From Candidatus Puniceispirillum sp. (GTDB lineage Bacteria; Pseudomonadota; Alphaproteobacteria; Puniceispirillales; Puniceispirillaceae), in the NCBI GenBank assembly GCA_028382965.1, contig JAOEUK010000002.1, positions 62,001-126,000 on the forward strand: a stretch of 64,000 nucleotides of DNA, given 5' to 3'. How positions within the stretch are numbered: position 1 is the stretch's first letter; each line of letters starts with the position of its first letter. The translations under genes were made by a program, and so were the position numbers. The notes beneath the pieces were generated by a model, which did not search any database, had not been told where the DNA came from, and saw only the letters and a program-made list of their open reading frames with translations. Of this stretch, positions 1-64,000 are shown in pieces.

Positions 1-737
1 CCATCAAGGCAGATACCCGCATCAGCGCCATGAGAAACAACAGCTGCGGCCATTCTCTGCGGGTGCACAGCACCACAATCCTTGTTTATATTGAATCCAT
101 CCGGCGTTACCGACAGCGGAACCACTTCTGCACCGAGCTCATAAAGTGTGTCTGGTGCGGTGCGATAAGCAGCACCATTGGCGCAATCAACTATTAACTT
201 TAGACCGTCAAGGCGCGCCCGACCTGGTAGAGTTGATTTGGCAAATTCAACATAGCGGCCAACAGAATCTAGCATCCGGCGTGCACGACCCAGTTCATTA
301 GGATCAGCAAGCGCTATTGAACCCGCAGCAAGAGCAGAAATTTCACTTTCAATTTGGTCATCAAGTTTAAATCCATCCGGGCCAAAGAGTTTAATCCCAT
401 TATCATGGTGCGGATTGTGGCTGGCCGATATCATCACACCCAGTTCCGCCCGAAGCGATCGCGTTAAATGAGCGACAGCGGGCGTTGGAATGGGGCCAAG
501 CAATTTACAATCAAGCCCAATCGAAGTAAAACCAGCGACCATTGCAGACTCCAGCATATAGCCTGACAGCCGTGTATCCTTGCCAATGACAACCTGAGGA
601 CGTGCATTACTGGGCCGGGCATTGTGATCTGCAAACCAACGACCCGCCGCTAAGGCCAATCGCACAACAGCTTCTGCTGTCATAGGACCTGTATTGATGC
701 GCGCGCGCACACCATCAGTGCCAAATAATCCTGCCAT
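1..737 (-). CDS. glmM: Phosphoglucosamine mutase, N-terminal part (runs off left edge)
   Basis: Converts glucosamine-6-phosphate to glucosamine-1-phosphate in the cytoplasm, on the way to UDP-GlcNAc for peptidoglycan and lipid A. The ATG is at 735-737 with a purine-rich GGAAG upstream, and 245 codons lie in the window. The protein opens with the family signature FGTDGVR near residue 5. It carries the phosphoserine loop SASHNP with the phosphorylated serine at about residue 106, followed by the [12 protein letters not shown] stretch typical of GlmM. The remaining C-terminal domains lie beyond base 1. It is the last visible gene of a long same-strand series after ftsH and folP, an order common in alphaproteobacteria. 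Confidence 0.96.
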
Positions 738-886
738 AGTTATCTTCCAATCGTCCTAATGGCGCTACGGTAATGAAATTCACTATCGTAAGTTAGAATT
801 CACCCAAAATTAACTTTTGACTAAGAGAATAGCATACTCTCATTTTACAAGAGCAAAAAAAGACCAGGCTTTCTAGCATCAGCGGA

Positions 887-1978
887 TCAGCCCTCTGCTG
901 CCCACAATGCTGCTTCCACTGCTAATGCCTGCGCAGTCGCAGCAACATCATGTACACGTATTATATGCACTCCCTGCCGCCATGCAGCAGCAGCCAAAAT
1001 TAAAGAACCAGCAAGACGGTCTTCCACTGGCTCGCTTTTTGATATTTTTGCAATTGACGATTTGCGGCTTGCTCCAAACAAAACAACCACACCAAGCCCC
1101 TGAAAAAGAGACAGCCAGTTTACAAGCTGCAAATTATGCACCACATTTTTACCAAAGCCAAAGCCCGGGTCAACCGCAATCTTAGACGTTGGAATACCAG
1201 CATCAATTGCGGCTTCAATACGCATTTTCAAGAACTCATAGATTTCAACGGGTGCAAATTCATAATGCGGATCCTGTTGCATAGTTTCGGGCGTACCCTT
1301 CATGTGCATAATGACCACCGGCGCCTTACTCGCTACTACTGAGCCAATCACCCCATCCCCTTGAAGACCACCAACATCATTGATGATTGTAGCCCCAGCC
1401 CCAATCGCCCGTTCCATTACCGCAGCATGGCGTGTATCAACAGATACGCGAATATCATCTCGCGAAAGGCCTGTAATTGGCGGCAGGATACGGGCTAGTT
1501 CCTGATTACGACTAACTAGTGCCGCGCCTGGGCGTGTTGATTCTCCACCAACATCGATGATAGAGGCACCTTCAGCCCACATTGCCTTGCCCGAGGCAAT
1601 GGCTTTAGCAGGAATGACATTAATGCCGCCATCCGAAAAACTATCTGGCGTAACGTTCAAAACCCCCATCAAATGGGACCGGCTCATTTCAAGGCCAGCG
1701 AAATCTGGTCGTGACACCATAATTTTATCAAGAGCGGTACTGGCAAGATTTCGATCATCGACAGAAGCCATGAATTCATCAAAATGCATGCGGGCCACAA
1801 CATAACCACTATTCTGGCTCAGCATTACAACATCAAGCCGGTCAAAATGAACACGGCCACCAGCGATCTGGTGCTCACCCAAAGGCGTAACAACAGGGCG
1901 CAACCATGTTAATTGGGAAAAAGGCGGCACCTCTGGTGTCGCCTTATAAACTAGTTTCGAATTACCCTTTTCACCCAT
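887..1978 (-). CDS. folP: Dihydropteroate synthase with N-terminal extension
   Basis: Condenses 6-hydroxymethyl-dihydropterin diphosphate with p-aminobenzoate to dihydropteroate in folate synthesis. The TIM-barrel begins near residue 102 with MGVLNVTPDSFSDGG, followed by GGESTRPGA (pABA and pyrophosphate loop), INDVGG, and near the C-terminus FGASRKSSI. The first ~100 residues form an extension absent from E. coli FolP; from memory, similar extensions occur in other alphaproteobacterial FolP proteins, so it is probably not a fusion of new function. The start lies 11 bp after the ftsH stop, which suggests co-transcription. No strong ribosome binding site is visible, so the exact start is less sure than the gene. 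Confidence 0.95.
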   Translation of the reverse strand: MGEKGNSKLVYKATPEVPPFSQLTWLRPVVTPLGEHQIAGGRVHFDRLDVVMLSQNSGYVVARMHFDEFMASVDDRNLASTALDKIMVSRPDFAGLEMSRSHLMGVLNVTPDSFSDGGINVIPAKAIASGKAMWAEGASIIDVGGESTRPGAALVSRNQELARILPPITGLSRDDIRVSVDTRHAAVMERAIGAGATIINDVGGLQGDGVIGSVVASKAPVVIMHMKGTPETMQQDPHYEFAPVEIYEFLKMRIEAAIDAGIPTSKIAVDPGFGFGKNVVHNLQLVNWLSLFQGLGVVVLFGASRKSSIAKISKSEPVEDRLAGSLILAAAAWRQGVHIIRVHDVAATAQALAVEAALWAAEG

Positions 1979-1989
1979 GAAATTGAACG

Positions 1990-3906
1990 CTACGCGGGTT
2001 CGCCACCTGGTTTTTTGACTCTACCTGTTCCAGGAAGTCCAGTACGCGATTTGCGTTTTGGCTTTTGGTTAATCGGCTTGTCATCAGCATCCTTGCGAAC
2101 CAAAGTACCGCCTTCAATAATGATCTTGATTTCATTGCCATCAAGAGTCTCATATTCCAGCAAACCCTGAGCAAGGCGTTCCAATTCAACACTATGCTTT
2201 TTTAAGATACTAGTTGCCTTTTTGTAAGCACCATCAATGATACTGCGCACTTCATTATCAATAATCGATGCCGTGGCATCAGCCATGTTTTTTTGCTGCG
2301 ACACTGAACGGCCAAGGAACACTTCTTGTTCATCTGCGCTGTAGGCCAAGAAGCCTAGTTTGTCAGACATTCCCCATTCAGTGACCATGCGGCGCGCCAT
2401 ATCAGTAGCCATACGAATATCTGAAGATGCACCAGTGGTAATCTTATCAGCACCGAATATCAGTTCTTCAGCAATCCGGCCACCGCAAGCAACGCGAAGG
2501 TCATCATTGATTTTATCTCTAGCCAGCGAAATACGATCGCCTTCAGGCAGCCGTACCACCATGCCCAGAGCTCGCCCCCTTGGGATGATAGTGGCTTTGT
2601 GAATTGGGTCGGAAGCCGGGCAGTGCAATGCCACAACGGCATGACCTGCTTCATGGTAAGCAGTGAGGCGTTTTTCTTCATCAGTCATCACCATTGATCG
2701 GCGCTCAGATCCAAGCATGACTTTATCTTTTGCTTCCTCAAATTCGGCCATTGAGACAGTGCGGCGTCCCTTTTTCGCAGCAAGCAGAGCAGCTTCATTT
2801 ACAAGATTGGCTAAGTCGGCACCAGAAAATCCAGGTGTACCGCGCGCAATCACACGTGCCTCAACTCCCTCTGCTAGCGGTGATTTTCGCATGTGAACTT
2901 TGAGGATTTTTTCACGACCCACGACGTCTGGGTTTGGAACTACTACTTGCCGATCAAACCTGCCAGGACGCAATAGTGCTGGGTCAAGCACATCAGGACG
3001 GTTTGTTGCGGCAATTAATATCACCCCTTCGTTGGCTTCAAAACCATCCATTTCAACAAGCATCTGATTGAGCGTTTGTTCACGTTCATCATTGCCGCCA
3101 CCAAGACCAGCGCCACGATGTCGACCAACAGCATCAATTTCATCAATGAAAATAATACAAGGCGCATTTTTCTTGCCTTGCTCGAACATATCACGCACCC
3201 GGCTCGCTCCAACACCCACAAACATTTCGACAAAATCAGATCCTGATATTGTGAAAAACGGAACATTGGCTTCACCAGCAATGGCTTTTGCAAGCAATGT
3301 TTTACCTGTGCCAGGAGGACCAACAAGCAAAACACCTTTTGGAATTTTACCACCAAGCCGCTGAAATTTCCCCGGATCTTTTAGAAATTCAACGACTTCT
3401 TCTAATTCAGTCTTAGCCTCGTCAATACCTGCTACATCTTCAAATGTCGTGCGACCCTGGTGTTCAGTCAGCAACTTTGCTCGAGACTTACCAAATCCCA
3501 TTGCCCCGCGTGAACCTCCTTGCATCTGCCTCATAAAAAAGATCCAAATGCCGATAAATAGTAGCATTGGAAACCAAGATAATAAAATCGAGAAGAAACT
3601 AGGCATGCCAGTATCCTCAGGGGTAGCTATAATGCGCACATCATTTTCGTCTAACACCGTTACCACATCAGTTGAGGGCGGCATAACCGTTGTTACAACA
3701 CGTCCACTGCCAGTTTTACCTCGTAGATTACGCCCATCGATTAACACCTCTTCAATTTGGTTTGTTTTTACCTGCGACATGAAATCAGAAAAAGCCAACT
3801 GGTCTGATAGCGTGCCTGTTGATGGACTTTTAAACATATTGAACAGCCCCATTAGTGCTGCACCAAAAACTAGCCAAATAATAATGTTACGTACCAGATT
3901 ATTCAC
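1990..3906 (-). CDS. ftsH: ATP-dependent zinc metalloprotease FtsH
   Basis: Membrane-anchored AAA+ protease that degrades misassembled membrane proteins and short-lived regulators. The 638 residues show a first membrane helix at about 7-25, a periplasmic loop, and a second helix at about 103-125. The AAA module follows, with Walker A GPPGTGKT, Walker B IIFIDEID and an arginine-finger region RPGRFDRQ. The zinc site HEAGH sits in the C-terminal protease domain. The start is GTG at 3904-3906 and overlaps the tilS stop by 4 nt (GTGA), the usual sign of translational coupling. The length equals that of typical FtsH. The tail after about residue 605 is lysine- and proline-rich and unconserved. Confidence 0.98.
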
Positions 3907-5279
3907 GAAATTTTTCCAATCAATTTATCAGCAAGGAATGCTGAATTTTTTGCAATTCCAAAAAACTTTGCCTCTAACGTTCTTATAGATCCCCGAGGCT
4001 TGTCCCCTATTAATTGGGGATAGATCAATCGACCGTCAAGGGTTGTAAGTACAGGAATCGCCTGCCGCGCTCTATGAGGTATCAAATGCCAGCTATCTGG
4101 TAAATTTTTGGCTAACGCATTGAGTCGCTTTCCATTAGTAATTTTTTGCACATCACCCAAGGCGTGAAGCACTCCCTCTTGCTTGCTTTTCACCAGCCAA
4201 CAACCTGCAAAAACCACCTCATCACCGCCACAGATGTGCGTCACATTGACATGGCGACCAATTTCACGAAACAAACGGTACTCTTTACCCTTACGGCCTA
4301 ATCCTACCGAGGTCTGAACTGGGGTGAAATGGCACCCACCAACTGTTGCTGATTTCCCAGCATGTATAAGCCTGCGAACCCTGTCAAGGGCTACGGATGA
4401 CGGCGCATAAATGCCTCCTGAGACTGCCATCACCATGCGACGTATTGCAAGCCGCCAGCGAAAATCTGGTAAGCACGCTAAATCGGCTATCATTACTCTG
4501 ATATAGCCAGCATGATTCCATTTAACAGCTCCAGAAAGATGGTTTGAATTAGCCTCATCTGCAGCTGTTGTAAGCTTCGCAGCAAGTTTTGAGAGACGTT
4601 GTATTTGTAAGGATGATGGTTCATCCGCCTGTTGGCTAAGGCTAGTCAGTAGCTGACGAATTCGCACCCGCTCAAATTGTCTGTCTTCGTTACTCAGGTC
4701 ACTCTCATAGGAACAATTGCAAAGAGAACAAAAAAACGATAACTGATCGGACGGCCAGTTCAAGACAGGCCGAGCAATGATCACGCCATATTGAGATCGA
4801 AGTGCCGGGATACCAGCAAGTCCAGTGGGCCCAGAACCTTTTAAGAGACGCATGGCAACCGTTTCAGCTTGATCACCAGCGTGGTGTGCTAACAATAGCG
4901 CTGCATTTCGCTGACGGGCCGCTGAAATCAAAATATGATAACGGTTCAATCGGGCCCATTCTTGCACCGCTGATTTTGGTCGAGGTCCAGAAATGGATAT
5001 GATTTCGCTAACCACACCATATTCTTTCAGACGATTTTGAACTCTGCGCGCTTCATCATAAGAACCGTCTCTGAGCTCATGATTAACAATTACCGCTTTA
5101 TGTGACTTGCATTTAGCATCGGCGTACCTCTGTGTTAATAAAGCCAGCCCAGTGCTATCAGCCCCGCCAGAGACGGCTGTTAGATACGACTCATAACTGT
5201 CTAGCCTAAGTGTTACCATAGCCGCCGCAAAACGAGCATCGAATGCAGCAACATTGCTAGCTATTACAGTTGGCAGCAT
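3903..5279 (-). CDS. tilS: tRNA(Ile)-lysidine synthase
   Basis: Uses ATP and lysine to convert C34 of the CAU anticodon of tRNA-Ile2 to lysidine, so that the tRNA reads AUA and is charged with isoleucine. The N-terminal PP-loop SGGADS is at residues 37-42, and the HHAGDQAET stretch of the TilS catalytic domain lies further on. The C-terminal half matches the family only loosely. The ATG at 5277-5279 lies 23 bp inside the cpoB reading frame; an alternative ATG at 5219 would still leave the PP-loop intact. A likely substrate tRNA is encoded in this window at 40709-40785. The stop overlaps the ftsH start. Confidence 0.93.
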
Positions 5280-6369
5280 CGCTTAACGCAGAGAGTTGAG
5301 ACATGAATGAAACAGGCGGAGCATCCAGCAACTTCGGCAAAGATGCGTATATTTCACAAGCCTGCTCTTTAGGAGCAAAATGGGATACAGACTCAGCTAT
5401 CCACATGATTGTATCCACAAGGCGTTTGTCACCAGGGTAGGCACTGTTAAATTCGGAAAAGGTCATAGCCGCTTTTTCATATTCACCACGCATAAACTGA
5501 ACACGGCCTAACCAAAATGTGGCATCAGCTTGCCGCTCATGATCCTTGTGAAACACACGAAATTCCAAAAATGCGCGTTCAGCAGTCTCCAGATCATTCT
5601 GCAATGCTCGCCCAAGAGCAAATCGATATTGCTCCTCAGGACTACCAGCTGGAAGCACTTCAGGCTCAGCCAGCAAAGATGGAAGTTCTATGCTTTTACT
5701 ATCGTCCGAAATTATTTCAGACAATGGTTCCAAAGTAGCCCCAGCTTGCTCTGAATTATTTTCACCAACTACCGGCAAAGGCTTTTCTTCCAATGGCTTT
5801 TCTTCTGCATCCAAATTCTTAAGCTCTTTATTTAGTGCCTGCTCTTCAACTGACCATTTCGCGGCACCACTATTACTATCGCGGCTCATTTTTACGGCAG
5901 GAAGAGAATCGGCGCCGGATGTATCTAACTGTGCAGCAGCAGATGCCACAGAATCTCCTCCTAGGGAGATTAAAGTTTGAACACGATTTTCAAGCCGTAA
6001 AAGACGAAACTCAGTGTCAGAAGTGATTTCAAGCGTCCGCTCCATCCGACGGCTGGTCATTGCCAGCATGTCACTCAATTTTTCCATTTCAGCTCTTAGC
6101 GAGTTCAAACCAGCCACTTGCAAGGTTCCCGATTGTGCGGAGCTAGACCCTAGTTGTTCCACTTTGATTTTAATCTCACGCAGTTCCGTTTCAACTACGC
6201 CTCTAACTTCCTTCAAACCTTTTTCTAAAATATCCATACGTTGTTGCTGGCGAGCTAACAACGCGCTCGAATTTGAAGTGATTGTATTATCATTAACCAA
6301 ACTCTGCGCAAAAATACTTGTTGAAGCTAACAGTCCTAGCAAAATCGGAAAGGCAATCCATTTATTCAT
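5257..6369 (-). CDS. cpoB: Tol-Pal associated TPR protein CpoB (YbgF)
   Basis: Periplasmic protein that coordinates peptidoglycan synthesis with outer-membrane constriction through TolA and PBP1B in E. coli. An export signal covers residues 1-22 (ends IFAQS). A heptad-rich coiled coil covers about 35-130, then a low-complexity Glu/Pro linker follows, and a C-terminal TPR region from about residue 240 contains EEQYRFALGRAL, AERAFLEF and ATFWLGRVQF. At 370 residues it is longer than E. coli CpoB (about 260), mainly in the linker. It follows pal but is separated from it by a terminator at 6446-6474, so it may be transcribed partly on its own. Confidence 0.9.
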   Translation of the reverse strand: MNKWIAFPILLGLLASTSIFAQSLVNDNTITSNSSALLARQQQRMDILEKGLKEVRGVVETELREIKIKVEQLGSSSAQSGTLQVAGLNSLRAEMEKLSDMLAMTSRRMERTLEITSDTEFRLLRLENRVQTLISLGGDSVASAAAQLDTSGADSLPAVKMSRDSNSGAAKWSVEEQALNKELKNLDAEEKPLEEKPLPVVGENNSEQAGATLEPLSEIISDDSKSIELPSLLAEPEVLPAGSPEEQYRFALGRALQNDLETAERAFLEFRVFHKDHERQADATFWLGRVQFMRGEYEKAAMTFSEFNSAYPGDKRLVDTIMWIAESVSHFAPKEQACEIYASLPKLLDAPPVSFMSQLSALSDAANCNS

Positions 6370-6445
6370 TTAGCTTTTTCCTAGTGCAATCTAAAAACGT
6401 TCTAATAATAATTATGTTAATTATCATTTTAGGCAAAAATTAGGC

Positions 6446-6474
6446 AAAAAAAAAGAGGAGCCAAAGCCCCTCTT
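6446..6474 (-). terminator. Intrinsic terminator after pal
   Basis: Read on the minus strand, a 9-bp stem (AAGAGGGGC pairing with GCTCCTCTT, one G-T pair) with a 4-nt loop is followed directly by a run of at least seven T. It lies 18 bp past the pal stop and about 75 bp before the cpoB start, so it should end most pal transcripts and lower cpoB expression. Confidence 0.85.
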
Positions 6475-6491
6475 GAAATTCTGATAGTGCT

Positions 6492-7019
6492 TTAATTTAA
6501 AACAGTAGATGCACGACGATTTTTTGACCAGGCGGTATCATTTGAACCCTCAATTACTGGCCGTTCTTTACCATAGGACACCGTGCGAATACGCGCAGAA
6601 TTTAGCCCTTTGGCTAGGAGGTAGTCGCGAACCGCAACAGCACGGCGATCGCCAAGAGCGAGGTTATATTCGCGAGTACCACGCTCATCAGCGTGCCCCT
6701 CAACTATGACTACTAACGTTGGGTTTACGTTTAAAAATGCCGCCTGCCGATCAAGCATTATTAGGCTATCAGCATCAAGTTCAGAACTATCAAACCCAAA
6801 ATAAACCGTATCACCAACTTGGGCTAGCTTTTCAGAGTTGCTGGTTTGCTTTGCTTTTGCTGACCCGCTTGAGGTTAAGCCTGAAGATGAAGCTGTAGAG
6901 TTTCCTGTCGCACTACTGGACGTACTGCCAGATGCGCTTTCTCCAGCTACATTTGAGGCTGTTTCACAGGCGGCAAAAAGAAATGCTACCGAAAAAAGTA
7001 CAAAGATTCGTTGAAACAT
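6492..7019 (-). CDS. pal: Peptidoglycan-associated lipoprotein Pal
   Basis: Outer-membrane lipoprotein that binds peptidoglycan and TolB/TolA. The lipoprotein signal is MFQRIFVLFSVAFLFAAC, with the lipidated Cys at residue 18. A Ser/Thr/Gly-rich linker runs to about residue 60. The OmpA-like domain follows, with VYFGFDSSELD, the peptidoglycan-binding EGHADERGTREYN and LGDRRAVAVRDYL. The start is ATG with a clear GGGGAG site just upstream. Length (175 residues) is normal. It has its own 357-bp upstream gap, so it probably carries its own promoter, and an intrinsic terminator lies downstream. Confidence 0.97.
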   Translation of the reverse strand: MFQRIFVLFSVAFLFAACETASNVAGESASGSTSSSATGNSTASSSGLTSSGSAKAKQTSNSEKLAQVGDTVYFGFDSSELDADSLIMLDRQAAFLNVNPTLVVIVEGHADERGTREYNLALGDRRAVAVRDYLLAKGLNSARIRTVSYGKERPVIEGSNDTAWSKNRRASTVLN

Positions 7020-7377
7020 CTATATGCTCCCCAATTGTTTTTCCGGTAACCGGATTTGTTTCTTAATGTTGTCAGGCTTTCAAACAAACGCAGCCTATAA
7101 TCACTCAGACAACGAATAGTTCTGTAAAATTAAAACATCTTACTTAAATTTAGATTCTTCTTTACCGTAAAAATTAGGCAATTGAAACCAAAAAATTATT
7201 TTGCACTAAAAGGTGTCTGAATTTTAGGTCAATAGCACAAGCCAAAATCACGGATCAAGAAAATTAAGCCTGAAATTATATTTCCATAGACCAGGACTAC
7301 TAATTCCGAAAATAAAATTTATCTATATTGTTTCGAGCAGCATTTAGAATATTTCCTCAGTGTTTTTGCCCCCTTAA
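7020..7377. other. Non-coding gap between tolB and pal
   Basis: This 358-bp AT-rich stretch shows no convincing reading frame on either strand. It holds the pal ribosome binding site (GGGGAG near its left end) and a perfect 6+1+6 inverted repeat at 7042-7054. TTGACC-like -35 sequences occur on the minus strand, but none has a good -10 at the right spacing, so I do not place a promoter. Confidence 0.6.
7042..7054. promoter_or_regulatory. Inverted repeat upstream of pal
   Basis: TCCGGT-A-ACCGGA is a perfect 6-bp inverted repeat with a single central base, 22 bp before the pal start codon. It could be an operator half-site pair or a small hairpin in the pal leader. No protein in the window is known to bind it. 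Confidence 0.4.
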
Positions 7378-8727
7378 TTAGCGTAGCACTGGTGACCAAG
7401 CAGGGTCAGATGCATCTGAAGGCGTAATAATACGCTTTTCATTAAAACCTGTGATATCAATCCTATAAACGTGTGTAGAACCACCACTCCCGTCAACCTC
7501 AAAAGGCTCCTGTTTAAAATACATAAGGACGCGCCCATTCGGGGCCCAAGTTGGACCTTCAACTAAGAATCCGCTTGCAAGAAGACGTTCACCACTTCCG
7601 TCAACATTCATCACACCAATATAAAATTGTCCACTTGCCATTTTTGTAAAGGCAATAATATCACCTCGGGGTGACCAAACTGGTGTTGCATAACGCCCTT
7701 GATTAAAGCTAAGTCGCCGAACATTACTACCATCTGCGTTCATGACATACAGTTGTTGGCTTCCCCCACGATCCGAATTGAACACAATCTTCTGTCCATC
7801 AGGAGAGTAGGATGGCGATGTATCAATTGATGCGGACTGTGTTAGACGGTTTATGGCCTGTGTACGCATGTCCATTTCGTAGATATCGATCATACCATCT
7901 TGCGCGAGGCTCATAATCAACTTGTCACCAGAAGGTGCAAACCTTGGAGCAAATGTCATTCCAGGAAAAGAGCCAAGTCGCTCAGTACGGCCAGTTGCAA
8001 TTTCAAATAAATAAACATTTGGTTCATTGTTGAAATAGTTCAAATAGGCTATTTCATTAGCTGTTGGTGAAAACCGGGGAGTCAGCACGAGATCTGCTCC
8101 AGATGTTAAATATTGATGGTTGTGCCCATCCTGATCCATAATCGCCAAACGCTTCAGTCGGCGACTTTGTGATCCTGACTCTGCAACATATACCACACGA
8201 GTGTCAAAATAACCGGTGTCGCCGGTGAACTCCTCATAAACAAAATCTGCAATCTGGTGAGAAATTCGTCGAATTGCTGCTTGATCAGCATTGCCCCCTC
8301 CGCCAGTAATGTTGCGCTGGATAACCACGTCCCACAGCACAAATTCAACTTGCAACATACCAGCTCCATCGACATAAGCTGAACCAACAAGCAGACCCTT
8401 TACACCCAAAGGTGTCCAATTGGTAAAATTAGGTCTAATGGAAGGTGCTTTTGGTGGCTCAATAAAGGCCGCACTATCAATAGATTCAAATAGTCCAGAA
8501 CTTTCGAGGTCTTCAGAAATAATTTGTGTGATTTGTTTACCAATTTCCGATATCTTGCCATCGGGCCCTGTAAAGTTGGCGATGGCAATTGGAGTAGGAG
8601 CAACCTGTCCCTCAGTGATATCAATACGCAGTTGGGCCTGGGCCACAACACTGAACAGCCCAATCGAGGTTAAAATTACTACTATCATTCTAGAGATGAA
8701 CATCATATCAGGCCTATTCCATTTCAT
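7378..8727 (-). CDS. tolB: Tol-Pal system beta-propeller protein TolB
   Basis: Periplasmic protein that moves between Pal and TolA during outer-membrane constriction. A signal peptide ending VAQAQ is followed by an N-terminal domain ([16 protein letters not shown]). A C-terminal six-bladed propeller follows, with repeated PD40-type motifs such as [39 protein letters not shown] and [13 protein letters not shown]. An in-frame TTG lies 30 bp upstream, but the ATG at 8727 gives a normal signal peptide, so I chose it; ATG codons at about 8706 and 8703 are also possible. It starts 42 bp after the tolA stop. Confidence 0.96.
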
Positions 8728-8769
8728 TTGACTATCTTTATATCTCAATTCAAACAAGCGTCGGAGCTG

Positions 8770-9768
8770 CTAACGCCTGAGGAACTTTGGATCGAATCCG
8801 AAGATAAAGCTTTTCCATTGTTCATACTTATCGAGAGGCACCGGCAAAGGCGAACATTTAAACATTGTCCGGATTGCTTCGTCAGCAGCCACGCGATAGG
8901 TTCTGTCAGTCCCAAGTCGCATTTTGTTGTCCACTTCTGCTAATAAAACTGAACCGTCTTTATCTAGCGTGACAATTATGTCAACAATTAGTGTGTCTGC
9001 ACCAGCTGTGCCAATCGGTGGCGACCAGCAAGACGATACATGCTGGCGGATACGATCAATATCCGACAGACCAAGCGGTCCAACAACTGGCTTTTGTGGC
9101 GCACGAAGGGCATTACCGGCGGCCACGGTCAAGCTGTTAGTTAATTTCTCTGCAGCTTCCTTACGTTCTTTTTCTCGGCGCTTTATTTTAGCATCTTTAG
9201 AAACAATCTTTGCCTCAGCGAGATTTTGCATCACACCACTCAATGCTTTAGTGCGTTGTTTTTGCAAAGCCTTTTTTTGTACCAATTTATTAACTCGCTT
9301 TGGCGGTGATTGCGGCAACCGTTTAGGAGCTTCTTGTTTAGCTGTCTGCTTTGGCTTAGCGCTTGGGGGCGCAAGCGACTTGACAATTTCAGGTTTTGGC
9401 TTAGGTTTTAAAGTTACTTTTTGTGGTAAAATTTCTGCTTTGGCGTTTGATTCTTTTTTTGCTGATTTTACTGCTGGCTTTGCCGTTGGCGGCTTAGCTC
9501 TTGGTGGAGCCGGCGGCGGCGGCTTTTTTGACCGTATTTCTTTTTGTTCCTTCTTTTCGGTATTGGGTTTATCGCCCTTATTAAGGTTTGTTGTTGGCAC
9601 TGATTGCACCATTTCCAGAACAATGATCGGTTGCTCTTCTGGCAAATCACGTTTTATTGAAGGCAGACCAATCCATGCCAGCACAATAACACTGATGTGC
9701 AATCCTAGCGAAATTATTAAAGACCGACGATCCATTTCTAATGTTCCAAAATGTGTTTCATTGGCCAA
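8770..9768 (-). CDS. tolA: Inner-membrane bridge protein TolA
   Basis: Spans the periplasm from the TolQR motor to Pal/TolB. One membrane helix lies at about residues 14-33. A long Lys/Pro/Ala-rich segment follows (about 50-215, for example KKPPPPAPPRAKPPTAKP), then a TonB-C-like C-terminal domain from about 235 (LSDIDRIRQHVSSCWSPPIG). The composition of the middle domain makes the opposite strand look open, which explains long spurious frames there. It starts 3 bp before the tolR stop codon region, in the usual tolQ-R-A-B order. Length (332 residues) is in the family range. Confidence 0.93.
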   Translation of the reverse strand: MANETHFGTLEMDRRSLIISLGLHISVIVLAWIGLPSIKRDLPEEQPIIVLEMVQSVPTTNLNKGDKPNTEKKEQKEIRSKKPPPPAPPRAKPPTAKPAVKSAKKESNAKAEILPQKVTLKPKPKPEIVKSLAPPSAKPKQTAKQEAPKRLPQSPPKRVNKLVQKKALQKQRTKALSGVMQNLAEAKIVSKDAKIKRREKERKEAAEKLTNSLTVAAGNALRAPQKPVVGPLGLSDIDRIRQHVSSCWSPPIGTAGADTLIVDIIVTLDKDGSVLLAEVDNKMRLGTDRTYRVAADEAIRTMFKCSPLPVPLDKYEQWKSFIFGFDPKFLRR

Positions 9769-9771
9769 TCA

Positions 9772-10200
9772 CTATTGAGATTCTGGCAACTGAGCCACTA
9801 AAGCAACCTTCTGGAAGCCAGCCGACTGGATTCGGCCCATAACTGATAAAACTTTGCCATAGTTAACGGCCTCATCACCACGGACAAAGATACGGACATC
9901 AGGGTTTGCATTGGAAATAGCCTTCAAACGGGGAATTAGCACTTCAGGCTCTAGAAATGTTTCCTGTAAGTAAAGGCTGCCATCTGACTTGATTGAGACG
10001 ACCAAAGGCGCTGCATCTGCATTAATTGTACCGGCTTTGGTTTTTGGCAAATCCACTTCAACCCCAACGGTTAAAAGCGGTGCCGTAACCATAAAAACAA
10101 TCAGTAAAACAAGCATCACATCAACAAAGGGAGTGACATTAATCTCACCCATAGGGCGATGCCTCCTCCCACCCATCGACCGTTTGATTCCGGCGCCCAT
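9772..10200 (-). CDS. tolR: Proton-channel subunit TolR (ExbD family)
   Basis: Inner-membrane partner of TolQ; together they use the proton gradient to energise TolA. After a basic N-terminus, the motif GEINVTPFVDVMLVLLIVFMV places the membrane-embedded channel Asp at residue 27. The periplasmic domain fills the rest (to 142 residues). The ATG overlaps the tolQ stop by one base (TAATG), so translation is probably coupled. Confidence 0.97.
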   Translation of the reverse strand: MGAGIKRSMGGRRHRPMGEINVTPFVDVMLVLLIVFMVTAPLLTVGVEVDLPKTKAGTINADAAPLVVSIKSDGSLYLQETFLEPEVLIPRLKAISNANPDVRIFVRGDEAVNYGKVLSVMGRIQSAGFQKVALVAQLPESQ

Positions 10201-10925
10201 TATTTACCACCTTCATCAAGCTGACGTGCTAGTAGCGTACTGAATTCTTGTGCAAATGTCTCAAGCCGTGCACCAAAACGCTCCAGATCACCGGCAAATT
10301 TATTATAGGCAATAACCGCTGGAATCGCTGCGGCTAAACCAAGTGCCGTGGCAAAAAGCGCCTCGGCAATACCGGGAGCAACTACCGCAAGGCTCGTATT
10401 TTTTGATTCGGCAATTGATTGAAATGAACTCATTATTCCCCAGACCGTGCCAAGCAATCCAACAAAAGGCGACACAGAGCCGATTGAAGCCAAAAGATTC
10501 ATCCCGCGTTCCAAACGTTCCATCTCACGGGTAATGGTAAAATTCATTGATCGATCAATCCGGCTAACCAACGATGCCCTCAAATCAGCACGACCAGAAT
10601 CAGCAAGTCCATGTGAGTTTGCACGCCGCCATTCTCGCATCGCTGCAACAAATACTATCGACATCGCATCACGAGGGGTTGCGCCAGTTTGATCATAAAG
10701 TGTGTCAAGCGAGCCTCCTGACCAGAAAGAGTTTTCAAATACTTGGGCTAAACGCCGTTCTCTTCGGATGATTATAATTTTGTCTGCCACAATGGCCCAA
10801 CACCAAATCGATGCCAAAACTAATAGGAGCATCACAAGCTTTACAAAAGGGTCCGCTGCCCAGAATAAGCCCATGATACTAAGATCCGCACTTGCATGCG
10901 TTACAGTCATTTCCACAGAATTCAT
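10200..10925 (-). CDS. tolQ: Proton-channel subunit TolQ (MotA/ExbB family)
   Basis: Forms the stator-like channel with TolR. The 241 residues show a first membrane helix at about 28-50 and two more from about 135 to 200. The family signature is ASIGSVSPFVGLLGTVWGIMSSF, followed by GIAEALFATALGLAAAIPAVIAYN. It lies 69 bp after ybgC, completing the set ybgC-tolQ-tolR-tolA-tolB-pal-cpoB. Confidence 0.97.
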   Translation of the reverse strand: MNSVEMTVTHASADLSIMGLFWAADPFVKLVMLLLVLASIWCWAIVADKIIIIRRERRLAQVFENSFWSGGSLDTLYDQTGATPRDAMSIVFVAAMREWRRANSHGLADSGRADLRASLVSRIDRSMNFTITREMERLERGMNLLASIGSVSPFVGLLGTVWGIMSSFQSIAESKNTSLAVVAPGIAEALFATALGLAAAIPAVIAYNKFAGDLERFGARLETFAQEFSTLLARQLDEGGK

Positions 10926-10994
10926 TTATCTACCCTTTGTTCTCGCCTTGAAGGCATTTGTTTTGGTACCATCTTCAAACTGCCACTATGTGGC

Positions 10995-11513
10995 TCAACT
11001 CATAAAACCGGAAAACTTAGTTTTGATTGCTTCAGGCAATCGACAAATTTTAGGCTTTTTACCTTTTACAAACTTGACGAGTCCTATGTCTACGATAAGT
11101 CGGGCAAGAATATGGCCATTATCACGATTTATTATTTTTTGATGTAACTTCAAAGTGGCCCCTCCGAGCCTTGCAAGGCTGCTTTCAATCTCAAGCACTG
11201 CACCAAGGCCAGATGGCAGAAGAAAATCAATTTCTAAACGTCGCACAACAAACCCAAGGTTCCCAATAGTCAACATTTCCGACTGGTCAATTCCAAGATA
11301 ACGCAGCCATGCTGACCTTGCACGCTCAGAGAAGGCTAAATATTGCGCGTGATAGACAACACCACCAGCATCTGTATCCTCATATTGAACACGAAGTGTG
11401 TAGAGGTGACATGGGCCATCCAAGACACCATCCAGCGCAGAGTCCCATTTTGCGCCATAGTGCGCATTCGTGCCAGCCACTTGCAGTTTTTGCTGCCGAT
11501 CAACATCCTTCAT
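10995..11513 (-). CDS. ybgC: Tol-Pal associated acyl-CoA thioesterase YbgC
   Basis: Hotdog-fold thioesterase that hydrolyses acyl-CoA or acyl-ACP and is linked to phospholipid handling near Tol-Pal. The motif VQYEDTDAGGVVYHAQYLAFSERAR, starting near residue 43, carries the catalytic Asp of the 4-hydroxybenzoyl-CoA-thioesterase type. The protein has about 35 extra N-terminal residues before the fold, so a later start is possible, but no better-placed ATG stands out. It sits between ruvB and tolQ, as usual in proteobacteria, 3 bp after the ruvB stop. Confidence 0.94.
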   Translation of the reverse strand: MKDVDRQQKLQVAGTNAHYGAKWDSALDGVLDGPCHLYTLRVQYEDTDAGGVVYHAQYLAFSERARSAWLRYLGIDQSEMLTIGNLGFVVRRLEIDFLLPSGLGAVLEIESSLARLGGATLKLHQKIINRDNGHILARLIVDIGLVKFVKGKKPKICRLPEAIKTKFSGFMS

Positions 11514-11516
11514 GCG

Positions 11517-12581
11517 CTAATTTATTTCTGCCTCGTCACTAGCAGCCTGTGCCAGAAGGTCAAGTTGTTTGGAAGCAGCCAGCGGGGGCCTCATACCAAG
11601 ATACTCCCAACCGGCCACTGATAAACACCTTCCACGAGGCGTACGCATCAATAACCCCGTTTGCATCAGATAGGGTTCAATTACCTCTTCTAGAACATCG
11701 CGCTGTTCAGACAGGACAGCCGCAAGTGTTTCCACTCCAACCGGCCCGCCAGCATATGACTCAGCCAAACAGTTAAGATACCGACGGTCCATCTGGTCAA
11801 GGCCAATTGCATCCACCTCAAGGCGATGCAAGGCAGCATCTGCAACAGCAGCGGTCACTGCTCCAGCCTTTTCTACCGCAGCAATATCACGAACACGCCT
11901 TAACAAGCGTCCGGCCACCCGGGGTGTACCGCGTGCCCGGCCGGCAATTTCAGCAGCACCATCCAAGCCAAGATCAAGTGCCAGTTTAGCTGCCTGCTTA
12001 GTTAAGATTGTTGAAAGCTCATCAGCATTATAGAATTGCATCCGCATCTGAATGCCAAATCGATCGCGTAACGGGGTTGTTAATAGGCCCGAACGTGTTG
12101 TCGCGCCAACCAGCGTAAACGGCGGCAAATCAATGCGTACCGAACGCGCAGACGGCCCTTCGCCAATAATCAGATCAAGTTGAAAATCTTCCATTGCCGG
12201 ATAAAGCACTTCTTCAACTGCCGGCGCTAGCCGATGAATTTCATCAATAAACAACACATCGCGTGGCTGTAAATTTGTCAATAGCGCCGCCAGATCGCCA
12301 GCCCGTAAAATCACCGGCCCTGATGTCGCCCGAAACCCAACCCCCAATTCAGCAGCGATGATTTGCGCCAATGTTGTTTTGCCAAGACCCGGCGGGCCAT
12401 GCAGCAGTGTGTGATCCATCGCATCACCCCGGTCACGCGCGGCATGGATAAAGGTTTCCAGATTCCGCCGCCCATTACCTTGACCAATAAATTCGAAAAG
12501 CGAAGTTGGGCGCAGCGCATTGTCGCCACGTTCATGGCTGTCAGCATCAATCAAGCGGTTTAATTCATCTGATTGGGTCAT
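11517..12581 (-). CDS. ruvB: Holliday junction branch-migration helicase RuvB
   Basis: AAA+ ring motor that drives branch migration with RuvA. It shows [11 protein letters not shown] near residue 25, Walker [13 protein letters not shown], Walker [10 protein letters not shown], sensor 1 LVGATTRSG and the winged-helix end [13 protein letters not shown]. Length (354 residues) is normal. The start overlaps the ruvA stop by 4 nt. The order ruvC-ruvA-ruvB is transcribed toward the tol genes. Confidence 0.98.
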
Positions 12582-13216
12582 GCGCCAATTTCCCGCAGGG
12601 CGGCTGCAATTACATCTGAAAGATTATCGCTGGACGATTTCGTTTGCACCCGCATCACAGCACTATGTGCCTCGGCACGGCCATAACCGAGATTAGCCAA
12701 TGCGGATACTGCATCACCAAACAGCCCAGCCGCCACAATGACGCCCGCCTCGCCTACCATGCTTGTACCACCCTTAGCATCACCAATGGACAAAGCACCG
12801 CCGAGGGTGGAAATCTTCACAATTTTTTCGCCAAGTTCATTCACAACGCGTTGAGCAATCTTTGGCCCCACGCCATCAGCTCTAGCGACCATGGCCTTGT
12901 CACCAGAAATAATAGCGTTGGTTAAATCTGCTGGTGCAAGAACAGACAAGATAGCCATCGCCGCCTTGGCACCAACACCCTGAACAGTGGTTAACAGCCG
13001 GAAGGCATCGCGTTCAGCAAAATCTAAAAAGCCAAATAAAGTCATGCTGTCTTCACGAACTTGCATTTCAGTTAATAAGGTTACCTCGCCACTCATCGTT
13101 TCCAGCTGACTTTGCGTGCGGCCAGACACATGCACAGCATAGCCAACGCCATGAACATCTAGAATGGTATGCTGGTCATCAGTTTGCACTATGCTGCCGC
13201 ACAATTGCACAATCAT
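12578..13216 (-). CDS. ruvA: Holliday junction DNA-binding protein RuvA
   Basis: Tetramer that holds the four-way junction and loads RuvB. The N-terminal OB-fold ([13 protein letters not shown]) is followed by helix-hairpin-helix motifs ([15 protein letters not shown] and [19 protein letters not shown]). A flexible linker of about 30 residues leads to the C-terminal domain III ([19 protein letters not shown]), which contacts RuvB. It overlaps ruvC by 4 nt and ruvB by 4 nt, so all three are coupled. Confidence 0.98.
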
Positions 13217-13788
13217 ATTTTGCCTCCATTGCCAGCATCATCGCGGACAAGTGCCGCAGCAATGGCTGCCGACAGGCCGCCAACAGCTCTACCCTCATTT
13301 GATCCTACCCTGACATCCAATAGTTTGCCAGCGCCATTGCTTGCCGCAATTGCGATGGCCAGCGCATCAGCCGCATCCGCATTCTTGGCGGTAACAGCCA
13401 ACAACCGCGTAACCATTTCCTGCACCTGTTTTTTATCTGCTGCACCAGTGCCAGTAACCGCTTTTTTAACAGCACGCGCAGACACCTCACCTACTGACAG
13501 TCCATTGACACCACAAACAAGGAGGCCAGCGCCACGCGCCATTCCGAGACGAAGCGCCGATCCAGCTGATTTTGCCACAAATATCTGCTCAATCACCGCC
13601 TGGTCTGGTTTATGTTCAGCAATCACGTTGCCAAGCCCTTCAAAAATAATTCTCAGACGATTTGCATCATCAAGATCAGGCATAGGCTGAATTGCACCAT
13701 TGGCAATATGGTGCAGGCGACCATTATCACATGCAATCACACCCCAACCAGTGTTTCGCAGTCCTGGGTCAATACCGAGGATCCGCAT
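13213..13788 (-). CDS. ruvC: Holliday junction endonuclease RuvC
   Basis: Dimeric nuclease that cuts the junction symmetrically. The RNase H-fold acidic residues are visible: Asp7 in GIDPGLRNTGWG, Glu in AVIEQIFVAKSAGSALRLG, and the C-terminal DAADALAIAIA pair. Length (191 residues) is slightly above the E. coli protein (173). It lies 12 bp after yebC and starts the ruvCAB cluster. Confidence 0.98.
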   Translation of the reverse strand: MRILGIDPGLRNTGWGVIACDNGRLHHIANGAIQPMPDLDDANRLRIIFEGLGNVIAEHKPDQAVIEQIFVAKSAGSALRLGMARGAGLLVCGVNGLSVGEVSARAVKKAVTGTGAADKKQVQEMVTRLLAVTAKNADAADALAIAIAASNGAGKLLDVRVGSNEGRAVGGLSAAIAAALVRDDAGNGGKI

Positions 13789-13800
13789 CAGCTACACTGC

Positions 13801-14541
13801 CTAAGTAAGCTTGGCAATGACGTCATCCGAAATATCAAAATTTGATACAACATTCTGTACATCTTCATTGTCATCAAGCGCATCGAGCAGCTTTAACAAA
13901 GTTGATGCCTGCGCTTCATCAACGGTAATCAAATTTCGTGGTTTCCATGTCAGGCCTGATTCCTCAGGCGCACCAAACACAGTCTCAAGCGCTTCACGAA
14001 CCGCGTTGAAATCTTCTGGCGAGCAGGTAATTTCATGCCCATTATCATCCGAGTCCACATTGTCCACGCCTGCTTCAAGAGCAGCCTCAAATATTATATC
14101 AGCATCAGCGGCATCTACCGAGTAAATAACCTGCCCTACTCGATCAAACATAAAGCTAACCGATCCAGTCTCACCAAGTGCCCCACCATACCTATTGAAC
14201 GCAGCGCGCACCTCTGACGCTGTACGGTTTCTGTTATCGGTCACGGAGTCAACGATCAAAGCCGTGCCGCCAGGCCCATAACCTTCATAGCGGATCTCAT
14301 CATAACTTTCACCCTCACCACCCTCTGCACGCTTGAGCACACGTTCAATATTATCCTTTGGCATATTTGCGGCACGCGCTGCCAATAATGCTGTACGCAG
14401 GCGCGGATTTGAGTCAGGGTCAGCGCTACTGCGAGCAGCTACAGTCAATTCCTTGATCAGACGGCCAAAAATTTTTGCACGCTTTTTATCCTGCGCACCT
14501 TTGCGGTGCATGATATTCTTAAATTTAGAATGACCTGCCAT
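13801..14541 (-). CDS. yebC: YebC/PmpR family protein
   Basis: Ribosome-associated or DNA-binding factor of the YebC/TACO1 family; the family was long called a transcription regulator and is now tied to translation of proline-rich stretches. It opens [24 protein letters not shown] and contains [16 protein letters not shown] and [23 protein letters not shown]. Length (246 residues) is typical. It sits directly before ruvC, its usual place in proteobacteria. Confidence 0.96.
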
Positions 14542-14718
14542 GATCTCTTATTGATTTTTCTTCTGTGAAACTAAGGTTGTTAGACAAGAGCATTAAACCA
14601 ACGCTAGGATTTATAGTTATACCAGATCAAAGCTTATGTAACTACCCTTAGCCAAGATTTTTCATTATAATTAATGCGTCGCGCTAAACAGAGGTTTTGT
14701 CCGTTTTGCGGTCAACAA

Positions 14719-15516
14719 TCAGGTTACTGCCAAAACCCCACCACGGCGCAGAGGATAAATCGCGCTGGCAAGTCCAGAATCTTCAGCCTCTACAATCACC
14801 CCACTCAGAGTGATCGGACCCATTGCCACTGAAAGCCGCGCATTACCACGGCCTAGAAAGCGATCCATTGCCGTTTCTTTCTCCATACCGATCACGCTAT
14901 TATAATCCCCGCACATACCGGCATCTGTTTGATACGCAGTACCGTTCGCGAGGATCTGATGATCAGCAGTTGGAATATGAGTATGGGTTCCAACCAACAA
15001 TGAGGCACGACCATCAGCATAATGGCCAAGAGCCATTTTTTCTGATGTTGCCTCGCCATGGGCATCAACAAGAATAAAATCAGCATCGCGGCCCAGCTTG
15101 TTACGAACCAGCGCGTCATTAACTGCGGTAAAAACCGGATCATTAGGCGCCATAAACAAATTGGTCATGACATTAACCGCGACAAGCCTCATTCCAGCGG
15201 CGTTTGTGACCTGCACCGTGCCGTTTCCCGGCGTGCCCTCAGCCATGTTCAGTGGCCGCAGTAAGCGCGGCTCAGCAACAATGTAGTCAATAATTTCTTT
15301 TTTGTCCCAAACATGGTTACCAGTGGTTAGAACATCAGCGCCAGCAGCAAACAGGGCTTCGCAGATTGTTGGAGTGACACCAAAACCACCAGCAGCATTC
15401 TCGCAATTTACTACAATAAAATCAAGCTTCAGTTCGGCACGTAAATCTGGCAATTGCTCAATCACTTCATTGCGAGCTATCCGTCCAACGATGTCTCCCA
15501 AAAACAAAACGCGCAT
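14719..15516 (-). CDS. YmdB-type metallophosphoesterase
   Basis: Member of the TIGR00282/YmdB family; B. subtilis YmdB is a metal-dependent 2',3'-cyclic-nucleotide phosphodiesterase that affects biofilm and motility decisions. Metal-binding motifs are visible in order: LFLGDIVGR (residues 4-12), NCENAAGGFG, TTGNHVWDKKE, DAHGEATSEK and VGTHTHIPTAD. The full length of 265 residues matches the family. The gene follows ygfA on the same strand with a 63-bp gap. The physiological substrate here cannot be told from sequence. Confidence 0.9.
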   Translation of the reverse strand: MRVLFLGDIVGRIARNEVIEQLPDLRAELKLDFIVVNCENAAGGFGVTPTICEALFAAGADVLTTGNHVWDKKEIIDYIVAEPRLLRPLNMAEGTPGNGTVQVTNAAGMRLVAVNVMTNLFMAPNDPVFTAVNDALVRNKLGRDADFILVDAHGEATSEKMALGHYADGRASLLVGTHTHIPTADHQILANGTAYQTDAGMCGDYNSVIGMEKETAMDRFLGRGNARLSVAMGPITLSGVIVEAEDSGLASAIYPLRRGGVLAVT

Positions 15517-15579
15517 TAAATTTTCCCTTTAATTATGCTTCCAGCGTTCAAAAAAACAAGCATATTGCTGTTGACAGCA

Positions 15580-16212
15580 TTAATTTTTAATTGACCTTTT
15601 GGGCTCGAATAGACCAGCCGGTCCCAGCACCGCATCCAGAGGCATGTCATTGGGCCCAGCTGGTACTTTGTTTAACTTTTGTCCATTATAGGCAATACCA
15701 ATTAATACCACATGTTTTCTAGAATCACGCAAGGCAGCCAGCGTGCGGTCATAGAAACCACCCCCATATCCAAGCCGCCAGCCATTTGAGTCAAATGCCA
15801 GCATTGGCGCCAAAATTACGTTAGGTATACAAATCTCATTACTTATCGGAGGCTGTTTTGTTCCATAAGGCCCATCATCAAGTTTCCCGTTTACTAGCCA
15901 ACGATGAAAAATCAGAGGTTGGCCTTTTGCTGGTGTGACCGGCAAAGCCAAATCACAACCAGAACTGGCGAGACCTTCCAGAAGGACAAGCGGCGACAAT
16001 TCACTACGGATGGGAATATATCCAGCAAAGGTAACTCTACCATAACGATTTACAAGCATAGCGGCGTGATCAGAGAGGATGTCAGCAGCGTCCGGCTCTA
16101 AAACGGCCAGCTCATCACGCCTATACCCAGCTTGCCTCCGGCAGGCCGCTTTCGTTGCATCAAGATCTAAAATGGTTTCTGCCTCAAAATCGCATTTTGG
16201 GGTGGACGGCAT
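15580..16212 (-). CDS. ygfA: 5-formyltetrahydrofolate cyclo-ligase
   Basis: ATP-dependent conversion of 5-formyl-THF to 5,10-methenyl-THF, returning the storage form to the one-carbon pool. The family motif GYGGGFYDRTLA is near residue 149, preceded by PMLAFDSNGWRLG; the N-terminal Lys/Arg-rich helix (ATKAACRRQAGYRRDELA) is also typical. It lies directly downstream of 6S RNA, the same arrangement as ssrS-ygfA in E. coli and many alphaproteobacteria, so the two are probably one transcript. Confidence 0.93.
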   Translation of the reverse strand: MPSTPKCDFEAETILDLDATKAACRRQAGYRRDELAVLEPDAADILSDHAAMLVNRYGRVTFAGYIPIRSELSPLVLLEGLASSGCDLALPVTPAKGQPLIFHRWLVNGKLDDGPYGTKQPPISNEICIPNVILAPMLAFDSNGWRLGYGGGFYDRTLAALRDSRKHVVLIGIAYNGQKLNKVPAGPNDMPLDAVLGPAGLFEPKRSIKN

Positions 16213-16232
16213 TCATTCCTCGTAGTGATTAG

Positions 16233-16407
16233 AAATAAGTGGCAACGGCCACCTCAACCGTCGGTTTAATCATCCTCTGTGACCTGCTTTGCAGGTGGGT
16301 GCCGCAATAACCAGACCACGATCCAGCCAGAGGCAGCTCCCTAGAGAAAATTTATGGCCCCAGGGATTGAAGACCAAACGTGAAAAAGTAGCCGTCGCCT
16401 ACCTATT
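16233..16407 (-). ncRNA. ssrS: 6S RNA
   Basis: A stretch between zapA and ygfA folds as 6S RNA, which binds the RNA polymerase-sigma70 holoenzyme as a promoter mimic. The two ends form a long closing stem: the minus-strand 5' arm (plus coordinates 16388-16407) pairs over about 19 bp with the 3' arm (16233-16251), with several G-U pairs and one bulge. The interior contains the CCCTGGGGCC and CTCTAGGGAG sequences expected around the central bubble. The approximate length is 175 nt. Evidence is synteny plus hand folding; a covariance-model search (Rfam RF00013) would confirm it. Confidence 0.82.
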
Positions 16408-16410
16408 GAT

Positions 16411-16716
16411 CTAGAAGCTTGTTGCACCAGATGCAAGCTTTGATGCGAGTGCCGCAATCCTCTCCGCAGCATCTTCTAGCGCCACAGCAGCCATATTATC
16501 AGTGGAGGTTGGTGGTGCAACGTTACGGTCAGCGAGGATAAGAGCGACCATAGCGAGCAACCGCGCCTCACCAATCTGTCCTACTGAAGCGGTCAGCGAC
16601 TTTATCACCGCTTCAACTTCGGTGCCCAGTTTGGCAACATGGTTTTCTTCACCAGCCCCACAGCCAATCTGATAAGGGTGTCCGTTCAGGCGGATAGTGA
16701 CAACCGATTGGCTCAT
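16411..16716 (-). CDS. zapA: Cell division protein ZapA
   Basis: Small protein that cross-links FtsZ protofilaments at the division site. It begins with VTIRLNGHPYQIGCGAGEENHVAKLG, a clear ZapA N-terminal domain, followed by a coiled-coil tail (ALEDAAERIAALASKLA). It has 101 residues, normal for alphaproteobacterial ZapA. The start overlaps the upstream coiled-coil gene by 4 nt, and 6S RNA follows immediately. Confidence 0.92.
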   Translation of the reverse strand: MSQSVVTIRLNGHPYQIGCGAGEENHVAKLGTEVEAVIKSLTASVGQIGEARLLAMVALILADRNVAPPTSTDNMAAVALEDAAERIAALASKLASGATSF

Positions 16717-16952
16717 TCAGAGTCTCCATCTTTGGTCTCAACAGACCCAATCAGGGCAATCAAGGCGATCGCCTCATCCAGCTTAGCCTCAATGATGCTA
16801 ACCTCATTAACCAGCTCTGAAACGCCACTATCAAGATTTTTTTGGCCATGCGTTTGAGATAAACTCGCTGCTGCAAATGTCTGGACCACAGACAATTCCA
16901 ATGCCGTGAGGGCATCACTGAGCTGCTCTTGAGCATTTTGCAGTCGCGTCAT
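16713..16952 (-). CDS. Small coiled-coil protein (DUF4164-like)
   Basis: This 79-residue protein is predicted to be almost entirely helical, with heptad-like Leu/Ala spacing (LQNAQEQLSDALTALELSVVQTF and VSIIEAKLDEAIALIALIG). It fits the short coiled-coil proteins (DUF4164) that sit between tkt and zapA in many alphaproteobacteria. Overlap with zapA by 4 nt suggests a shared role at the divisome or in ZapA/FtsZ bundling, but that is inferred from position only. It starts with ATG at 16952, next to the divergent tkt promoter region. Confidence 0.8.
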   Translation of the reverse strand: MTRLQNAQEQLSDALTALELSVVQTFAAASLSQTHGQKNLDSGVSELVNEVSIIEAKLDEAIALIALIGSVETKDGDSE

Positions 16953-17280
16953 TACCAGCTTAATCTCACTATTTTTGCTCTCTCAGCCACTACCATCTTC
17001 CATATATTTTACCATACTGGTGGCATAGGGAAGTCTGATTTTTTTTCTTAAACATAATGCATTATTGATAAAGTTTGCCTGATTCACAAATTGAAATAAA
17101 GTGCAAAATTTATTTTTTCCACAAAGGAGGTCTGCATACTTGTGATAATGTTGATTTATGGCGCATTGACGAATGATCCTAACACGGGCAAATTGCGCCC
17201 CATCACCATTTGCTAAGTAGTCTTTTTACACCAAGCCCGTTAATGCCTAATTTTTAATACAACAATTATTGGAGACATTT
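16953..17280. other. Divergent promoter region, zapA operon versus tkt
   Basis: The 328-bp AT-rich gap serves both directions. It includes a strong Shine-Dalgarno-like AAGGAGG at 17124-17130 and an extended -10-like element overlapping it (see 17141-17149). A short frame GTG(17142)-TAA(17216) would encode 24 residues. No longer gene is visible on either strand. Confidence 0.5.
17141..17149 (+). promoter_or_regulatory. tkt: Possible extended -10 of the tkt promoter
   Basis: TGTGATAAT fits an extended -10 (TGN followed by GATAAT, one mismatch to TATAAT). No good -35 hexamer lies 16-18 bp upstream, which extended -10 promoters can tolerate. A transcript from about 17156 would carry a 125-nt leader before tkt. 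The same bases overlap a small frame with an AAGGAGG site, so a leader peptide is the competing reading. Confidence 0.35.
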
Positions 17281-19257
17281 ATGCCGAATCCGTCAGAACG
17301 TCAAACGATGGCAAATGCAATTCGAGCATTGGCGATGGATGCTGTACAGGCTGCTAATTCTGGTCATCCAGGGATGCCCATGGGCATGGCTGACGCAGTA
17401 ACAGCGCTGTTTTGTGATCATCTAAAATTTGATGCTGCTAGTCCCGATTGGCCTGATCGTGACCGCTTTGTGCTTTCGGCTGGACATGGGTCAATGCTGA
17501 TCTACGCCCTACTACACCTCACGGGTTACGAGGATATGACTGTTGAACAGATTCGCAATTTCCGCCAACTGGGAGCAAAAACTGCAGGGCATCCAGAATT
17601 TGGATATGCCAAAGGCATAGAAACCACTACTGGCCCGCTTGGTCAAGGTATTGCTAATGCTGTTGGCATGGCCATGGCGGAACGCCATCTGGCCGCACGT
17701 TATGGCGATGATCTTGTGGACCACAGCACCTATGTTGTCGTTGGTGATGGATGCCTAATGGAAGGTGTCAGCCATGAAGCAGCATCAATGGCGGGCCATA
17801 TGGAATTGGGTCGATTAATAGTTCTATTCGACGATAATAACATTTCAATAGATGGTAGTACCAATTTATCAACATCGGATGACACCGTAGCCAGATTTAA
17901 AGCCTATGGATGGCAGGTTTTAAGTTGTGATGGACACGATATGAGAGCAGTTTCAGCCTCCATTAACGATGCCAAAGCGGATGGCCGGCCGAGTATAATA
18001 TGTTGTAAAACCGTCATTGGTTTTGGTGCGCCAAACAAACAAGGTACATCTGGCGTCCATGGTTCACCGCTTGGCGATACTGAAATTGCTTTGGCGCGTG
18101 AAACACTTGATTGGCCCTATCCACCGTTTGAAATTCCATCAAACATTCTAGACTTATGGCGAGCTGTTGGCGCCAAGGGTGCCAAGAATCACAAAGCCTG
18201 GCAGAATCGCCTGAGTTCAAGTGGGAACCGTGCAGCCTTCAACGCTGCCATTCACAACAATTTTGATCAACCAGTTGCCAAGGCCATTTTGGCATGGAAA
18301 AACCAACTGGCCAGCGAGCCACAAAAGTTGGCGACTCGCGTTTCCAGTCAAAAGGCCATCGAGGCTGTATTACCAGCCTGCCCAACTTTGTTTGGCGGCT
18401 CAGCTGATCTGACCGGATCAAACAATACCAAAGTTTCAGACCATAAAATTTTTGATCGAAAAAATTATGATGGCAACTACATTCATTATGGTGTTCGCGA
18501 GCATGGCATGGCGGCGGCAATGAACGGTCTTGCGCTTCATGGTGGAGTTGTTCCTTTTGGAGGCACCTTCATGGTCTTTACCGACTACTGCCGTCCATCA
18601 ATTCGACTGTCTGCCCTAATGGGGCAGCGTGTGATATATGTGATGACACATGATTCGATTGGACTTGGTGAAGATGGGCCGACCCACCAGCCAGTAGAAC
18701 ACCTAGCAGCCTTGAGGGCTATTCCAAACCTATTAGTGTTTCGTCCTGGTGACGCGGTAGAAACAGCTGAAGCTTGGCAAACGGCTCTTGAAGCAAAATC
18801 CACCCCATCCATTCTGGCTTTAAGTCGGCAAGGATTAGAACAGTTTCGTAGCGGCGATATGACCGAAAATAAAACTGCAAAGGGTGCCTATGTGGCAGCT
18901 GACTGTGATGGTGAACGCCAGATCACACTGATGGCGTCAGGCTCTGAGGTTGGCATTGCCTTGACCGCAAAGTCCATGCTGGCAGAAACTGGTATAAAGG
19001 CAGCGGTTGTTTCAGTGCCCTGCCTGGATTTGTTTTTCATTCAAGATGCCGATTATCGAAGTAAGATTTTGAGTACGACGCCACGTATTGCCATCGAAGC
19101 AGGACTTCAACAAGGTTGGGACCGCTTGCTTGGCGATAACGATACTTTTATTGGAATGGTTGGTTTTGGTGCGTCTGCGCCAATTAATGATCTTTTTAAC
19201 CATTTTGGCATTACCGCTGGTGCAGTGGTTGATGCCGCCAAGCGCCAGCTTGGATAG
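17281..19257 (+). CDS. tkt: Transketolase
   Basis: Thiamine-diphosphate enzyme that moves two-carbon units between sugar phosphates in the pentose phosphate pathway. Signatures in order: AANSGHPGMPMGMAD (about residue 25), the ThDP/Mg site GDGCLMEGVSHEAASMAGH with FDDNNISIDG, and in the second half the pyrimidine-domain FVFTD-type segment with TMVFTDYCRPSIRLSAL and THDSIGLGEDGPTHQPVEHLA. I chose ATG at 17281 because GGAGA sits 5 bp before it; a TTG 12 bp upstream is in frame but overlaps that site. The length is 658 residues. gap follows 108 bp later; the frequent third partner pgk is not here. Confidence 0.97.
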   Translation: MPNPSERQTMANAIRALAMDAVQAANSGHPGMPMGMADAVTALFCDHLKFDAASPDWPDRDRFVLSAGHGSMLIYALLHLTGYEDMTVEQIRNFRQLGAKTAGHPEFGYAKGIETTTGPLGQGIANAVGMAMAERHLAARYGDDLVDHSTYVVVGDGCLMEGVSHEAASMAGHMELGRLIVLFDDNNISIDGSTNLSTSDDTVARFKAYGWQVLSCDGHDMRAVSASINDAKADGRPSIICCKTVIGFGAPNKQGTSGVHGSPLGDTEIALARETLDWPYPPFEIPSNILDLWRAVGAKGAKNHKAWQNRLSSSGNRAAFNAAIHNNFDQPVAKAILAWKNQLASEPQKLATRVSSQKAIEAVLPACPTLFGGSADLTGSNNTKVSDHKIFDRKNYDGNYIHYGVREHGMAAAMNGLALHGGVVPFGGTFMVFTDYCRPSIRLSALMGQRVIYVMTHDSIGLGEDGPTHQPVEHLAALRAIPNLLVFRPGDAVETAEAWQTALEAKSTPSILALSRQGLEQFRSGDMTENKTAKGAYVAADCDGERQITLMASGSEVGIALTAKSMLAETGIKAAVVSVPCLDLFFIQDADYRSKILSTTPRIAIEAGLQQGWDRLLGDNDTFIGMVGFGASAPINDLFNHFGITAGAVVDAAKRQLG

Positions 19258-19304
19258 GGATCCTAGAAAAAATCATTTAGGATATAGTTGCGTCCAAAAA
19301 AAAC

Positions 19305-19310
19305 TATAAT
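19305..19310 (+). promoter_or_regulatory. gap: Possible -10 box upstream of gap
   Basis: A perfect TATAAT lies 55 bp before the gap start in the tkt-gap gap. No good -35 is present at 16-18 bp, so this is a weak candidate for a separate gap promoter. Confidence 0.3.
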
Positions 19311-19365
19311 CGCAAAGAGTTTTGGCAACAAATTGGACAAGGCTTCAACTTAAGGAGATGAATTC

Positions 19366-20388
19366 GTGACTTTAAGATTAGCGATTAGCGGCTTTGGCCG
19401 CATTGGTCGAATGACCCTTCGTGCATTTCTGGAAACACAACGACACGACATGAAAGTTGTCTTGATCAACAGCCCTGGGCCTGTTGAGACATCTGCGCAT
19501 CTTTATGAATTTGATTCTGTGCATGGTCGGGCAATTGGCAGGGTAACCTATGGCGATGACTGGATGGATATTGGCACTGGCAAAATTCATATGAGCAGAG
19601 AGCGCGACCCATTACATATTTTACATGCCAAACACGGTGTTGACATTGTGCTGGAATGTTCAGGAAAATTTAATAATCGTGAAGCATCAGCAGCCCACCT
19701 TACCGCTGGCGCTAAAAAGGTTTTAGTATCAGCCCCATGCAAAAACGCAGATAAAACAATTGTTTACGGTGTAAATCACAGTGAGCTAACCGCCAATGCC
19801 GATGTCATATCTAATGCATCATGTACCACAAACTGTCTTGCACCTATTGCAAAAGTCTTGGCCGAGACAGTAGGTATCGAAGCCGGTTATATGACTACAA
19901 TTCATGCTTATACTGGTGATCAGCCAACGCTTGATTCAAGCCATAAGGATTTGCGCCGGGCACGCGCAGCCGCCATGTCGATGATACCAACATCAACAGG
20001 AGCCACCAAGGCAGTTAGCGAGGTTTTGCCACAATTACAAGGTCGCATGAGCGGATCTGCTATACGTGTTCCTACCGCAAATGTATCAGCTATTGATCTT
20101 GTAATTACAAGCAGCCATGACACATCAGTCGAAGAGGTCAATAAGCTATTAAGTGACGCGGCAAATGGGCCTATGAGGGGTATTCTGGGCATTAATGAAC
20201 GCCCCCTCGTTTCGATTGATTTTAATCATGATCCACATTCTTCAGTTGCTGACCTAACTCAAACAAGCGTATTGAACAAACGATTGGTGCGTGTACTGGC
20301 ATGGTATGATAACGAATGGGGGTTTTCTTGCCGCATGTTGGATAACGCAGGTGCTATTGGTGCTTTCTTATTGGCTCAGGCGCCTTAA
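19366..20388 (+). CDS. gap: Type I glyceraldehyde-3-phosphate dehydrogenase
   Basis: Oxidises glyceraldehyde-3-phosphate to 1,3-bisphosphoglycerate with NAD(P). It has the Rossmann start AISGFGRIGRM, the catalytic loop SNASCTTNCLAPIAK with Cys153, the His segment MTTIHAYTGDQ, and RVPTANVSAIDLV. The GTG start at 19366 is supported by TAAGGAG 7-14 bp upstream. Odd points: the segment after beta-strand 2 reads VLINSPGPVE, with Ser36 where NAD-type enzymes have Asp, and LDSSHKDL has Ser192 where NAD enzymes often have Pro. Both changes are seen in enzymes that accept NADP. Erythrose-4-phosphate dehydrogenase is a less likely alternative. Confidence 0.95.
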   Translation: MTLRLAISGFGRIGRMTLRAFLETQRHDMKVVLINSPGPVETSAHLYEFDSVHGRAIGRVTYGDDWMDIGTGKIHMSRERDPLHILHAKHGVDIVLECSGKFNNREASAAHLTAGAKKVLVSAPCKNADKTIVYGVNHSELTANADVISNASCTTNCLAPIAKVLAETVGIEAGYMTTIHAYTGDQPTLDSSHKDLRRARAAAMSMIPTSTGATKAVSEVLPQLQGRMSGSAIRVPTANVSAIDLVITSSHDTSVEEVNKLLSDAANGPMRGILGINERPLVSIDFNHDPHSSVADLTQTSVLNKRLVRVLAWYDNEWGFSCRMLDNAGAIGAFLLAQAP

Positions 20389-20424
20389 TCTAACTAAAGC
20401 AGCTTTGTAAACAAGGATAAATCG

Positions 20425-20991
20425 ATGAAGTTAAATGGTAATGCTGTTAAACCCGGCAATGTGATAGAACATAATGGCCGACTGTGGACTGCGGTAAAAG
20501 TGGCCCATGTAAAACCTGGTAAGGGTGGGGCCTTTGCACAGATAGAGCTTCGCGATGTGCGTGACGGCACGAAACTAAATGAAAGGTTTAGGTCATCTGA
20601 AACAGTTGAACGAGTTATTCTTGATGAAGCTAAATGTACATTTCTGTTTGATGAAGGCGAGCACTTAGTATTCATGCATTCTGAAACCTTTGAGCAAATC
20701 AGTATTGTCAAAAATATGGTTGGTGAACGTGCCACTTTTCTGCAAGATGGGATGATTGTTACAATGTCAAGCTACGAGGGAGGCCCCATTTCGATCGATT
20801 TGCCTGACACAGTTGTTATGGAAGTTGTCGAAGCGGATGCTGTTGTCAAGGGACAAACTGCATCATCCTCCTTTAAGCCTGCCGTATTAGAAAATGGTGA
20901 ACGTGTTATGGTACCGCCGCATATTGAAAGAGGAACACGAATTGTTGTGCGCCCCGAAGATGCAAGCTATGTAGAGCGTGCAAAAAGCTAA
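20425..20991 (+). CDS. efp: Translation elongation factor P
   Basis: Relieves ribosome stalling at polyproline stretches. It starts MKLNGNAVKPGNVIEHNGRLW and carries the loop VKPGKGGAF with Lys33 at the tip, the residue that is beta-lysylated by EpmA in organisms that modify EF-P. No epmA or epmB is in the window. At 188 residues with three beta-barrel domains (C-terminal GTRIVVRPEDASYVERAKS) it is full length. An AAGGAT site precedes the ATG. It lies 36 bp after gap and 23 bp before the suhB-like gene. Confidence 0.97.
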   Translation: MKLNGNAVKPGNVIEHNGRLWTAVKVAHVKPGKGGAFAQIELRDVRDGTKLNERFRSSETVERVILDEAKCTFLFDEGEHLVFMHSETFEQISIVKNMVGERATFLQDGMIVTMSSYEGGPISIDLPDTVVMEVVEADAVVKGQTASSSFKPAVLENGERVMVPPHIERGTRIVVRPEDASYVERAKS

Positions 20992-21014
20992 ATTTTAGAT
21001 TTACAGGATTTTTT

Positions 21015-21839
21015 ATGGCAACCCGTTCCGCCCTCATTAATGTCATGCAGAAGGCGGCAACCGCTGCTAGCCGCAATATGCTTCGCGATTTTGGTGAAGT
21101 GGAAAATTTGCAAGTAAGCCGAAAAGGCCCTGCTGATTTTGTTTCACGCGTTGACACCAACGCTGAACGCATTATCAAAGCTGAATTGCACAAAGCTCGG
21201 CCCGACTGGGGCTTTGAAATGGAAGAAAGCGGCATCACCGCTGGCAATGATCCGGATGCGCCTTGCTGGATTGTTGACCCTTTAGACGGTACTACAAATT
21301 TCCTCCATGGCATCCCACATTTCGCCATTTCAATTGCAGTTCGTGATAGAGGAAAAATTACAGCCGCACTAGTTTTTGATCCAATACGTCACGAATATTT
21401 TTTCGCCGAGACCGGTACTGGCGCCTATATATCCGGTTCTCATGTGAACGATCGTCGGCTACGTGTGTCTGGCAGGCGAAATCCAGCCGAATCTGTTTTT
21501 GCTACTGGCATTCCATTTCTTGGGCGTGGAGCAGCCGAAGATCACGCTCTATTTTCACGAGAACTTGCAAACATTATGGCGGTAAGTGCAGGTGTTCGTC
21601 GCTTTGGTTCAGCAGCACTTGATCTGGCATATGTTGCATCCGGTCGGTTTGATGGATTCTGGGAGCACGGGCTAAAAAACTGGGATATTGCTGCCGGGAT
21701 AATGCTGGTGCGTGAAGCTGGGGGCTTTGTATCTGATTTTGAATCACGTGATCGGGTTTTACAAAGTGGTGATGTGGTTGCAGCCAATCCTTCATTGCAC
21801 GCCGAATTGCTTAAGCATCTGGCTAAAGCACGTAGCTAA
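21015..21839 (+). CDS. suhB: Inositol monophosphatase family protein (SuhB-like)
   Basis: Mg-dependent phosphatase of the IMPase family; E. coli SuhB also acts in rRNA antitermination. Metal-binding motifs are FEMEESG (about residue 72), the core DPLDGTTNFLHGIPHFAISIA, and the C-terminal NWDIAAGIMLVREAGG. RFGSAALDLAYVASGRFDGFWE is the usual substrate-pocket segment. Length (274 residues) is normal. AGGA precedes the ATG by 7 bp. Gene order efp-suhB followed by the MotA/OmpA pair is common in alphaproteobacteria. The true substrate is not decided by sequence. Confidence 0.92.
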   Translation: MATRSALINVMQKAATAASRNMLRDFGEVENLQVSRKGPADFVSRVDTNAERIIKAELHKARPDWGFEMEESGITAGNDPDAPCWIVDPLDGTTNFLHGIPHFAISIAVRDRGKITAALVFDPIRHEYFFAETGTGAYISGSHVNDRRLRVSGRRNPAESVFATGIPFLGRGAAEDHALFSRELANIMAVSAGVRRFGSAALDLAYVASGRFDGFWEHGLKNWDIAAGIMLVREAGGFVSDFESRDRVLQSGDVVAANPSLHAELLKHLAKARS

Positions 21840-22069
21840 AGCATAGTCAGCTTGCATATTGTGATGCCAATTAAGTTATGGTTCAGACAGTTCAAGTAAA
21901 TTATTTTTTAAAAATCCATCAGCCAAGCTCTGAAAACTTGCGAATATTCACAATCCTGCCATTGTTGTATGGCACCGATTTGAGGCATGCTTGTTTGCAA
22001 ACTGATTGTGTTCGCTCGCATCGATTACATCGCACTCACCAAAGCACACCGCCGTCAGGAGATGAAATC

Positions 22070-23125
22070 ATGGAAACCAATCCTAAACGATATCTTTTCA
22101 GAATGTTTGTCTTTTTGTTTGCAGTTGGCATCATTGCTGCCTTATTAGCGGCCCCCCTTAGAGATGCCTTCATGGGAAATCCTTCGTTAAACGGTGTTAT
22201 TTTGGGTGCTTTTAGTATTGGTATTCTCTATATTACTCGGCAAACACTTCGGCTAATGCCTGAGCGCAATTGGCTATTGGCAGTCAAGGCCACTGGAAAA
22301 TTGGATCAACCTGCCCAGCGACCCATTTTACTTGCTACAGTGTACGCTATGTTAGCAGACTCTCGTCATGACGCCCAGCTATCAGCTCTATCACTGCGGT
22401 CAGTTCTTGATGGTGTTGCAGCAAGGCTAGATGAAGGTCGTGAAATATCGCGCTATATGATTGGATTATTAGTTTTTTTGGGGTTGCTCGGCACGTTCTG
22501 GGGCCTATTGCAAACAATCGGTGCTGTTGGAAATGTGGTTGGATCAATTGATACCAATAGCAATAATTTTGAAGCAATGATGGGGCAATTAAGAGTCGGG
22601 CTTGATGCCCCACTATCTGGAATGGCAACAGCATTTTCGTCATCATTATTCGGCCTTGCTGGATCGCTTATACTTGGGTTTCTTGATCTTCAGTTGGGGC
22701 AGGCAATGGGTCGGTTCTTCAACGAGCTTGAAGACTGGTTATCTGCATTCGCACGCTTTAATGATAGCAGCCCATCATCATCAGGCAATCAAAGCGCACT
22801 TGCTAGCGGAATGAGTGAGGAAGCAGCAAGAGCTTGCATATCCCTCTCACAGTCGATCGCTGATGGTGAAAAAAATCGCTCACGTTTGCTTGACCAAGTC
22901 TCACAGTTAACCACCACAATGGCCCAGCTTAATGAGGCGCTAGTTGACGATAAACGCATCCGTGATCATTTGGCCCAGCTCAACACTAATATCAGTAAAC
23001 TGTCTGGTGAATTACGCGCTGACCGCAATCAACAGACAGAAATATTGGCTAGTGAATTGCGTGGATTATCATCTTCAATCGCTACAATGATGAATGAAAA
23101 AACTCCTCCAAGAAAAGGAAAATAG
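22070..23125 (+). CDS. MotA/TolQ/ExbB-type membrane protein
   Basis: Predicted inner-membrane proton-channel subunit. I chose ATG 22070 (METNPKRY), which has CAGGAGA 7-8 bp upstream; an upstream frame back to 21878 lacks a membrane-protein character. The 351 residues show helices at about 10-30, 38-58, 128-150 and 190-215. The family core is LLVFLGLLGTFWGLLQTIGAV and then LSGMATAFSSSLFGLAGSLILGF. The C-terminal ~130 residues are a cytoplasmic helix-rich, coiled-coil-like tail (for example LNTNISKLSGELRADRNQQ). It is paired with the MotB/OmpA-like gene 5 bp downstream. No flagellar genes are nearby. Its function in this lineage is unknown to me. Confidence 0.85.
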   Translation: METNPKRYLFRMFVFLFAVGIIAALLAAPLRDAFMGNPSLNGVILGAFSIGILYITRQTLRLMPERNWLLAVKATGKLDQPAQRPILLATVYAMLADSRHDAQLSALSLRSVLDGVAARLDEGREISRYMIGLLVFLGLLGTFWGLLQTIGAVGNVVGSIDTNSNNFEAMMGQLRVGLDAPLSGMATAFSSSLFGLAGSLILGFLDLQLGQAMGRFFNELEDWLSAFARFNDSSPSSSGNQSALASGMSEEAARACISLSQSIADGEKNRSRLLDQVSQLTTTMAQLNEALVDDKRIRDHLAQLNTNISKLSGELRADRNQQTEILASELRGLSSSIATMMNEKTPPRKGK

Positions 23126-23130
23126 CCATA

Positions 23131-24300
23131 ATGGCTTTGGCACGAATTGGTAATGCACGTCGGGTAGAAAACTTTACATGGCCCGGATTTGTCGATGCTT
23201 TGGCAACTTTGCTAATGGTCATCATTTTTGTACTTATGGTGTTTGTTATTATTCAAGTAAATTTGGCATACCGTGTGTCTGGTCAAGATGCCACCCTGAG
23301 CGAAATGCGTCAGCAGCTTGTATCACTTGGCGAATTACTAAATATCGAACGGCGCGCCAGTGCAGACCTCGCAGCAAATCTTGCCCAAATCACCAGTCAA
23401 TTAAGCGCTAGCAATACCAATCAAGAAGATTTGCTGGCACAATTGACCATCGTTCAGGCATCGCTTGGAGCGCGAACAGCCGAAGTGGCACAATTGTCTG
23501 CCAAACAAGCAAACACCAAAGCCTCACTTACCGCAGCACACAGAAGTCTTGACGAACAGCTTGGTGCATTGCAGCTTGCCGAAGGACAGCTTGCCATGAC
23601 ACAAGCTCAAAAGCAAAGTGCCACTAGCAAGATCAAAATATTAGAAGCCGAAACCACAGCGTCCAAGGCCCAAGTTGTTCAAATGACCAACGCTTTGGCA
23701 GCATTGCGCGTTCGAATTGAGGGATTAACCAGTCTACTTGCTGAAAAGGACAAGCAGGCCTCAGCTGATAAAGTAGCGATTTTCAACCTTGGCAAATCGC
23801 TAAACAACGCGTTAGCAGGCCGCGTTCAAGAATTACAACGATTCCGGTCAGAGTTTTTTGGACGCCTTCGAGATATTTTGAAGGACCGTGATGATGTGGA
23901 AATTGTTGGTGACCGGTTCATTTTCCAATCTGAAGTATTATTTGAACAAGGCAAATCAGTGGTCGAATTAGAGGGTAAAAAACAGCTTGCAAAGCTGGCT
24001 ATTGCTTTAGCAGATATTGCCAAAAAGATTCCAAGTGACATTAACTGGATTCTGCAGGTTGATGGTCACACCGACAATGTGCCTATCCGACCCGGTCGTT
24101 ATGCTGATAACTGGGACCTATCGACTGAACGCGCATTGTCAGTGGTTAGACATCTTAACCAGCATGGCCTTCGAGCAAATCGGCTTGCAGCTGCTGGCTA
24201 TGGCGAATATCAACCACTCGACACCAGTGACAGCGATGATGCTCGCCGTAAAAATCGACGTATTGAATTAACAATAACTCAGCGTTTAATCTCGAAGTAA
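23131..24300 (+). CDS. MotB/OmpA-like peptidoglycan-binding protein
   Basis: Likely partner of the preceding MotA-type protein. A short N-terminus leads to one membrane helix (about 19-45) that opens with WPGFVDALATLLMV, placing Asp22 where MotB and ZorB have the proton-carrying Asp. A long coiled coil follows (about 50-220, rich in Ala/Gln/Lys). The C-terminal OmpA domain shows LFEQGKSVVEL, LQVDGHTDNVPIRPG, NWDLSTERALSVVRHL and NRRIELTI. The protein would be anchored in the inner membrane and reach to peptidoglycan across a long stalk. It starts 5 bp after its partner. Confidence 0.87.
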   Translation: MALARIGNARRVENFTWPGFVDALATLLMVIIFVLMVFVIIQVNLAYRVSGQDATLSEMRQQLVSLGELLNIERRASADLAANLAQITSQLSASNTNQEDLLAQLTIVQASLGARTAEVAQLSAKQANTKASLTAAHRSLDEQLGALQLAEGQLAMTQAQKQSATSKIKILEAETTASKAQVVQMTNALAALRVRIEGLTSLLAEKDKQASADKVAIFNLGKSLNNALAGRVQELQRFRSEFFGRLRDILKDRDDVEIVGDRFIFQSEVLFEQGKSVVELEGKKQLAKLAIALADIAKKIPSDINWILQVDGHTDNVPIRPGRYADNWDLSTERALSVVRHLNQHGLRANRLAAAGYGEYQPLDTSDSDDARRKNRRIELTITQRLISK

Positions 24301-24486
24301 AACCATGAAACAATAAATTTTGATTGCTAATATTTCATCAAAGGTTGACAGCTGGCAGTTAGGCTTTGAAAACCATCTGAAACATAGATACTTCAATGAT
24401 ATTGACCCATTTCTGAGAGCCAATAGACAAAAAATACATCTTTAAAATCAAATGGCGTGACTATTCTTAAAAACTACAAAAATTCT

Positions 24487-26334
24487 CTAGTTAGATTTTG
24501 GAACAGCAAACTGCAGTTCAGCAAGCGTTCGATAAAGCGCTGAATTCACCATCAACGATTCATGGGTTCCCATAGCCTGTAGACTGCCACGTTCCATCAG
24601 CAAGATCCTATCAGCACGAACAACAGTAGCTAGTCGGTGAGCAATAACAAGACTAGTCCGGTCTTTCATCAGGTTTTCCAACGCACTTTGAACGGCAGCC
24701 TCAGACTGAGCATCAAGCGCACTGGTTGCTTCATCAAGAAGGAGTAAACTAGGGTTCCGCAAAATTGCGCGTGCAATAGCAATACGCTGGCGCTGACCTC
24801 CTGATAACCGCACGCCTTTTTCGCCAACAAATGCATCATAACCACCTTCGATAGCCATAATAAAATCATGCGCTTGAGCCTGCTTTGCAGCGGCAATGAT
24901 AGCTGCCTCATCAGCCTCTGGTTTGCCAAAGGATATGTTACCACGAAGAGTCGATGAAAATAATGCAGATTCCTGCGGTACAAGTCCAATATGCCCACGC
25001 AGCTCTTCCAAAGACACATTGCGAGCATCAACTCCTCCAATCCTTATAGACCCTTTTAAGGGATCGTAAAATCTTAAAATAAGGTGAAAAATAGTCGATT
25101 TACCAGCCCCGCTTGGCCCTACAATTGCAACACGCTCACCTGCATTGACGGTAAAATTAAAAGCCTTAATTGCAGGCAAGCTCAAAGCTGCAGGATAAGC
25201 AAAATTTACACAACGAAATTCACAAGCTGCTTCAGCATCAAGATTGATGCGCTGTGGTATTTCTGGTTCTGGTAAACTGGCTTTTGTGTCAAGCAATTGC
25301 GCAATCCTCTCTGCAGCGCCTGCAGCGCGTTGCAGATCACCAGCAAGTTCAGATAAAAATCCAGTTGAGCTTGCTACCAGAAATGCATAAAAGATAAACG
25401 ATGACAGGTCGCCAGCACTTATACGTCCAGCCATAAGGTCCTGCCCACCAATCCACAAAATCACACCAATACCGCTAAATACCATAAAAATGACGATACC
25501 ACTCAACAGGCCACGAAGCCGGACTCTTTTAAGACCTGCATCAAGAGCTCGATCAACGGCCCTTTCAAAGTTGGCTCTGACAAACTGTTCACGTCCAAAT
25601 GCCTGAACGGTCCGAATAGCGCTAACAGTTTCTTCTGCCTCAACACCAACGTCTGCAAGACAGTCCTGTGCCAATCTTGACGCGGACCGCAAACGACGGC
25701 CCATAACGATAAGGGGCAGAACTACCAAGGGCACAACAACCAACACAACAAGCGACATTTGTGGGCTGGATAACACCACCATCACAAGGCCGCCAACAAG
25801 CAATAGGAAGTTCCGTGCCGCCATTGATAATGTTGAAGTCATTACCGTTTGAACAATACTTGTGTCAGTAGTAATTCTAGATAGTACATCCCCTGTACGG
25901 GCATTTTCAAACCAGCCTGCAGAAAGGGTGACAGCATGACCAAAAACAGCCCGCCGGACATCGGCGAGCACCATCTCGCCAATTTTATTTACCATGCTTG
26001 TTCGAAGGTAGCTACCAAAAGCAAGAACGACGGCGATCATCACTGTTGCCATGACAGCGCGATCAAGAAGCGCGGGATCGCGCTTTCCTAGCCCTTCATC
26101 AACAAGATAGGCTAGCCCACGCCCCATACCCAAAAGGGCTCCTGCAACAAGAACTAAAGCCAATACCGCCATAAGGATTCGAGCTTGGTGAGGTTTTAAA
26201 TAAGGCCAGAAAACAGCGAAAAGCTGTTTATTTGTATAATGGTGAACGCTGTATACTGTTTGATCATCTCGGAACGCCCTTTTCTGTTCAACTATTTGAC
26301 CCTTATTCATACACCAACCCCAACTTTCCTTCAT
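24487..26334 (-). CDS. ABC exporter, fused permease and ATPase (MsbA/LapB-like)
   Basis: Homodimeric type IV ABC transporter. Six membrane helices cover about residues 40-330 (for example MAVLALVLVAGALLGMG and VVLVVVPLVVLPLIVMG). The nucleotide-binding domain has Walker A GPSGAGKST, Q-loop VPQESALFS, signature LSGGQRQRIAIARA, Walker B LLLLDEATSALD and switch His in IAHRLATV. The start at 26334 gives 8 extra residues before MNKGQIVE; the second ATG is also possible. It is transcribed away from rpmE. MsbA-like lipid export or small-molecule export are both compatible; sequence alone does not choose. Confidence 0.9.
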   Translation of the reverse strand: MKESWGWCMNKGQIVEQKRAFRDDQTVYSVHHYTNKQLFAVFWPYLKPHQARILMAVLALVLVAGALLGMGRGLAYLVDEGLGKRDPALLDRAVMATVMIAVVLAFGSYLRTSMVNKIGEMVLADVRRAVFGHAVTLSAGWFENARTGDVLSRITTDTSIVQTVMTSTLSMAARNFLLLVGGLVMVVLSSPQMSLVVLVVVPLVVLPLIVMGRRLRSASRLAQDCLADVGVEAEETVSAIRTVQAFGREQFVRANFERAVDRALDAGLKRVRLRGLLSGIVIFMVFSGIGVILWIGGQDLMAGRISAGDLSSFIFYAFLVASSTGFLSELAGDLQRAAGAAERIAQLLDTKASLPEPEIPQRINLDAEAACEFRCVNFAYPAALSLPAIKAFNFTVNAGERVAIVGPSGAGKSTIFHLILRFYDPLKGSIRIGGVDARNVSLEELRGHIGLVPQESALFSSTLRGNISFGKPEADEAAIIAAAKQAQAHDFIMAIEGGYDAFVGEKGVRLSGGQRQRIAIARAILRNPSLLLLDEATSALDAQSEAAVQSALENLMKDRTSLVIAHRLATVVRADRILLMERGSLQAMGTHESLMVNSALYRTLAELQFAVPKSN

Positions 26335-26491
26335 TTTGCCCGACGACTTTTACATTTTCTAAATCGGGGGCTTGCTTATCGCCGCTATAGGGGATATACC
26401 ACCAGCGCTGTTTGTTAGCGAGGCTCATTCTTGCTACACAGCAAATATAGCAGTAAACCTAGGCACAAAAAGTCTGGCACCGGAGACTAGC

Positions 26492-26719
26492 ATGAAAAAA
26501 GATATACACCCTGATTACCATGAAATTACTGTTGTAATGACCGATGGCAGCGAAAACAAGACCCGTTCAACTTGGGGCAAGCCTGGCGATGTATTAAAAC
26601 TTGATATTGATCCAAAGACGCATCCAGCATGGACTGGCCAGCATCGGATCCTTGACTCAGGCGGTCAGGTTGCACGCTTTAATAAGCGTTTTGGTGGCCT
26701 TGGCATCAAGTCAGAATAG
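26492..26719 (+). CDS. rpmE: 50S ribosomal protein L31 (zinc-free type)
   Basis: Large-subunit protein at the intersubunit bridge. I chose ATG 26492 ([20 protein letters not shown]), with CGGAGA 5-10 bp upstream, over a 40-codon longer open frame, because family members begin exactly here. The 75-residue protein has [22 protein letters not shown] at its C-terminus. It lacks the CxxC zinc-binding pair, so it is a C-minus paralogue, the usual kind in alphaproteobacteria. It is followed by a terminator and stands between two genes on the other strand. Confidence 0.95.
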
Positions 26720-26746
26720 TTTTTACCATCATTATAAGCATTTAAT

Positions 26747-26769
26747 GCCGGCGGTCAGTCGGCTTTTTT
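26747..26769 (+). terminator. Intrinsic terminator after rpmE
   Basis: A short GC stem (GCCG pairing with CGGC, 9-nt loop that can partly pair) is followed by six T and lies 28 bp after the rpmE stop. The stem is short, so termination may be partial. Confidence 0.6.
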
Positions 26770-26799
26770 ATTAACTAGCCATCTAATTATTCCGGCGGT

Positions 26800-29463
26800 C
26801 TATCGTGTTTTAATAGTGGCTTGTGCAGTCGCAAGACGCGCGGCAGGCACCCGATACGGTGAACATGACACATAATCCAGTCCGACCTGTTCAAAAAACA
26901 AGATTGACGCACCATCACCACCATGCTCCCCACAAATGCCTAGTTTAATATCGGGACGGGTTTTGCGGCCAAGCTGAACTCCCATTTCAACCAGCGCACC
27001 AACACCTTTCAAATCAATTGATACAAAGGGATCAATTGGATAGATGTCTTTGTCAGCATAATCATGCAAGAATGACCCTGCATCATCACGGCTAATGCCA
27101 AGCGCTGTTTGGGTCAAATCATTGGTGCCAAAAGAAAAAAATTCAGCCTCAGCAGCCAATTCATCAGCGCAAATAGATGCGCGAGGCAATTCGATCATTG
27201 TTCCCACCAAATACGAAATAGTCATACCATTTTCAACCATAACCGCATCTGCAACCGCATCAATTTCTGCCTTACATAACGAAACTTCACGGGCAGTTGC
27301 AGCTAATGGTACCATCACTTCAGGTGTTGGTATCTGACCAGTTTTTTTTGCAACGCTACACACTGCTTCAAAAATAGCACGAGCCTGCATACGACAAATT
27401 TCTGGATAGGTTACAGCAAGACGGCAACCGCGATGGCCAAGCATTGGATTGGTTTCAGCAAGCTTAATTGTACGCTGGCGGACTGTCTCAACAGTCACAT
27501 CGGCCGCTGCCGCAACTTCAGCAAGTTCATCGACAGAATGAGGCAAAAACTCATGCAAAGGCGGGTCTAACAAACGGATTGTTACGGGCAAGCCAGCCAT
27601 GATGGTAAAAAGTTCTTCAAAATCACGGCGCTGCATTGGCAACAGTTTGGCAAGAGCCCGTTCGCGGCCTTCAGTGTCTGCAGCCATGATCATTTGCCGC
27701 ATAGCAACAATCCGGTCTGAATCAAAAAACATGTGTTCAGTCCGACAAAGCCCAATACCCTGTGCGCCAAAATTAAGCGCCACAAGGGCTTCAGTTGGTG
27801 TTTCTGCATTCGTTCTTACTTCCATACGGCGCACCTTGTCAGCCCAGCTCATAACCTTAGCAAAGGCACCTGACATTTTTGGTTGAATTGTATTAACCTT
27901 ACCTTCATACACTTCTCCAGTTGTGCCATTGATAGTGATGATATCCCCTTCACTCAGCACTTGATCGGCGATAAAAACTTCACCTCTGATTTCATTAAAT
28001 CGAATTTCGCTTGCGCCTGAAACACATGGGCGCCCCATGCCGCGTGCAACAACCGCTGCGTGACTTGTCATGCCTCCACGCGCCGTCAAAATGCCGACCG
28101 CCGCATGCATGCCATGAATGTCCTCTGGACTAGTCTCTAGCCGGACAAGAATAACATATTCTCCCGCAGCCTTCATTTCTTCAGCCCGATCAGCGCTGAG
28201 CACAATTTTGCCACAGGCAGCGCCAGGTGACGCAGGCAGACCACGCGCTAGAACAACTTTTTCAGCGTTTGGGTCAAGCGTTGGATGGAGCAGTTGGTCA
28301 AGTCCGTTCGGGTCAATCCGGCAGAGCGCTTCATCACGGGTAATCATTCCCTCATCCGCCATTTCAACGGCCATTCGAAGCGCTGCCTCAGCAGTGCGCT
28401 TGCCACTGCGTGTCTGCAACATGAACAAAACACCTTGTTGAACAGTAAATTCAATATCCTGCATGTCGCGGTAATGCTTTTCAAGCGTTTTGCGAACTGC
28501 AACAAGTTGGTTGAACACATCTGGCATTACTTCTTGCATCGAAAGCGCATTGCTATCATTTTTTTTGCGGCCCTCTAGTGTTAAGGATAATGGGGTGCGG
28601 ATTCCAGCAACAACATCTTCACCCTGCGCATTAATCAAAAACTCTCCATAAAAGCAATTTTCGCCAGTTGATGGATCTCGCGTAAAGGCGACACCGGTTG
28701 CGCAATCATCACCCATATTGCCGAAAACCATGGCTTGGACATTCACTGCGGTTCCCCATGTGGCTGGAATATTATTCAACCGCCGGTAGGTAATCGCACG
28801 GGCATTCATCCAACTTGCAAAGACTGCACCGACAGCGCCCCATAGCTGCTGCCAAGGATCTTGCGGGAAAGCCTTATCAGCCTCACCTTGAACAATGTCT
28901 TTATAGATTGCGACAAGCGCCTGCAAATCTTCGCCAGACAATTTTGTGTCTTCTAACACGCCGCGCTGCACCTTCATATCTTCCAGCGCATCTTCAAACA
29001 ATCCATAATCAACACCCATCACAACATCGCTGTACATTTGGATAAAGCGTCGATAGCTATCATAGGCAAAGCGCACATCATTCGCCTTGCTAGCAAGACC
29101 TGCCACAGTGGCATCATTCAGCCCAAGATTTAACACCGTATCCATCATCCCCGGCATTGATTCCCTCGCCCCAGAACGCACCGACACAATGAGTGGGTTG
29201 GTGGGATCGCTAAATGCGCGCCCTGTTTCGGCCTCAATATATGCAACGGCGCTGCGCAATTGCTGGCTTAACTCATTGGGGTAAGTTTTTTCATGATCAT
29301 AAAAATGTTTACAAACTTCAGTGCTGATTGTAAATCCAGGCGGCACAGGAAGCCCAATACCACTCATTTCTGCAAGGTTGGCACCTTTTCCCCCAAGCAG
29401 GTTACGAAGCGAAGCGTTTCCATCAGTCGCTGACTTTCCAAAGCTGTAAATCCATTGTGTCAT
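26800..29463 (-). CDS. ppdK: Pyruvate, phosphate dikinase
   Basis: Reversible interconversion of pyruvate + ATP + Pi and PEP + AMP + PPi. It begins WIYSFGK with LLGGKGANLAEM (ATP-grasp domain). The phosphohistidine loop GGMTSHAAVVARGMGRPCV puts the catalytic His at residue 468, two residues after the regulatory Thr466. The C-terminal PEP/pyruvate barrel ends with FFSFGTNDLTQTALGISRDD and the catalytic-Cys segment GICGEHGGD. Length (887 residues) is normal. It starts 8 bp after glyS, as in many alphaproteobacteria. No PPDK regulatory protein gene is visible here. Confidence 0.97.
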   Translation of the reverse strand: MTQWIYSFGKSATDGNASLRNLLGGKGANLAEMSGIGLPVPPGFTISTEVCKHFYDHEKTYPNELSQQLRSAVAYIEAETGRAFSDPTNPLIVSVRSGARESMPGMMDTVLNLGLNDATVAGLASKANDVRFAYDSYRRFIQMYSDVVMGVDYGLFEDALEDMKVQRGVLEDTKLSGEDLQALVAIYKDIVQGEADKAFPQDPWQQLWGAVGAVFASWMNARAITYRRLNNIPATWGTAVNVQAMVFGNMGDDCATGVAFTRDPSTGENCFYGEFLINAQGEDVVAGIRTPLSLTLEGRKKNDSNALSMQEVMPDVFNQLVAVRKTLEKHYRDMQDIEFTVQQGVLFMLQTRSGKRTAEAALRMAVEMADEGMITRDEALCRIDPNGLDQLLHPTLDPNAEKVVLARGLPASPGAACGKIVLSADRAEEMKAAGEYVILVRLETSPEDIHGMHAAVGILTARGGMTSHAAVVARGMGRPCVSGASEIRFNEIRGEVFIADQVLSEGDIITINGTTGEVYEGKVNTIQPKMSGAFAKVMSWADKVRRMEVRTNAETPTEALVALNFGAQGIGLCRTEHMFFDSDRIVAMRQMIMAADTEGRERALAKLLPMQRRDFEELFTIMAGLPVTIRLLDPPLHEFLPHSVDELAEVAAAADVTVETVRQRTIKLAETNPMLGHRGCRLAVTYPEICRMQARAIFEAVCSVAKKTGQIPTPEVMVPLAATAREVSLCKAEIDAVADAVMVENGMTISYLVGTMIELPRASICADELAAEAEFFSFGTNDLTQTALGISRDDAGSFLHDYADKDIYPIDPFVSIDLKGVGALVEMGVQLGRKTRPDIKLGICGEHGGDGASILFFEQVGLDYVSCSPYRVPAARLATAQATIKTR

Positions 29464-29471
29464 GCCTTTAT

Positions 29472-31541
29472 CTAGCCTTCTATTTTCGAGAAATCTGCAA
29501 CAGCTAACATTTTTTCCCGGACTGTTGCCAACAATCCAAGCCGGTTGAGGCGAATTTCTGGATCGTCATCATTTACAACAATTTTTTCAAAAAAAACATC
29601 AATGGGAGATCGCAGTGCACCAAGTTCGCCAAGCTGAATATCAATACTAGCCTGGTTATCAGCCATTGCAGATAACCGTGCAAATAATACCTGTTCGGTC
29701 TCGTTGAATAAGGCTGGATCAAATGACGCTGCAATGACAGTTTTGGCCTTTTTTTCTTCTGCTGACAGAATACTGCTAACACGCCGCCAGCATGCCATAA
29801 GCCCATCACCATCCGATGCACCTAAAAACATCGCTAACGCGGCCGCGCGTGCAGCCATCAGACAGACATCATCCCCATCAACATCAGCCAGCGCAGCAGC
29901 CACAACATCATGCCGCATTTGCTGGTCACGAAGATAACCCCGCAACCTGTCACGGATGAATGGCAGCAAATCAGCCTCAACCACAGCAAAACCATAGCCT
30001 TTCGCAGCGGTCTGTAGCACTGTGGCAAGGGGTAACGTCACTTGTCCGTCAACTATAATACGGATAACTCCCAATGCCGCACGGCGCAGTGCAAAGGGAT
30101 CTTTGGATCCCGTTGGCTTAGCACCGATGCCAAAAAATCCAACAAGCGTGTCAATTTTGTCTGCCAACGAAACAACCATTGCCGTAGCTGTAGCCGGCAA
30201 ATCATCAGCCGGACCTTGTGGACAGTAATGGGTGGTAATTGCATCACTAACGATCTGTTCTTCACCACTGGCCACAGCGTAATAACCACCAATAATGCCT
30301 TGTAACTCAGGAAATTCGCCAACCAGACCAGTAACCAGATCTGCCTTGGCAAGACGCGCAGCTCGTGCTGCAGTTTTTGGGTCCACCGATGCAACATAAG
30401 GGGCAATCTCAATGGCCAAAGCTTCCATTCGAAGTGCCTTGTCATGAAGTGTTCCCAATCCCTTATAAAAGGTTACTTCTAGAAGGCTCGATAAATAGGA
30501 TTCCAGGCTACGTGCTTGGTCAAGCTGCCAAAAAAATTCGGCATCGGCCAGGCGCGCCCGCAATACGCGCTGATTGCCAGCTATGATCACTTCATCTCGT
30601 GCTGCGTCCGGCAACCTATTTGACAGCACAATGAAATAACGGGAAAAGCTGCCATCAGCCTCGCTAAGAGTGATATATTTCTGATGCGTCACAATCGTGG
30701 ATTGTAGCAATTCTGGCGGCAGAGCCATAAACCGTTTCTCAATTTGCCCCATCAGTGGCGTTGGCCATTCAATAAGCCCTTCAATATCAGTCAGATAACT
30801 TCCATGATGGGCTTCATTTACCTTGCATAATTTGCTATCAGCTAACGCCTGCGCTCCACTTAGAGCCGTAATATGTCGTTCCTCCGGATCAATCATGACA
30901 AAGGCATTGCGAAAGCGCATTTTTACATCGTCTAAACTGGTGATACCGGATAAATCAATATCGTCAGGTGCTTCAAAATAATGGCCACAGCTGGTTGCCC
31001 CAAATTGAATATCAGCGCCACCACCAAGGTCAAGTTTTCCACTCATAGGCTTGCCGTCAAATAACAAATTTATTCGATGTAACGGGCGTACCCAACGAAA
31101 TTTTCCACGACCCCAGCGCTGGCTTTTTGGCCATGGAAAATGATTCAACAGCTCGGTGATTGCTGGGACCAGCAAAGGTACTACTTCTCTTCCTTTTATC
31201 TCACTTCGGGCGAAAAAGAATCTTCCTTTTGGCGTGTCTTCTTCAATCAATGCCGAACGATCAATGCCAGCTGAATTCAAAAAGCCATTTACAGCCGTAT
31301 CAGGCGCATCAGCGCGGGGGCCACGTTTTTCAATGATTCGGTCTGGCTGGAATACAGAAATATCATTAGCGTAAGCAAGAAGATGCCGTGACGCGCACAT
31401 GCCAGTCACATTACTAGACTTAGTCCAAACGCCAAGAGTGGTAAGGGCCACTTCAACAAGACGAGCTAGATCGCGGCTAGCTCCAGCCTGCATGCGGGCA
31501 GGAATTTCTTCTGAAACGAGTTCAATTAATAGGTCAGCCAT
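29472..31541 (-). CDS. glyS: Glycyl-tRNA synthetase beta subunit
   Basis: Tetrameric (alpha2beta2) bacterial GlyRS; the beta chain binds tRNA. It starts with [17 protein letters not shown], the family signature, and contains [35 protein letters not shown] and the HD-like [13 protein letters not shown]. The C-terminal anticodon-binding region ([22 protein letters not shown]) is complete. Length (689 residues) is normal. It overlaps glyQ by 8 nt. Confidence 0.97.
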
Positions 31542-32448
31542 TGGTTCTAGTCTCCGTTATGCCGATCCACGCCTCGCAACAGCCTTTAGCCAGGGTCCTA
31601 ACCCGCCCAATAAAGGCGGCACGTTCCGTCACCGAAATCACGCCGCGTGCATCCAGCATGTTGAACAAATGGCTTGCTTTCATACATTGATCATATGCAG
31701 GCAATGCCAGCGGTACATCAAGGCTCAGTAGGCGGCTGCATTCAGCTTCAGCATCGCGGAAATGACCAAAAAGAATTTTTGTATCTGCCTGTTCAAAATT
31801 CCACCCAGAAAATTCCACTTCGGCGCGTTTAAAAATATCACCGTAAGTTTTACCGCCCTGAGACGTTGGTACCCCGTCCCAATCCAAATCATAGACGTTT
31901 TCAACACCTTGAATATACATCGCCAGACGTTCTAGCCCATAAGTCAACTCCAATGGGACGGGATCGCATTCAATGCCACCAACCTGCTGAAAATAGGTGA
32001 ATTGGGACACCTCCATTCCATCGCACCAGACTTCCCAGCCAAGCCCCCACGCCCCTAATGTTGGAGATTCCCAATCGTCTTCAACAAATCGAATATCATG
32101 CGATTCAGGATCAAGTCCAATCGCCTTCAGTGAACCTAAATAAAGTGCCTGAGAGTCGGCAGGGGATGGTTTGAAAATAACTTGAAACTGGTAATAGTGC
32201 TGCAGACGATTTGGATTTTCACCATACCGGCCATCAGAAGGGCGCCTTGATGGCTGCACGTAGGCAGCGCGCCAAACATCATCAGGGCCAAGCGCACGTA
32301 AAGTCGTAGCAGGATGAAAAGTGCCAGCTCCAACCTCCATGTCATAAGGCTGAAGAATAACTGCTCCTTGCAATGACCAATAGTATTGTAAATTCAAAAT
32401 AATCGACTGAAAATCAGTTCGGATTTCATCGCTTTGTGCTGCTAACAT
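31534..32448 (-). CDS. glyQ: Glycyl-tRNA synthetase alpha subunit
   Basis: Class II catalytic chain of GlyRS. It shows [58 protein letters not shown], and [20 protein letters not shown], all typical of GlyQ. The 304 residues are full length. No T-box-like leader is visible before it; the gene follows the zinc-ribbon gene with a 76-bp gap, so it may share a transcript with the upstream S49 peptidase. Confidence 0.97.
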
Positions 32449-32524
32449 TCGTTAAACGTCCTTTAACAAAGTATGGTCTGAAATTAGCCAGAAATCATAT
32501 CAAAAGGCAAGCCATCGCTATCCC

Positions 32525-32779
32525 CTACTTCTGACAGCTTTCTTCTTCACAAGTTTCACCACTAAACCACGTACCGCAAATATTGCATTCCTGTAAATCG
32601 ACTGATGCATTATCTGGCCCACTCTTTGAGACTCCAGCTACATCAGAAGGCACATCCGTATCCAAATTAGAGTTTTGATTAGCTTGCCTTTTCTGACGCA
32701 CCTCAAAAAAACGAAATACTGTCCATACAAGCCAGATCACTGCAAATAGGCCAAGTAGTTTTTGTAATGAAAAAACCAT
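32525..32779 (-). CDS. Small membrane protein with C-terminal zinc ribbon
   Basis: An 84-residue protein that I cannot name with certainty. It has one membrane helix at about 6-24 (LLGLFAVIWLVWTVFRFF), a polar Asn/Asp/Ser-rich linker, and a Cys cluster at the C-terminus (ECNICGTWFSGETCEEESC). The CxxC plus two more Cys suggests a zinc ribbon. It resembles the short membrane-anchored, zinc-ribbon proteins known as the PP0621 family by layout, but this is recall, not a search. It lies between the S49 peptidase and glyQ on the same strand, a position that suggests co-transcription. Confidence 0.7.
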   Translation of the reverse strand: MVFSLQKLLGLFAVIWLVWTVFRFFEVRQKRQANQNSNLDTDVPSDVAGVSKSGPDNASVDLQECNICGTWFSGETCEEESCQK

Positions 32780-32883
32780 ACTTCATTCGTCCTTATTTTC
32801 GTCTGATAACTTGAAGGATGAATCAGTTTTCAGGGGTTTAATTTTGGCTTATATTCTAAAGACTGACATACACACAAAAGATT

Positions 32884-33726
32884 TTATAGTCCAAAACGAG
32901 AATAATAGGCTTTTTCAATAGCAAGCTCAGCTGTTTCTTGAACGAGTTGACTTCGCATATTGGGCAAACCAAAAGCTAAAAGCTTACGTTTTGGCTCAAC
33001 AAACATTAACTCTGTGTCTTCTCCAAATCGCTGGAAAATTGTTTGGCGGCACTCTCCAAGAGAATCAACCAAGCCAAGTTCTAGTGCACGCTGGCCTGTC
33101 CAAAATGCACCGCTAAACAATTCTTCATCGGCTCCATTTAACCTCGAACCACGCCGAGCTTTAACATGGCTAATAAATTGCTGGTGGATGTCAGCTTGAA
33201 GCGCCTTTAGCCTCGCAACTTCTATTTCACGCTCTGGCTGAAATGGGTCTAACATCATTTTGGCTTCGCCTGCAGTATAAACTCTTCTCTCTACACCAAT
33301 TTTAGCAATCAACTTGTCAAAACCAAAACCAGCCGAAATAACCCCAATTGAACCAATAATCGATGATGGATTAGCAATAATCTCATCAGCGGCAGCGGCG
33401 AGCCAATAGCCACCGCTTGCAGCAACATCCTCACAAAAAGCTAGAACTGGAACATCAGCAAGGCCAGCAAGGTCACGAATACGCTGTCCAATTAGCGATG
33501 ACTGGACAGGAGATCCACCAGGTGAATTAATGATTAGTGCCACCGCCTTGGCTCGTTTTAATGAAAATGCTTTTTTTAACTGAGGTTCAATAGTTTCGAG
33601 CGATAAGCCACGCTGCCCAAAACGGCTTGACTGAGTGATAACACCAGTAAGTCTTACAACAGGGACGACCGGCTTACGACGTCGCCAAAACATTAGTCCC
33701 ATTTTTGATTTCCCTTCTTTTGGCAT
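32884..33726 (-). CDS. S49 family serine peptidase (SppA/SohB-like)
   Basis: Signal-peptide-peptidase-A family. The core is ALIINSPGGSPVQS, then the nucleophile segment VAASGGYWLAAAADEI and ANPSSIIGSIGVI. The general-base Lys is in YTAGEAKMMLDPF, aligned with the Lys of B. subtilis SppA. The N-terminus (about 20 residues, WRRRK) shows no obvious membrane helix, so it may be peripheral. ATG 33726 is used; an ATG at 33702 with AAGAAGGG upstream is equally plausible, and a TTG at 33735 less so. It starts shortly after the methyltransferase gene stops. Confidence 0.9.
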   Translation of the reverse strand: MPKEGKSKMGLMFWRRRKPVVPVVRLTGVITQSSRFGQRGLSLETIEPQLKKAFSLKRAKAVALIINSPGGSPVQSSLIGQRIRDLAGLADVPVLAFCEDVAASGGYWLAAAADEIIANPSSIIGSIGVISAGFGFDKLIAKIGVERRVYTAGEAKMMLDPFQPEREIEVARLKALQADIHQQFISHVKARRGSRLNGADEELFSGAFWTGQRALELGLVDSLGECRQTIFQRFGEDTELMFVEPKRKLLAFGLPNMRSQLVQETAELAIEKAYYSRFGL

Positions 33727-33742
33727 CAAAGCCAATCATAAC

Positions 33743-34561
33743 TCAAACTTTGCGTGCAGGATGCGTGATGTGAAGCCCATTCCCCTTCATAATGCGGCTA
33801 GCAGCTTCAGTAAAGCCACCATCGTCATTGTGCACAATTAACCCAGGTAAAACTGCTCCAGGACCTGCCGTTATTTTCCGAGCCTGAACAATAACGCGAC
33901 CAGCAGGAACCTTTGGCCTTGGCCACAAGGGAAATTGCAGTATTTCAGATGCCCCAGCTTTAGCAAAGAAATGAACCAGCTCTGCCCCTCGGTCAGCGCG
34001 GCAAATAAAGCTAACACGCCCCCGCCATTTTGTTGCCCAAAACGCTATTTTAACCCAATCTTCCAGCGTTAGGCCATCCCCCATATGCGCCAACAAACGG
34101 TGTCTATTCTTTGGCTTGGTTCCGGTTGCATGGTGATACGGGGGGTTGCTGACTACGTGGTCAAAGCTACTCGCCATGATCAACGGTAATGTCGAGATAT
34201 TGTTCTGCATGATGCACAAACGTTTGTCAAAACCATTTGTAGCGACATTTCTTTTTGCAAGTGTCGACATTAGGGGATCCACTTCAACTGCCATGATTTG
34301 AACCTTGTCAAGTCGATAGGCCAAGCATAGGCTTACCCCACCAACACCCGCACCCATATCAAGGATGCGGCCATTGTTTTCTTTAATGCTTGACGCAAGA
34401 AAAACGGCATCAGTACCTACACGAAAACCACTTTTTGGCTGGAAAACTGAAATTTTCCTTCTAAGCAAATGATCATGGGTTATTTCCACATTATCCAAAA
34501 GCGCAGACACCGCATTGATCTGAGGATGTTTCTGGTTTCCATTTGCAATTTTGAAGTTCAT
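33743..34561 (-). CDS. TrmN6-like N6-adenine methyltransferase
   Basis: Predicted SAM-dependent methyltransferase of the tRNA1(Val) A37 N6 family. It has the FQPKSGFRVGTDAVFLA segment, the SAM loop ILDMGAGVGGVSLCLA, the acidic AVEVD, and the catalytic NPPY motif (VVSNPPYHHATG). The length of 272 residues fits TrmN6. The ATG at 34561 is chosen over an adjacent TTG. No strong ribosome binding site is visible. The assignment to tRNA rather than ribosomal protein or rRNA is family-based inference. Confidence 0.85.
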   Translation of the reverse strand: MNFKIANGNQKHPQINAVSALLDNVEITHDHLLRRKISVFQPKSGFRVGTDAVFLASSIKENNGRILDMGAGVGGVSLCLAYRLDKVQIMAVEVDPLMSTLAKRNVATNGFDKRLCIMQNNISTLPLIMASSFDHVVSNPPYHHATGTKPKNRHRLLAHMGDGLTLEDWVKIAFWATKWRGRVSFICRADRGAELVHFFAKAGASEILQFPLWPRPKVPAGRVIVQARKITAGPGAVLPGLIVHNDDGGFTEAASRIMKGNGLHITHPARKV

Positions 34562-34642
34562 CAATATTTCACTTTTATAATCAAAAATATATTAACCAGA
34601 AAATTTTGATATGACCTTGACTTAACCCTCGGTTCCAATCTC

Positions 34643-34864
34643 TTAGTTATCATAAAACTCATCTGCATTTTTAAGCAAAATTTTTGCATACAATAGAAGT
34701 TCAGCTGGAACCATAATTCTACGTGGAAAGACCCCTATACCAGCCTCTAATGCTGACATATTCGCGTCAAACACATTTACTTGGATACCCGCGTCTCTCA
34801 AAAGCGTGCATAAAAAAGAAAGGCGCACAGCATCTGTTGTGCTAACAAGCTGTTCCATGTGCAT
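34643..34864 (-). CDS. DUF2007-family small protein
   Basis: The 73 residues resemble the DUF2007 family (putative signal-transducing domain): ELVSTTDAVRLSFLCTLLRDAGIQVNVFDAN and IGVFPRRIMVPAELLLYAKILL. The fold is compact alpha/beta without membrane segments. It lies upstream of the methyltransferase on the same strand with an 81-bp gap. The function of the family is not known. The second ATG, 6 bp downstream, is an alternative start. Confidence 0.75.
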   Translation of the reverse strand: MHMEQLVSTTDAVRLSFLCTLLRDAGIQVNVFDANMSALEAGIGVFPRRIMVPAELLLYAKILLKNADEFYDN

Positions 34865-35110
34865 ATACTATGCCGTACTTTAATAAAAACACAAAGCACC
34901 ACAGGATGAAATTAACTTGCACCTTCTCTTTTTTCTTGCTCCAAAGTCAGCATCATCGTAATTAAAATTGTATTTATAAATTTCAAATGCCCTATGATAT
35001 ATCTTTGCTATTAGATTTGGCTCCGTTGCTATCAACCATAAATCGATTTTCAAAGCATTTAGGGCTTGTCCCGTTATTGAGAGTTGTAAAACTAGGGTTA
35101 AACCCACTTG

Positions 35111-36154
35111 ATGAGCGTGATACCTGTTTTGAAAAACAAAACACAATCAAAAACCCAGTCCGAACCAGTGTCACTAGAACCTTTGGTTGCCATACTCGCC
35201 AATGATATGAGGGCTGTGAACGAGATGATACTGCAACGGTTGTCCAGTGATGTACCACTCATACACAAGCTAGCTGGACATTTAATTGCCGCTGGAGGAA
35301 AGCGCATTCGTCCAATGATGACACTTGCAGGTGCCAAAATTGCAGGAGGCGATGAACGGGCAATCAGCCTTGCAACGGCGGTTGAATTCATTCATTCGGC
35401 AACTCTTTTACATGATGATGTGATTGACGAATCAAGCCTTCGTCGCGGCCATGACACTGCAAATGCTTTATGGGGAAACGATGCATCGGTTTTAGTCGGT
35501 GATTTTCTATTTGCCCGGGCCTTTGAATTGATGGTGGAAGTTGACAACATCAAGGTGCTGGGACGATTAGCAAGTGCGTCAGCAAAAATTACTGAGGGAG
35601 AAATCAAGCAAATGGCTATTGCAGGTCGGCCCGACATTCCACAAGATGCTTATTTTGATGTTATCACGGGCAAGACAGCTATTTTGTTTGCAGCCGCCGC
35701 CGCCTCTGGAGCTCAGCTGGCTGGAGCCAATGATAGTGATATTAAAGTGATGCATGAATATGGTTTACAGCTCGGGCTTGCATTTCAAATAATGGATGAT
35801 GCAATGGATTATGCTGTGAATGCTGACACCATGGGCAAAAATTCTGGTGATGATTTTCATGATCAGAAAATCACCCTCCCCATCATCCTTGCTTGGGAGG
35901 ATGGGACCATTGAGGACCGTGCGTTCTGGAAACGCACGATTGGTGATGGAAATTTTGCGGATGGCGACCTTGCCAACGCACAGGCTATTTTGACTCACCA
36001 CGATACAATCAACAGATCGATAGAAGTTGCTAGTGAATATGCCAAAGCAGCTAATTCTGCCTTACAGCGCTTGTCATCAATCGATGGTGATCACGCTAAT
36101 CTAGTGAACGCACTTATGGCTGCAGCGCGTTTTTCAGCGGCACGCAAAAGCTAA
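35111..36154 (+). CDS. ispB: Polyprenyl (probably octa- or decaprenyl) diphosphate synthase
   Basis: Builds the isoprenoid side chain of ubiquinone from FPP and IPP. The two Asp-rich motifs are present: LLHDDVIDES (first) and FQIMDDAMDYAV (second); GGKRIRPMMTL binds IPP and GKTAILFAAAAASGA lies between. Chain length cannot be read confidently. ATG at 35111 gives 347 residues; an adjacent TTG at 35108 is also in frame. It starts a plus-strand group and is divergent from the DUF2007 gene, a neighbourhood seen in other alphaproteobacteria (DUF2007, methyltransferase, S49 peptidase, glyQS). Confidence 0.93.
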   Translation: MSVIPVLKNKTQSKTQSEPVSLEPLVAILANDMRAVNEMILQRLSSDVPLIHKLAGHLIAAGGKRIRPMMTLAGAKIAGGDERAISLATAVEFIHSATLLHDDVIDESSLRRGHDTANALWGNDASVLVGDFLFARAFELMVEVDNIKVLGRLASASAKITEGEIKQMAIAGRPDIPQDAYFDVITGKTAILFAAAAASGAQLAGANDSDIKVMHEYGLQLGLAFQIMDDAMDYAVNADTMGKNSGDDFHDQKITLPIILAWEDGTIEDRAFWKRTIGDGNFADGDLANAQAILTHHDTINRSIEVASEYAKAANSALQRLSSIDGDHANLVNALMAAARFSAARKS

Positions 36155-36200
36155 AGTCCTGCCCAACAGCAATTCATTTCAAAGAAAAGGCGACAAATCT

Positions 36201-37601
36201 ATGGCACGCCAAGCACATCAAAGACCCAATAATAAACGGATAAAAAAATCAAATCAAAAAAAAAGCCAGCTGCCAAAAAACTCTCCACCCATCAACGTGA
36301 CTATCAGCCATATCGGTGGACGTGGTGATGGCATTGGTAAAGTCCAATATATACATAATCATATCCAAGCAGAGCATGACATATTTGTTCCCGCTAGCTT
36401 GCCTGGCGAAAGGCTTTCAGTACGACCCCTTTCATTAAATACACAAGGGATCAAAGCTCAAATCGTTGAACTTCATTCGACATCACCTGATCGTCAGGAA
36501 CCACGATGCGAAGCCTTTCCAGCTTGTGGTGGGTGTCGCTTTCAGCATTGGGAGGAAACAGCGATAAGAATATGGAAACAAAATCTTGCCATAAAATTTT
36601 TAAATCAAGTTGGTGTAAATATCGGCAATATAAAGCCTTTCTACCAGTCACCACTCAACAGTAGAAGACGTGCCAGCTTCCATCTAAAATGTTTGTCAAA
36701 CAGCACAATCGTGGGGTTCCGTGAACAGATGGGTCAGCATATCATTGCCCCTATCGGCTGTGTCGTATTACATCCAGCTTTGCTAGCTTTACAGGCACAG
36801 TTGCAGCAATTTTCCAGTGTACATTTCCCCGCTGGTTTTGCTGCTACTGCACATGCAAATCTTCTGGATCAAGCCACTGGCACCAGCAATGATGAAAACA
36901 TTTGCCTCTACCTGAAGCCAATTCCTGGCGCCCAGCCGTTTACTTCAGACATGCTAATAAAATTAAGTGACTGGGCAGCTTCCAACAGTTTAGCGCGACT
37001 TTCTGTAGCCATCCATGATAGCCCAATGACACTTTTTGCACCCGAAATACCAATTATTAGCTTTGGCAAAATTGGTGTCTCACCGCCACCAGGCACCTTT
37101 TTACAAGCCACTCGAGATGGTGAGGCATTATTGCAAGCTGCAGTTGCTGAAATTATTGGTCCAGCACACCAAATCGTAGACCTATTCGCAGGTTGCGGTA
37201 CACTCAGTCTGCCCTTACTTGATCAAGTAGTAGGACTTTTGGCAGTTGAGCAAGATGCCATTGCGCTTTCCACCTTAAAAGCGGGTGCAGATGCTGCTGG
37301 GTTGGGGGGTCGCGTTAGAACTGACGCCCGCAACTTGTTTGATGCTCCATTGACACCCAACGAGCTTACACCTTTCGATAAGGCAATTCTTGATCCACCG
37401 CGAAGTGGTGCGGCAGCCCAATGCCAGATGCTTGCAGAGTCAAAAATTTCAACAGTGGCTATGGTATCATGCAACCCATCGAGTTTTGCCCGAGACGCTA
37501 GAATACTTGCTAATGCAGGTTTCAAACTTAATTGGGTTCAGGTTGTTGATCAATTCTTATTCAGCAATCACCTTGAAATAGTTGGCTCCTTCGATCGCTA
37601 G
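36201..37601 (+). CDS. Class I SAM RNA methyltransferase (RlmD/RumA/TrmA family)
   Basis: Makes 5-methyluridine in 23S rRNA or tRNA. A basic tail (residues 1-30) is followed by a TRAM-like domain (VTISHIGGRGDGIGKVQYI). The Fe-S cluster Cys set appears as CEAFPACGGCRFQHW plus a later GCVVLHP. The SAM loop is VDLFAGCGTLSLPLL, the DPPRSGAAAQC motif follows, and the catalytic Cys is in VSCNPSSFARD. The length (466 residues) fits. It lies 46 bp after ispB with an AAAGG site. Which uridine is modified is not decided. Confidence 0.92.
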   Translation: MARQAHQRPNNKRIKKSNQKKSQLPKNSPPINVTISHIGGRGDGIGKVQYIHNHIQAEHDIFVPASLPGERLSVRPLSLNTQGIKAQIVELHSTSPDRQEPRCEAFPACGGCRFQHWEETAIRIWKQNLAIKFLNQVGVNIGNIKPFYQSPLNSRRRASFHLKCLSNSTIVGFREQMGQHIIAPIGCVVLHPALLALQAQLQQFSSVHFPAGFAATAHANLLDQATGTSNDENICLYLKPIPGAQPFTSDMLIKLSDWAASNSLARLSVAIHDSPMTLFAPEIPIISFGKIGVSPPPGTFLQATRDGEALLQAAVAEIIGPAHQIVDLFAGCGTLSLPLLDQVVGLLAVEQDAIALSTLKAGADAAGLGGRVRTDARNLFDAPLTPNELTPFDKAILDPPRSGAAAQCQMLAESKISTVAMVSCNPSSFARDARILANAGFKLNWVQVVDQFLFSNHLEIVGSFDR

Positions 37602-37681
37602 GTAGATATGATATAAAAATTACCCCAACACCAAAAAAAGCTTCATTGTCAAAAGGTACTTTGCCAGCCCATGATAGCAGC

Positions 37682-37924
37682 ATGATAAAAAAAAGATCCA
37701 TAACCATCCAAGGTCATCGAACTAGCATCTCGCTTGAAGAACCATTCTGGATTATCTTGCAAAACATCGCCGCGCATCGTTGCCTTTCAATGGCAAGCCT
37801 TGTCCAAATTATTGACCAGGACCGCAATTGTGGCCTGTCATCAGCACTAAGACTTTTTATTTTAGCCGAATTGGTGCAAAATAACGCCGGTGATACAACA
37901 ATTACAAGGCCGCTGGGACACTAA
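37682..37924 (+). CDS. Ribbon-helix-helix domain protein
   Basis: Short DNA-binding-type protein of the RHH_4 (PF13467-like) kind: KKRSITIQGHRTSISLEEPFWIILQNIAAHRCLSMASLVQIID, then SSALRLFILAELVQ. In other alphaproteobacteria such proteins are annotated as ribbon-helix-helix or aryl-sulfate-sulfotransferase-type; function is unknown. I chose ATG 37682 because the fold starts there; the open frame extends 12 codons upstream to 37646. It is 80 residues with this start. Confidence 0.72.
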   Translation: MIKKRSITIQGHRTSISLEEPFWIILQNIAAHRCLSMASLVQIIDQDRNCGLSSALRLFILAELVQNNAGDTTITRPLGH

Positions 37925-38013
37925 TTTCTATTTAGTAACAATAGATTTTTAGCAGTCGTATATAAATGTGACATATTTCAAGGCTTTTTCAACCAAAGAG
38001 AGATGATTTGCGA

Positions 38014-38484
38014 ATGCATGTTGCAATACTCCTTGCTGGCCACTCCAATAATGCAATGCCAGAACGGTTTCATGATTATCATTATATCTTTACTACCTTG
38101 TTTTCTGGCTTGCCATTTGGTGAAATCTTTTGCCTAACTTCGTTAGCAGTTGTTGATGATGATGTGTTTCCTGATCAAGTTACCAGCCTTCCAAAGGGTG
38201 CACGGCTTATTGGCACTACAAATCATTACAAAACCGCAGCCTATATCATTGATGATTTGGTATTTGCCATTCAGGGACAACCAGAATTTGATGTTGCATA
38301 TACTAGTACGCTTGCTGATCTGCTTGAAAAAAATGCTAACACTCTTTGCATTCAAGCAGCACATAAATCGTTTTCAATACCTCATAATGGTAAAAAAGTT
38401 GTTAGTTGGATTCTCTCATTTTTTTCCAACATAAGTCTGGTCACTGACGGTGCTAATGCGCTATGCAACTATGATATTAGCTAG
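38014..38484 (+). pseudogene. Glutamine amidotransferase relic lacking the catalytic core
   Basis: Open frame of 156 residues that reads like a class I glutamine amidotransferase with its middle removed. The N-terminus (MHVAILLAGHSNNAMPERFHDYHYIF) and the part from about residue 58 (QVTSLPKGARLIGT, then VFAIQGQPEFDVAY) match the two ends of the fold. The section that should carry GxCxGHQ with the nucleophilic Cys is absent, and the catalytic His of QGHPEF is Gln. About 75-80 residues seem missing compared with family members I recall. The frame is intact, so it could be a recent in-frame deletion or a protein with a new, non-catalytic role. It lies 24 bp before the HyuA-type gene. Confidence 0.7.
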
Positions 38485-38508
38485 TAAAAAAGAACAGGGA
38501 CTTTTTAT

Positions 38509-40518
38509 ATGTCGCTCGTAATTGGTCTAGACACAGGAGGCACCTACACCGACGCAGCCCTTCTTAATGTAGATCAGGGGGATGTTCTAGCCACTAGCAA
38601 AGCACTGACAACGCACGATGATTTATCAATTGGACTGGGTAACGCCATTGCTAAAGTCCTAAAGGCTTATAATGGCAAAGCAGACAACATTTCGCTTGTC
38701 TCTCTTTCAACAACACTTGCTACTAATGCTGTTGTCGAGGGTGTTGGTGGTCGCATTGGCCTATTGATGATTGGATTTGACGATGCGGCACTCCAGAGGG
38801 CAGACCTTGCTCGAGCAATAGGACGGGATCCATTTTATTTTATCGATGGTGGGCATAAACCCGATGGCAGCATCCAGCTACCTCTTGACATAGCAAGCCT
38901 TGAAACCATTGCCAACAAACTAAAATCTGAAGTGTCTGCTTTTGCCGTTGCTGGACATTTTGCAACACGAAATCCACTGCATGAAACCCAAGCGTGCAAT
39001 ATTTTGCGCGACATTACCCACCTGCCCGTAACATGTAGCCATGAATTATCTTCATCACTTGGCGGACCACGGCGCGCATTAACTGCAGTGCTGAATGCCA
39101 GACTAATCAGTATCCTAGAACGACTAATCACGGCCACACAATGCATTATGACTCAGCAAGGTCTTACCTGCCCCCTAATGGTCGTTAAGGGAGATGGATC
39201 TTTATTGCAGGCAGATTTTGCTCTTTCCCGCCCTGTCGAAACAATACTATCAGGTCCAGCAGCAAGCCTCTCAGGTGCAGCATTTCTTGCTGGTGCCAAG
39301 AGTGCCCTTGTTGCCGATATTGGTGGGACCACAACCGATATCGCTTTTTTGAAAAATGGAACTCATCGTTTAAAAAAAGACGGCGCTGTTGTTGGCGGAT
39401 GGCAAACAATGGTCGAAGCAGCTGAAATTCGGACGTGCGGGATTGGAGGTGACAGTGAGGTCACTCTCAATTTGCGTGGACGCAGTGGTGGATTGACCCT
39501 TGGTCCACGACGAGTTGTTCCATTATCACTTTCAGCCATACGATGGCCCATAATTAAAGATTATTTAGCTAGTCAACTAGCCCTTCCTGTAGCTAACACA
39601 ACCGACGCTCAGTTTGTTTTTCCTATTATGCCTAATGGTGTTCCAAAATGGCTAACACGATCTGAAAGCAGAATTGCTAAAAAAGCTATTTCCAACGGTT
39701 TTTCGCCAGTAGGAAAGATTGCCTCAACACAACTAACCCTTGGCTCAGTTGGCCGGTTAGTCAGTCGCGGTTTACTTGGAATTTGCGGTTTTACTCCAAC
39801 TGACGCTACCCACGTCATTGGAAGTTTTAAAGAATTTGACAGTGAGGCTGCTATGCTTGGAGCAAAATTACTAGCACGTCAGCGTAATGGTGCTGGTGAA
39901 GTGATTGCCGACACACCCAACATGCTTGCTGAAATGATTCTAAACGAACTTCATCGCAGTTCATCTCTTGCACTCGTAGATGCAGCAATGGCTCATGAAG
40001 GGAGTAGTGAGAAGATAAGTTTAAACAATCCAATCTTAGCAAATGCTTTTGATGAAGAAGCGTCAAATATTTGTCGTTTGGTTTCAGTTGGAGTAACTTT
40101 AAACACTAATCTTATTGCACTGGGTGCCTCAGCGGCCACACATTATCCCCAAATAGCTAAAAATCTTGCAACAAACCTGATTGTCCCTGATAATGCCAAT
40201 GTGGCCGGTGCTGTTGGTGCAGCAGCCGGTTCGGTGCAACAAAGAGTTCTGATTTCAATTACCCAACCGTACAAGTCTAAATTCAGAATCCACCTTCCAG
40301 ATGGACCTATAGATAGAGCTAGTTTAGAAGAAGCGCTAGCTACATCTCGCATTGCAGCAACAGAATTAGCCAAAGAGCGTGCACAAAACGCCGGCGCAAT
40401 AACTGTTGACGTTAAGCTTGATGAGGAAATTAAGCTTGTGGCACTGTCAACAGGTGAAAATCTTTTTATTGAGGCAGTGATATATGCCACTGCACAGGGT
40501 CATGCGTCCAGGAGGTGA
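38509..40518 (+). CDS. Hydantoinase/oxoprolinase family protein, HyuA type
   Basis: ASKHA-fold protein related to the A subunit of N-methylhydantoinase, 5-oxoprolinase and acetone carboxylase. The N-terminal GLDTGGTYTDAALLN and the second nucleotide-binding loop VADIGGTTTDIAFLKNG are intact, with SLSTTLATNAVVEG between them. It has 669 residues, a full A-type protein. No HyuB-type partner is found within the window, so substrate and activity are open. AGGGA precedes the ATG by 8 bp. The amidotransferase relic directly upstream probably shares its transcript. Confidence 0.87.
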   Translation: MSLVIGLDTGGTYTDAALLNVDQGDVLATSKALTTHDDLSIGLGNAIAKVLKAYNGKADNISLVSLSTTLATNAVVEGVGGRIGLLMIGFDDAALQRADLARAIGRDPFYFIDGGHKPDGSIQLPLDIASLETIANKLKSEVSAFAVAGHFATRNPLHETQACNILRDITHLPVTCSHELSSSLGGPRRALTAVLNARLISILERLITATQCIMTQQGLTCPLMVVKGDGSLLQADFALSRPVETILSGPAASLSGAAFLAGAKSALVADIGGTTTDIAFLKNGTHRLKKDGAVVGGWQTMVEAAEIRTCGIGGDSEVTLNLRGRSGGLTLGPRRVVPLSLSAIRWPIIKDYLASQLALPVANTTDAQFVFPIMPNGVPKWLTRSESRIAKKAISNGFSPVGKIASTQLTLGSVGRLVSRGLLGICGFTPTDATHVIGSFKEFDSEAAMLGAKLLARQRNGAGEVIADTPNMLAEMILNELHRSSSLALVDAAMAHEGSSEKISLNNPILANAFDEEASNICRLVSVGVTLNTNLIALGASAATHYPQIAKNLATNLIVPDNANVAGAVGAAAGSVQQRVLISITQPYKSKFRIHLPDGPIDRASLEEALATSRIAATELAKERAQNAGAITVDVKLDEEIKLVALSTGENLFIEAVIYATAQGHASRR

Positions 40519-40708
40519 ACTGGGTATTATTAGTTATGACGCAGTTTAAGTATTAAAAATATATTAGTTGGAACAGAGAAATTTTCTAAGGCACTTTAGT
40601 ACGGCCAGTCAGTTTAAAATCTCCAGGTCAGCAAAATCTGACAACAAGCAGTTTATCACTTAGCCTAGGTTTAAAATTTACAAACAAATCAGTAATGTCT
40701 GGGAAGGG

Positions 40709-40785
40709 TGGTGGGCCCGGCAGGACTCGAACCTGCAACAACACGGTTATGAGCCGTGGGTTCTAACCAATTGAACTACAGGCCC
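40709..40785 (-). tRNA. tRNA with CAT anticodon, probably tRNA-Ile2 (lysidine type)
   Basis: Read on the minus strand it folds as a full cloverleaf: acceptor GGGCCTG pairing with CGGGCCC, D-arm GTTCAATTGGTTAGAAC, anticodon stem CACGG/CCGTG with loop CTCATAA (anticodon CAT at 40749-40751), and T-arm GCAGG-TTCGAGT-CCTGC. The terminal CCA is encoded. The acceptor and anticodon stems look like alphaproteobacterial tRNA-Ile(CAU), not like initiator tRNA (which has three G-C pairs in the anticodon stem) or typical elongator Met. TilS in this window would supply the lysidine. Elongator tRNA-Met is the remaining alternative. Confidence 0.85.
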
Positions 40786-40896
40786 CACATTTAGTGAAAT
40801 AGACAACCAAAAATTAAAAAAGCCAACTTCTCTCCCGATAGAAAACACACACAAACCCGGGTGACAAACTGTAATCACTCTTCGACCCCATATATC

Positions 40897-42957
40897 CTAT
40901 GTTTCCAAAAAACTACGCAATTTGCGAGAACGTGATGGGTGCTTCAACTTACGAAGGGCTTTTGCTTCAATTTGACGTATCCTTTCGCGAGTTACGCTGA
41001 ATTGTTGACCCACTTCCTCAAGCGTATGGTCAGTGTTCATACCAATGCCAAAGCGCATACGCAATACCCGCTCTTCCCGCGCGGTCAAACTAGCTAGTAC
41101 ACGCGTTGTTGTTTCTCGGAGATTAGCGTGTATTGCCGCATCAAGTGGTTGAACCGCATTTTTATCTTCAATAAAATCTCCAAGGTGGCTATCCTCTTCA
41201 TCTCCAATAGGGGTCTCAAGGCTTATTGGCTCTTTCGCAATCTTTAGCACTTTACGAACTTTATCAATCGGCATCGATAACTTTTCCGCAAGTTCTTCTG
41301 GCGTAGGCTCCCGCCCAATTTCATGAAGCATCTGCCGAGATGTGCGTACTAACTTGTTTATCGTCTCTATCATATGTACCGGTATTCGAATGGTTCTTGC
41401 CTGATCGGCAATTGAACGAGTTATGGCTTGCCTAATCCACCATGTTGCATATGTTGAAAATTTATAACCTCGTCGGTACTCAAATTTATCTACAGCCTTC
41501 ATCAACCCAATATTACCTTCTTGGATCAAATCAAGAAACTGTAAGCCTCTATTAGTATATTTCTTGGCAATTGAAATGACCAAGCGAAGATTGGCTTCAA
41601 CCATTTCTTTTTTTGCGCGTGCTGCTTCACGCTGACCACGTTGAATTGTTTGAATGATTTCACGAAACTCAGACATTGACAAATGAACATCGTCTACCAC
41701 AACCTTTATCTTCTGACGCAATTCGGTGAGTTCATCAGTGCTGTTAGCCAGAAGCTTTTTCCAAGCTTTAGTGTTACAACCACTGCCCGGCCAGTCCTCA
41801 CAAACTTCTCGTCCAATCCACGCGTCAAGAACCTGCGCACGGGTCACGCCGCTCTCAATAGAAAGGCGCATAAGCCTCCCTTCAACTTGAGTTACGTGGC
41901 GGTTCAAAGTAAACAACTGCTCACTTAAAACTTCTGTACGGTTAGGGTTAAAAATAACCCCCTCCATTAATTCACAAAGTCTAATTTTTATTACAAAGTG
42001 TGCAGTCTCGTTCTTAGCAATGAGCTCCTGTTCTTTTTCCATACGAGCAAGACGACGATCCTGACTTTTTGCAAAACTTTTGTATGTAGTAGCAATTTCA
42101 TCAAGAAGTCCCATCACATCATCGCGTACCGCATCTTCTAACGCGGCTAACGACAAATTTAGGTCATCATTCTCATCATTGTCATTGTGTGAATCTCGTG
42201 TCGAAGTATCAGTATCGCTATCACCACTTTCGTCTTCGTCTTCGTCTTCGTCTTCGTCTTCGTCTTCAACCTCATCATTTTCTTCTTCCTCAGGTAAATC
42301 TTCGTCCTCAGGCTCATCATCTTCGAGGTCATCATCAGGACTGTTGTCACCAAGCGCGTTGACAGTGTTTTGATCAATCAGTGGGTTGCCGTTGATCTTT
42401 GCATAAGTGGCCTCCAAATCGATTATATCACGGAGAGGCACAGCACCATCGGCAATTTGATCACGCCAATGCATCAAAGCCCTTATGGTCAGCGGTGATT
42501 CAGAAATCCCACCAATCATCATTTCCCGGCCAGCCTCAATCCGTTTAGCAATCGCTATTTCACCTTCACGCGACAGTAACTCAACGCTACCCATTTCCCG
42601 CAAATACATGCGCACTGGATCATCAGTCCCCGAAACATCACTATCGGACAGATTGCCGGCAGCACGATCTTCTGTGGCGCCTTCCTCGTCGCCATCACTC
42701 TCGGCGTTTTCAACAACTGAAACTCCCATCTCGCTCAAAGATGACATCACATCATCTATCTGTTCTGACGTGCAATCCTCCGGTGGCAGCGCAGCGTTGA
42801 GCTCATCATGCGTAACAAACCCGCGTTCTTTACCAACCTTCAAAAGTGTCTTAATGGTCTGCTGTGCAGCGTCTAAGCTTGTCGATTCAGCCGAATCCGG
42901 CTGGCTCTGATCAGGTTCGGCTTGTTTTTTTGCTTTACTCGCCATCTTTTTGCTCAT
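40897..42957 (-). CDS. rpoD: Housekeeping sigma factor RpoD (sigma70)
   Basis: Primary sigma factor that directs RNA polymerase to promoters. The N-terminal region 1.1 is followed by region 1.2 ([29 protein letters not shown]). A non-conserved region includes an acidic tract of Asp/Glu at about residues 212-262. Then region 2 ([46 protein letters not shown]), region 3 and the region 4 helix-turn-helix ([27 protein letters not shown]) follow. It has 686 residues, long because of the acidic insert. AGGA precedes the ATG. dnaG lies upstream with a 113-bp gap, the classical order dnaG-rpoD. Confidence 0.98.
42229..42267. repeat. Hexanucleotide microsatellite inside rpoD
   Basis: Six exact TTCGTC units in a row (42229-42264) plus a partial unit, encoding alternating Asp-Glu on the minus strand in the acidic insert of RpoD. 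Each unit is a multiple of three bases, so slippage would change the length of the acidic tract without breaking the frame. Confidence 0.95.
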
Positions 42958-43070
42958 GTTCCTATTTGACTTTGCTCTTTAAATATTGTTTTCGCACAGC
43001 ATGCGTGTCGACAACTACCATGAATATCCCAGCGCTCAGCAAGCCCTAGTCCTGACAATCGTTATAAACT

Positions 43071-44753
43071 CTATTTTCTAAAAGTATCCATCTGTGAAAA
43101 CAACCCAACCTTACCACCAACGAGTTGAAGTAATTCATCAAGGTACACTGTTGCTTGAGCACTGGAGAGTTCTGCTGGATTAAAAGGCAACCTAGATTTC
43201 ATATCATCCCCCACGACCAGTGCTAATGCACCACTAAAATTAAGTCCCTCTAGATGATGCCTTAAAGCTACCGCGTCAAGGTCTGGATCGATGATTACCG
43301 CATCAATTAGTGCTTTTTTCATAGACTCCAACGCCAGATCACCAGAATCAAGCATTGACAGAGCTTCAAAATTGGCTGAAACCGTGGCTGGATGGGCTAG
43401 CAGAAGTGCGAGCACAGCGCGATGCCGATTTATCAATCCTGTTTGTGGTCGAAATGCTTGGCGCGGAGTGACCATCGATGAACCACCCCTGATTTGATTT
43501 CGCATCGTAGCGATTCGGCTCTCTACCTCATCACCATATGCGCTTCTTACTTGTGTATGGCCAATACTGCGCACATGATCACGTATTGCCTGCCAGAACT
43601 GTGCTCTCAACTCTGGTTTGCGAAGATCAAATTTAGCATGCAAAGTCTCCCATAGGCTATCAGCGAGAGATTGTGAGGTCGCAATAATCCTAGAGAACCC
43701 CTCAACACCTGAAGATAAGATCACATCATCTGGATCTTTGCCTTGCGGTAAAACTGCTAATCTTGCAGATCGACCAGGTTCGAGAACTGGCAGAATTCTC
43801 TCTAAAGCTCGAATCTGAGCATTCTGCCCCGCCACATCCCCGTCAAAACACAATACCGGCTCATCATGTAATTTCCACAAAAGAGCTACCTGTTCTATAG
43901 TCAATGCTGTTCCAAGTGGTGCAACTGCAGCAGCTACTCCACTTTTATGAACCGCAATTACATCCATGTACCCCTCAACAACAACCAACGGCAAATTACG
44001 CCTAAGGCCACCACGCGCTTGAACCCATCCATAAAGCATTCCTTTTTTTGAAAAGGTTGGTCCTTCGCCAGAATTTAGATATTTTGGCTGAGCATCGCCA
44101 AGCGCCCGCGCACCGAAAGCAATAACCTTACCCTGTCGGTTTTCGATCGGAAACATAACACGATCACGAAAATAATCATAAAAGCTGCTATCACGGTCAG
44201 ACTTACCGACAACACCCGCAGCCAGCATATCAGAGTCAGAAAAACCTTTTTCTTTAAGTGTTTTTCTTAATCCAAAACGAGGTGAATAACCAATTCGATA
44301 AGCTTTCACAATTGCTGCATTGAGCCCGCGTTGCTTTAAATAATGGGCCGCCTCTCTTCCATCTTCACGTCGGAGCGCAACTTCAAAAAATAGTGTTGTT
44401 TCTTCTAGAATAGTTAAGATCACTTTACGCTGGTTTAGTATGGCAGAATCTTGGGGGGCGCTCTGGGGCATTCTCAAACCAGCCATCTCTGCCAGTCGCT
44501 CAACTGCTTCCAAAAATTCTAAACCATCCATCTCTCGGAGAAAAGAGATAGCATCGCCATGAGCACCACAGCCAAAACAATGATAAAAGCCATCATCATC
44601 AACGACAGAAAAGGATGGTGTTTTTTCTGCATGGAATGGACATAGGCCACTATGACGGCGACCTTTACGAACAAGCTTGACTCTGCGAGCGACAACATCC
44701 GAAAGTGGTACACGCTGGCGAAGATCTTCAATAAATTCGGGCGACACCGCCAT
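43071..44753 (-). CDS. dnaG: DNA primase
   Basis: Synthesises RNA primers at the replication fork. The N-terminal CHC2 zinc finger reads SGLCPFHAEKTPSFSV then YHCFGCGAHGDAISFLREMD. The TOPRIM core has VVVEGYMDVIAVHKSG and LCFDGDVAGQNA, the Mg-binding acidic motif. The C-terminal helicase-binding part is shorter and less conserved. 560 residues is slightly under the E. coli length (581). It lies between yqeY and rpoD, all on the minus strand. Confidence 0.97.
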   Translation of the reverse strand: MAVSPEFIEDLRQRVPLSDVVARRVKLVRKGRRHSGLCPFHAEKTPSFSVVDDDGFYHCFGCGAHGDAISFLREMDGLEFLEAVERLAEMAGLRMPQSAPQDSAILNQRKVILTILEETTLFFEVALRREDGREAAHYLKQRGLNAAIVKAYRIGYSPRFGLRKTLKEKGFSDSDMLAAGVVGKSDRDSSFYDYFRDRVMFPIENRQGKVIAFGARALGDAQPKYLNSGEGPTFSKKGMLYGWVQARGGLRRNLPLVVVEGYMDVIAVHKSGVAAAVAPLGTALTIEQVALLWKLHDEPVLCFDGDVAGQNAQIRALERILPVLEPGRSARLAVLPQGKDPDDVILSSGVEGFSRIIATSQSLADSLWETLHAKFDLRKPELRAQFWQAIRDHVRSIGHTQVRSAYGDEVESRIATMRNQIRGGSSMVTPRQAFRPQTGLINRHRAVLALLLAHPATVSANFEALSMLDSGDLALESMKKALIDAVIIDPDLDAVALRHHLEGLNFSGALALVVGDDMKSRLPFNPAELSSAQATVYLDELLQLVGGKVGLFSQMDTFRK

Positions 44754-44997
44754 AATCTAAAGCTCCGCTGAGCAATTGTGATTCAGTGAGTGCATCTTGA
44801 GTTATTTATCACAAGTTAACATAAATCAAAGCCACTTTCATAAAAAATGCAATTAAAGCGTTATTTTTAAATCTTGTAGCTAGCAAATACAACTTTTCCA
44901 ATGACACCTCGCAACAAGGCGTTTTCATTCTTGCAATCCATTCAACAAACTGAACAGCTGCCATTGTACAGAATAATTAACGGGCAGTTATTTTCAC

Positions 44998-45459
44998 CTA
45001 GTTTTTGTTCAACAGCGCCATTTTCACCGCCTGGCTGGCAACAGAAAAATCTACTTGGCCAGCATAATTTCTTTTTAAAAAGGCCATTACCTGCCCCATA
45101 TCTTTAACTGATGACGCTTCCGTTTGTTCAATTGCAGTGGTAATTGCAGTCTGCATTTCGTTATTATTCAACTGGGCTGGTAAAAAATCTGTAATAATCA
45201 TAATTTCAGCCTCTTCGGCAGCCGCCAGTTCTGGGCGATCGCCGTCTTGGTACATCCTAGCTGACTCAGTTCGCTGTTTAATCATCGTTTGTAAAAGTCC
45301 TAGTATGTCATCATCACTAATGCCATCAGGATTATCGTTAACTCTGGCAGCAATATCGCGGTCTTTTACAGCGGCCATAATTAGTCGCAATGTACCCAAA
45401 GCCGCTTGATCTTTTTCTTTTAGAGCCCGCTTCATTGCTGCTGCAATCTTTTCGCGCAT
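44998..45459 (-). CDS. GatB/YqeY domain protein
   Basis: Stand-alone YqeY family, related to the C-terminal tRNA-binding tail of GatB. The fold begins REKIAAAMKRALKEKDQAALGTLRLIMAAVKDRDI and continues with LLQTMIKQRTESARMYQDGDRPELAAAEEAEI. I start at ATG 45459 because 12 further upstream codons lie in a tandem repeat (45475-45521) and are unlike the family. It is the first gene of the minus-strand set that includes dnaG and rpoD and is divergent from carA. Role unknown; a link to tRNA-dependent amidation has been suggested for the family. Confidence 0.9.
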   Translation of the reverse strand: MREKIAAAMKRALKEKDQAALGTLRLIMAAVKDRDIAARVNDNPDGISDDDILGLLQTMIKQRTESARMYQDGDRPELAAAEEAEIMIITDFLPAQLNNNEMQTAITTAIEQTEASSVKDMGQVMAFLKRNYAGQVDFSVASQAVKMALLNKN

Positions 45460-45474
45460 AGTACTCTGACCCCC

Positions 45475-45521
45475 ATAAACTAAACTACTAGTCAATTATA
45501 AACTAAACTACTTGATCAATT
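45475..45521. repeat. Imperfect tandem repeat between yqeY and carA
   Basis: Two adjacent copies, 23 and 24 bp: both begin ATAAACTAAACTACT and end CAATT, differing by an insertion/substitution in the middle (45475-45497 and 45498-45521). The sequence TATAAT on the minus strand occurs at their junction. It could be a regulatory element for yqeY-dnaG-rpoD or for carA, or simply a duplication. Confidence 0.75.
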
Positions 45522-45579
45522 AACGTGACCCGCGCTTTTACGCGACTAAAGCAAAAGCTGCAAGCCCTCCTGCTTTGGC

Positions 45580-45608
45580 TTGACCAATGTAACGCTGTCG
45601 GGTATGAC
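45580..45608 (+). promoter_or_regulatory. carA: Possible sigma70 promoter of carAB
   Basis: TTGACC at 45580-45585 and TATGAC at 45603-45608 are separated by 17 bp, a good fit to a sigma70-type promoter with two mismatches in the -10. A start near 45615 would give a 55-nt leader to carA. Confidence 0.5.
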
Positions 45609-45669
45609 AACAGCCGGCTAGTGAGCTTTGCTTGACTAGACGAGTTCTTGAAACAGGATATAGGATCAA

Positions 45670-46878
45670 ATGGGGCAGAAAATCAAGTCTGGCCAGTATT
45701 TTGCTGCGCTCCGTGCTAATTGGGACAACCCGACAGCAGCCCTCGTCCTTGAGGACGGATCAGTCTTCACGGGTTTTGGATTCGGCGCTATAACCTCTAA
45801 TGTTGGCGAGGTTTGTTTCAACACATCGATGACCGGTTATCAGGAAATATTAACCGACCCATCATATGCTGGACAGATCATCAACTTTACTTTCCCACAC
45901 ATCGGTAACGTTGGCGTCAATGATCAAGACTTCGAAACTACTACACCCAGAGCTCTTGGGTTGATTGTACGCCAACCGATCACCAGTCCGGCAAACTGGC
46001 GCGCGACAGATCATTTTGATAACTGGCTGCAAGACCAAAATTTGCCAGGAATTAGTGGTGTTGACACCCGCGCATTAACCCGTCGCATCCGGGACCTTGG
46101 TGCGCCGCGCGGCGCACTATGTCATGCAGCTGATGGAAATATAAATATCGATTCACTGAAAGCACAAGCACAAGCCTGGGGGGGTCTAAAAAATATGGAC
46201 CTTGCGACAGAGGTCACATCTGATAGCGCCTATGCCTGGAATCAAGGTAGCTGGCAGTTAGACAAGTCTGCTCATCGGGAAACACCTGCGAAACATAAAG
46301 TTGTGGCAATGGATTTTGGTTGCAAACACAATATTTTGCGATGTCTTGAAGATAATGGATGTGCAGTTTATGTGGTGCCTGCCGAAACCACTGCAGAAGA
46401 AATTCTAGCATTGCAACCTGATGGTGTATTTTTGTCAAATGGCCCAGGTGATCCGGCAGCAACCGCCACTTACGCTGGTCCACAGATAGCCAAGTTGATC
46501 GAAAAGAATATGCCAGTTTTTGGTATTTGCATTGGTCATCAGCTCATGGCATTGGCACTCGGTGCCAAAACACACAAAATGGATCGTGGTCATCGCGGTG
46601 CCAATCATCCAGTGAAAGACCTTGCAACAGGCAAGATCGAAATCACAAGTCAAAACCATGGCTTTGCGGTGGATCCGGACAGTCTTCCTGCAGAACTAGC
46701 AGTGTCGCATATTTCGCTTTTTGATCAATCAGTTGAAGGGCTGCGTCATACCAGCAAACCTGCTTTTTGCGTTCAATATCACCCCGAATCATCACCAGGA
46801 CCACATGATTCACGCTATCTCTTTAAACGCTTTACCAACCTGATGAAAAAACAAGAGTTTAAAGATGCCGCGCCGTAA
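45670..46878 (+). CDS. carA: Carbamoyl phosphate synthase small subunit
   Basis: Glutaminase subunit that feeds ammonia to CarB for arginine and pyrimidine synthesis. The N-terminal domain ([17 protein letters not shown]) and the class I amidotransferase domain are both clear, with the nucleophile Cys287 in FGICIGHQ and the catalytic His/Glu in [16 protein letters not shown] precedes the ATG by 5-7 bp. It overlaps carB by 14 nt, so the pair is translationally coupled. The length (402 residues) is normal. Confidence 0.98.
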
Positions 46879-49800
46879 CGATATCAAATCTATCCTCATC
46901 ATCGGCGCTGGCCCCATTATCATTGGGCAGGCTTGTGAATTTGACTATTCTGGTGCTCAGGCCTGTAAAGCTCTGATGGCTGATGGGTATCGCATCATTT
47001 TGGTGAATTCTAACCCAGCAACGATCATGACTGATCCAGACATGGCCGATGCCACCTACATTGAACCCATTACTCCAGCCACCGTTGCCAAAATAATTGA
47101 GGCAGAGCGCCCTGATGCACTTTTACCAACCATGGGCGGACAAACAGCGCTGAATACTGCACTTTCACTTTATAGTAACGGAACACTAGAAAAATATGGC
47201 GTTGAGATGATAGGGGCTCGAACCGGTTCTATCAAAATGGCTGAAGACCGTGAACTATTCCGTCAGGCGATGGGACGAATTGGACTTGAATGCGCCCGGG
47301 CCAGCACTGTCAATAATTTTAAGGATGCGCTTGCCGCGCTTGATAAGGTGGGGCTGCCAGCTATTATTCGCCCATCATTCACCCTTGGCGGTGAAGGTGG
47401 CGGTATAGCCTACAATCGTAACGAATTTGAGACCATTGTTGGGAATGGACTTCGCCTTTCACCGGTATCTGAAGTCTTGATCGAAGAATCACTTCTTGGC
47501 TGGAAAGAATTTGAAATGGAGGTTGTGCGCGATACAACCGATAATTGTATTATCATTTGTTCAATCGAAAACATTGATCCAATGGGTGTGCACACCGGCG
47601 ACTCAATGACCGTTGCGCCTGCTCTCACCCTAACCGATAAGGAATATCAGGTACTGCGTGACGCCTCATTAGCGGTGCTCCGTGAAATTGGTGTTGATAC
47701 TGGTGGGTCAAACGTGCAATTCGCAGTTTGTCCAAAAACTGGTCGCGTGATTGTGATTGAGATGAACCCGAGGGTAAGCCGGTCATCTGCGCTTGCATCA
47801 AAGGCAACCGGTTTTCCAATTGCAAAGGTCGCAGCTAAACTGGCTGTTGGCTATCGGCTTGACGAATTGGTCAATGACATTACGGGAGTGACGCCTGCTA
47901 GCTTTGAACCAACCATAGATTATGTGGTAACCAAAATTCCCCGCTTTACCTTTGAAAAATTTTCCGGTGCCGAGCAAACATTATCAACATCCATGAAATC
48001 AGTTGGTGAAGCAATGGCAGTTGGCCGGTCATTCGAAGAAAGCTTGCAAAAGGCGCTTCGTTCGATGGAAATTGGCCTTACTGGCTTGAACCCAGTGGAT
48101 ATGCCGGCCCCTGACAGCGCGCTTGGTGAAGATCCTCTTCGCGGCTGGCTTGGCGAACTGGTGCCAAACCGGATTTTACGTATTGCAATGGCACTGCGAA
48201 GCGGCATGTCAATTGGCGAAGTCCATAGTGCTACCAGATGGGACAGCTGGTTCCTCGCAAGAATTGCTGCGATCATTGACGCCGAGAATGCAGTCATTAA
48301 CAATGGGCTTCCCGATGATTCATTTGCACTGCGTCACCTTAAATCACTTGGCTTTGCCGACAGCCGCCTCGCAGAGCTTGCCAATCTTGACGATGCTGAG
48401 GTGCGTACAAAGCGCATCGCTGCAGGTGTAACTCCTGTTTACAAACGCATTGACACTTGCGCTGCCGAGTTTTCCTCAGATACAGCCTATATGTACTCAA
48501 CCTACGAAATCAGCAATCAGGCTGAATGCGAATCTGACCCAAGCGACAGGAAAAAAATTGTGATTCTTGGTGGTGGGCCGAATCGGATTGGTCAGGGAAT
48601 CGAATTTGACTATTGTTGCGTTCATGCTTGCTATGCTCTGTCAGAGGCTGGATATGAAACGATTATGATCAATTGTAATCCAGAGACCGTTTCAACCGAC
48701 TACGATACGTCTGACAGATTGTATTTTGAGCCACTTACCGCTGAGGATGTAATTTCTGTAATCAAACGTGAGTCAGAAAATGGTGATTTGTGCGGAGTCA
48801 TTGTTCAACTTGGCGGACAAACACCGCTGAAAATTGCAGCTGCACTCGAAGCCGATGGTATCCCTATTCTTGGCACAAGCCCAGACGCCATCGACCTGGC
48901 GGAAGACCGTGAACGGTTTCAAAAACTGGTGCAAGAACTAGATTTACTACAACCAGAAAATGGCATTGCACATTCGTTAAATGAAGCTCGAAAAATTGTT
49001 GATCGTATCGGCTTGCCTGTTGTAATTCGGCCTTCATATGTTCTTGGTGGACGAGCGATGGAAGTTGTGCATCAAATTGCTGATCTTGAGCGTTATATGC
49101 GAGACGCTGTTGCTGTATCAGGAAATAATCCAGTATTAATTGACCGCTTTCTAAATAATGCTGTCGAGGTTGACGTCGACGCATTATGTGACGGCAAAGA
49201 CGTTTATATTGGTGGCATTATGGAACATATTGAGGAAGCGGGCATCCACTCTGGCGATTCCGCATGCTCCCTTCCACCGCAAAATCTTTCGGATGAGACC
49301 CTTGCCCAAATCCGTTACCAAACGTCAAAACTGGCATATGCACTAAATGTGATTGGTCTAATGAACATCCAATTTGCAATCAGAGAAGAAAAAATTTATC
49401 TGCTTGAAGTCAACCCACGAGGTAGTCGAACAGTCCCGTTTGTTGCCAAAACTACGGGCGTTCCTCTTGCTAAAATCGCGTCACGCATTATGGCTGGGGA
49501 ACCATTGAAGAAATTTAATTTAAGAGACCTCAACTTGCAGCATGTAGCAGTGAAAGAGGCTGTCTTCCCATTTGCCCGCTTTCCTGGCGTCGATGTTTTC
49601 CTCGGCCCAGAAATGAAATCAACCGGCGAAGTTATGGGCATTGATCGAAATTTTGGAACCGCTTTCGCGAAAAGTCAGCAAGGAGCTGGCGTTGATTTAC
49701 CATTGTCAGGTACAGTTTTTATCTCAGTCAAAGATGAGGACAAGACAGACTTCGTTGAAATTTGTCGTAGCCTAGTTAAGGATGGTTTCAATATTCTTGC

Positions 49801-50113
49801 CACCAGTGGTACAGCCGAAGCTCTTCATGCGGCTGGCGTACCAGCAAACCGAATTAATAAAGTGATGGAAGGCCGACCACATGCAGTTGATGCAATGTTA
49901 TCAGGTGAAATCCAGCTAGTCTTCAACACTGCTAAAGGAGCCGGGGCAATAAAGGATTCGTTTTCCCTTCGTCACAATGCGTTAACCAATAAAATCCCCT
50001 ATTATACAACATCTTCCGGAAGCCGTGCAGCAGCAGAGGCGATTCACGCCTTGCGCCAAGGACAACTTGGAGTTCGTACCTTGCAGGATTATCTTGCAGA
50101 CATTCAGCGTTAG
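46865..50113 (+). CDS. carB: Carbamoyl phosphate synthase large subunit
   Basis: Makes carbamoyl phosphate from bicarbonate, ammonia and two ATP. Two ATP-grasp halves are seen: the first begins [25 protein letters not shown] and has [14 protein letters not shown]; the second begins [24 protein letters not shown]. The C-terminal MGS-like allosteric domain ([24 protein letters not shown]) is complete. 1082 residues is full length. It starts inside the end of carA and is followed by greA after 68 bp. Confidence 0.98.
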
Positions 50114-50181
50114 CAGTTAATCTCTATCAAAGTTTAGCTGAGCGCCGCATTTGGCCCACAAAAAATGAGTAGTAAATAACG

Positions 50182-50670
50182 ATGGAAAAAATCCCTTTTA
50201 CCCCGCAGGGGCTAGATAAAATTAAAAAAGAACTTGCGCATTTAAAAGGCACTGAACGACAGGCCGTAATCAATGCCATTGCAGTTGCGCGTGAACATGG
50301 TGATTTGTCTGAAAATGCAGAGTACCACGCAGCACGTGAAAAACAGTCTTTTATTGAAGGACGCATTTCTGAATTGGAAGATGTGACAAGCCGCGCGGAG
50401 GTTATTGATGCGGTAAAATTAAATGGCGAACGAGTCACTTTTGGAACCAGTGTCGGACTCGTTGATGAAGAGACTGACAAAGAATCAATATATCACATTG
50501 TTGGGCCCTACGAGACAAACATTTCCAAAAAAATGATCTCAACATCATCCCCAATTGCGCGGGCAGTCATAGGTAAAAGCGTTGGTGATTCTGTTGAAGT
50601 GCAAGCTCCAGGTGGGCAGCTTTCCTATGAGATTTTGACTATTAATCTATTTGACATAACAAAAATTTAA
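50182..50670 (+). CDS. greA: Transcription elongation factor GreA
   Basis: Secondary-channel factor that stimulates RNA cleavage in backtracked RNA polymerase. It reads MEKIPFTPQGLDKIKKELAHLKGTERQAVINAIAVAREHGDLSENAEYHAAREKQSFIEGRI, with the two acidic tip residues in the DLSENAEY loop, then the FKBP-like C-terminal domain (SIYHIVGPYE, YEILTI). 162 residues is normal. It follows carB and converges with the Lrp-type gene 21 bp downstream. Confidence 0.98.
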   Translation: MEKIPFTPQGLDKIKKELAHLKGTERQAVINAIAVAREHGDLSENAEYHAAREKQSFIEGRISELEDVTSRAEVIDAVKLNGERVTFGTSVGLVDEETDKESIYHIVGPYETNISKKMISTSSPIARAVIGKSVGDSVEVQAPGGQLSYEILTINLFDITKI

Positions 50671-50691
50671 TTGCCGCATTCTCCTATGCGT

Positions 50692-51183
50692 TCAGTTATC
50701 AAAGTCAGCTAACTCAATTGGAATACCAACAAGCTGCTTTGTGGACCTTATAGAAAGTGCTGTTTTTACGTGGCTTACATTTTTTGCAGATGTCAAACGA
50801 CTGGTTAAAAACTTCTGAAAGTCATCCCAGTCGTGAGCAACTATCTTTAATAGAAAATCTATTTCACCCATTAGCATATGACACTCACGCACTTGCGGCC
50901 ACAACGATACAAGCTTTTCAAAATCTTGTAAATCTGACTCAGCTTGACTTGTTAAACCAACAAAAGCATAAACCTGAACACTAAAGCCTAGTGCGTCAGG
51001 GTTAATATCTGCGTGGTACCCTTTTATAATAGCCGCGTCTTCGAGCGCTCGCACTCGCCTTAAACAAGGCGGCGCAGAAATACCAGCTCTTTTAGAAAGA
51101 TCCACATTTGTGATGCGCCCATCCTCCTGCAAATCATGCAGGATTTGACGATCAATCAAATCCAATTTCATTTTTTGAGCCAT
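50692..51183 (-). CDS. Lrp/AsnC family transcriptional regulator
   Basis: DNA-binding regulator with an N-terminal helix-turn-helix (LDLIDRQILHDLQEDGRITNVDLSKRAGISAPPCLRRVRALE) and a C-terminal RAM domain for amino-acid sensing (VQVYAFVGLTSQAESDLQDFEKLV, CHMLMGEIDFLLKIVAHDWDDF). I start at ATG 51183 (MAQKMKLDL, 163 residues), the usual Lrp length; 37 more codons are open upstream but do not match the family. Effector and targets are unknown; carAB-greA-lrp-type order is common in alphaproteobacteria. Confidence 0.93.
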   Translation of the reverse strand: MAQKMKLDLIDRQILHDLQEDGRITNVDLSKRAGISAPPCLRRVRALEDAAIIKGYHADINPDALGFSVQVYAFVGLTSQAESDLQDFEKLVSLWPQVRECHMLMGEIDFLLKIVAHDWDDFQKFLTSRLTSAKNVSHVKTALSIRSTKQLVGIPIELADFDN

Positions 51184-51339
51184 AGATATGGTGCCAGCTT
51201 CAGTCACAATAACTTTCCTATTACCACTAATATACGCGTCAAACATCGTTCGACAAGCAATATTGCGTAATATTATTGCCTGATGATACATCACAAGTTA
51301 CTTATAGTTACCAAAGTTGCCAAAAATAGAGGGGTTGTT

Positions 51340-52407
51340 TTGCCAAAAATTTCACATGACACCACTGTAAAAAAAACACTCATCACGGAGAGTTTAGCAT
51401 CTTCAATTTGGGTAATGAGCGATGGCACACCCGGCATGAGATTACAAGCAATTGCTCTGGGTCAAGCCTTGCAAGCCAATGAAAATCCTATAGCAAAACT
51501 TGAAGATATTATTTTAACTCCGCCTTGGTTACTCCGGCACATACCAAGACTTGCCAAAGCTCTACCACTCTCATGGTTGCGCGCCATGATAGAACCAGTT
51601 CTCCAAAAAAGGCTCCATGAGTTTTTAACTTTTACTATTGTTGTAACATGTGGTCGTCGTATGGCAGGATTATCAATCGCCATGCAACGGCTTGGGAGAG
51701 AAGATGCGAACAAAAAAAACTGGGTTAAACGCGTCCGAACAATCCACATTCAAGATCCACGTTTATCACCGAGCCATTTTGACGTTTTGATTGTGCCACA
51801 GCATGACCAAATAAGGGGCCCTAATGTTGTCACTAGCATGGCTTCACTAAACCGACTAAACAATGCTAACATCACAGATGCTGCTAGAAAACTAGAATCA
51901 AAATGGAGCAAACTGCCAGCGCCTCGAGTAGCAGTGCTTTTAGGTGGAAATAATCGGCGCTATGATATTTCTATTACGATGGTTTGCGAAATGGCAGAAC
52001 GCTTAAAAAAATTCGCATCCACAACCGGAACAAGTTTAGCTCTTATTCCATCACAAAGAACACCGGGTGAACTATTAAATCATCTCACACAAGCATTGGA
52101 ACAGATACCGCATGCAGTAGCAAATCCAAAAGACAAAAATCCTTACCCTGGGATATTGGGGATTGTGGAAGCTATAATTGTAACGTCAGACTCAGTGAAT
52201 TTGACATCCGAAGCAGTAATCACAGGAAAGCCAGTGTTGATTGCCAAATGGCGACAGGAGACTGGCCGCATTGCCGCTTTCCATGACGCAATGATGAGTG
52301 CTGGGCATACCATGACCTTAGACAACAGTGTACCTATAAAAACATTTACTCCTCTTGATGAAATGCCGGCCATTTTACGTCAGGTCATTGGCTTGCTCTA
52401 TCGATGA
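51340..52407 (+). CDS. ELM1/DUF1022-family protein
   Basis: Related to plant mitochondrial fission protein ELM1 and common in alphaproteobacteria; its bacterial role is unknown, though it has a glycosyltransferase-B-like layout. Typical pieces are SSIWVMSDGTPGMRLQAIALGQAL, TVVTCGRRMAGLSIAMQRL, IHIQDPRLSPSHFDVLIVPQHDQIRGPNV, VAVLLGGNNRRY and IVTSDSVNLTSEAVITGKPVLIA. The TTG at 51340 has AGAGGGG 5 bp upstream; an ATG at 51283 is the alternative and would add 19 residues overlapping the lrp control region. It converges with msrP, 11 bp apart. Confidence 0.85.
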   Translation: MPKISHDTTVKKTLITESLASSIWVMSDGTPGMRLQAIALGQALQANENPIAKLEDIILTPPWLLRHIPRLAKALPLSWLRAMIEPVLQKRLHEFLTFTIVVTCGRRMAGLSIAMQRLGREDANKKNWVKRVRTIHIQDPRLSPSHFDVLIVPQHDQIRGPNVVTSMASLNRLNNANITDAARKLESKWSKLPAPRVAVLLGGNNRRYDISITMVCEMAERLKKFASTTGTSLALIPSQRTPGELLNHLTQALEQIPHAVANPKDKNPYPGILGIVEAIIVTSDSVNLTSEAVITGKPVLIAKWRQETGRIAAFHDAMMSAGHTMTLDNSVPIKTFTPLDEMPAILRQVIGLLYR

Positions 52408-52418
52408 CCAATTTTTAC

Positions 52419-53396
52419 CTAATAAAACAACTTACGCTTGTTTTCTAAGAACATTCCCTTATAGATGTCAGCAACCTGATCTGCATATCCATTAAACATC
52501 TGTGTTGGAACGATTTTATTGCTGCCTATTAGACGCTCTGTTTTCTGCGACCAGCGCGGATGTGGAACATCAGGATTCACATTTGCCCAAAAACCATACT
52601 CGCGATTATTCAACTGCTCCCAAAATGAAACTGGTTGATTGTCGGTAAAAGTAAAACGACTGATTGATTTCACTGACTTAAAACCATATTTCCATGGCGC
52701 TACCAGTCTTATTGGTGCTCCATTTTGTTCTGGCATCTGCTTGCCATAAATACCAGTCGCAAGAAAGGTCAATTCATTCGTAGCTTCTGCAAGGGTTAGC
52801 CCCTCAACATACGGCCACGGGTACCAGTTTTGCTTTTGGCCCGGTGCCACCTCCGGATCGAAGAAGGTTTCCATCCGCAAATACTTGGCATCAGCATTTG
52901 GCTTTGCAAACTTAACTAAGCTTGCCAATGGCACCCCAGTCCAAGGCAACGCCATAGCCCATGATTCGACACACCTATGCCTGTATAAACGTTCTTCTAA
53001 TCCTCCAATTTTAGTAATCAAATCAACTGCATCAAGCTGCATTTCAGTTTCAACAAGCCCGTCAATCGTAATCATCCATGGATCAGTCGCTAATTTTTGA
53101 GCCCGCCGCCAAATATTTTTTGATGACCCAAATTCATAAAAGTTTGTGTAAGTTGTTGCTACTTCTTTGGGGGTTAACTCACGATCAAGTTGGTAAACGC
53201 CATTACGGGGTGCTGGATAGCCGCTAATAGCGGCATTGGCATCACCGCTAAACAAGCCAAAACCGCTCGCAGTGCTAGCAAGCCCCAGTCCAAAAAAGCC
53301 TACTTTCTGCAGCCATTCACGGCGGTTGATATAGATATGTTCAGGTGTTACTTCAGACTCAGAAATAGCCCAACTTGGACATGACTTGACAAACAC
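52419..53396 (-). CDS. msrP: Protein-methionine-sulfoxide reductase catalytic subunit MsrP
   Basis: Periplasmic molybdoenzyme that repairs oxidised methionine. A Tat signal is clear: NRREWLQKVGFFGLGL near residues 23-39. The Mo-coordinating Cys lies in YRHRCVESWAMALPWTGVPL. It has DPWMITIDGLVE and SVKSISRFTF in the expected order and ends KLFY. The start is GTG at 53396 with AAGGAGA 6 bp upstream. 325 residues is normal. The haem partner MsrQ, usually next to it, is not in the window. Molybdopterin is supplied by a pathway whose moaD lies at 60210. Confidence 0.95.
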   Translation of the reverse strand: MFVKSCPSWAISESEVTPEHIYINRREWLQKVGFFGLGLASTASGFGLFSGDANAAISGYPAPRNGVYQLDRELTPKEVATTYTNFYEFGSSKNIWRRAQKLATDPWMITIDGLVETEMQLDAVDLITKIGGLEERLYRHRCVESWAMALPWTGVPLASLVKFAKPNADAKYLRMETFFDPEVAPGQKQNWYPWPYVEGLTLAEATNELTFLATGIYGKQMPEQNGAPIRLVAPWKYGFKSVKSISRFTFTDNQPVSFWEQLNNREYGFWANVNPDVPHPRWSQKTERLIGSNKIVPTQMFNGYADQVADIYKGMFLENKRKLFY

Positions 53397-53505
53397 AGTT
53401 AATCTCCTTGTAAAACGACTTTCGTTCTTACTCTTTTATTCGCCAATCAATACGGCAAAGATGCGACATCAAAAAAGTATCCTATCTGCCCAAAACCCAA
53501 TGAGT

Positions 53506-54708
53506 TCAAGTCAAGGCTTCCGTAACCTTCGCAATGCGGGCCATTGCATCTTCAAGCACATCATCCGCGGCGGCATAAGAAATACGAAAATATGGAGACA
53601 ATCCAAAAGCTATACCTGGCACCACCGCCACTTCACCTGCCTCGAGAAGATACTTAACAAAATCACTATCGGACCCAATCACCGCTCCATCAGGTCTTTT
53701 TTTGCCAATTAGCTTATTGATCGACGGATAAACATAAAACGCACCATCAGGAAGTAAGCAGTCTATGCCATCAATTTTATTCAATGCTTTGCAAACGAGT
53801 TGCCGACGGCGTGCAAACACCTCGCGATTAATAGCAATAAAGTCCGTTGGTCCATCCAATGCAGCAATAGATGCGTATTGCGCAATAGTATTTGGGCTTG
53901 AAGTTGATTGTGATTGAACCCTAGACATTGCCTCAATCAGAGCTACTGGACCACTTCCATAACCAATCCGCCAGCCAGTCATACAATAAGATTTGGACAA
54001 CCCATTCACAGTTAAAATACGATTCTGTAAATCTGGTGCAACACTTGCCATCGTAGAAAAGCAAAAACCATCATAGATTAAATGTTCATAGATATCATCG
54101 CTAATCACATGTAGCTGAGGATGGCAGCGTATTACTGCCGCCAATTTCAGAAGATCGTCAGCGCTATAGCCAACACCGCCAGGATTTGATGGACTGTTGA
54201 GTATCAACCATTTGCTGTTTGGGGTGATGGCAGATTCCAGATCTTCGGCGCTGATCTTCATCGGGTTTGCACCTCGACCCTGAATGAAAATAGGCCTCGC
54301 TTCACATAATTCAACAATACCAGCAAAACTAACCCAATACGGTATAGGAATAATTACTTCATCACTAGGATTAAGACTTGCCATCAGCGCATTAAACAAC
54401 ACCTGCTTACCACCAGTTCCAACACTAATCATTTCAGATGTACACATAATGTTGTTTTCCCGCTTAAATTTGCGGCAGATAGCCTCTTTCAATTCTGGAA
54501 TGCCATCAACTTGTGTATATTTTGTTTTACCATCTTGCATTGCCGCAATAGCCGCATTTTTTATATGTTGAGGTGTATCAAAATCAGGCTCACCGGCAGC
54601 AAGACCGATAACAGATCGGCCCATCACCTTCATGTTAAGCGCCAGGTCATTGATCGCTACAGTTGGTGATGGCGCAAGACAATTTAGCCTGTTCGAAATG
54701 AGGCCCAT
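53506..54708 (-). CDS. Aspartate-aminotransferase-family enzyme (class I, Igamma)
   Basis: PLP-dependent transaminase, most like alphaproteobacterial aspartate aminotransferases that may also use aromatic amino acids. It shows VIGLAAGEPDFDTPQHI, LILNSPSNPGGVGY, SDDIYEHLIYDG and the Schiff-base Lys in NGLSKSYCMTGWRIGYG. The C-terminal Arg that binds the substrate carboxylate is in YFRISYA. 400 residues is full length. It lies upstream of msrP on the same strand, 109 bp away, with no sign of an operon. Substrate preference is not fixed by sequence. Confidence 0.92.
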   Translation of the reverse strand: MGLISNRLNCLAPSPTVAINDLALNMKVMGRSVIGLAAGEPDFDTPQHIKNAAIAAMQDGKTKYTQVDGIPELKEAICRKFKRENNIMCTSEMISVGTGGKQVLFNALMASLNPSDEVIIPIPYWVSFAGIVELCEARPIFIQGRGANPMKISAEDLESAITPNSKWLILNSPSNPGGVGYSADDLLKLAAVIRCHPQLHVISDDIYEHLIYDGFCFSTMASVAPDLQNRILTVNGLSKSYCMTGWRIGYGSGPVALIEAMSRVQSQSTSSPNTIAQYASIAALDGPTDFIAINREVFARRRQLVCKALNKIDGIDCLLPDGAFYVYPSINKLIGKKRPDGAVIGSDSDFVKYLLEAGEVAVVPGIAFGLSPYFRISYAAADDVLEDAMARIAKVTEALT

Positions 54709-54821
54709 TAGTTTAGTTTCCTTTTTCTCTCAGAAATTTATGCGGTGCTTTAACACCAAGGACAAGTGCTTTTCGTCATATCCCCTTCCTTCTTGGCTTT
54801 AAGATACCTATCTTATGAAAT

Positions 54822-56951
54822 ATGGACGAGGACAACACCAAAAATCTTTTTATTACGCGATCAAGCGGCCTTGCAAATTTTGATCTAGTGTCAGAATTCA
54901 AACCATCTGGAGATCAACCAACTGCTATTGCTGAGCTTATTGCAGGCATTCAAGATGGTGAACGTAATCAAGTCTTACTTGGTGTAACAGGTTCGGGTAA
55001 GACATTTACAGCTGCACACGTTATTAAGGCAACCAAAAGACCTACCCTTATTCTCGCTCCAAACAAAACTTTAGCAGCCCAGCTTTATGGCGAGATGAAA
55101 TCTTTATTTCCTAAAAATGCCGTTGAATATTTCGTATCCTATTATGATTATTATCAGCCAGAAGCCTATGTAGCGCGTTCCGATACATATATCGAAAAAG
55201 AATCATCAATCAACGAACAGATCGATCGGATGCGTCATTCGGCAACACGCGCACTTCTTGAACGTGACGATGTTATTATTGTTGCATCAGTATCGTGCAT
55301 ATACGGCATTGGTTCAGTTGAGACCTATTCCAATATGACCTTAAAATTAGAAACAGGTCAAAAAGTTGCCCGACAGGATTTACTTCGTCAGCTAACTGAA
55401 CTGCAATACCGACGAAATGATACAAATTTTGTACGCGGCACCTTTCGCGTTCGCGGTGACTCAATTGAAGTATTTCCTGCGCACCTAGAGGACAGTGCTT
55501 GGCGGGTTTCACTTTTTGGTGATGAGATTGAGGTAATAGTTGCATTTGATCCACTTACCGGGTCAAAACAAAGCCAACTAGGCAGAATCACAGTATTTGC
55601 AAATTCGCATTATGTAACACCACGTCCCACTTTACAAAAAGCCTGCAAGCTTATCAAACAAGAACTCAAAGACCGGATTGCTGAACTAACCGCCAATAAC
55701 CAACTTCTTGAAGCCCAGCGTATTGAGCAGCGCACCCAATTCGACGTAGAAATGATTGAGGCTACTGGCGCTTGCGCTGGTATTGAAAACTATTCACGCT
55801 ATTTATCAGGCCGTGGCCCAGGAGAGCCCCCACCAACTCTTTTTGAATATTTGCCCAAAAATGCGCTTTTAATCATTGATGAAAGCCATGTAACTGTGCC
55901 GCAAATTGGTGCAATGTATAAAGGTGACTTTGCACGTAAATCAACTTTGTCAAACTATGGTTTTCGGCTGCCATCTTGCTTAGATAATCGTCCATTGAAA
56001 TTTGAAGAATGGGAAAGTTTTCGTCCACAAACTATTTTTGTTTCCGCCACTCCAAGCCCTTGGGAGCTCGAACAAACCAACGGCGTATTCAGTGAACAGG
56101 TGGTTCGGCCCACCGGGTTAATCGATCCTGTTTGCATTGTAAGGCCGACGACTAATCAGGTTGATGACATTATTGCCGAATGTCGCGATGTCGCCGCAAA
56201 TGGTCAACGTGCCTTGATCACCACACTTACCAAGAAAATGGCTGAGGCCTTATCAGAGTATATGTTTGAGGCTGGTTTACGAGTGCGCTATCTTCACTCC
56301 GACATTGACACCCTTGAAAGAATCGAAATTATGCGTGATCTGCGCCTTGGCGTGTTTGATATACTCATTGGGATTAACCTTCTTCGCGAAGGTCTAGACA
56401 TACCTGAATGCGCGCTTGTTGGCATCTTAGACGCGGACAAAGAAGGATTCCTTCGTTCCAAAACTTCTCTTATTCAAACCATTGGCCGTGCTGCTCGAAA
56501 TATTGATGGCCGTGTTATTCTCTATGGAGATAAAGTGACTAACTCAATGCAATATGCACTTGATGAAACTAACCGACGGCGAGAACGCCAAACCGCATAT
56601 AATAAAGTAAATGGAATTATCCCAGAAACTATCCGTAAGGATATTGCAGATGTGCTAGGTTCTGTCTCCGAACCTGGAGAAAGTTTTACACACAAAACTA
56701 GCGCTAAATCGAATGATTTTATGGGTGGAAATTTCAAAGCACTGATTGCAGATCTAGAAAAAAACATGAAAGCAGCAGCAGCTAATCTAGAATTTGAAGA
56801 AGCAGCCAGGCTACGGGATGAAATTCGTCGGATGGAAGCTGCAGAACTTGGCCTGTTAAAACCCGGGGTTCCTGCCTCACTTGCACAAAAACATGGTTTT
56901 CCCGCTGGAACGCCAGGTGCGCAAGTTAAAAAACGTGGTCGGCGGCATTAA
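54822..56951 (+). CDS. uvrB: Excinuclease ABC subunit B
   Basis: DNA-damage verification subunit of nucleotide excision repair. It has [11 protein letters not shown] (Q-motif like), Walker [13 protein letters not shown], the beta-hairpin [20 protein letters not shown], motif [18 protein letters not shown], and the C-terminal UVR motif [32 protein letters not shown] that binds UvrC. 709 residues is close to the usual 670-720. No strong ribosome binding site precedes the ATG, so the exact start is less sure. It is followed by a 548-bp gap and then uvrC. Confidence 0.97.
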
Positions 56952-57037
56952 AAGCAACAATATCACGCGACTTATATTGCTAAATAATTTGTATAAATAG
57001 CTTAGATGACTGCTAGCCTAGGCCGAATCGGAAATGG

Positions 57038-57046
57038 TTTTACACA
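57038..57046 (+). promoter_or_regulatory. DnaA-box match
   Basis: TTTTACACA fits the relaxed DnaA consensus TTWTNCACA. It is the leftmost of the boxes in the uvrB-uvrC gap. Confidence 0.45.
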
Positions 57047-57208
57047 AGTGGGGCTCTAATCTTACTTTTTTATAACATTGGATAAAACTTTCCATTGAAA
57101 TAAGAAGTTTTTCTTCTTGAAATATATTAACTATATGTATTATTTACGTTTTTTATTTGTGCCTATTTTTTAGGCAAACCGTATTTTTTTGTAGAAAAAC
57201 AGTAAGCC

Positions 57209-57325
57209 ATGAATAAAAAACAACGTTTCTCCACAGGTTTATCCACAGTAAACGGGGAAAAAACATTTGTAAAAGTAGACTCACTGATTCGCGAGACTCG
57301 CTTTATAATTACCCAACAAAAATAA
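57209..57325 (+). CDS. Possible 38-residue small protein
   Basis: ATG 57209 to TAA 57325 encodes 38 residues (basic, no clear domain or membrane helix). The only upstream purine stretch is weak, and the frame runs through the two adjacent DnaA boxes, so the bases may be constrained for binding rather than coding. I list it because it is the longest plus-strand frame in this gap; I do not recognise it. Confidence 0.15.
   Translation: MNKKQRFSTGLSTVNGEKTFVKVDSLIRETRFIITQQK
57227..57247 (+). promoter_or_regulatory. Pair of adjacent DnaA boxes
   Basis: TTCTCCACA (57227-57235, one mismatch) and TTATCCACA (57239-57247, perfect) are in the same orientation, 12 bp apart start to start. Such close same-direction boxes support cooperative DnaA binding. 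Confidence 0.55.
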
Positions 57326-57499
57326 GCTCACAATTTTAAGGGTTTGGCTCAAATCTGAACGCAATCAAGGGCTTGACAATAATGATTTGCTAAGCAGAAA
57401 AAATCATCACTAAATAGAGCTTGTAGCAATGACTTTATCATTGAAATTTTTTATAATGATTTTCAACAAGTTCTTACATCAAATTTTGTTAAAGGGGTT

Positions 57500-59395
57500 G
57501 TGAAGCGCATGGTGGAAGAGTTCATAAATATGCCAACAAATTTGAAACGCGGCATTGCTTATCTCAAGACTGAACTTAAGACACTTTCCAGCATGCCGGG
57601 AGTTTACCGCATGCAAAATGAAACTGGTGAGGTTCTTTATGTTGGCAAGGCGCGGAATTTGGCTCAAAGAGTAGCCAATTACACACAACCTAACCGTCTA
57701 TCCAATCGGATTATGCGCATGATCAGTGAAACCAAAAAACTGGAAATCATTGTCACTAAATCAGAGGTCGAAGCATTGCTTCTAGAGTCCAACCTCATAA
57801 AAAAAATGAAACCACGATATAATATATTACTTCGTGATGATAAAAGCCTGCCACAAATCTTACTGACTGATGATCACACGTTTGGACAATTGACTAAACA
57901 TCGTGGCCGGAAAAGCCGTAAGGGGGATTATTTTGGACCTTTTGCATCAGCCGGATTTGTCAATCGGACAGTGGCTGATCTCGCCCGAGCATTTATGTTG
58001 CGGACTTGCACTGACAATGTGTTTCAAGCCCGAACACGCCCATGCCTTCAATATCAGATCAAACGCTGCTCCGGACCATGTGTAGGGTTAGTAAACAAAG
58101 AAAACTATGCGAAGCAAATGACTCAGGCCCGACAGTTTCTCAAAGGTGAGTCAGCTAATGTTCAAAAAGATTACGCAACTCGGATGCATAATGCTGCGGA
58201 ACAATTAGATTATGAAACGGCAGCTATTTGGAGAAACCGTATTCGTGCACTTACTGGCATTCAAGCTGACCAAGACATAAATCTGCCAAACGTTAATGAT
58301 GCTGATATTATTGCTGCGGCCCGAAGTGGTGAGCGCAGCTGTATTCAAATTTTTTTCATTCGAAACGGATCTAATTACGGTAATCGATCTTATTTTTTAA
58401 CCCATTTAACCGACACACCATCTAGCCAGGTCATTGGCGCCTTTGTAGGACAGTTCTATCAAGACAAAGATCCCCCTGGTCAAATAATGCTAAGCGAAAT
58501 GCCCGAAGACCATTGCCTACTTTCTGAAGCGCTAACAAATCAAGCAGGACAAAAAGTTCACTTGAGTTGCCCTGTCCGTGGCAATAGGCGCAAAGTCACG
58601 TTGATGGCCCTCAAAAATGCTGAGGAAGCGCTTGCCCGAAACCTTGCCAATGCCTCGTCGCAACGTCGTCTCCTGAATGAACTGGCAAAAACATTTAATC
58701 TGCCAGAACCACCAAGGCGCATTGAAATATATGATAATTCTCACATCCAAGGAAAGCATGCTGTTGGCGGAATGGTTGTTGCTGGCCCTGATGGGTTTGA
58801 AAAAAATTCATACAGGCGATTTAACATCAAGAATGAGGGAAAATTTGCCACCGCCATCGGTGATGACTTTGCAATGATGCGCCAAGTAATTCATCGCCGA
58901 TTCACCCGCGCTTTGAAAGACGACATTAGCCGCCAATCAGCCATTTGGCCTGATTTGCTTCTAATCGATGGTGGGCTCGGCCAGTTATCAGCAGTCCATG
59001 AAGCACTGGAAGAGCTGGGCGTGGACGATCTACCTGTCGTTGCGATTTCGAAAGGACCAGACCGACTTGCGGGTCGCGAGCAATTTCATATTCGGGGCCA
59101 GACAAGTTTTACTCTTCCTCCAGATAGCGCTACCATGCACTTTCTGCAACGCCTTCGTGACGAATCACATCGCTACGCTATAGGAATACACCGCGCTAAA
59201 CGCACGAAGACCGAATTTGTCAATCCATTGGATGGGGTTCCCGGAATTGGTCCAAAGCGCAAAAAGGCATTATTAGGGCATTTTGGCTCAGCACGGGCAG
59301 TTTCAGCTGCTGGCCTGAGTGATTTAGAAGCCGTGGATGGTATTTCAAAAAAATTTGCTCAACAAATTTATGATTGGTTCTATAGTGGAAGATAG
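57500..59395 (+). CDS. uvrC: Excinuclease ABC subunit C
   Basis: Makes both incisions in nucleotide excision repair. The GIY-YIG N-terminus reads SSMPGVYRMQNETGEVLYVGKARNLAQRV, a Cys-rich segment RPCLQYQIKRCSGPCVG follows, then a UVR motif (residues ~205-235), the RNase H-like C-terminal nuclease (RIEIYDNSHIQGKHAVGGMVV, LLIDGGLGQL) and the helix-hairpin-helix pair (DGVPGIGPKRKKALL, VDGISKKFAQQIY). Three starts are possible: GTG 57500, ATG 57509 and ATG 57530; the site AAAGGGG at 57491-57497 is too close to 57500, so ATG 57509 may be the true one. Length 622-631 residues is normal. Confidence 0.96.
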   Translation: MKRMVEEFINMPTNLKRGIAYLKTELKTLSSMPGVYRMQNETGEVLYVGKARNLAQRVANYTQPNRLSNRIMRMISETKKLEIIVTKSEVEALLLESNLIKKMKPRYNILLRDDKSLPQILLTDDHTFGQLTKHRGRKSRKGDYFGPFASAGFVNRTVADLARAFMLRTCTDNVFQARTRPCLQYQIKRCSGPCVGLVNKENYAKQMTQARQFLKGESANVQKDYATRMHNAAEQLDYETAAIWRNRIRALTGIQADQDINLPNVNDADIIAAARSGERSCIQIFFIRNGSNYGNRSYFLTHLTDTPSSQVIGAFVGQFYQDKDPPGQIMLSEMPEDHCLLSEALTNQAGQKVHLSCPVRGNRRKVTLMALKNAEEALARNLANASSQRRLLNELAKTFNLPEPPRRIEIYDNSHIQGKHAVGGMVVAGPDGFEKNSYRRFNIKNEGKFATAIGDDFAMMRQVIHRRFTRALKDDISRQSAIWPDLLLIDGGLGQLSAVHEALEELGVDDLPVVAISKGPDRLAGREQFHIRGQTSFTLPPDSATMHFLQRLRDESHRYAIGIHRAKRTKTEFVNPLDGVPGIGPKRKKALLGHFGSARAVSAAGLSDLEAVDGISKKFAQQIYDWFYSGR

Positions 59396-59476
59396 TTTAA
59401 TTTGATGTTTTAATCGAACATTCATAAGAAGTAATGTAACGGCAAATTTTCCATAGAGGGGCCACAGACGAAATTT

Positions 59477-60046
59477 ATGTTTACCATCGCGTCGCTCCCA
59501 AATTGGATGACTGTCATCCGCATAGCTATCGCCCCACTTATTGCAGTGTTGGTCTGGAGCGATATTCAACCATTAGGGTACCAATTCGCTTTATATCTAT
59601 ACACAGTGGCCAGCATTACAGATTATATTGATGGGTATGTCGCGCGCAAACTAAACGTCGTGTCTCCTTTTGGCGAAATGCTGGACCCAGTCGCTGACAA
59701 GCTACTGATCGCTTCTGTTTTACTTGCATTAGCAAGCGTTGAGACAAGCGGTTGGATATTTATGGTTCCCGCACTAATAATTCTTATTCGTGAATTCATG
59801 ATCTCCGGTTTGCGTGAATACCTAGCAAAGCAAAACATCTCCACACCTGTAACTAATTTAGCAAAATGGAAAACAACTGCACAAATTTTAGCTCTAGGTT
59901 TTTTAATAGGCGCCCCTGGATTCCCCAGCTTTCCCTTTGCACATGAAGTTGGCCTAGCACTTCTATGGATTGCCGCTATCTTGACCATTCAGACTGGTTC
60001 AGGGTATGTGAAGGATGCGTTTCGCCATGTAAGAAATCCGCAGTAA
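59477..60046 (+). CDS. pgsA: CDP-diacylglycerol-glycerol-3-phosphate 3-phosphatidyltransferase
   Basis: Makes phosphatidylglycerol phosphate at the inner membrane. The CDP-alcohol phosphotransferase motif runs as IDGYVARKLN then SPFGEMLDPVADKLL, with the expected DG, AR, G, D, D residues. Four to six membrane helices are predicted over 189 residues, for example FALYLYTVASITDYI and IFMVPALIILI. It lies 81 bp after uvrC; uvrC-pgsA-moaD is a conserved alphaproteobacterial order. Confidence 0.95.
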   Translation: MFTIASLPNWMTVIRIAIAPLIAVLVWSDIQPLGYQFALYLYTVASITDYIDGYVARKLNVVSPFGEMLDPVADKLLIASVLLALASVETSGWIFMVPALIILIREFMISGLREYLAKQNISTPVTNLAKWKTTAQILALGFLIGAPGFPSFPFAHEVGLALLWIAAILTIQTGSGYVKDAFRHVRNPQ

Positions 60047-60209
60047 CGGTAATATTGTATGTAAGTTGTTAAAATCATAAACATTCTGACGATTTGTCTT
60101 TTTTGTCCTAAATAGCCTTGCTCGATACAACGGCATTCTGAATCATTTGTATCAGATAACAGTCGCACTAAGCCTTTGTCAGGCAAAAACGGAAACGAGA
60201 CCATATACA

Positions 60210-60461
60210 ATGAAAATTATGTATTTTGCTTGGTTAAAAGAACATACCGGATGTTCGTCGGAGGATATGAATCTCCCTCAAGGAGTTAATACAGTTGGAG
60301 GCCTGATTCCACACATAGCACAAAAATCATTAGGTCACACTACCGCTTTGGCAAATCTTGACACTGTGAGGGTTGCCGTAAATCGCGTTTATGGGGACCA
60401 TAAAACTCCCATAGCTGAGAGTGATGAAATTGCTTTTTTCCCGCCTGTCACTGGGGGCTAA
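60210..60461 (+). CDS. moaD: Molybdopterin synthase small subunit MoaD
   Basis: Ubiquitin-fold sulfur carrier that donates sulfur to cyclic pyranopterin monophosphate. The 83-residue protein begins MKIMYFAWLKEHTG and ends with the essential Gly-Gly (FFPPVTGG). I chose ATG 60210, where the family begins; an upstream frame to 60147 does not match. It is probably co-transcribed with pgsA (gap 163 bp). The partner moaE, which often follows, is not here; the next gene ilvE lies on the other strand. Confidence 0.92.
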   Translation: MKIMYFAWLKEHTGCSSEDMNLPQGVNTVGGLIPHIAQKSLGHTTALANLDTVRVAVNRVYGDHKTPIAESDEIAFFPPVTGG

Positions 60462-60513
60462 TAAAATCAAAAGCTTGTGACTTTGCAGAGCTTAATTTGG
60501 CTAAGTTCAGTTA

Positions 60514-61389
60514 TCACGCGTTCACTAGAGCTGAATAACCATCAACCATTTTGCGGCAAATATCGCCAGGAATGTATTCATGATCGGCAATTCTAGACAC
60601 AGGGGTCACTTCAGCCGCAGTTCCTGTGAGAAAACATTCGCGCATCAGCCCCAACTCTTCAGGTTTGATATGGCGTTCAATCACTTCGATTTGAATTGAC
60701 CTTGCCAACTCAATCACACTCCGGCGGGTTATTCCATTCAAGAAACAGTCTGCAATAGGTGTATGCATCTTGCCGTTTTCATCGACAAAAAATACATTTG
60801 CGCCGGTCGTTTCAGCCACATATCCACGATAATCCAACATTAAGGCATCGTGGAAACCTTTACGTTCAGCCTCATGCTTCGATAAAGTGCAAATCATATA
60901 AAGACCAGCAGCTTTTGCATGCACTGGCGCTGATTCGGGTGATGGCCTCTTCCAACTTGCAATATCAAGTGTGATCCCCTTCATCTTTATGTCAGCGTCA
61001 AAATAACTTGGCCACTCCCAGGCTGCAATCGCCAGATGAGCAGTAGTTTGTTGTGCTGAAACTGCCATCATTTCAGATCCACGCCAACAATAGGCGCGCA
61101 CATACCCATCGACAATATTGTTGGCTCCTATAACAGCTTGTTTCGCAGCATCAAGTTCATCGTCAGTGATGGGTAGGTCGAAGTCCATTATTCTGGCAGA
61201 CCCACGTAACCTTTTTGTATGCTCGCGGCCCTTAAAAATTTTGCCGCCGTATACACGTTCACCCTCGAACACCAGACTGGCGTAATGCAACCCATGGCTC
61301 AATGTATGCGCCTTTGCATCACGCCATGGCACAATTTCACTATCCATCCATATGCTACCATCACGATCATCAAACGGTATCAAAGCCAT
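60514..61389 (-). CDS. ilvE: Branched-chain amino acid aminotransferase
   Basis: PLP-dependent class IV transaminase for Val, Leu and Ile. It has SLVFEGERVYGGKIF and RAYCWRGSE, the catalytic Lys segment VHAKAAGLYMICTLSKHEAERKGFHDALMLD, and ETTGANVFFVDENGKM with FLNGITRRSVIELA. 291 residues is normal for the short bacterial form. AGGGAGA precedes the ATG by 8 bp. D-amino acid aminotransferase and 4-amino-4-deoxychorismate lyase are related but the motifs fit IlvE best. It converges with moaD and is divergent from petP. Confidence 0.94.
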   Translation of the reverse strand: MALIPFDDRDGSIWMDSEIVPWRDAKAHTLSHGLHYASLVFEGERVYGGKIFKGREHTKRLRGSARIMDFDLPITDDELDAAKQAVIGANNIVDGYVRAYCWRGSEMMAVSAQQTTAHLAIAAWEWPSYFDADIKMKGITLDIASWKRPSPESAPVHAKAAGLYMICTLSKHEAERKGFHDALMLDYRGYVAETTGANVFFVDENGKMHTPIADCFLNGITRRSVIELARSIQIEVIERHIKPEELGLMRECFLTGTAAEVTPVSRIADHEYIPGDICRKMVDGYSALVNA

Positions 61390-61507
61390 ATCAGGTTCTC
61401 CCTACAAATACTTAAAGTAACAATATTAATAATTTAAATGGTTCCAATTCGGCCATTTTATGTTAACGTGAATATGATGTATTTATTCAAATTCTTAATT
61501 GGTCAGC

Positions 61508-62008
61508 ATGGCTGACGTAAAACCAATTGGCAAGGCTCTTTTTCTTCGTGAGGAAGAATTACGCCGCGGCATTGAATTAATGTTTTTCGCTTATCGTGAT
61601 TTCACTGGCGAAGCAGATTGGATTTTAGCTGAAAAAGCTATGGGCAGGGCGCATCATCGCGCCATTTATTTCATTGGCCGCCATCCAGGCATCACTGTCA
61701 GCAACCTTTTAAACATCCTTTGTATAACAAAGCAAAGTTTGTCACGCGTTCTCTCAGGCTTGATGAAAGATGGATATGTCATCCAAAAACCAGGAGTAAC
61801 TGACCGACGGCAACGTCTGCTATTTCTTACAAAAATTGGAATTGCTTTTGAGTCTCGACTAACATCTATGCAAGCACGCCGATTTGCTGCCGCTTACCGT
61901 GGAGCCGGAGTTGATGCAGTTGACGGATTTCAACAAGTGTTGCACAGATTACTCGACATCGATACCATTAGCCAAATGAGCCAACAAGACCGTTTGGCAA
62001 ACGAGTAA
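61508..62008 (+). CDS. petP: MarR family regulator, PetP type
   Basis: Winged-helix protein that closely resembles Rhodobacter capsulatus PetP in recalled sequence: RRGIELMFFAYRDFTGEADWILAEKAMGRAHHRAIYFIGRHPGITVSNLLNIL, then the recognition helix ITKQSLSRVLSGLMKDGYV. In R. capsulatus petP and petR lie together upstream of the cytochrome bc1 genes; petR is essential, and the precise targets are unsettled. ATG 61508 (166 residues) is chosen; an in-frame TTG lies 9 bp earlier. It is followed by petR 66 bp later, so they probably form one operon with the kinase. Confidence 0.88.
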   Translation: MADVKPIGKALFLREEELRRGIELMFFAYRDFTGEADWILAEKAMGRAHHRAIYFIGRHPGITVSNLLNILCITKQSLSRVLSGLMKDGYVIQKPGVTDRRQRLLFLTKIGIAFESRLTSMQARRFAAAYRGAGVDAVDGFQQVLHRLLDIDTISQMSQQDRLANE

Positions 62009-62074
62009 AATTATTTTGATTAATATACCTGTTTTTAACTTCACGTTGTGCTGCAAATAAACGAGGGGGTCTTC

Positions 62075-62770
62075 ATGTCGGAGCATCACATCCTGGTCAT
62101 CGATGATGATGAACGTCTTCGTCTTCTTCTACGCCGTTTTCTTGAGGAAAGCGGATTTCGTGTTACTGATGCTTGCAATGCCAGTGAAGCGCGAAAAATC
62201 CTAGCAGGTATAGCCTTTGACCTTTTAGTTATTGATATCATGATGCCAGGAGAAACAGGACTTGAGTTTTTGACTGACATTCGAAAGGAAAATCCTGTAC
62301 CTGCACTATTTTTGACCGCTATGTCTGATACGGAAAATCGAATTGAAGGCTTAGAGGTAGGCGCAGATGACTATATGTCAAAACCTTTTGAACCTCGCGA
62401 GCTTGTACTCCGAATAAAAAGAATACTACAACGCAAACTTACCAATGAGCCCGACAACATGCAGATCATGTTTGGGCCTTTTCATTTTGACCCTAACACC
62501 GCCATGCTGTCAAAGTCAGGTAATCGAATTCATATCACAACTGCTGAGCAGCAGTTGCTAATGAGTTTTGGAAAGCGACCAAATCAGATCCTGTCACGTG
62601 ATGATCTTGGCGCTGCACTTGATGGACGTATGGAAGGAAGGTCAATTGATGTTGCAGTTGCTAGGCTGCGCCGTAAATTGGAGCCAAATCCGCGGCATCC
62701 AGTCTATTTGCAAACTGTCCGTAATCAAGGCTGGATATTGCGCACCGACACCACATTAACGATGCGTTAG
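62075..62770 (+). CDS. petR: OmpR-family response regulator, PetR type
   Basis: Two-component regulator. The receiver has the acidic pocket VIDDDERL (Asp10-Asp12), the phosphorylated Asp54 in LLVIDIMMPGETG, and the conserved Lys in YMSKPFEPREL. The C-terminal OmpR-type winged helix (TTAEQQLLMSFGKRPNQILSRDDLGAAL, RSIDVAVARLRRKLE) follows. ATG 62075 has GAGGGGG 6 bp upstream and is preferred over a GTG 27 bp earlier. It lies between petP and an EnvZ-like kinase, which is probably its cognate sensor. Strong likeness to R. capsulatus PetR is from recall. Confidence 0.93.
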   Translation: MSEHHILVIDDDERLRLLLRRFLEESGFRVTDACNASEARKILAGIAFDLLVIDIMMPGETGLEFLTDIRKENPVPALFLTAMSDTENRIEGLEVGADDYMSKPFEPRELVLRIKRILQRKLTNEPDNMQIMFGPFHFDPNTAMLSKSGNRIHITTAEQQLLMSFGKRPNQILSRDDLGAALDGRMEGRSIDVAVARLRRKLEPNPRHPVYLQTVRNQGWILRTDTTLTMR

Positions 62771-62782
62771 GCTTATATTTCC

Positions 62783-64000
62783 ATGCAGTTACGCGAATTT
62801 CTTCCAAAAACCCTGTTTGGGCGAATGCTATCAATCATCCTTGTCCCAATGATTTTTGTGCAGATTATTACTGTTTTTATCTTTTACGAACGCCACTGGG
62901 ACACTGTCACCCGCCACATGGCGCAAAACCTTGCTGGTGAGATAGCCTTATTAGTCAGCAACATTGGTTCAAGACCCGATAAATTTACTATTGAAACCAT
63001 AACTGCCAAAGGTGCCCAATATTTCAACTTTCCAATTTATTTCCGAGAAGGTGATCTTCTGCCAACTATTCCTGTTGCCCCTCCCGAAACATATGCAGAA
63101 ACTATGTTACGACGTGAACTAAAACGACAGGTTAAACAAGCGTGGCGTCTTGACACTAGCAGTAATGAAAATTTAATTTTTGTTGATTTAGAAGTAGCAA
63201 ATGGTGTCCTTCGGATCTATGCAAGCCGAAAGCGTATTTTTAGTTCTACCAGTTGGACATTTATAGGCTGGACAGTGAGCAGTTCAATTATTCTTTTTGC
63301 TATCGCTCTAATGTTTCTTCGTGGTCAAGTTCGCCCTATTCACCGTTTGGCAAACGCAGCACGGCAGCTTGGCTTAGGCCGCACTGCACCTGATTACCGG
63401 TTAGAGGGTGCACGTGAAGTTCGTCTTGCTGGCCGGGCTTTTCAAGCCATGCGACATCGTATCATGCGGCAAGTAAATGAACGCACAGAGATGTTAGCTG
63501 GAGTTAGCCATGATTTAAGAACGCCCCTTACCCGCATTCGCCTCCAATTGGCATTAATGAAAGAGAGCGTTGACACAAAAGCCATCATAAATGATCTTAG
63601 TGAAATGGAAGAAATGATTGGCGGGTATATTGCATTCGTAGCAGGTGAAGGCGAGGAAGCACCCCAAGATATTGCCATTAATTTATTACTTGAGCGGCTT
63701 GTCACACAAGCCCAAAAAAGCCACAAATTTGATATCACACTCTTACCTGTAAAGGACGAAGTTCCAGTTTTCCCAATGCGGAGAAATGCCATTCAAAGAG
63801 CTTTCTCAAATATTATTTCTAACGCCATACGCTATTCTTCAAAATCTATAGTTACCATTCAACTGCGTAATGATGAACTAATTCTCACTTTTGATGATGA
63901 TGGTGCAGGCATCCCAAAGGAGCGTAGAGCCGATGCAATTCGTCCCTTTATTCGGCTTGAAGAATCTAGAAATAGACGCACTGGTGGTGCTGGCCTCGGC
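62783..64000 (+). CDS. EnvZ-like sensor histidine kinase (runs off right edge)
   Basis: Two membrane helices are predicted: about 16-36 (MLSIILVPMIFVQIITVFIF) and about 160-183, with a short periplasmic sensor between them. A HAMP linker follows (QVRPIHRLANAARQLGLGRT), then the H-box GVSHDLRTPLTRIRLQ with phosphorylated His243, the N-box (AFSNIISNAIRYS), and the G1 box TFDDDGAGIP. The G2 box begins in the last bases (GGAGLG). The C-terminus lies outside the window. It starts 12 bp after petR, so it is the likely cognate kinase, an EnvZ-like type. Confidence 0.93.
   Translation, partial: MQLREFLPKTLFGRMLSIILVPMIFVQIITVFIFYERHWDTVTRHMAQNLAGEIALLVSNIGSRPDKFTIETITAKGAQYFNFPIYFREGDLLPTIPVAPPETYAETMLRRELKRQVKQAWRLDTSSNENLIFVDLEVANGVLRIYASRKRIFSSTSWTFIGWTVSSSIILFAIALMFLRGQVRPIHRLANAARQLGLGRTAPDYRLEGAREVRLAGRAFQAMRHRIMRQVNERTEMLAGVSHDLRTPLTRIRLQLALMKESVDTKAIINDLSEMEEMIGGYIAFVAGEGEEAPQDIAINLLLERLVTQAQKSHKFDITLLPVKDEVPVFPMRRNAIQRAFSNIISNAIRYSSKSIVTIQLRNDELILTFDDDGAGIPKERRADAIRPFIRLEESRNRRTGGAGLG

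Follow-up and report, generated by a model that had tools for sequence, protein, structure and literature searches.

A probable recent pseudogene of a GGP1-like glutamine amidotransferase next to an intact hyuA-like gene in Candidatus Puniceispirillum

Gamma-glutamyl peptidase 1 (GGP1) of Arabidopsis thaliana (PDB 9k7i–9k7l) has the class I glutamine amidotransferase (GATase) fold and is the closest solved relative of a GATase family found in the SAR116 order. The full-length SAR116 orthologue resembles GGP1 in having the Cys nucleophile and the catalytic His/Glu motifs, and its AlphaFold model (pLDDT 96.7, pTM 0.93) matches GGP1 with TM 0.89–0.90 over the whole length, at 26% sequence identity. 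The bacterial amidotransferases of NCBIfam PRK05665 and PRK06490 provide a further comparison. We analyzed a short open reading frame in the window, that is, the whole 64,000-nucleotide stretch of DNA considered here, from Candidatus Puniceispirillum sp., a member of the SAR116 group of marine Alphaproteobacteria. Its product is like PRK05665 in its C-terminal half, with much of the protein gone; unlike GGP1, it has neither the Cys nor the nucleophile elbow, and a Gln takes the place of the catalytic His. This reading frame is most probably a recent, lineage-specific pseudogene of a GGP1-like class I GATase.

The frame is open for 156 codons, ends in TAG, and lies 24 bp ahead of the ATG (38509) of a hyuA-like gene (Table 1), both values being the same as those given by a sequence-only reading of this DNA. 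That reading had proposed that the two ends of a class I GATase are joined here, and each end of the short protein (residues 1–59 and 51–139) indeed matches one end of full-length orthologues from the same genus. These matches are at 52–66% identity to the nearest orthologues, with E values down to 1e-26. The two ends map to separate parts of a single open frame of ~240 codons in the same-genus relatives (aligned orthologues are 238–246 amino acids in length). No Pfam family, GATase included, matches the remnant; its C-terminal half matches PRK05665 (E 7e-14) with a score of 52 bits where the cut-off is 309, and its top PDB sequence match is GGP1. Homology does not extend over the family length, as orthologue residues 1–52 and 150–235 alone remain. 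Its orthologous position in an array conserved across the order nevertheless shows that the remnant derives from a functional gene of this family at this locus. The chance of a random frame of the same composition staying open for 156 codons is ~8e-5, and the frame is therefore inherited rather than a product of chance.

Table 1. Features of the GATase remnant and its conserved neighbors (positions in the window).
Feature	Position	Strand	Basis
RlmD/RumA-like RNA methyltransferase gene, conserved upstream neighbor	36201–37601	+	Synteny; name by sequence reading
RHH_4 ribbon-helix-helix protein gene, conserved upstream neighbor	37646–37924	+	PF13467
Remnant of class I glutamine amidotransferase (GGP1/PRK05665-like) gene, 156 codons	38014–38484	+	Similarity to full-length orthologues
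GAT GAT GAT run beside the deletion, containing one extra Asp codon relative to all orthologues	38155–38163	+	
Deletion junction (exact cut ambiguous; orthologue flanks share just a few bases)	38170–38181	+	Alignment to orthologues
CAA (Gln) at the position of catalytic His185 of QGHPEF	38278–38280	+	Full-length orthologues
Probable one-base deletion and frameshift; the other frame keeps an ending of usual length, TGA at 38445–38447	38424–38447	+	
Former intergenic spacer, read as approximately the last 11 codons and stop	38448–38484	+	
hyuA-like gene, hydantoinase/oxoprolinase A domains, 669 amino acids, intact, conserved neighbor	38509–40518	+	Pfam PF05378, PF01968

Aligned with its orthologues, the remnant passes directly from Pro52 to Asp150, residues 53–149 (97 codons, 291 bp) being gone in frame. 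The fusion reported in the sequence-only reading is thus borne out, but not its position near residue 58, as the aligned join falls at 53/54 (around 38172). The deleted stretch holds the Cys98 nucleophile, its VCFGHQ elbow (motif G-[VI]-C-F-G-H-Q), and half of the central sheet, in agreement with the reported absence of the Cys-bearing GxCxGHQ region. Among 28 family orthologues, 55 positions are near-invariant, and 25 of these, including Cys98, fall in the deleted stretch. Four of the 30 that are retained have changed in the remnant (C168Y, F173Y, H185Q, and L216F); other genus members have 0–1 changes each at the same 30 positions. The catalytic His-x-Glu of QGHPEF reads QGQPEF, with the Glu kept and the His replaced by Gln, as had been noticed. 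By motif, His185 corresponds to the His mutated in the GGP1 H192N entry (PDB titles), and therefore a second catalytic residue has also been lost.

Two further lesions had gone unremarked in the sequence-only reading. One is the extra GAT codon beside the deletion. The other is at the 3’ end, which diverges from all orthologues after FF, and where the frame shifted by two bases has an ending of usual length. The distance from this out-of-frame old stop to hyuA is 61 bp, as compared to 58–61 bp in the nearest relatives. The simplest reading of this alignment is a probable one-base deletion near 38424–38430, beyond which the frame now runs on across the old spacer as far as a TAG TAA pair. Compared with the orthologous genes at this locus, the 291-bp deletion, the His-to-Gln substitution, and the probable terminal frameshift are disabling changes of the sort that mark a pseudogene.

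In the model of the full-length orthologue, the deletion takes strands 60–63, 94–97 (which leads to the nucleophile), 111–114, 120–128, and 141–148, along with helices 76–89 and 99–107. The AlphaFold model of the short protein is of moderate confidence (pLDDT 79, pTM 0.60) with a low-confidence tail, and its matches to GGP1 in the PDB are no more than weak. The remnant might still form a small fold. It cannot, however, act as the enzyme, because the Cys and the nucleophile elbow required for a GGP1-type reaction are lost and the His is replaced by Gln.

The gene order rlmD-like, RHH_4, GATase, and hyuA-like is shared by the genus and those sister genera that were examined, and is followed in the genus, as in the window, by rpoD and dnaG. 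A close hyuA homologue is present in 65 other genomes, and in 61 of these a GATase gene lies directly upstream of it; this is the result that the sequence-only reading had named as favoring a deletion. The four exceptions (G006, G022, G037, and G064) are partial hits that start, or seem to start, at contig ends. Within the genus, 12 of the 15 other members compared have a full-length GATase, and in one more (G014) the 3’ part is present where a contig ends. No GATase was found in the remaining two members, G006, in which a contig opens with hyuA, and G013. GATase and hyuA are adjacent in three SAR116 families. The GATase also occurs commonly beyond this order. Conservation of the pair beyond SAR116 was rejected at the depth of this search, as hyuA occurs within 3.5 kb at 7 of 80 loci, all of them SAR116-like. 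The RHH_4, GATase, and hyuA-like array (36201–40518 in the window, and orthologous loci) is conserved across the SAR116 order, with the pair not found elsewhere. From this conserved adjacency, the GATase and the HyuA-like protein may have had a joint substrate in the past. The remnant and hyuA are probably co-transcribed. Searches of the locus for an RNA element, promoter, or terminator gave nothing above chance, and no paper on the GATase–hyuA gene pair in SAR116 was found in the literature searched.

The hyuA-like frame is itself interrupted in some relatives. It is broken near codon 510 in G015 and changes frame near codon 515–528 in G010, both of which have a full-length GATase; these are draft genomes, and decay and assembly error fit alike. 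A single TGA occurs in the hyuA-like frame in each of G042 and G037.

Loss of the GATase seems to have occurred more than once in the order. In two genomes of another SAR116 family, genes of this GATase family have decayed independently: one has 96 C-terminal residues and two stops (G077, C4:77500-82500), and the other is missing the first 69 residues, which form the N-terminal third (G094, C2:23500-28500). No hyuA partner was found there. In the window genome (2.38 Mb, 39 contigs), no other gene of this GATase family was found. Functional replacement within the genome was rejected, as its seven other GATase domains (by sequence reading CarA, TrpG/PabA-like, GuaA, PyrG, two HisH-like, and a peptidase C26-like) all belong elsewhere.

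Selection on the retained codons was estimated from eight genomes with a purpose-written branch codon model. With synonymous sites probably near saturation on the window branch and the genome shifted to low GC3, the resulting omega figures are rough: 0.14 for the retained GATase codons on the window branch vs. 0.10 elsewhere (2dlnL 0.4, not significant), 0.063 vs. a background of 0.10 for hyuA, and 0.084 vs. 0.133 for the rlmD-like gene. In relative terms, the retained GATase codons are about twice as relaxed as their neighbors, a difference that is not significant alone, and the hyuA-like gene of the window genome is intact and strongly constrained. The dN/dS check proposed in the sequence-only reading rejects neutrality (omega = 1) for the retained codons over the whole branch (2dlnL 10.8), in a model that averages over a long functional period before the deletion. 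When the branch was split into constrained and neutral parts, the best neutral share was 0–0.02, and its upper limit, taken at 1.92 log units, was ~0.17–0.3. For these GATase codons, amino-acid identity to the outgroup within the genus is 42.8% for the window copy and 55.5% for intact relatives; the corresponding values for hyuA are 65.9% and 72.8%. Taken together, omega and identity indicate that inactivation occurred late on a long branch or that some constraint persists. Base-composition drift was considered as a sign of relaxation and is uninformative, the whole region of the genome being at low GC3.

The non-neutral record of the retained codons, with a neutral share near zero, counts against a pseudogene and leaves some room for repurposing, in which the remnant would be translated and retained without catalytic activity, perhaps to assist or regulate the HyuA-like enzyme encoded next to it. 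The branch omega not significantly above background, the open frame, the moderate-confidence model, and the position adjoining a constrained hyuA are all consistent with such a role. We nevertheless consider repurposing unlikely. The codon model averages over the functional period, and the open frame comes cheaply: the probability that 468 bases acquire no stop after 10, 20, or 30 random substitutions is 0.70, 0.50, or 0.36, respectively, and the open frame is therefore weak evidence of function. Repurposing also sits poorly with the altered near-invariant positions and the frameshifted tail. A comparable short copy was found neither in 151 genomes nor in a scan of contigs with the short protein, and the idea that short GATase-like proteins lacking the Cys form a family of their own was rejected on this ground. 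The repurposed, non-catalytic protein that the sequence-only reading had offered as one of its two options is, with the His lost as well, without support. The specific form in which the 156-residue remnant is an accessory of the HyuA-like amidohydrolase is very unlikely; if true, an enzyme would recently have been converted, in frame, to a structural or regulatory role beside its neighbor.

It is also very unlikely that the full-length gene is real and that the junction was mis-joined in assembly or sequencing. The genome is a single draft assembly in 39 contigs, and the few bases common to the orthologue flanks at the junction could favor such an error. A single mis-join, however, leaves unexplained the change of His to Gln, the extra Asp codon, and the one-base frameshift, and the flanking genes are in their expected order.

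A recent pseudogene, as read from this one genome, remains the best explanation, and the deletion option of the sequence-only reading is supported by full-length orthologues at the same locus and by the in-frame absence of 97 codons. The deletion, which plausibly arose by slippage or recombination at the few shared bases, took away Cys98 together with half of the central sheet, and His185 has become Gln; a one-base frameshift at the end of the gene is strongly indicated. The enzyme presumably became dispensable in the window lineage. That the frame is still open may reflect how little neutral time has elapsed, and stops just upstream of a constrained, probably co-transcribed hyuA might have been selected against, helping to keep the frame.

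As a finding, this is ordinary gene decay, of some slight use in that a conserved gene pair has here been taken apart by nature: the GATase and HyuA-like genes, neighbors across three SAR116 families, are uncoupled in the window genome. Because hyuA is intact and strongly constrained beside a broken GATase, the HyuA-like gene is suggested not to need its GATase partner in this lineage, which narrows guesses about a joint GATase–HyuA pathway. The locus resembles lineage-specific bacterial deletion pseudogenes, in which a dispensable enzyme gene is lost and its neighbors are kept; it differs from these in that the frame of the remnant is still open, and is otherwise not unusual.
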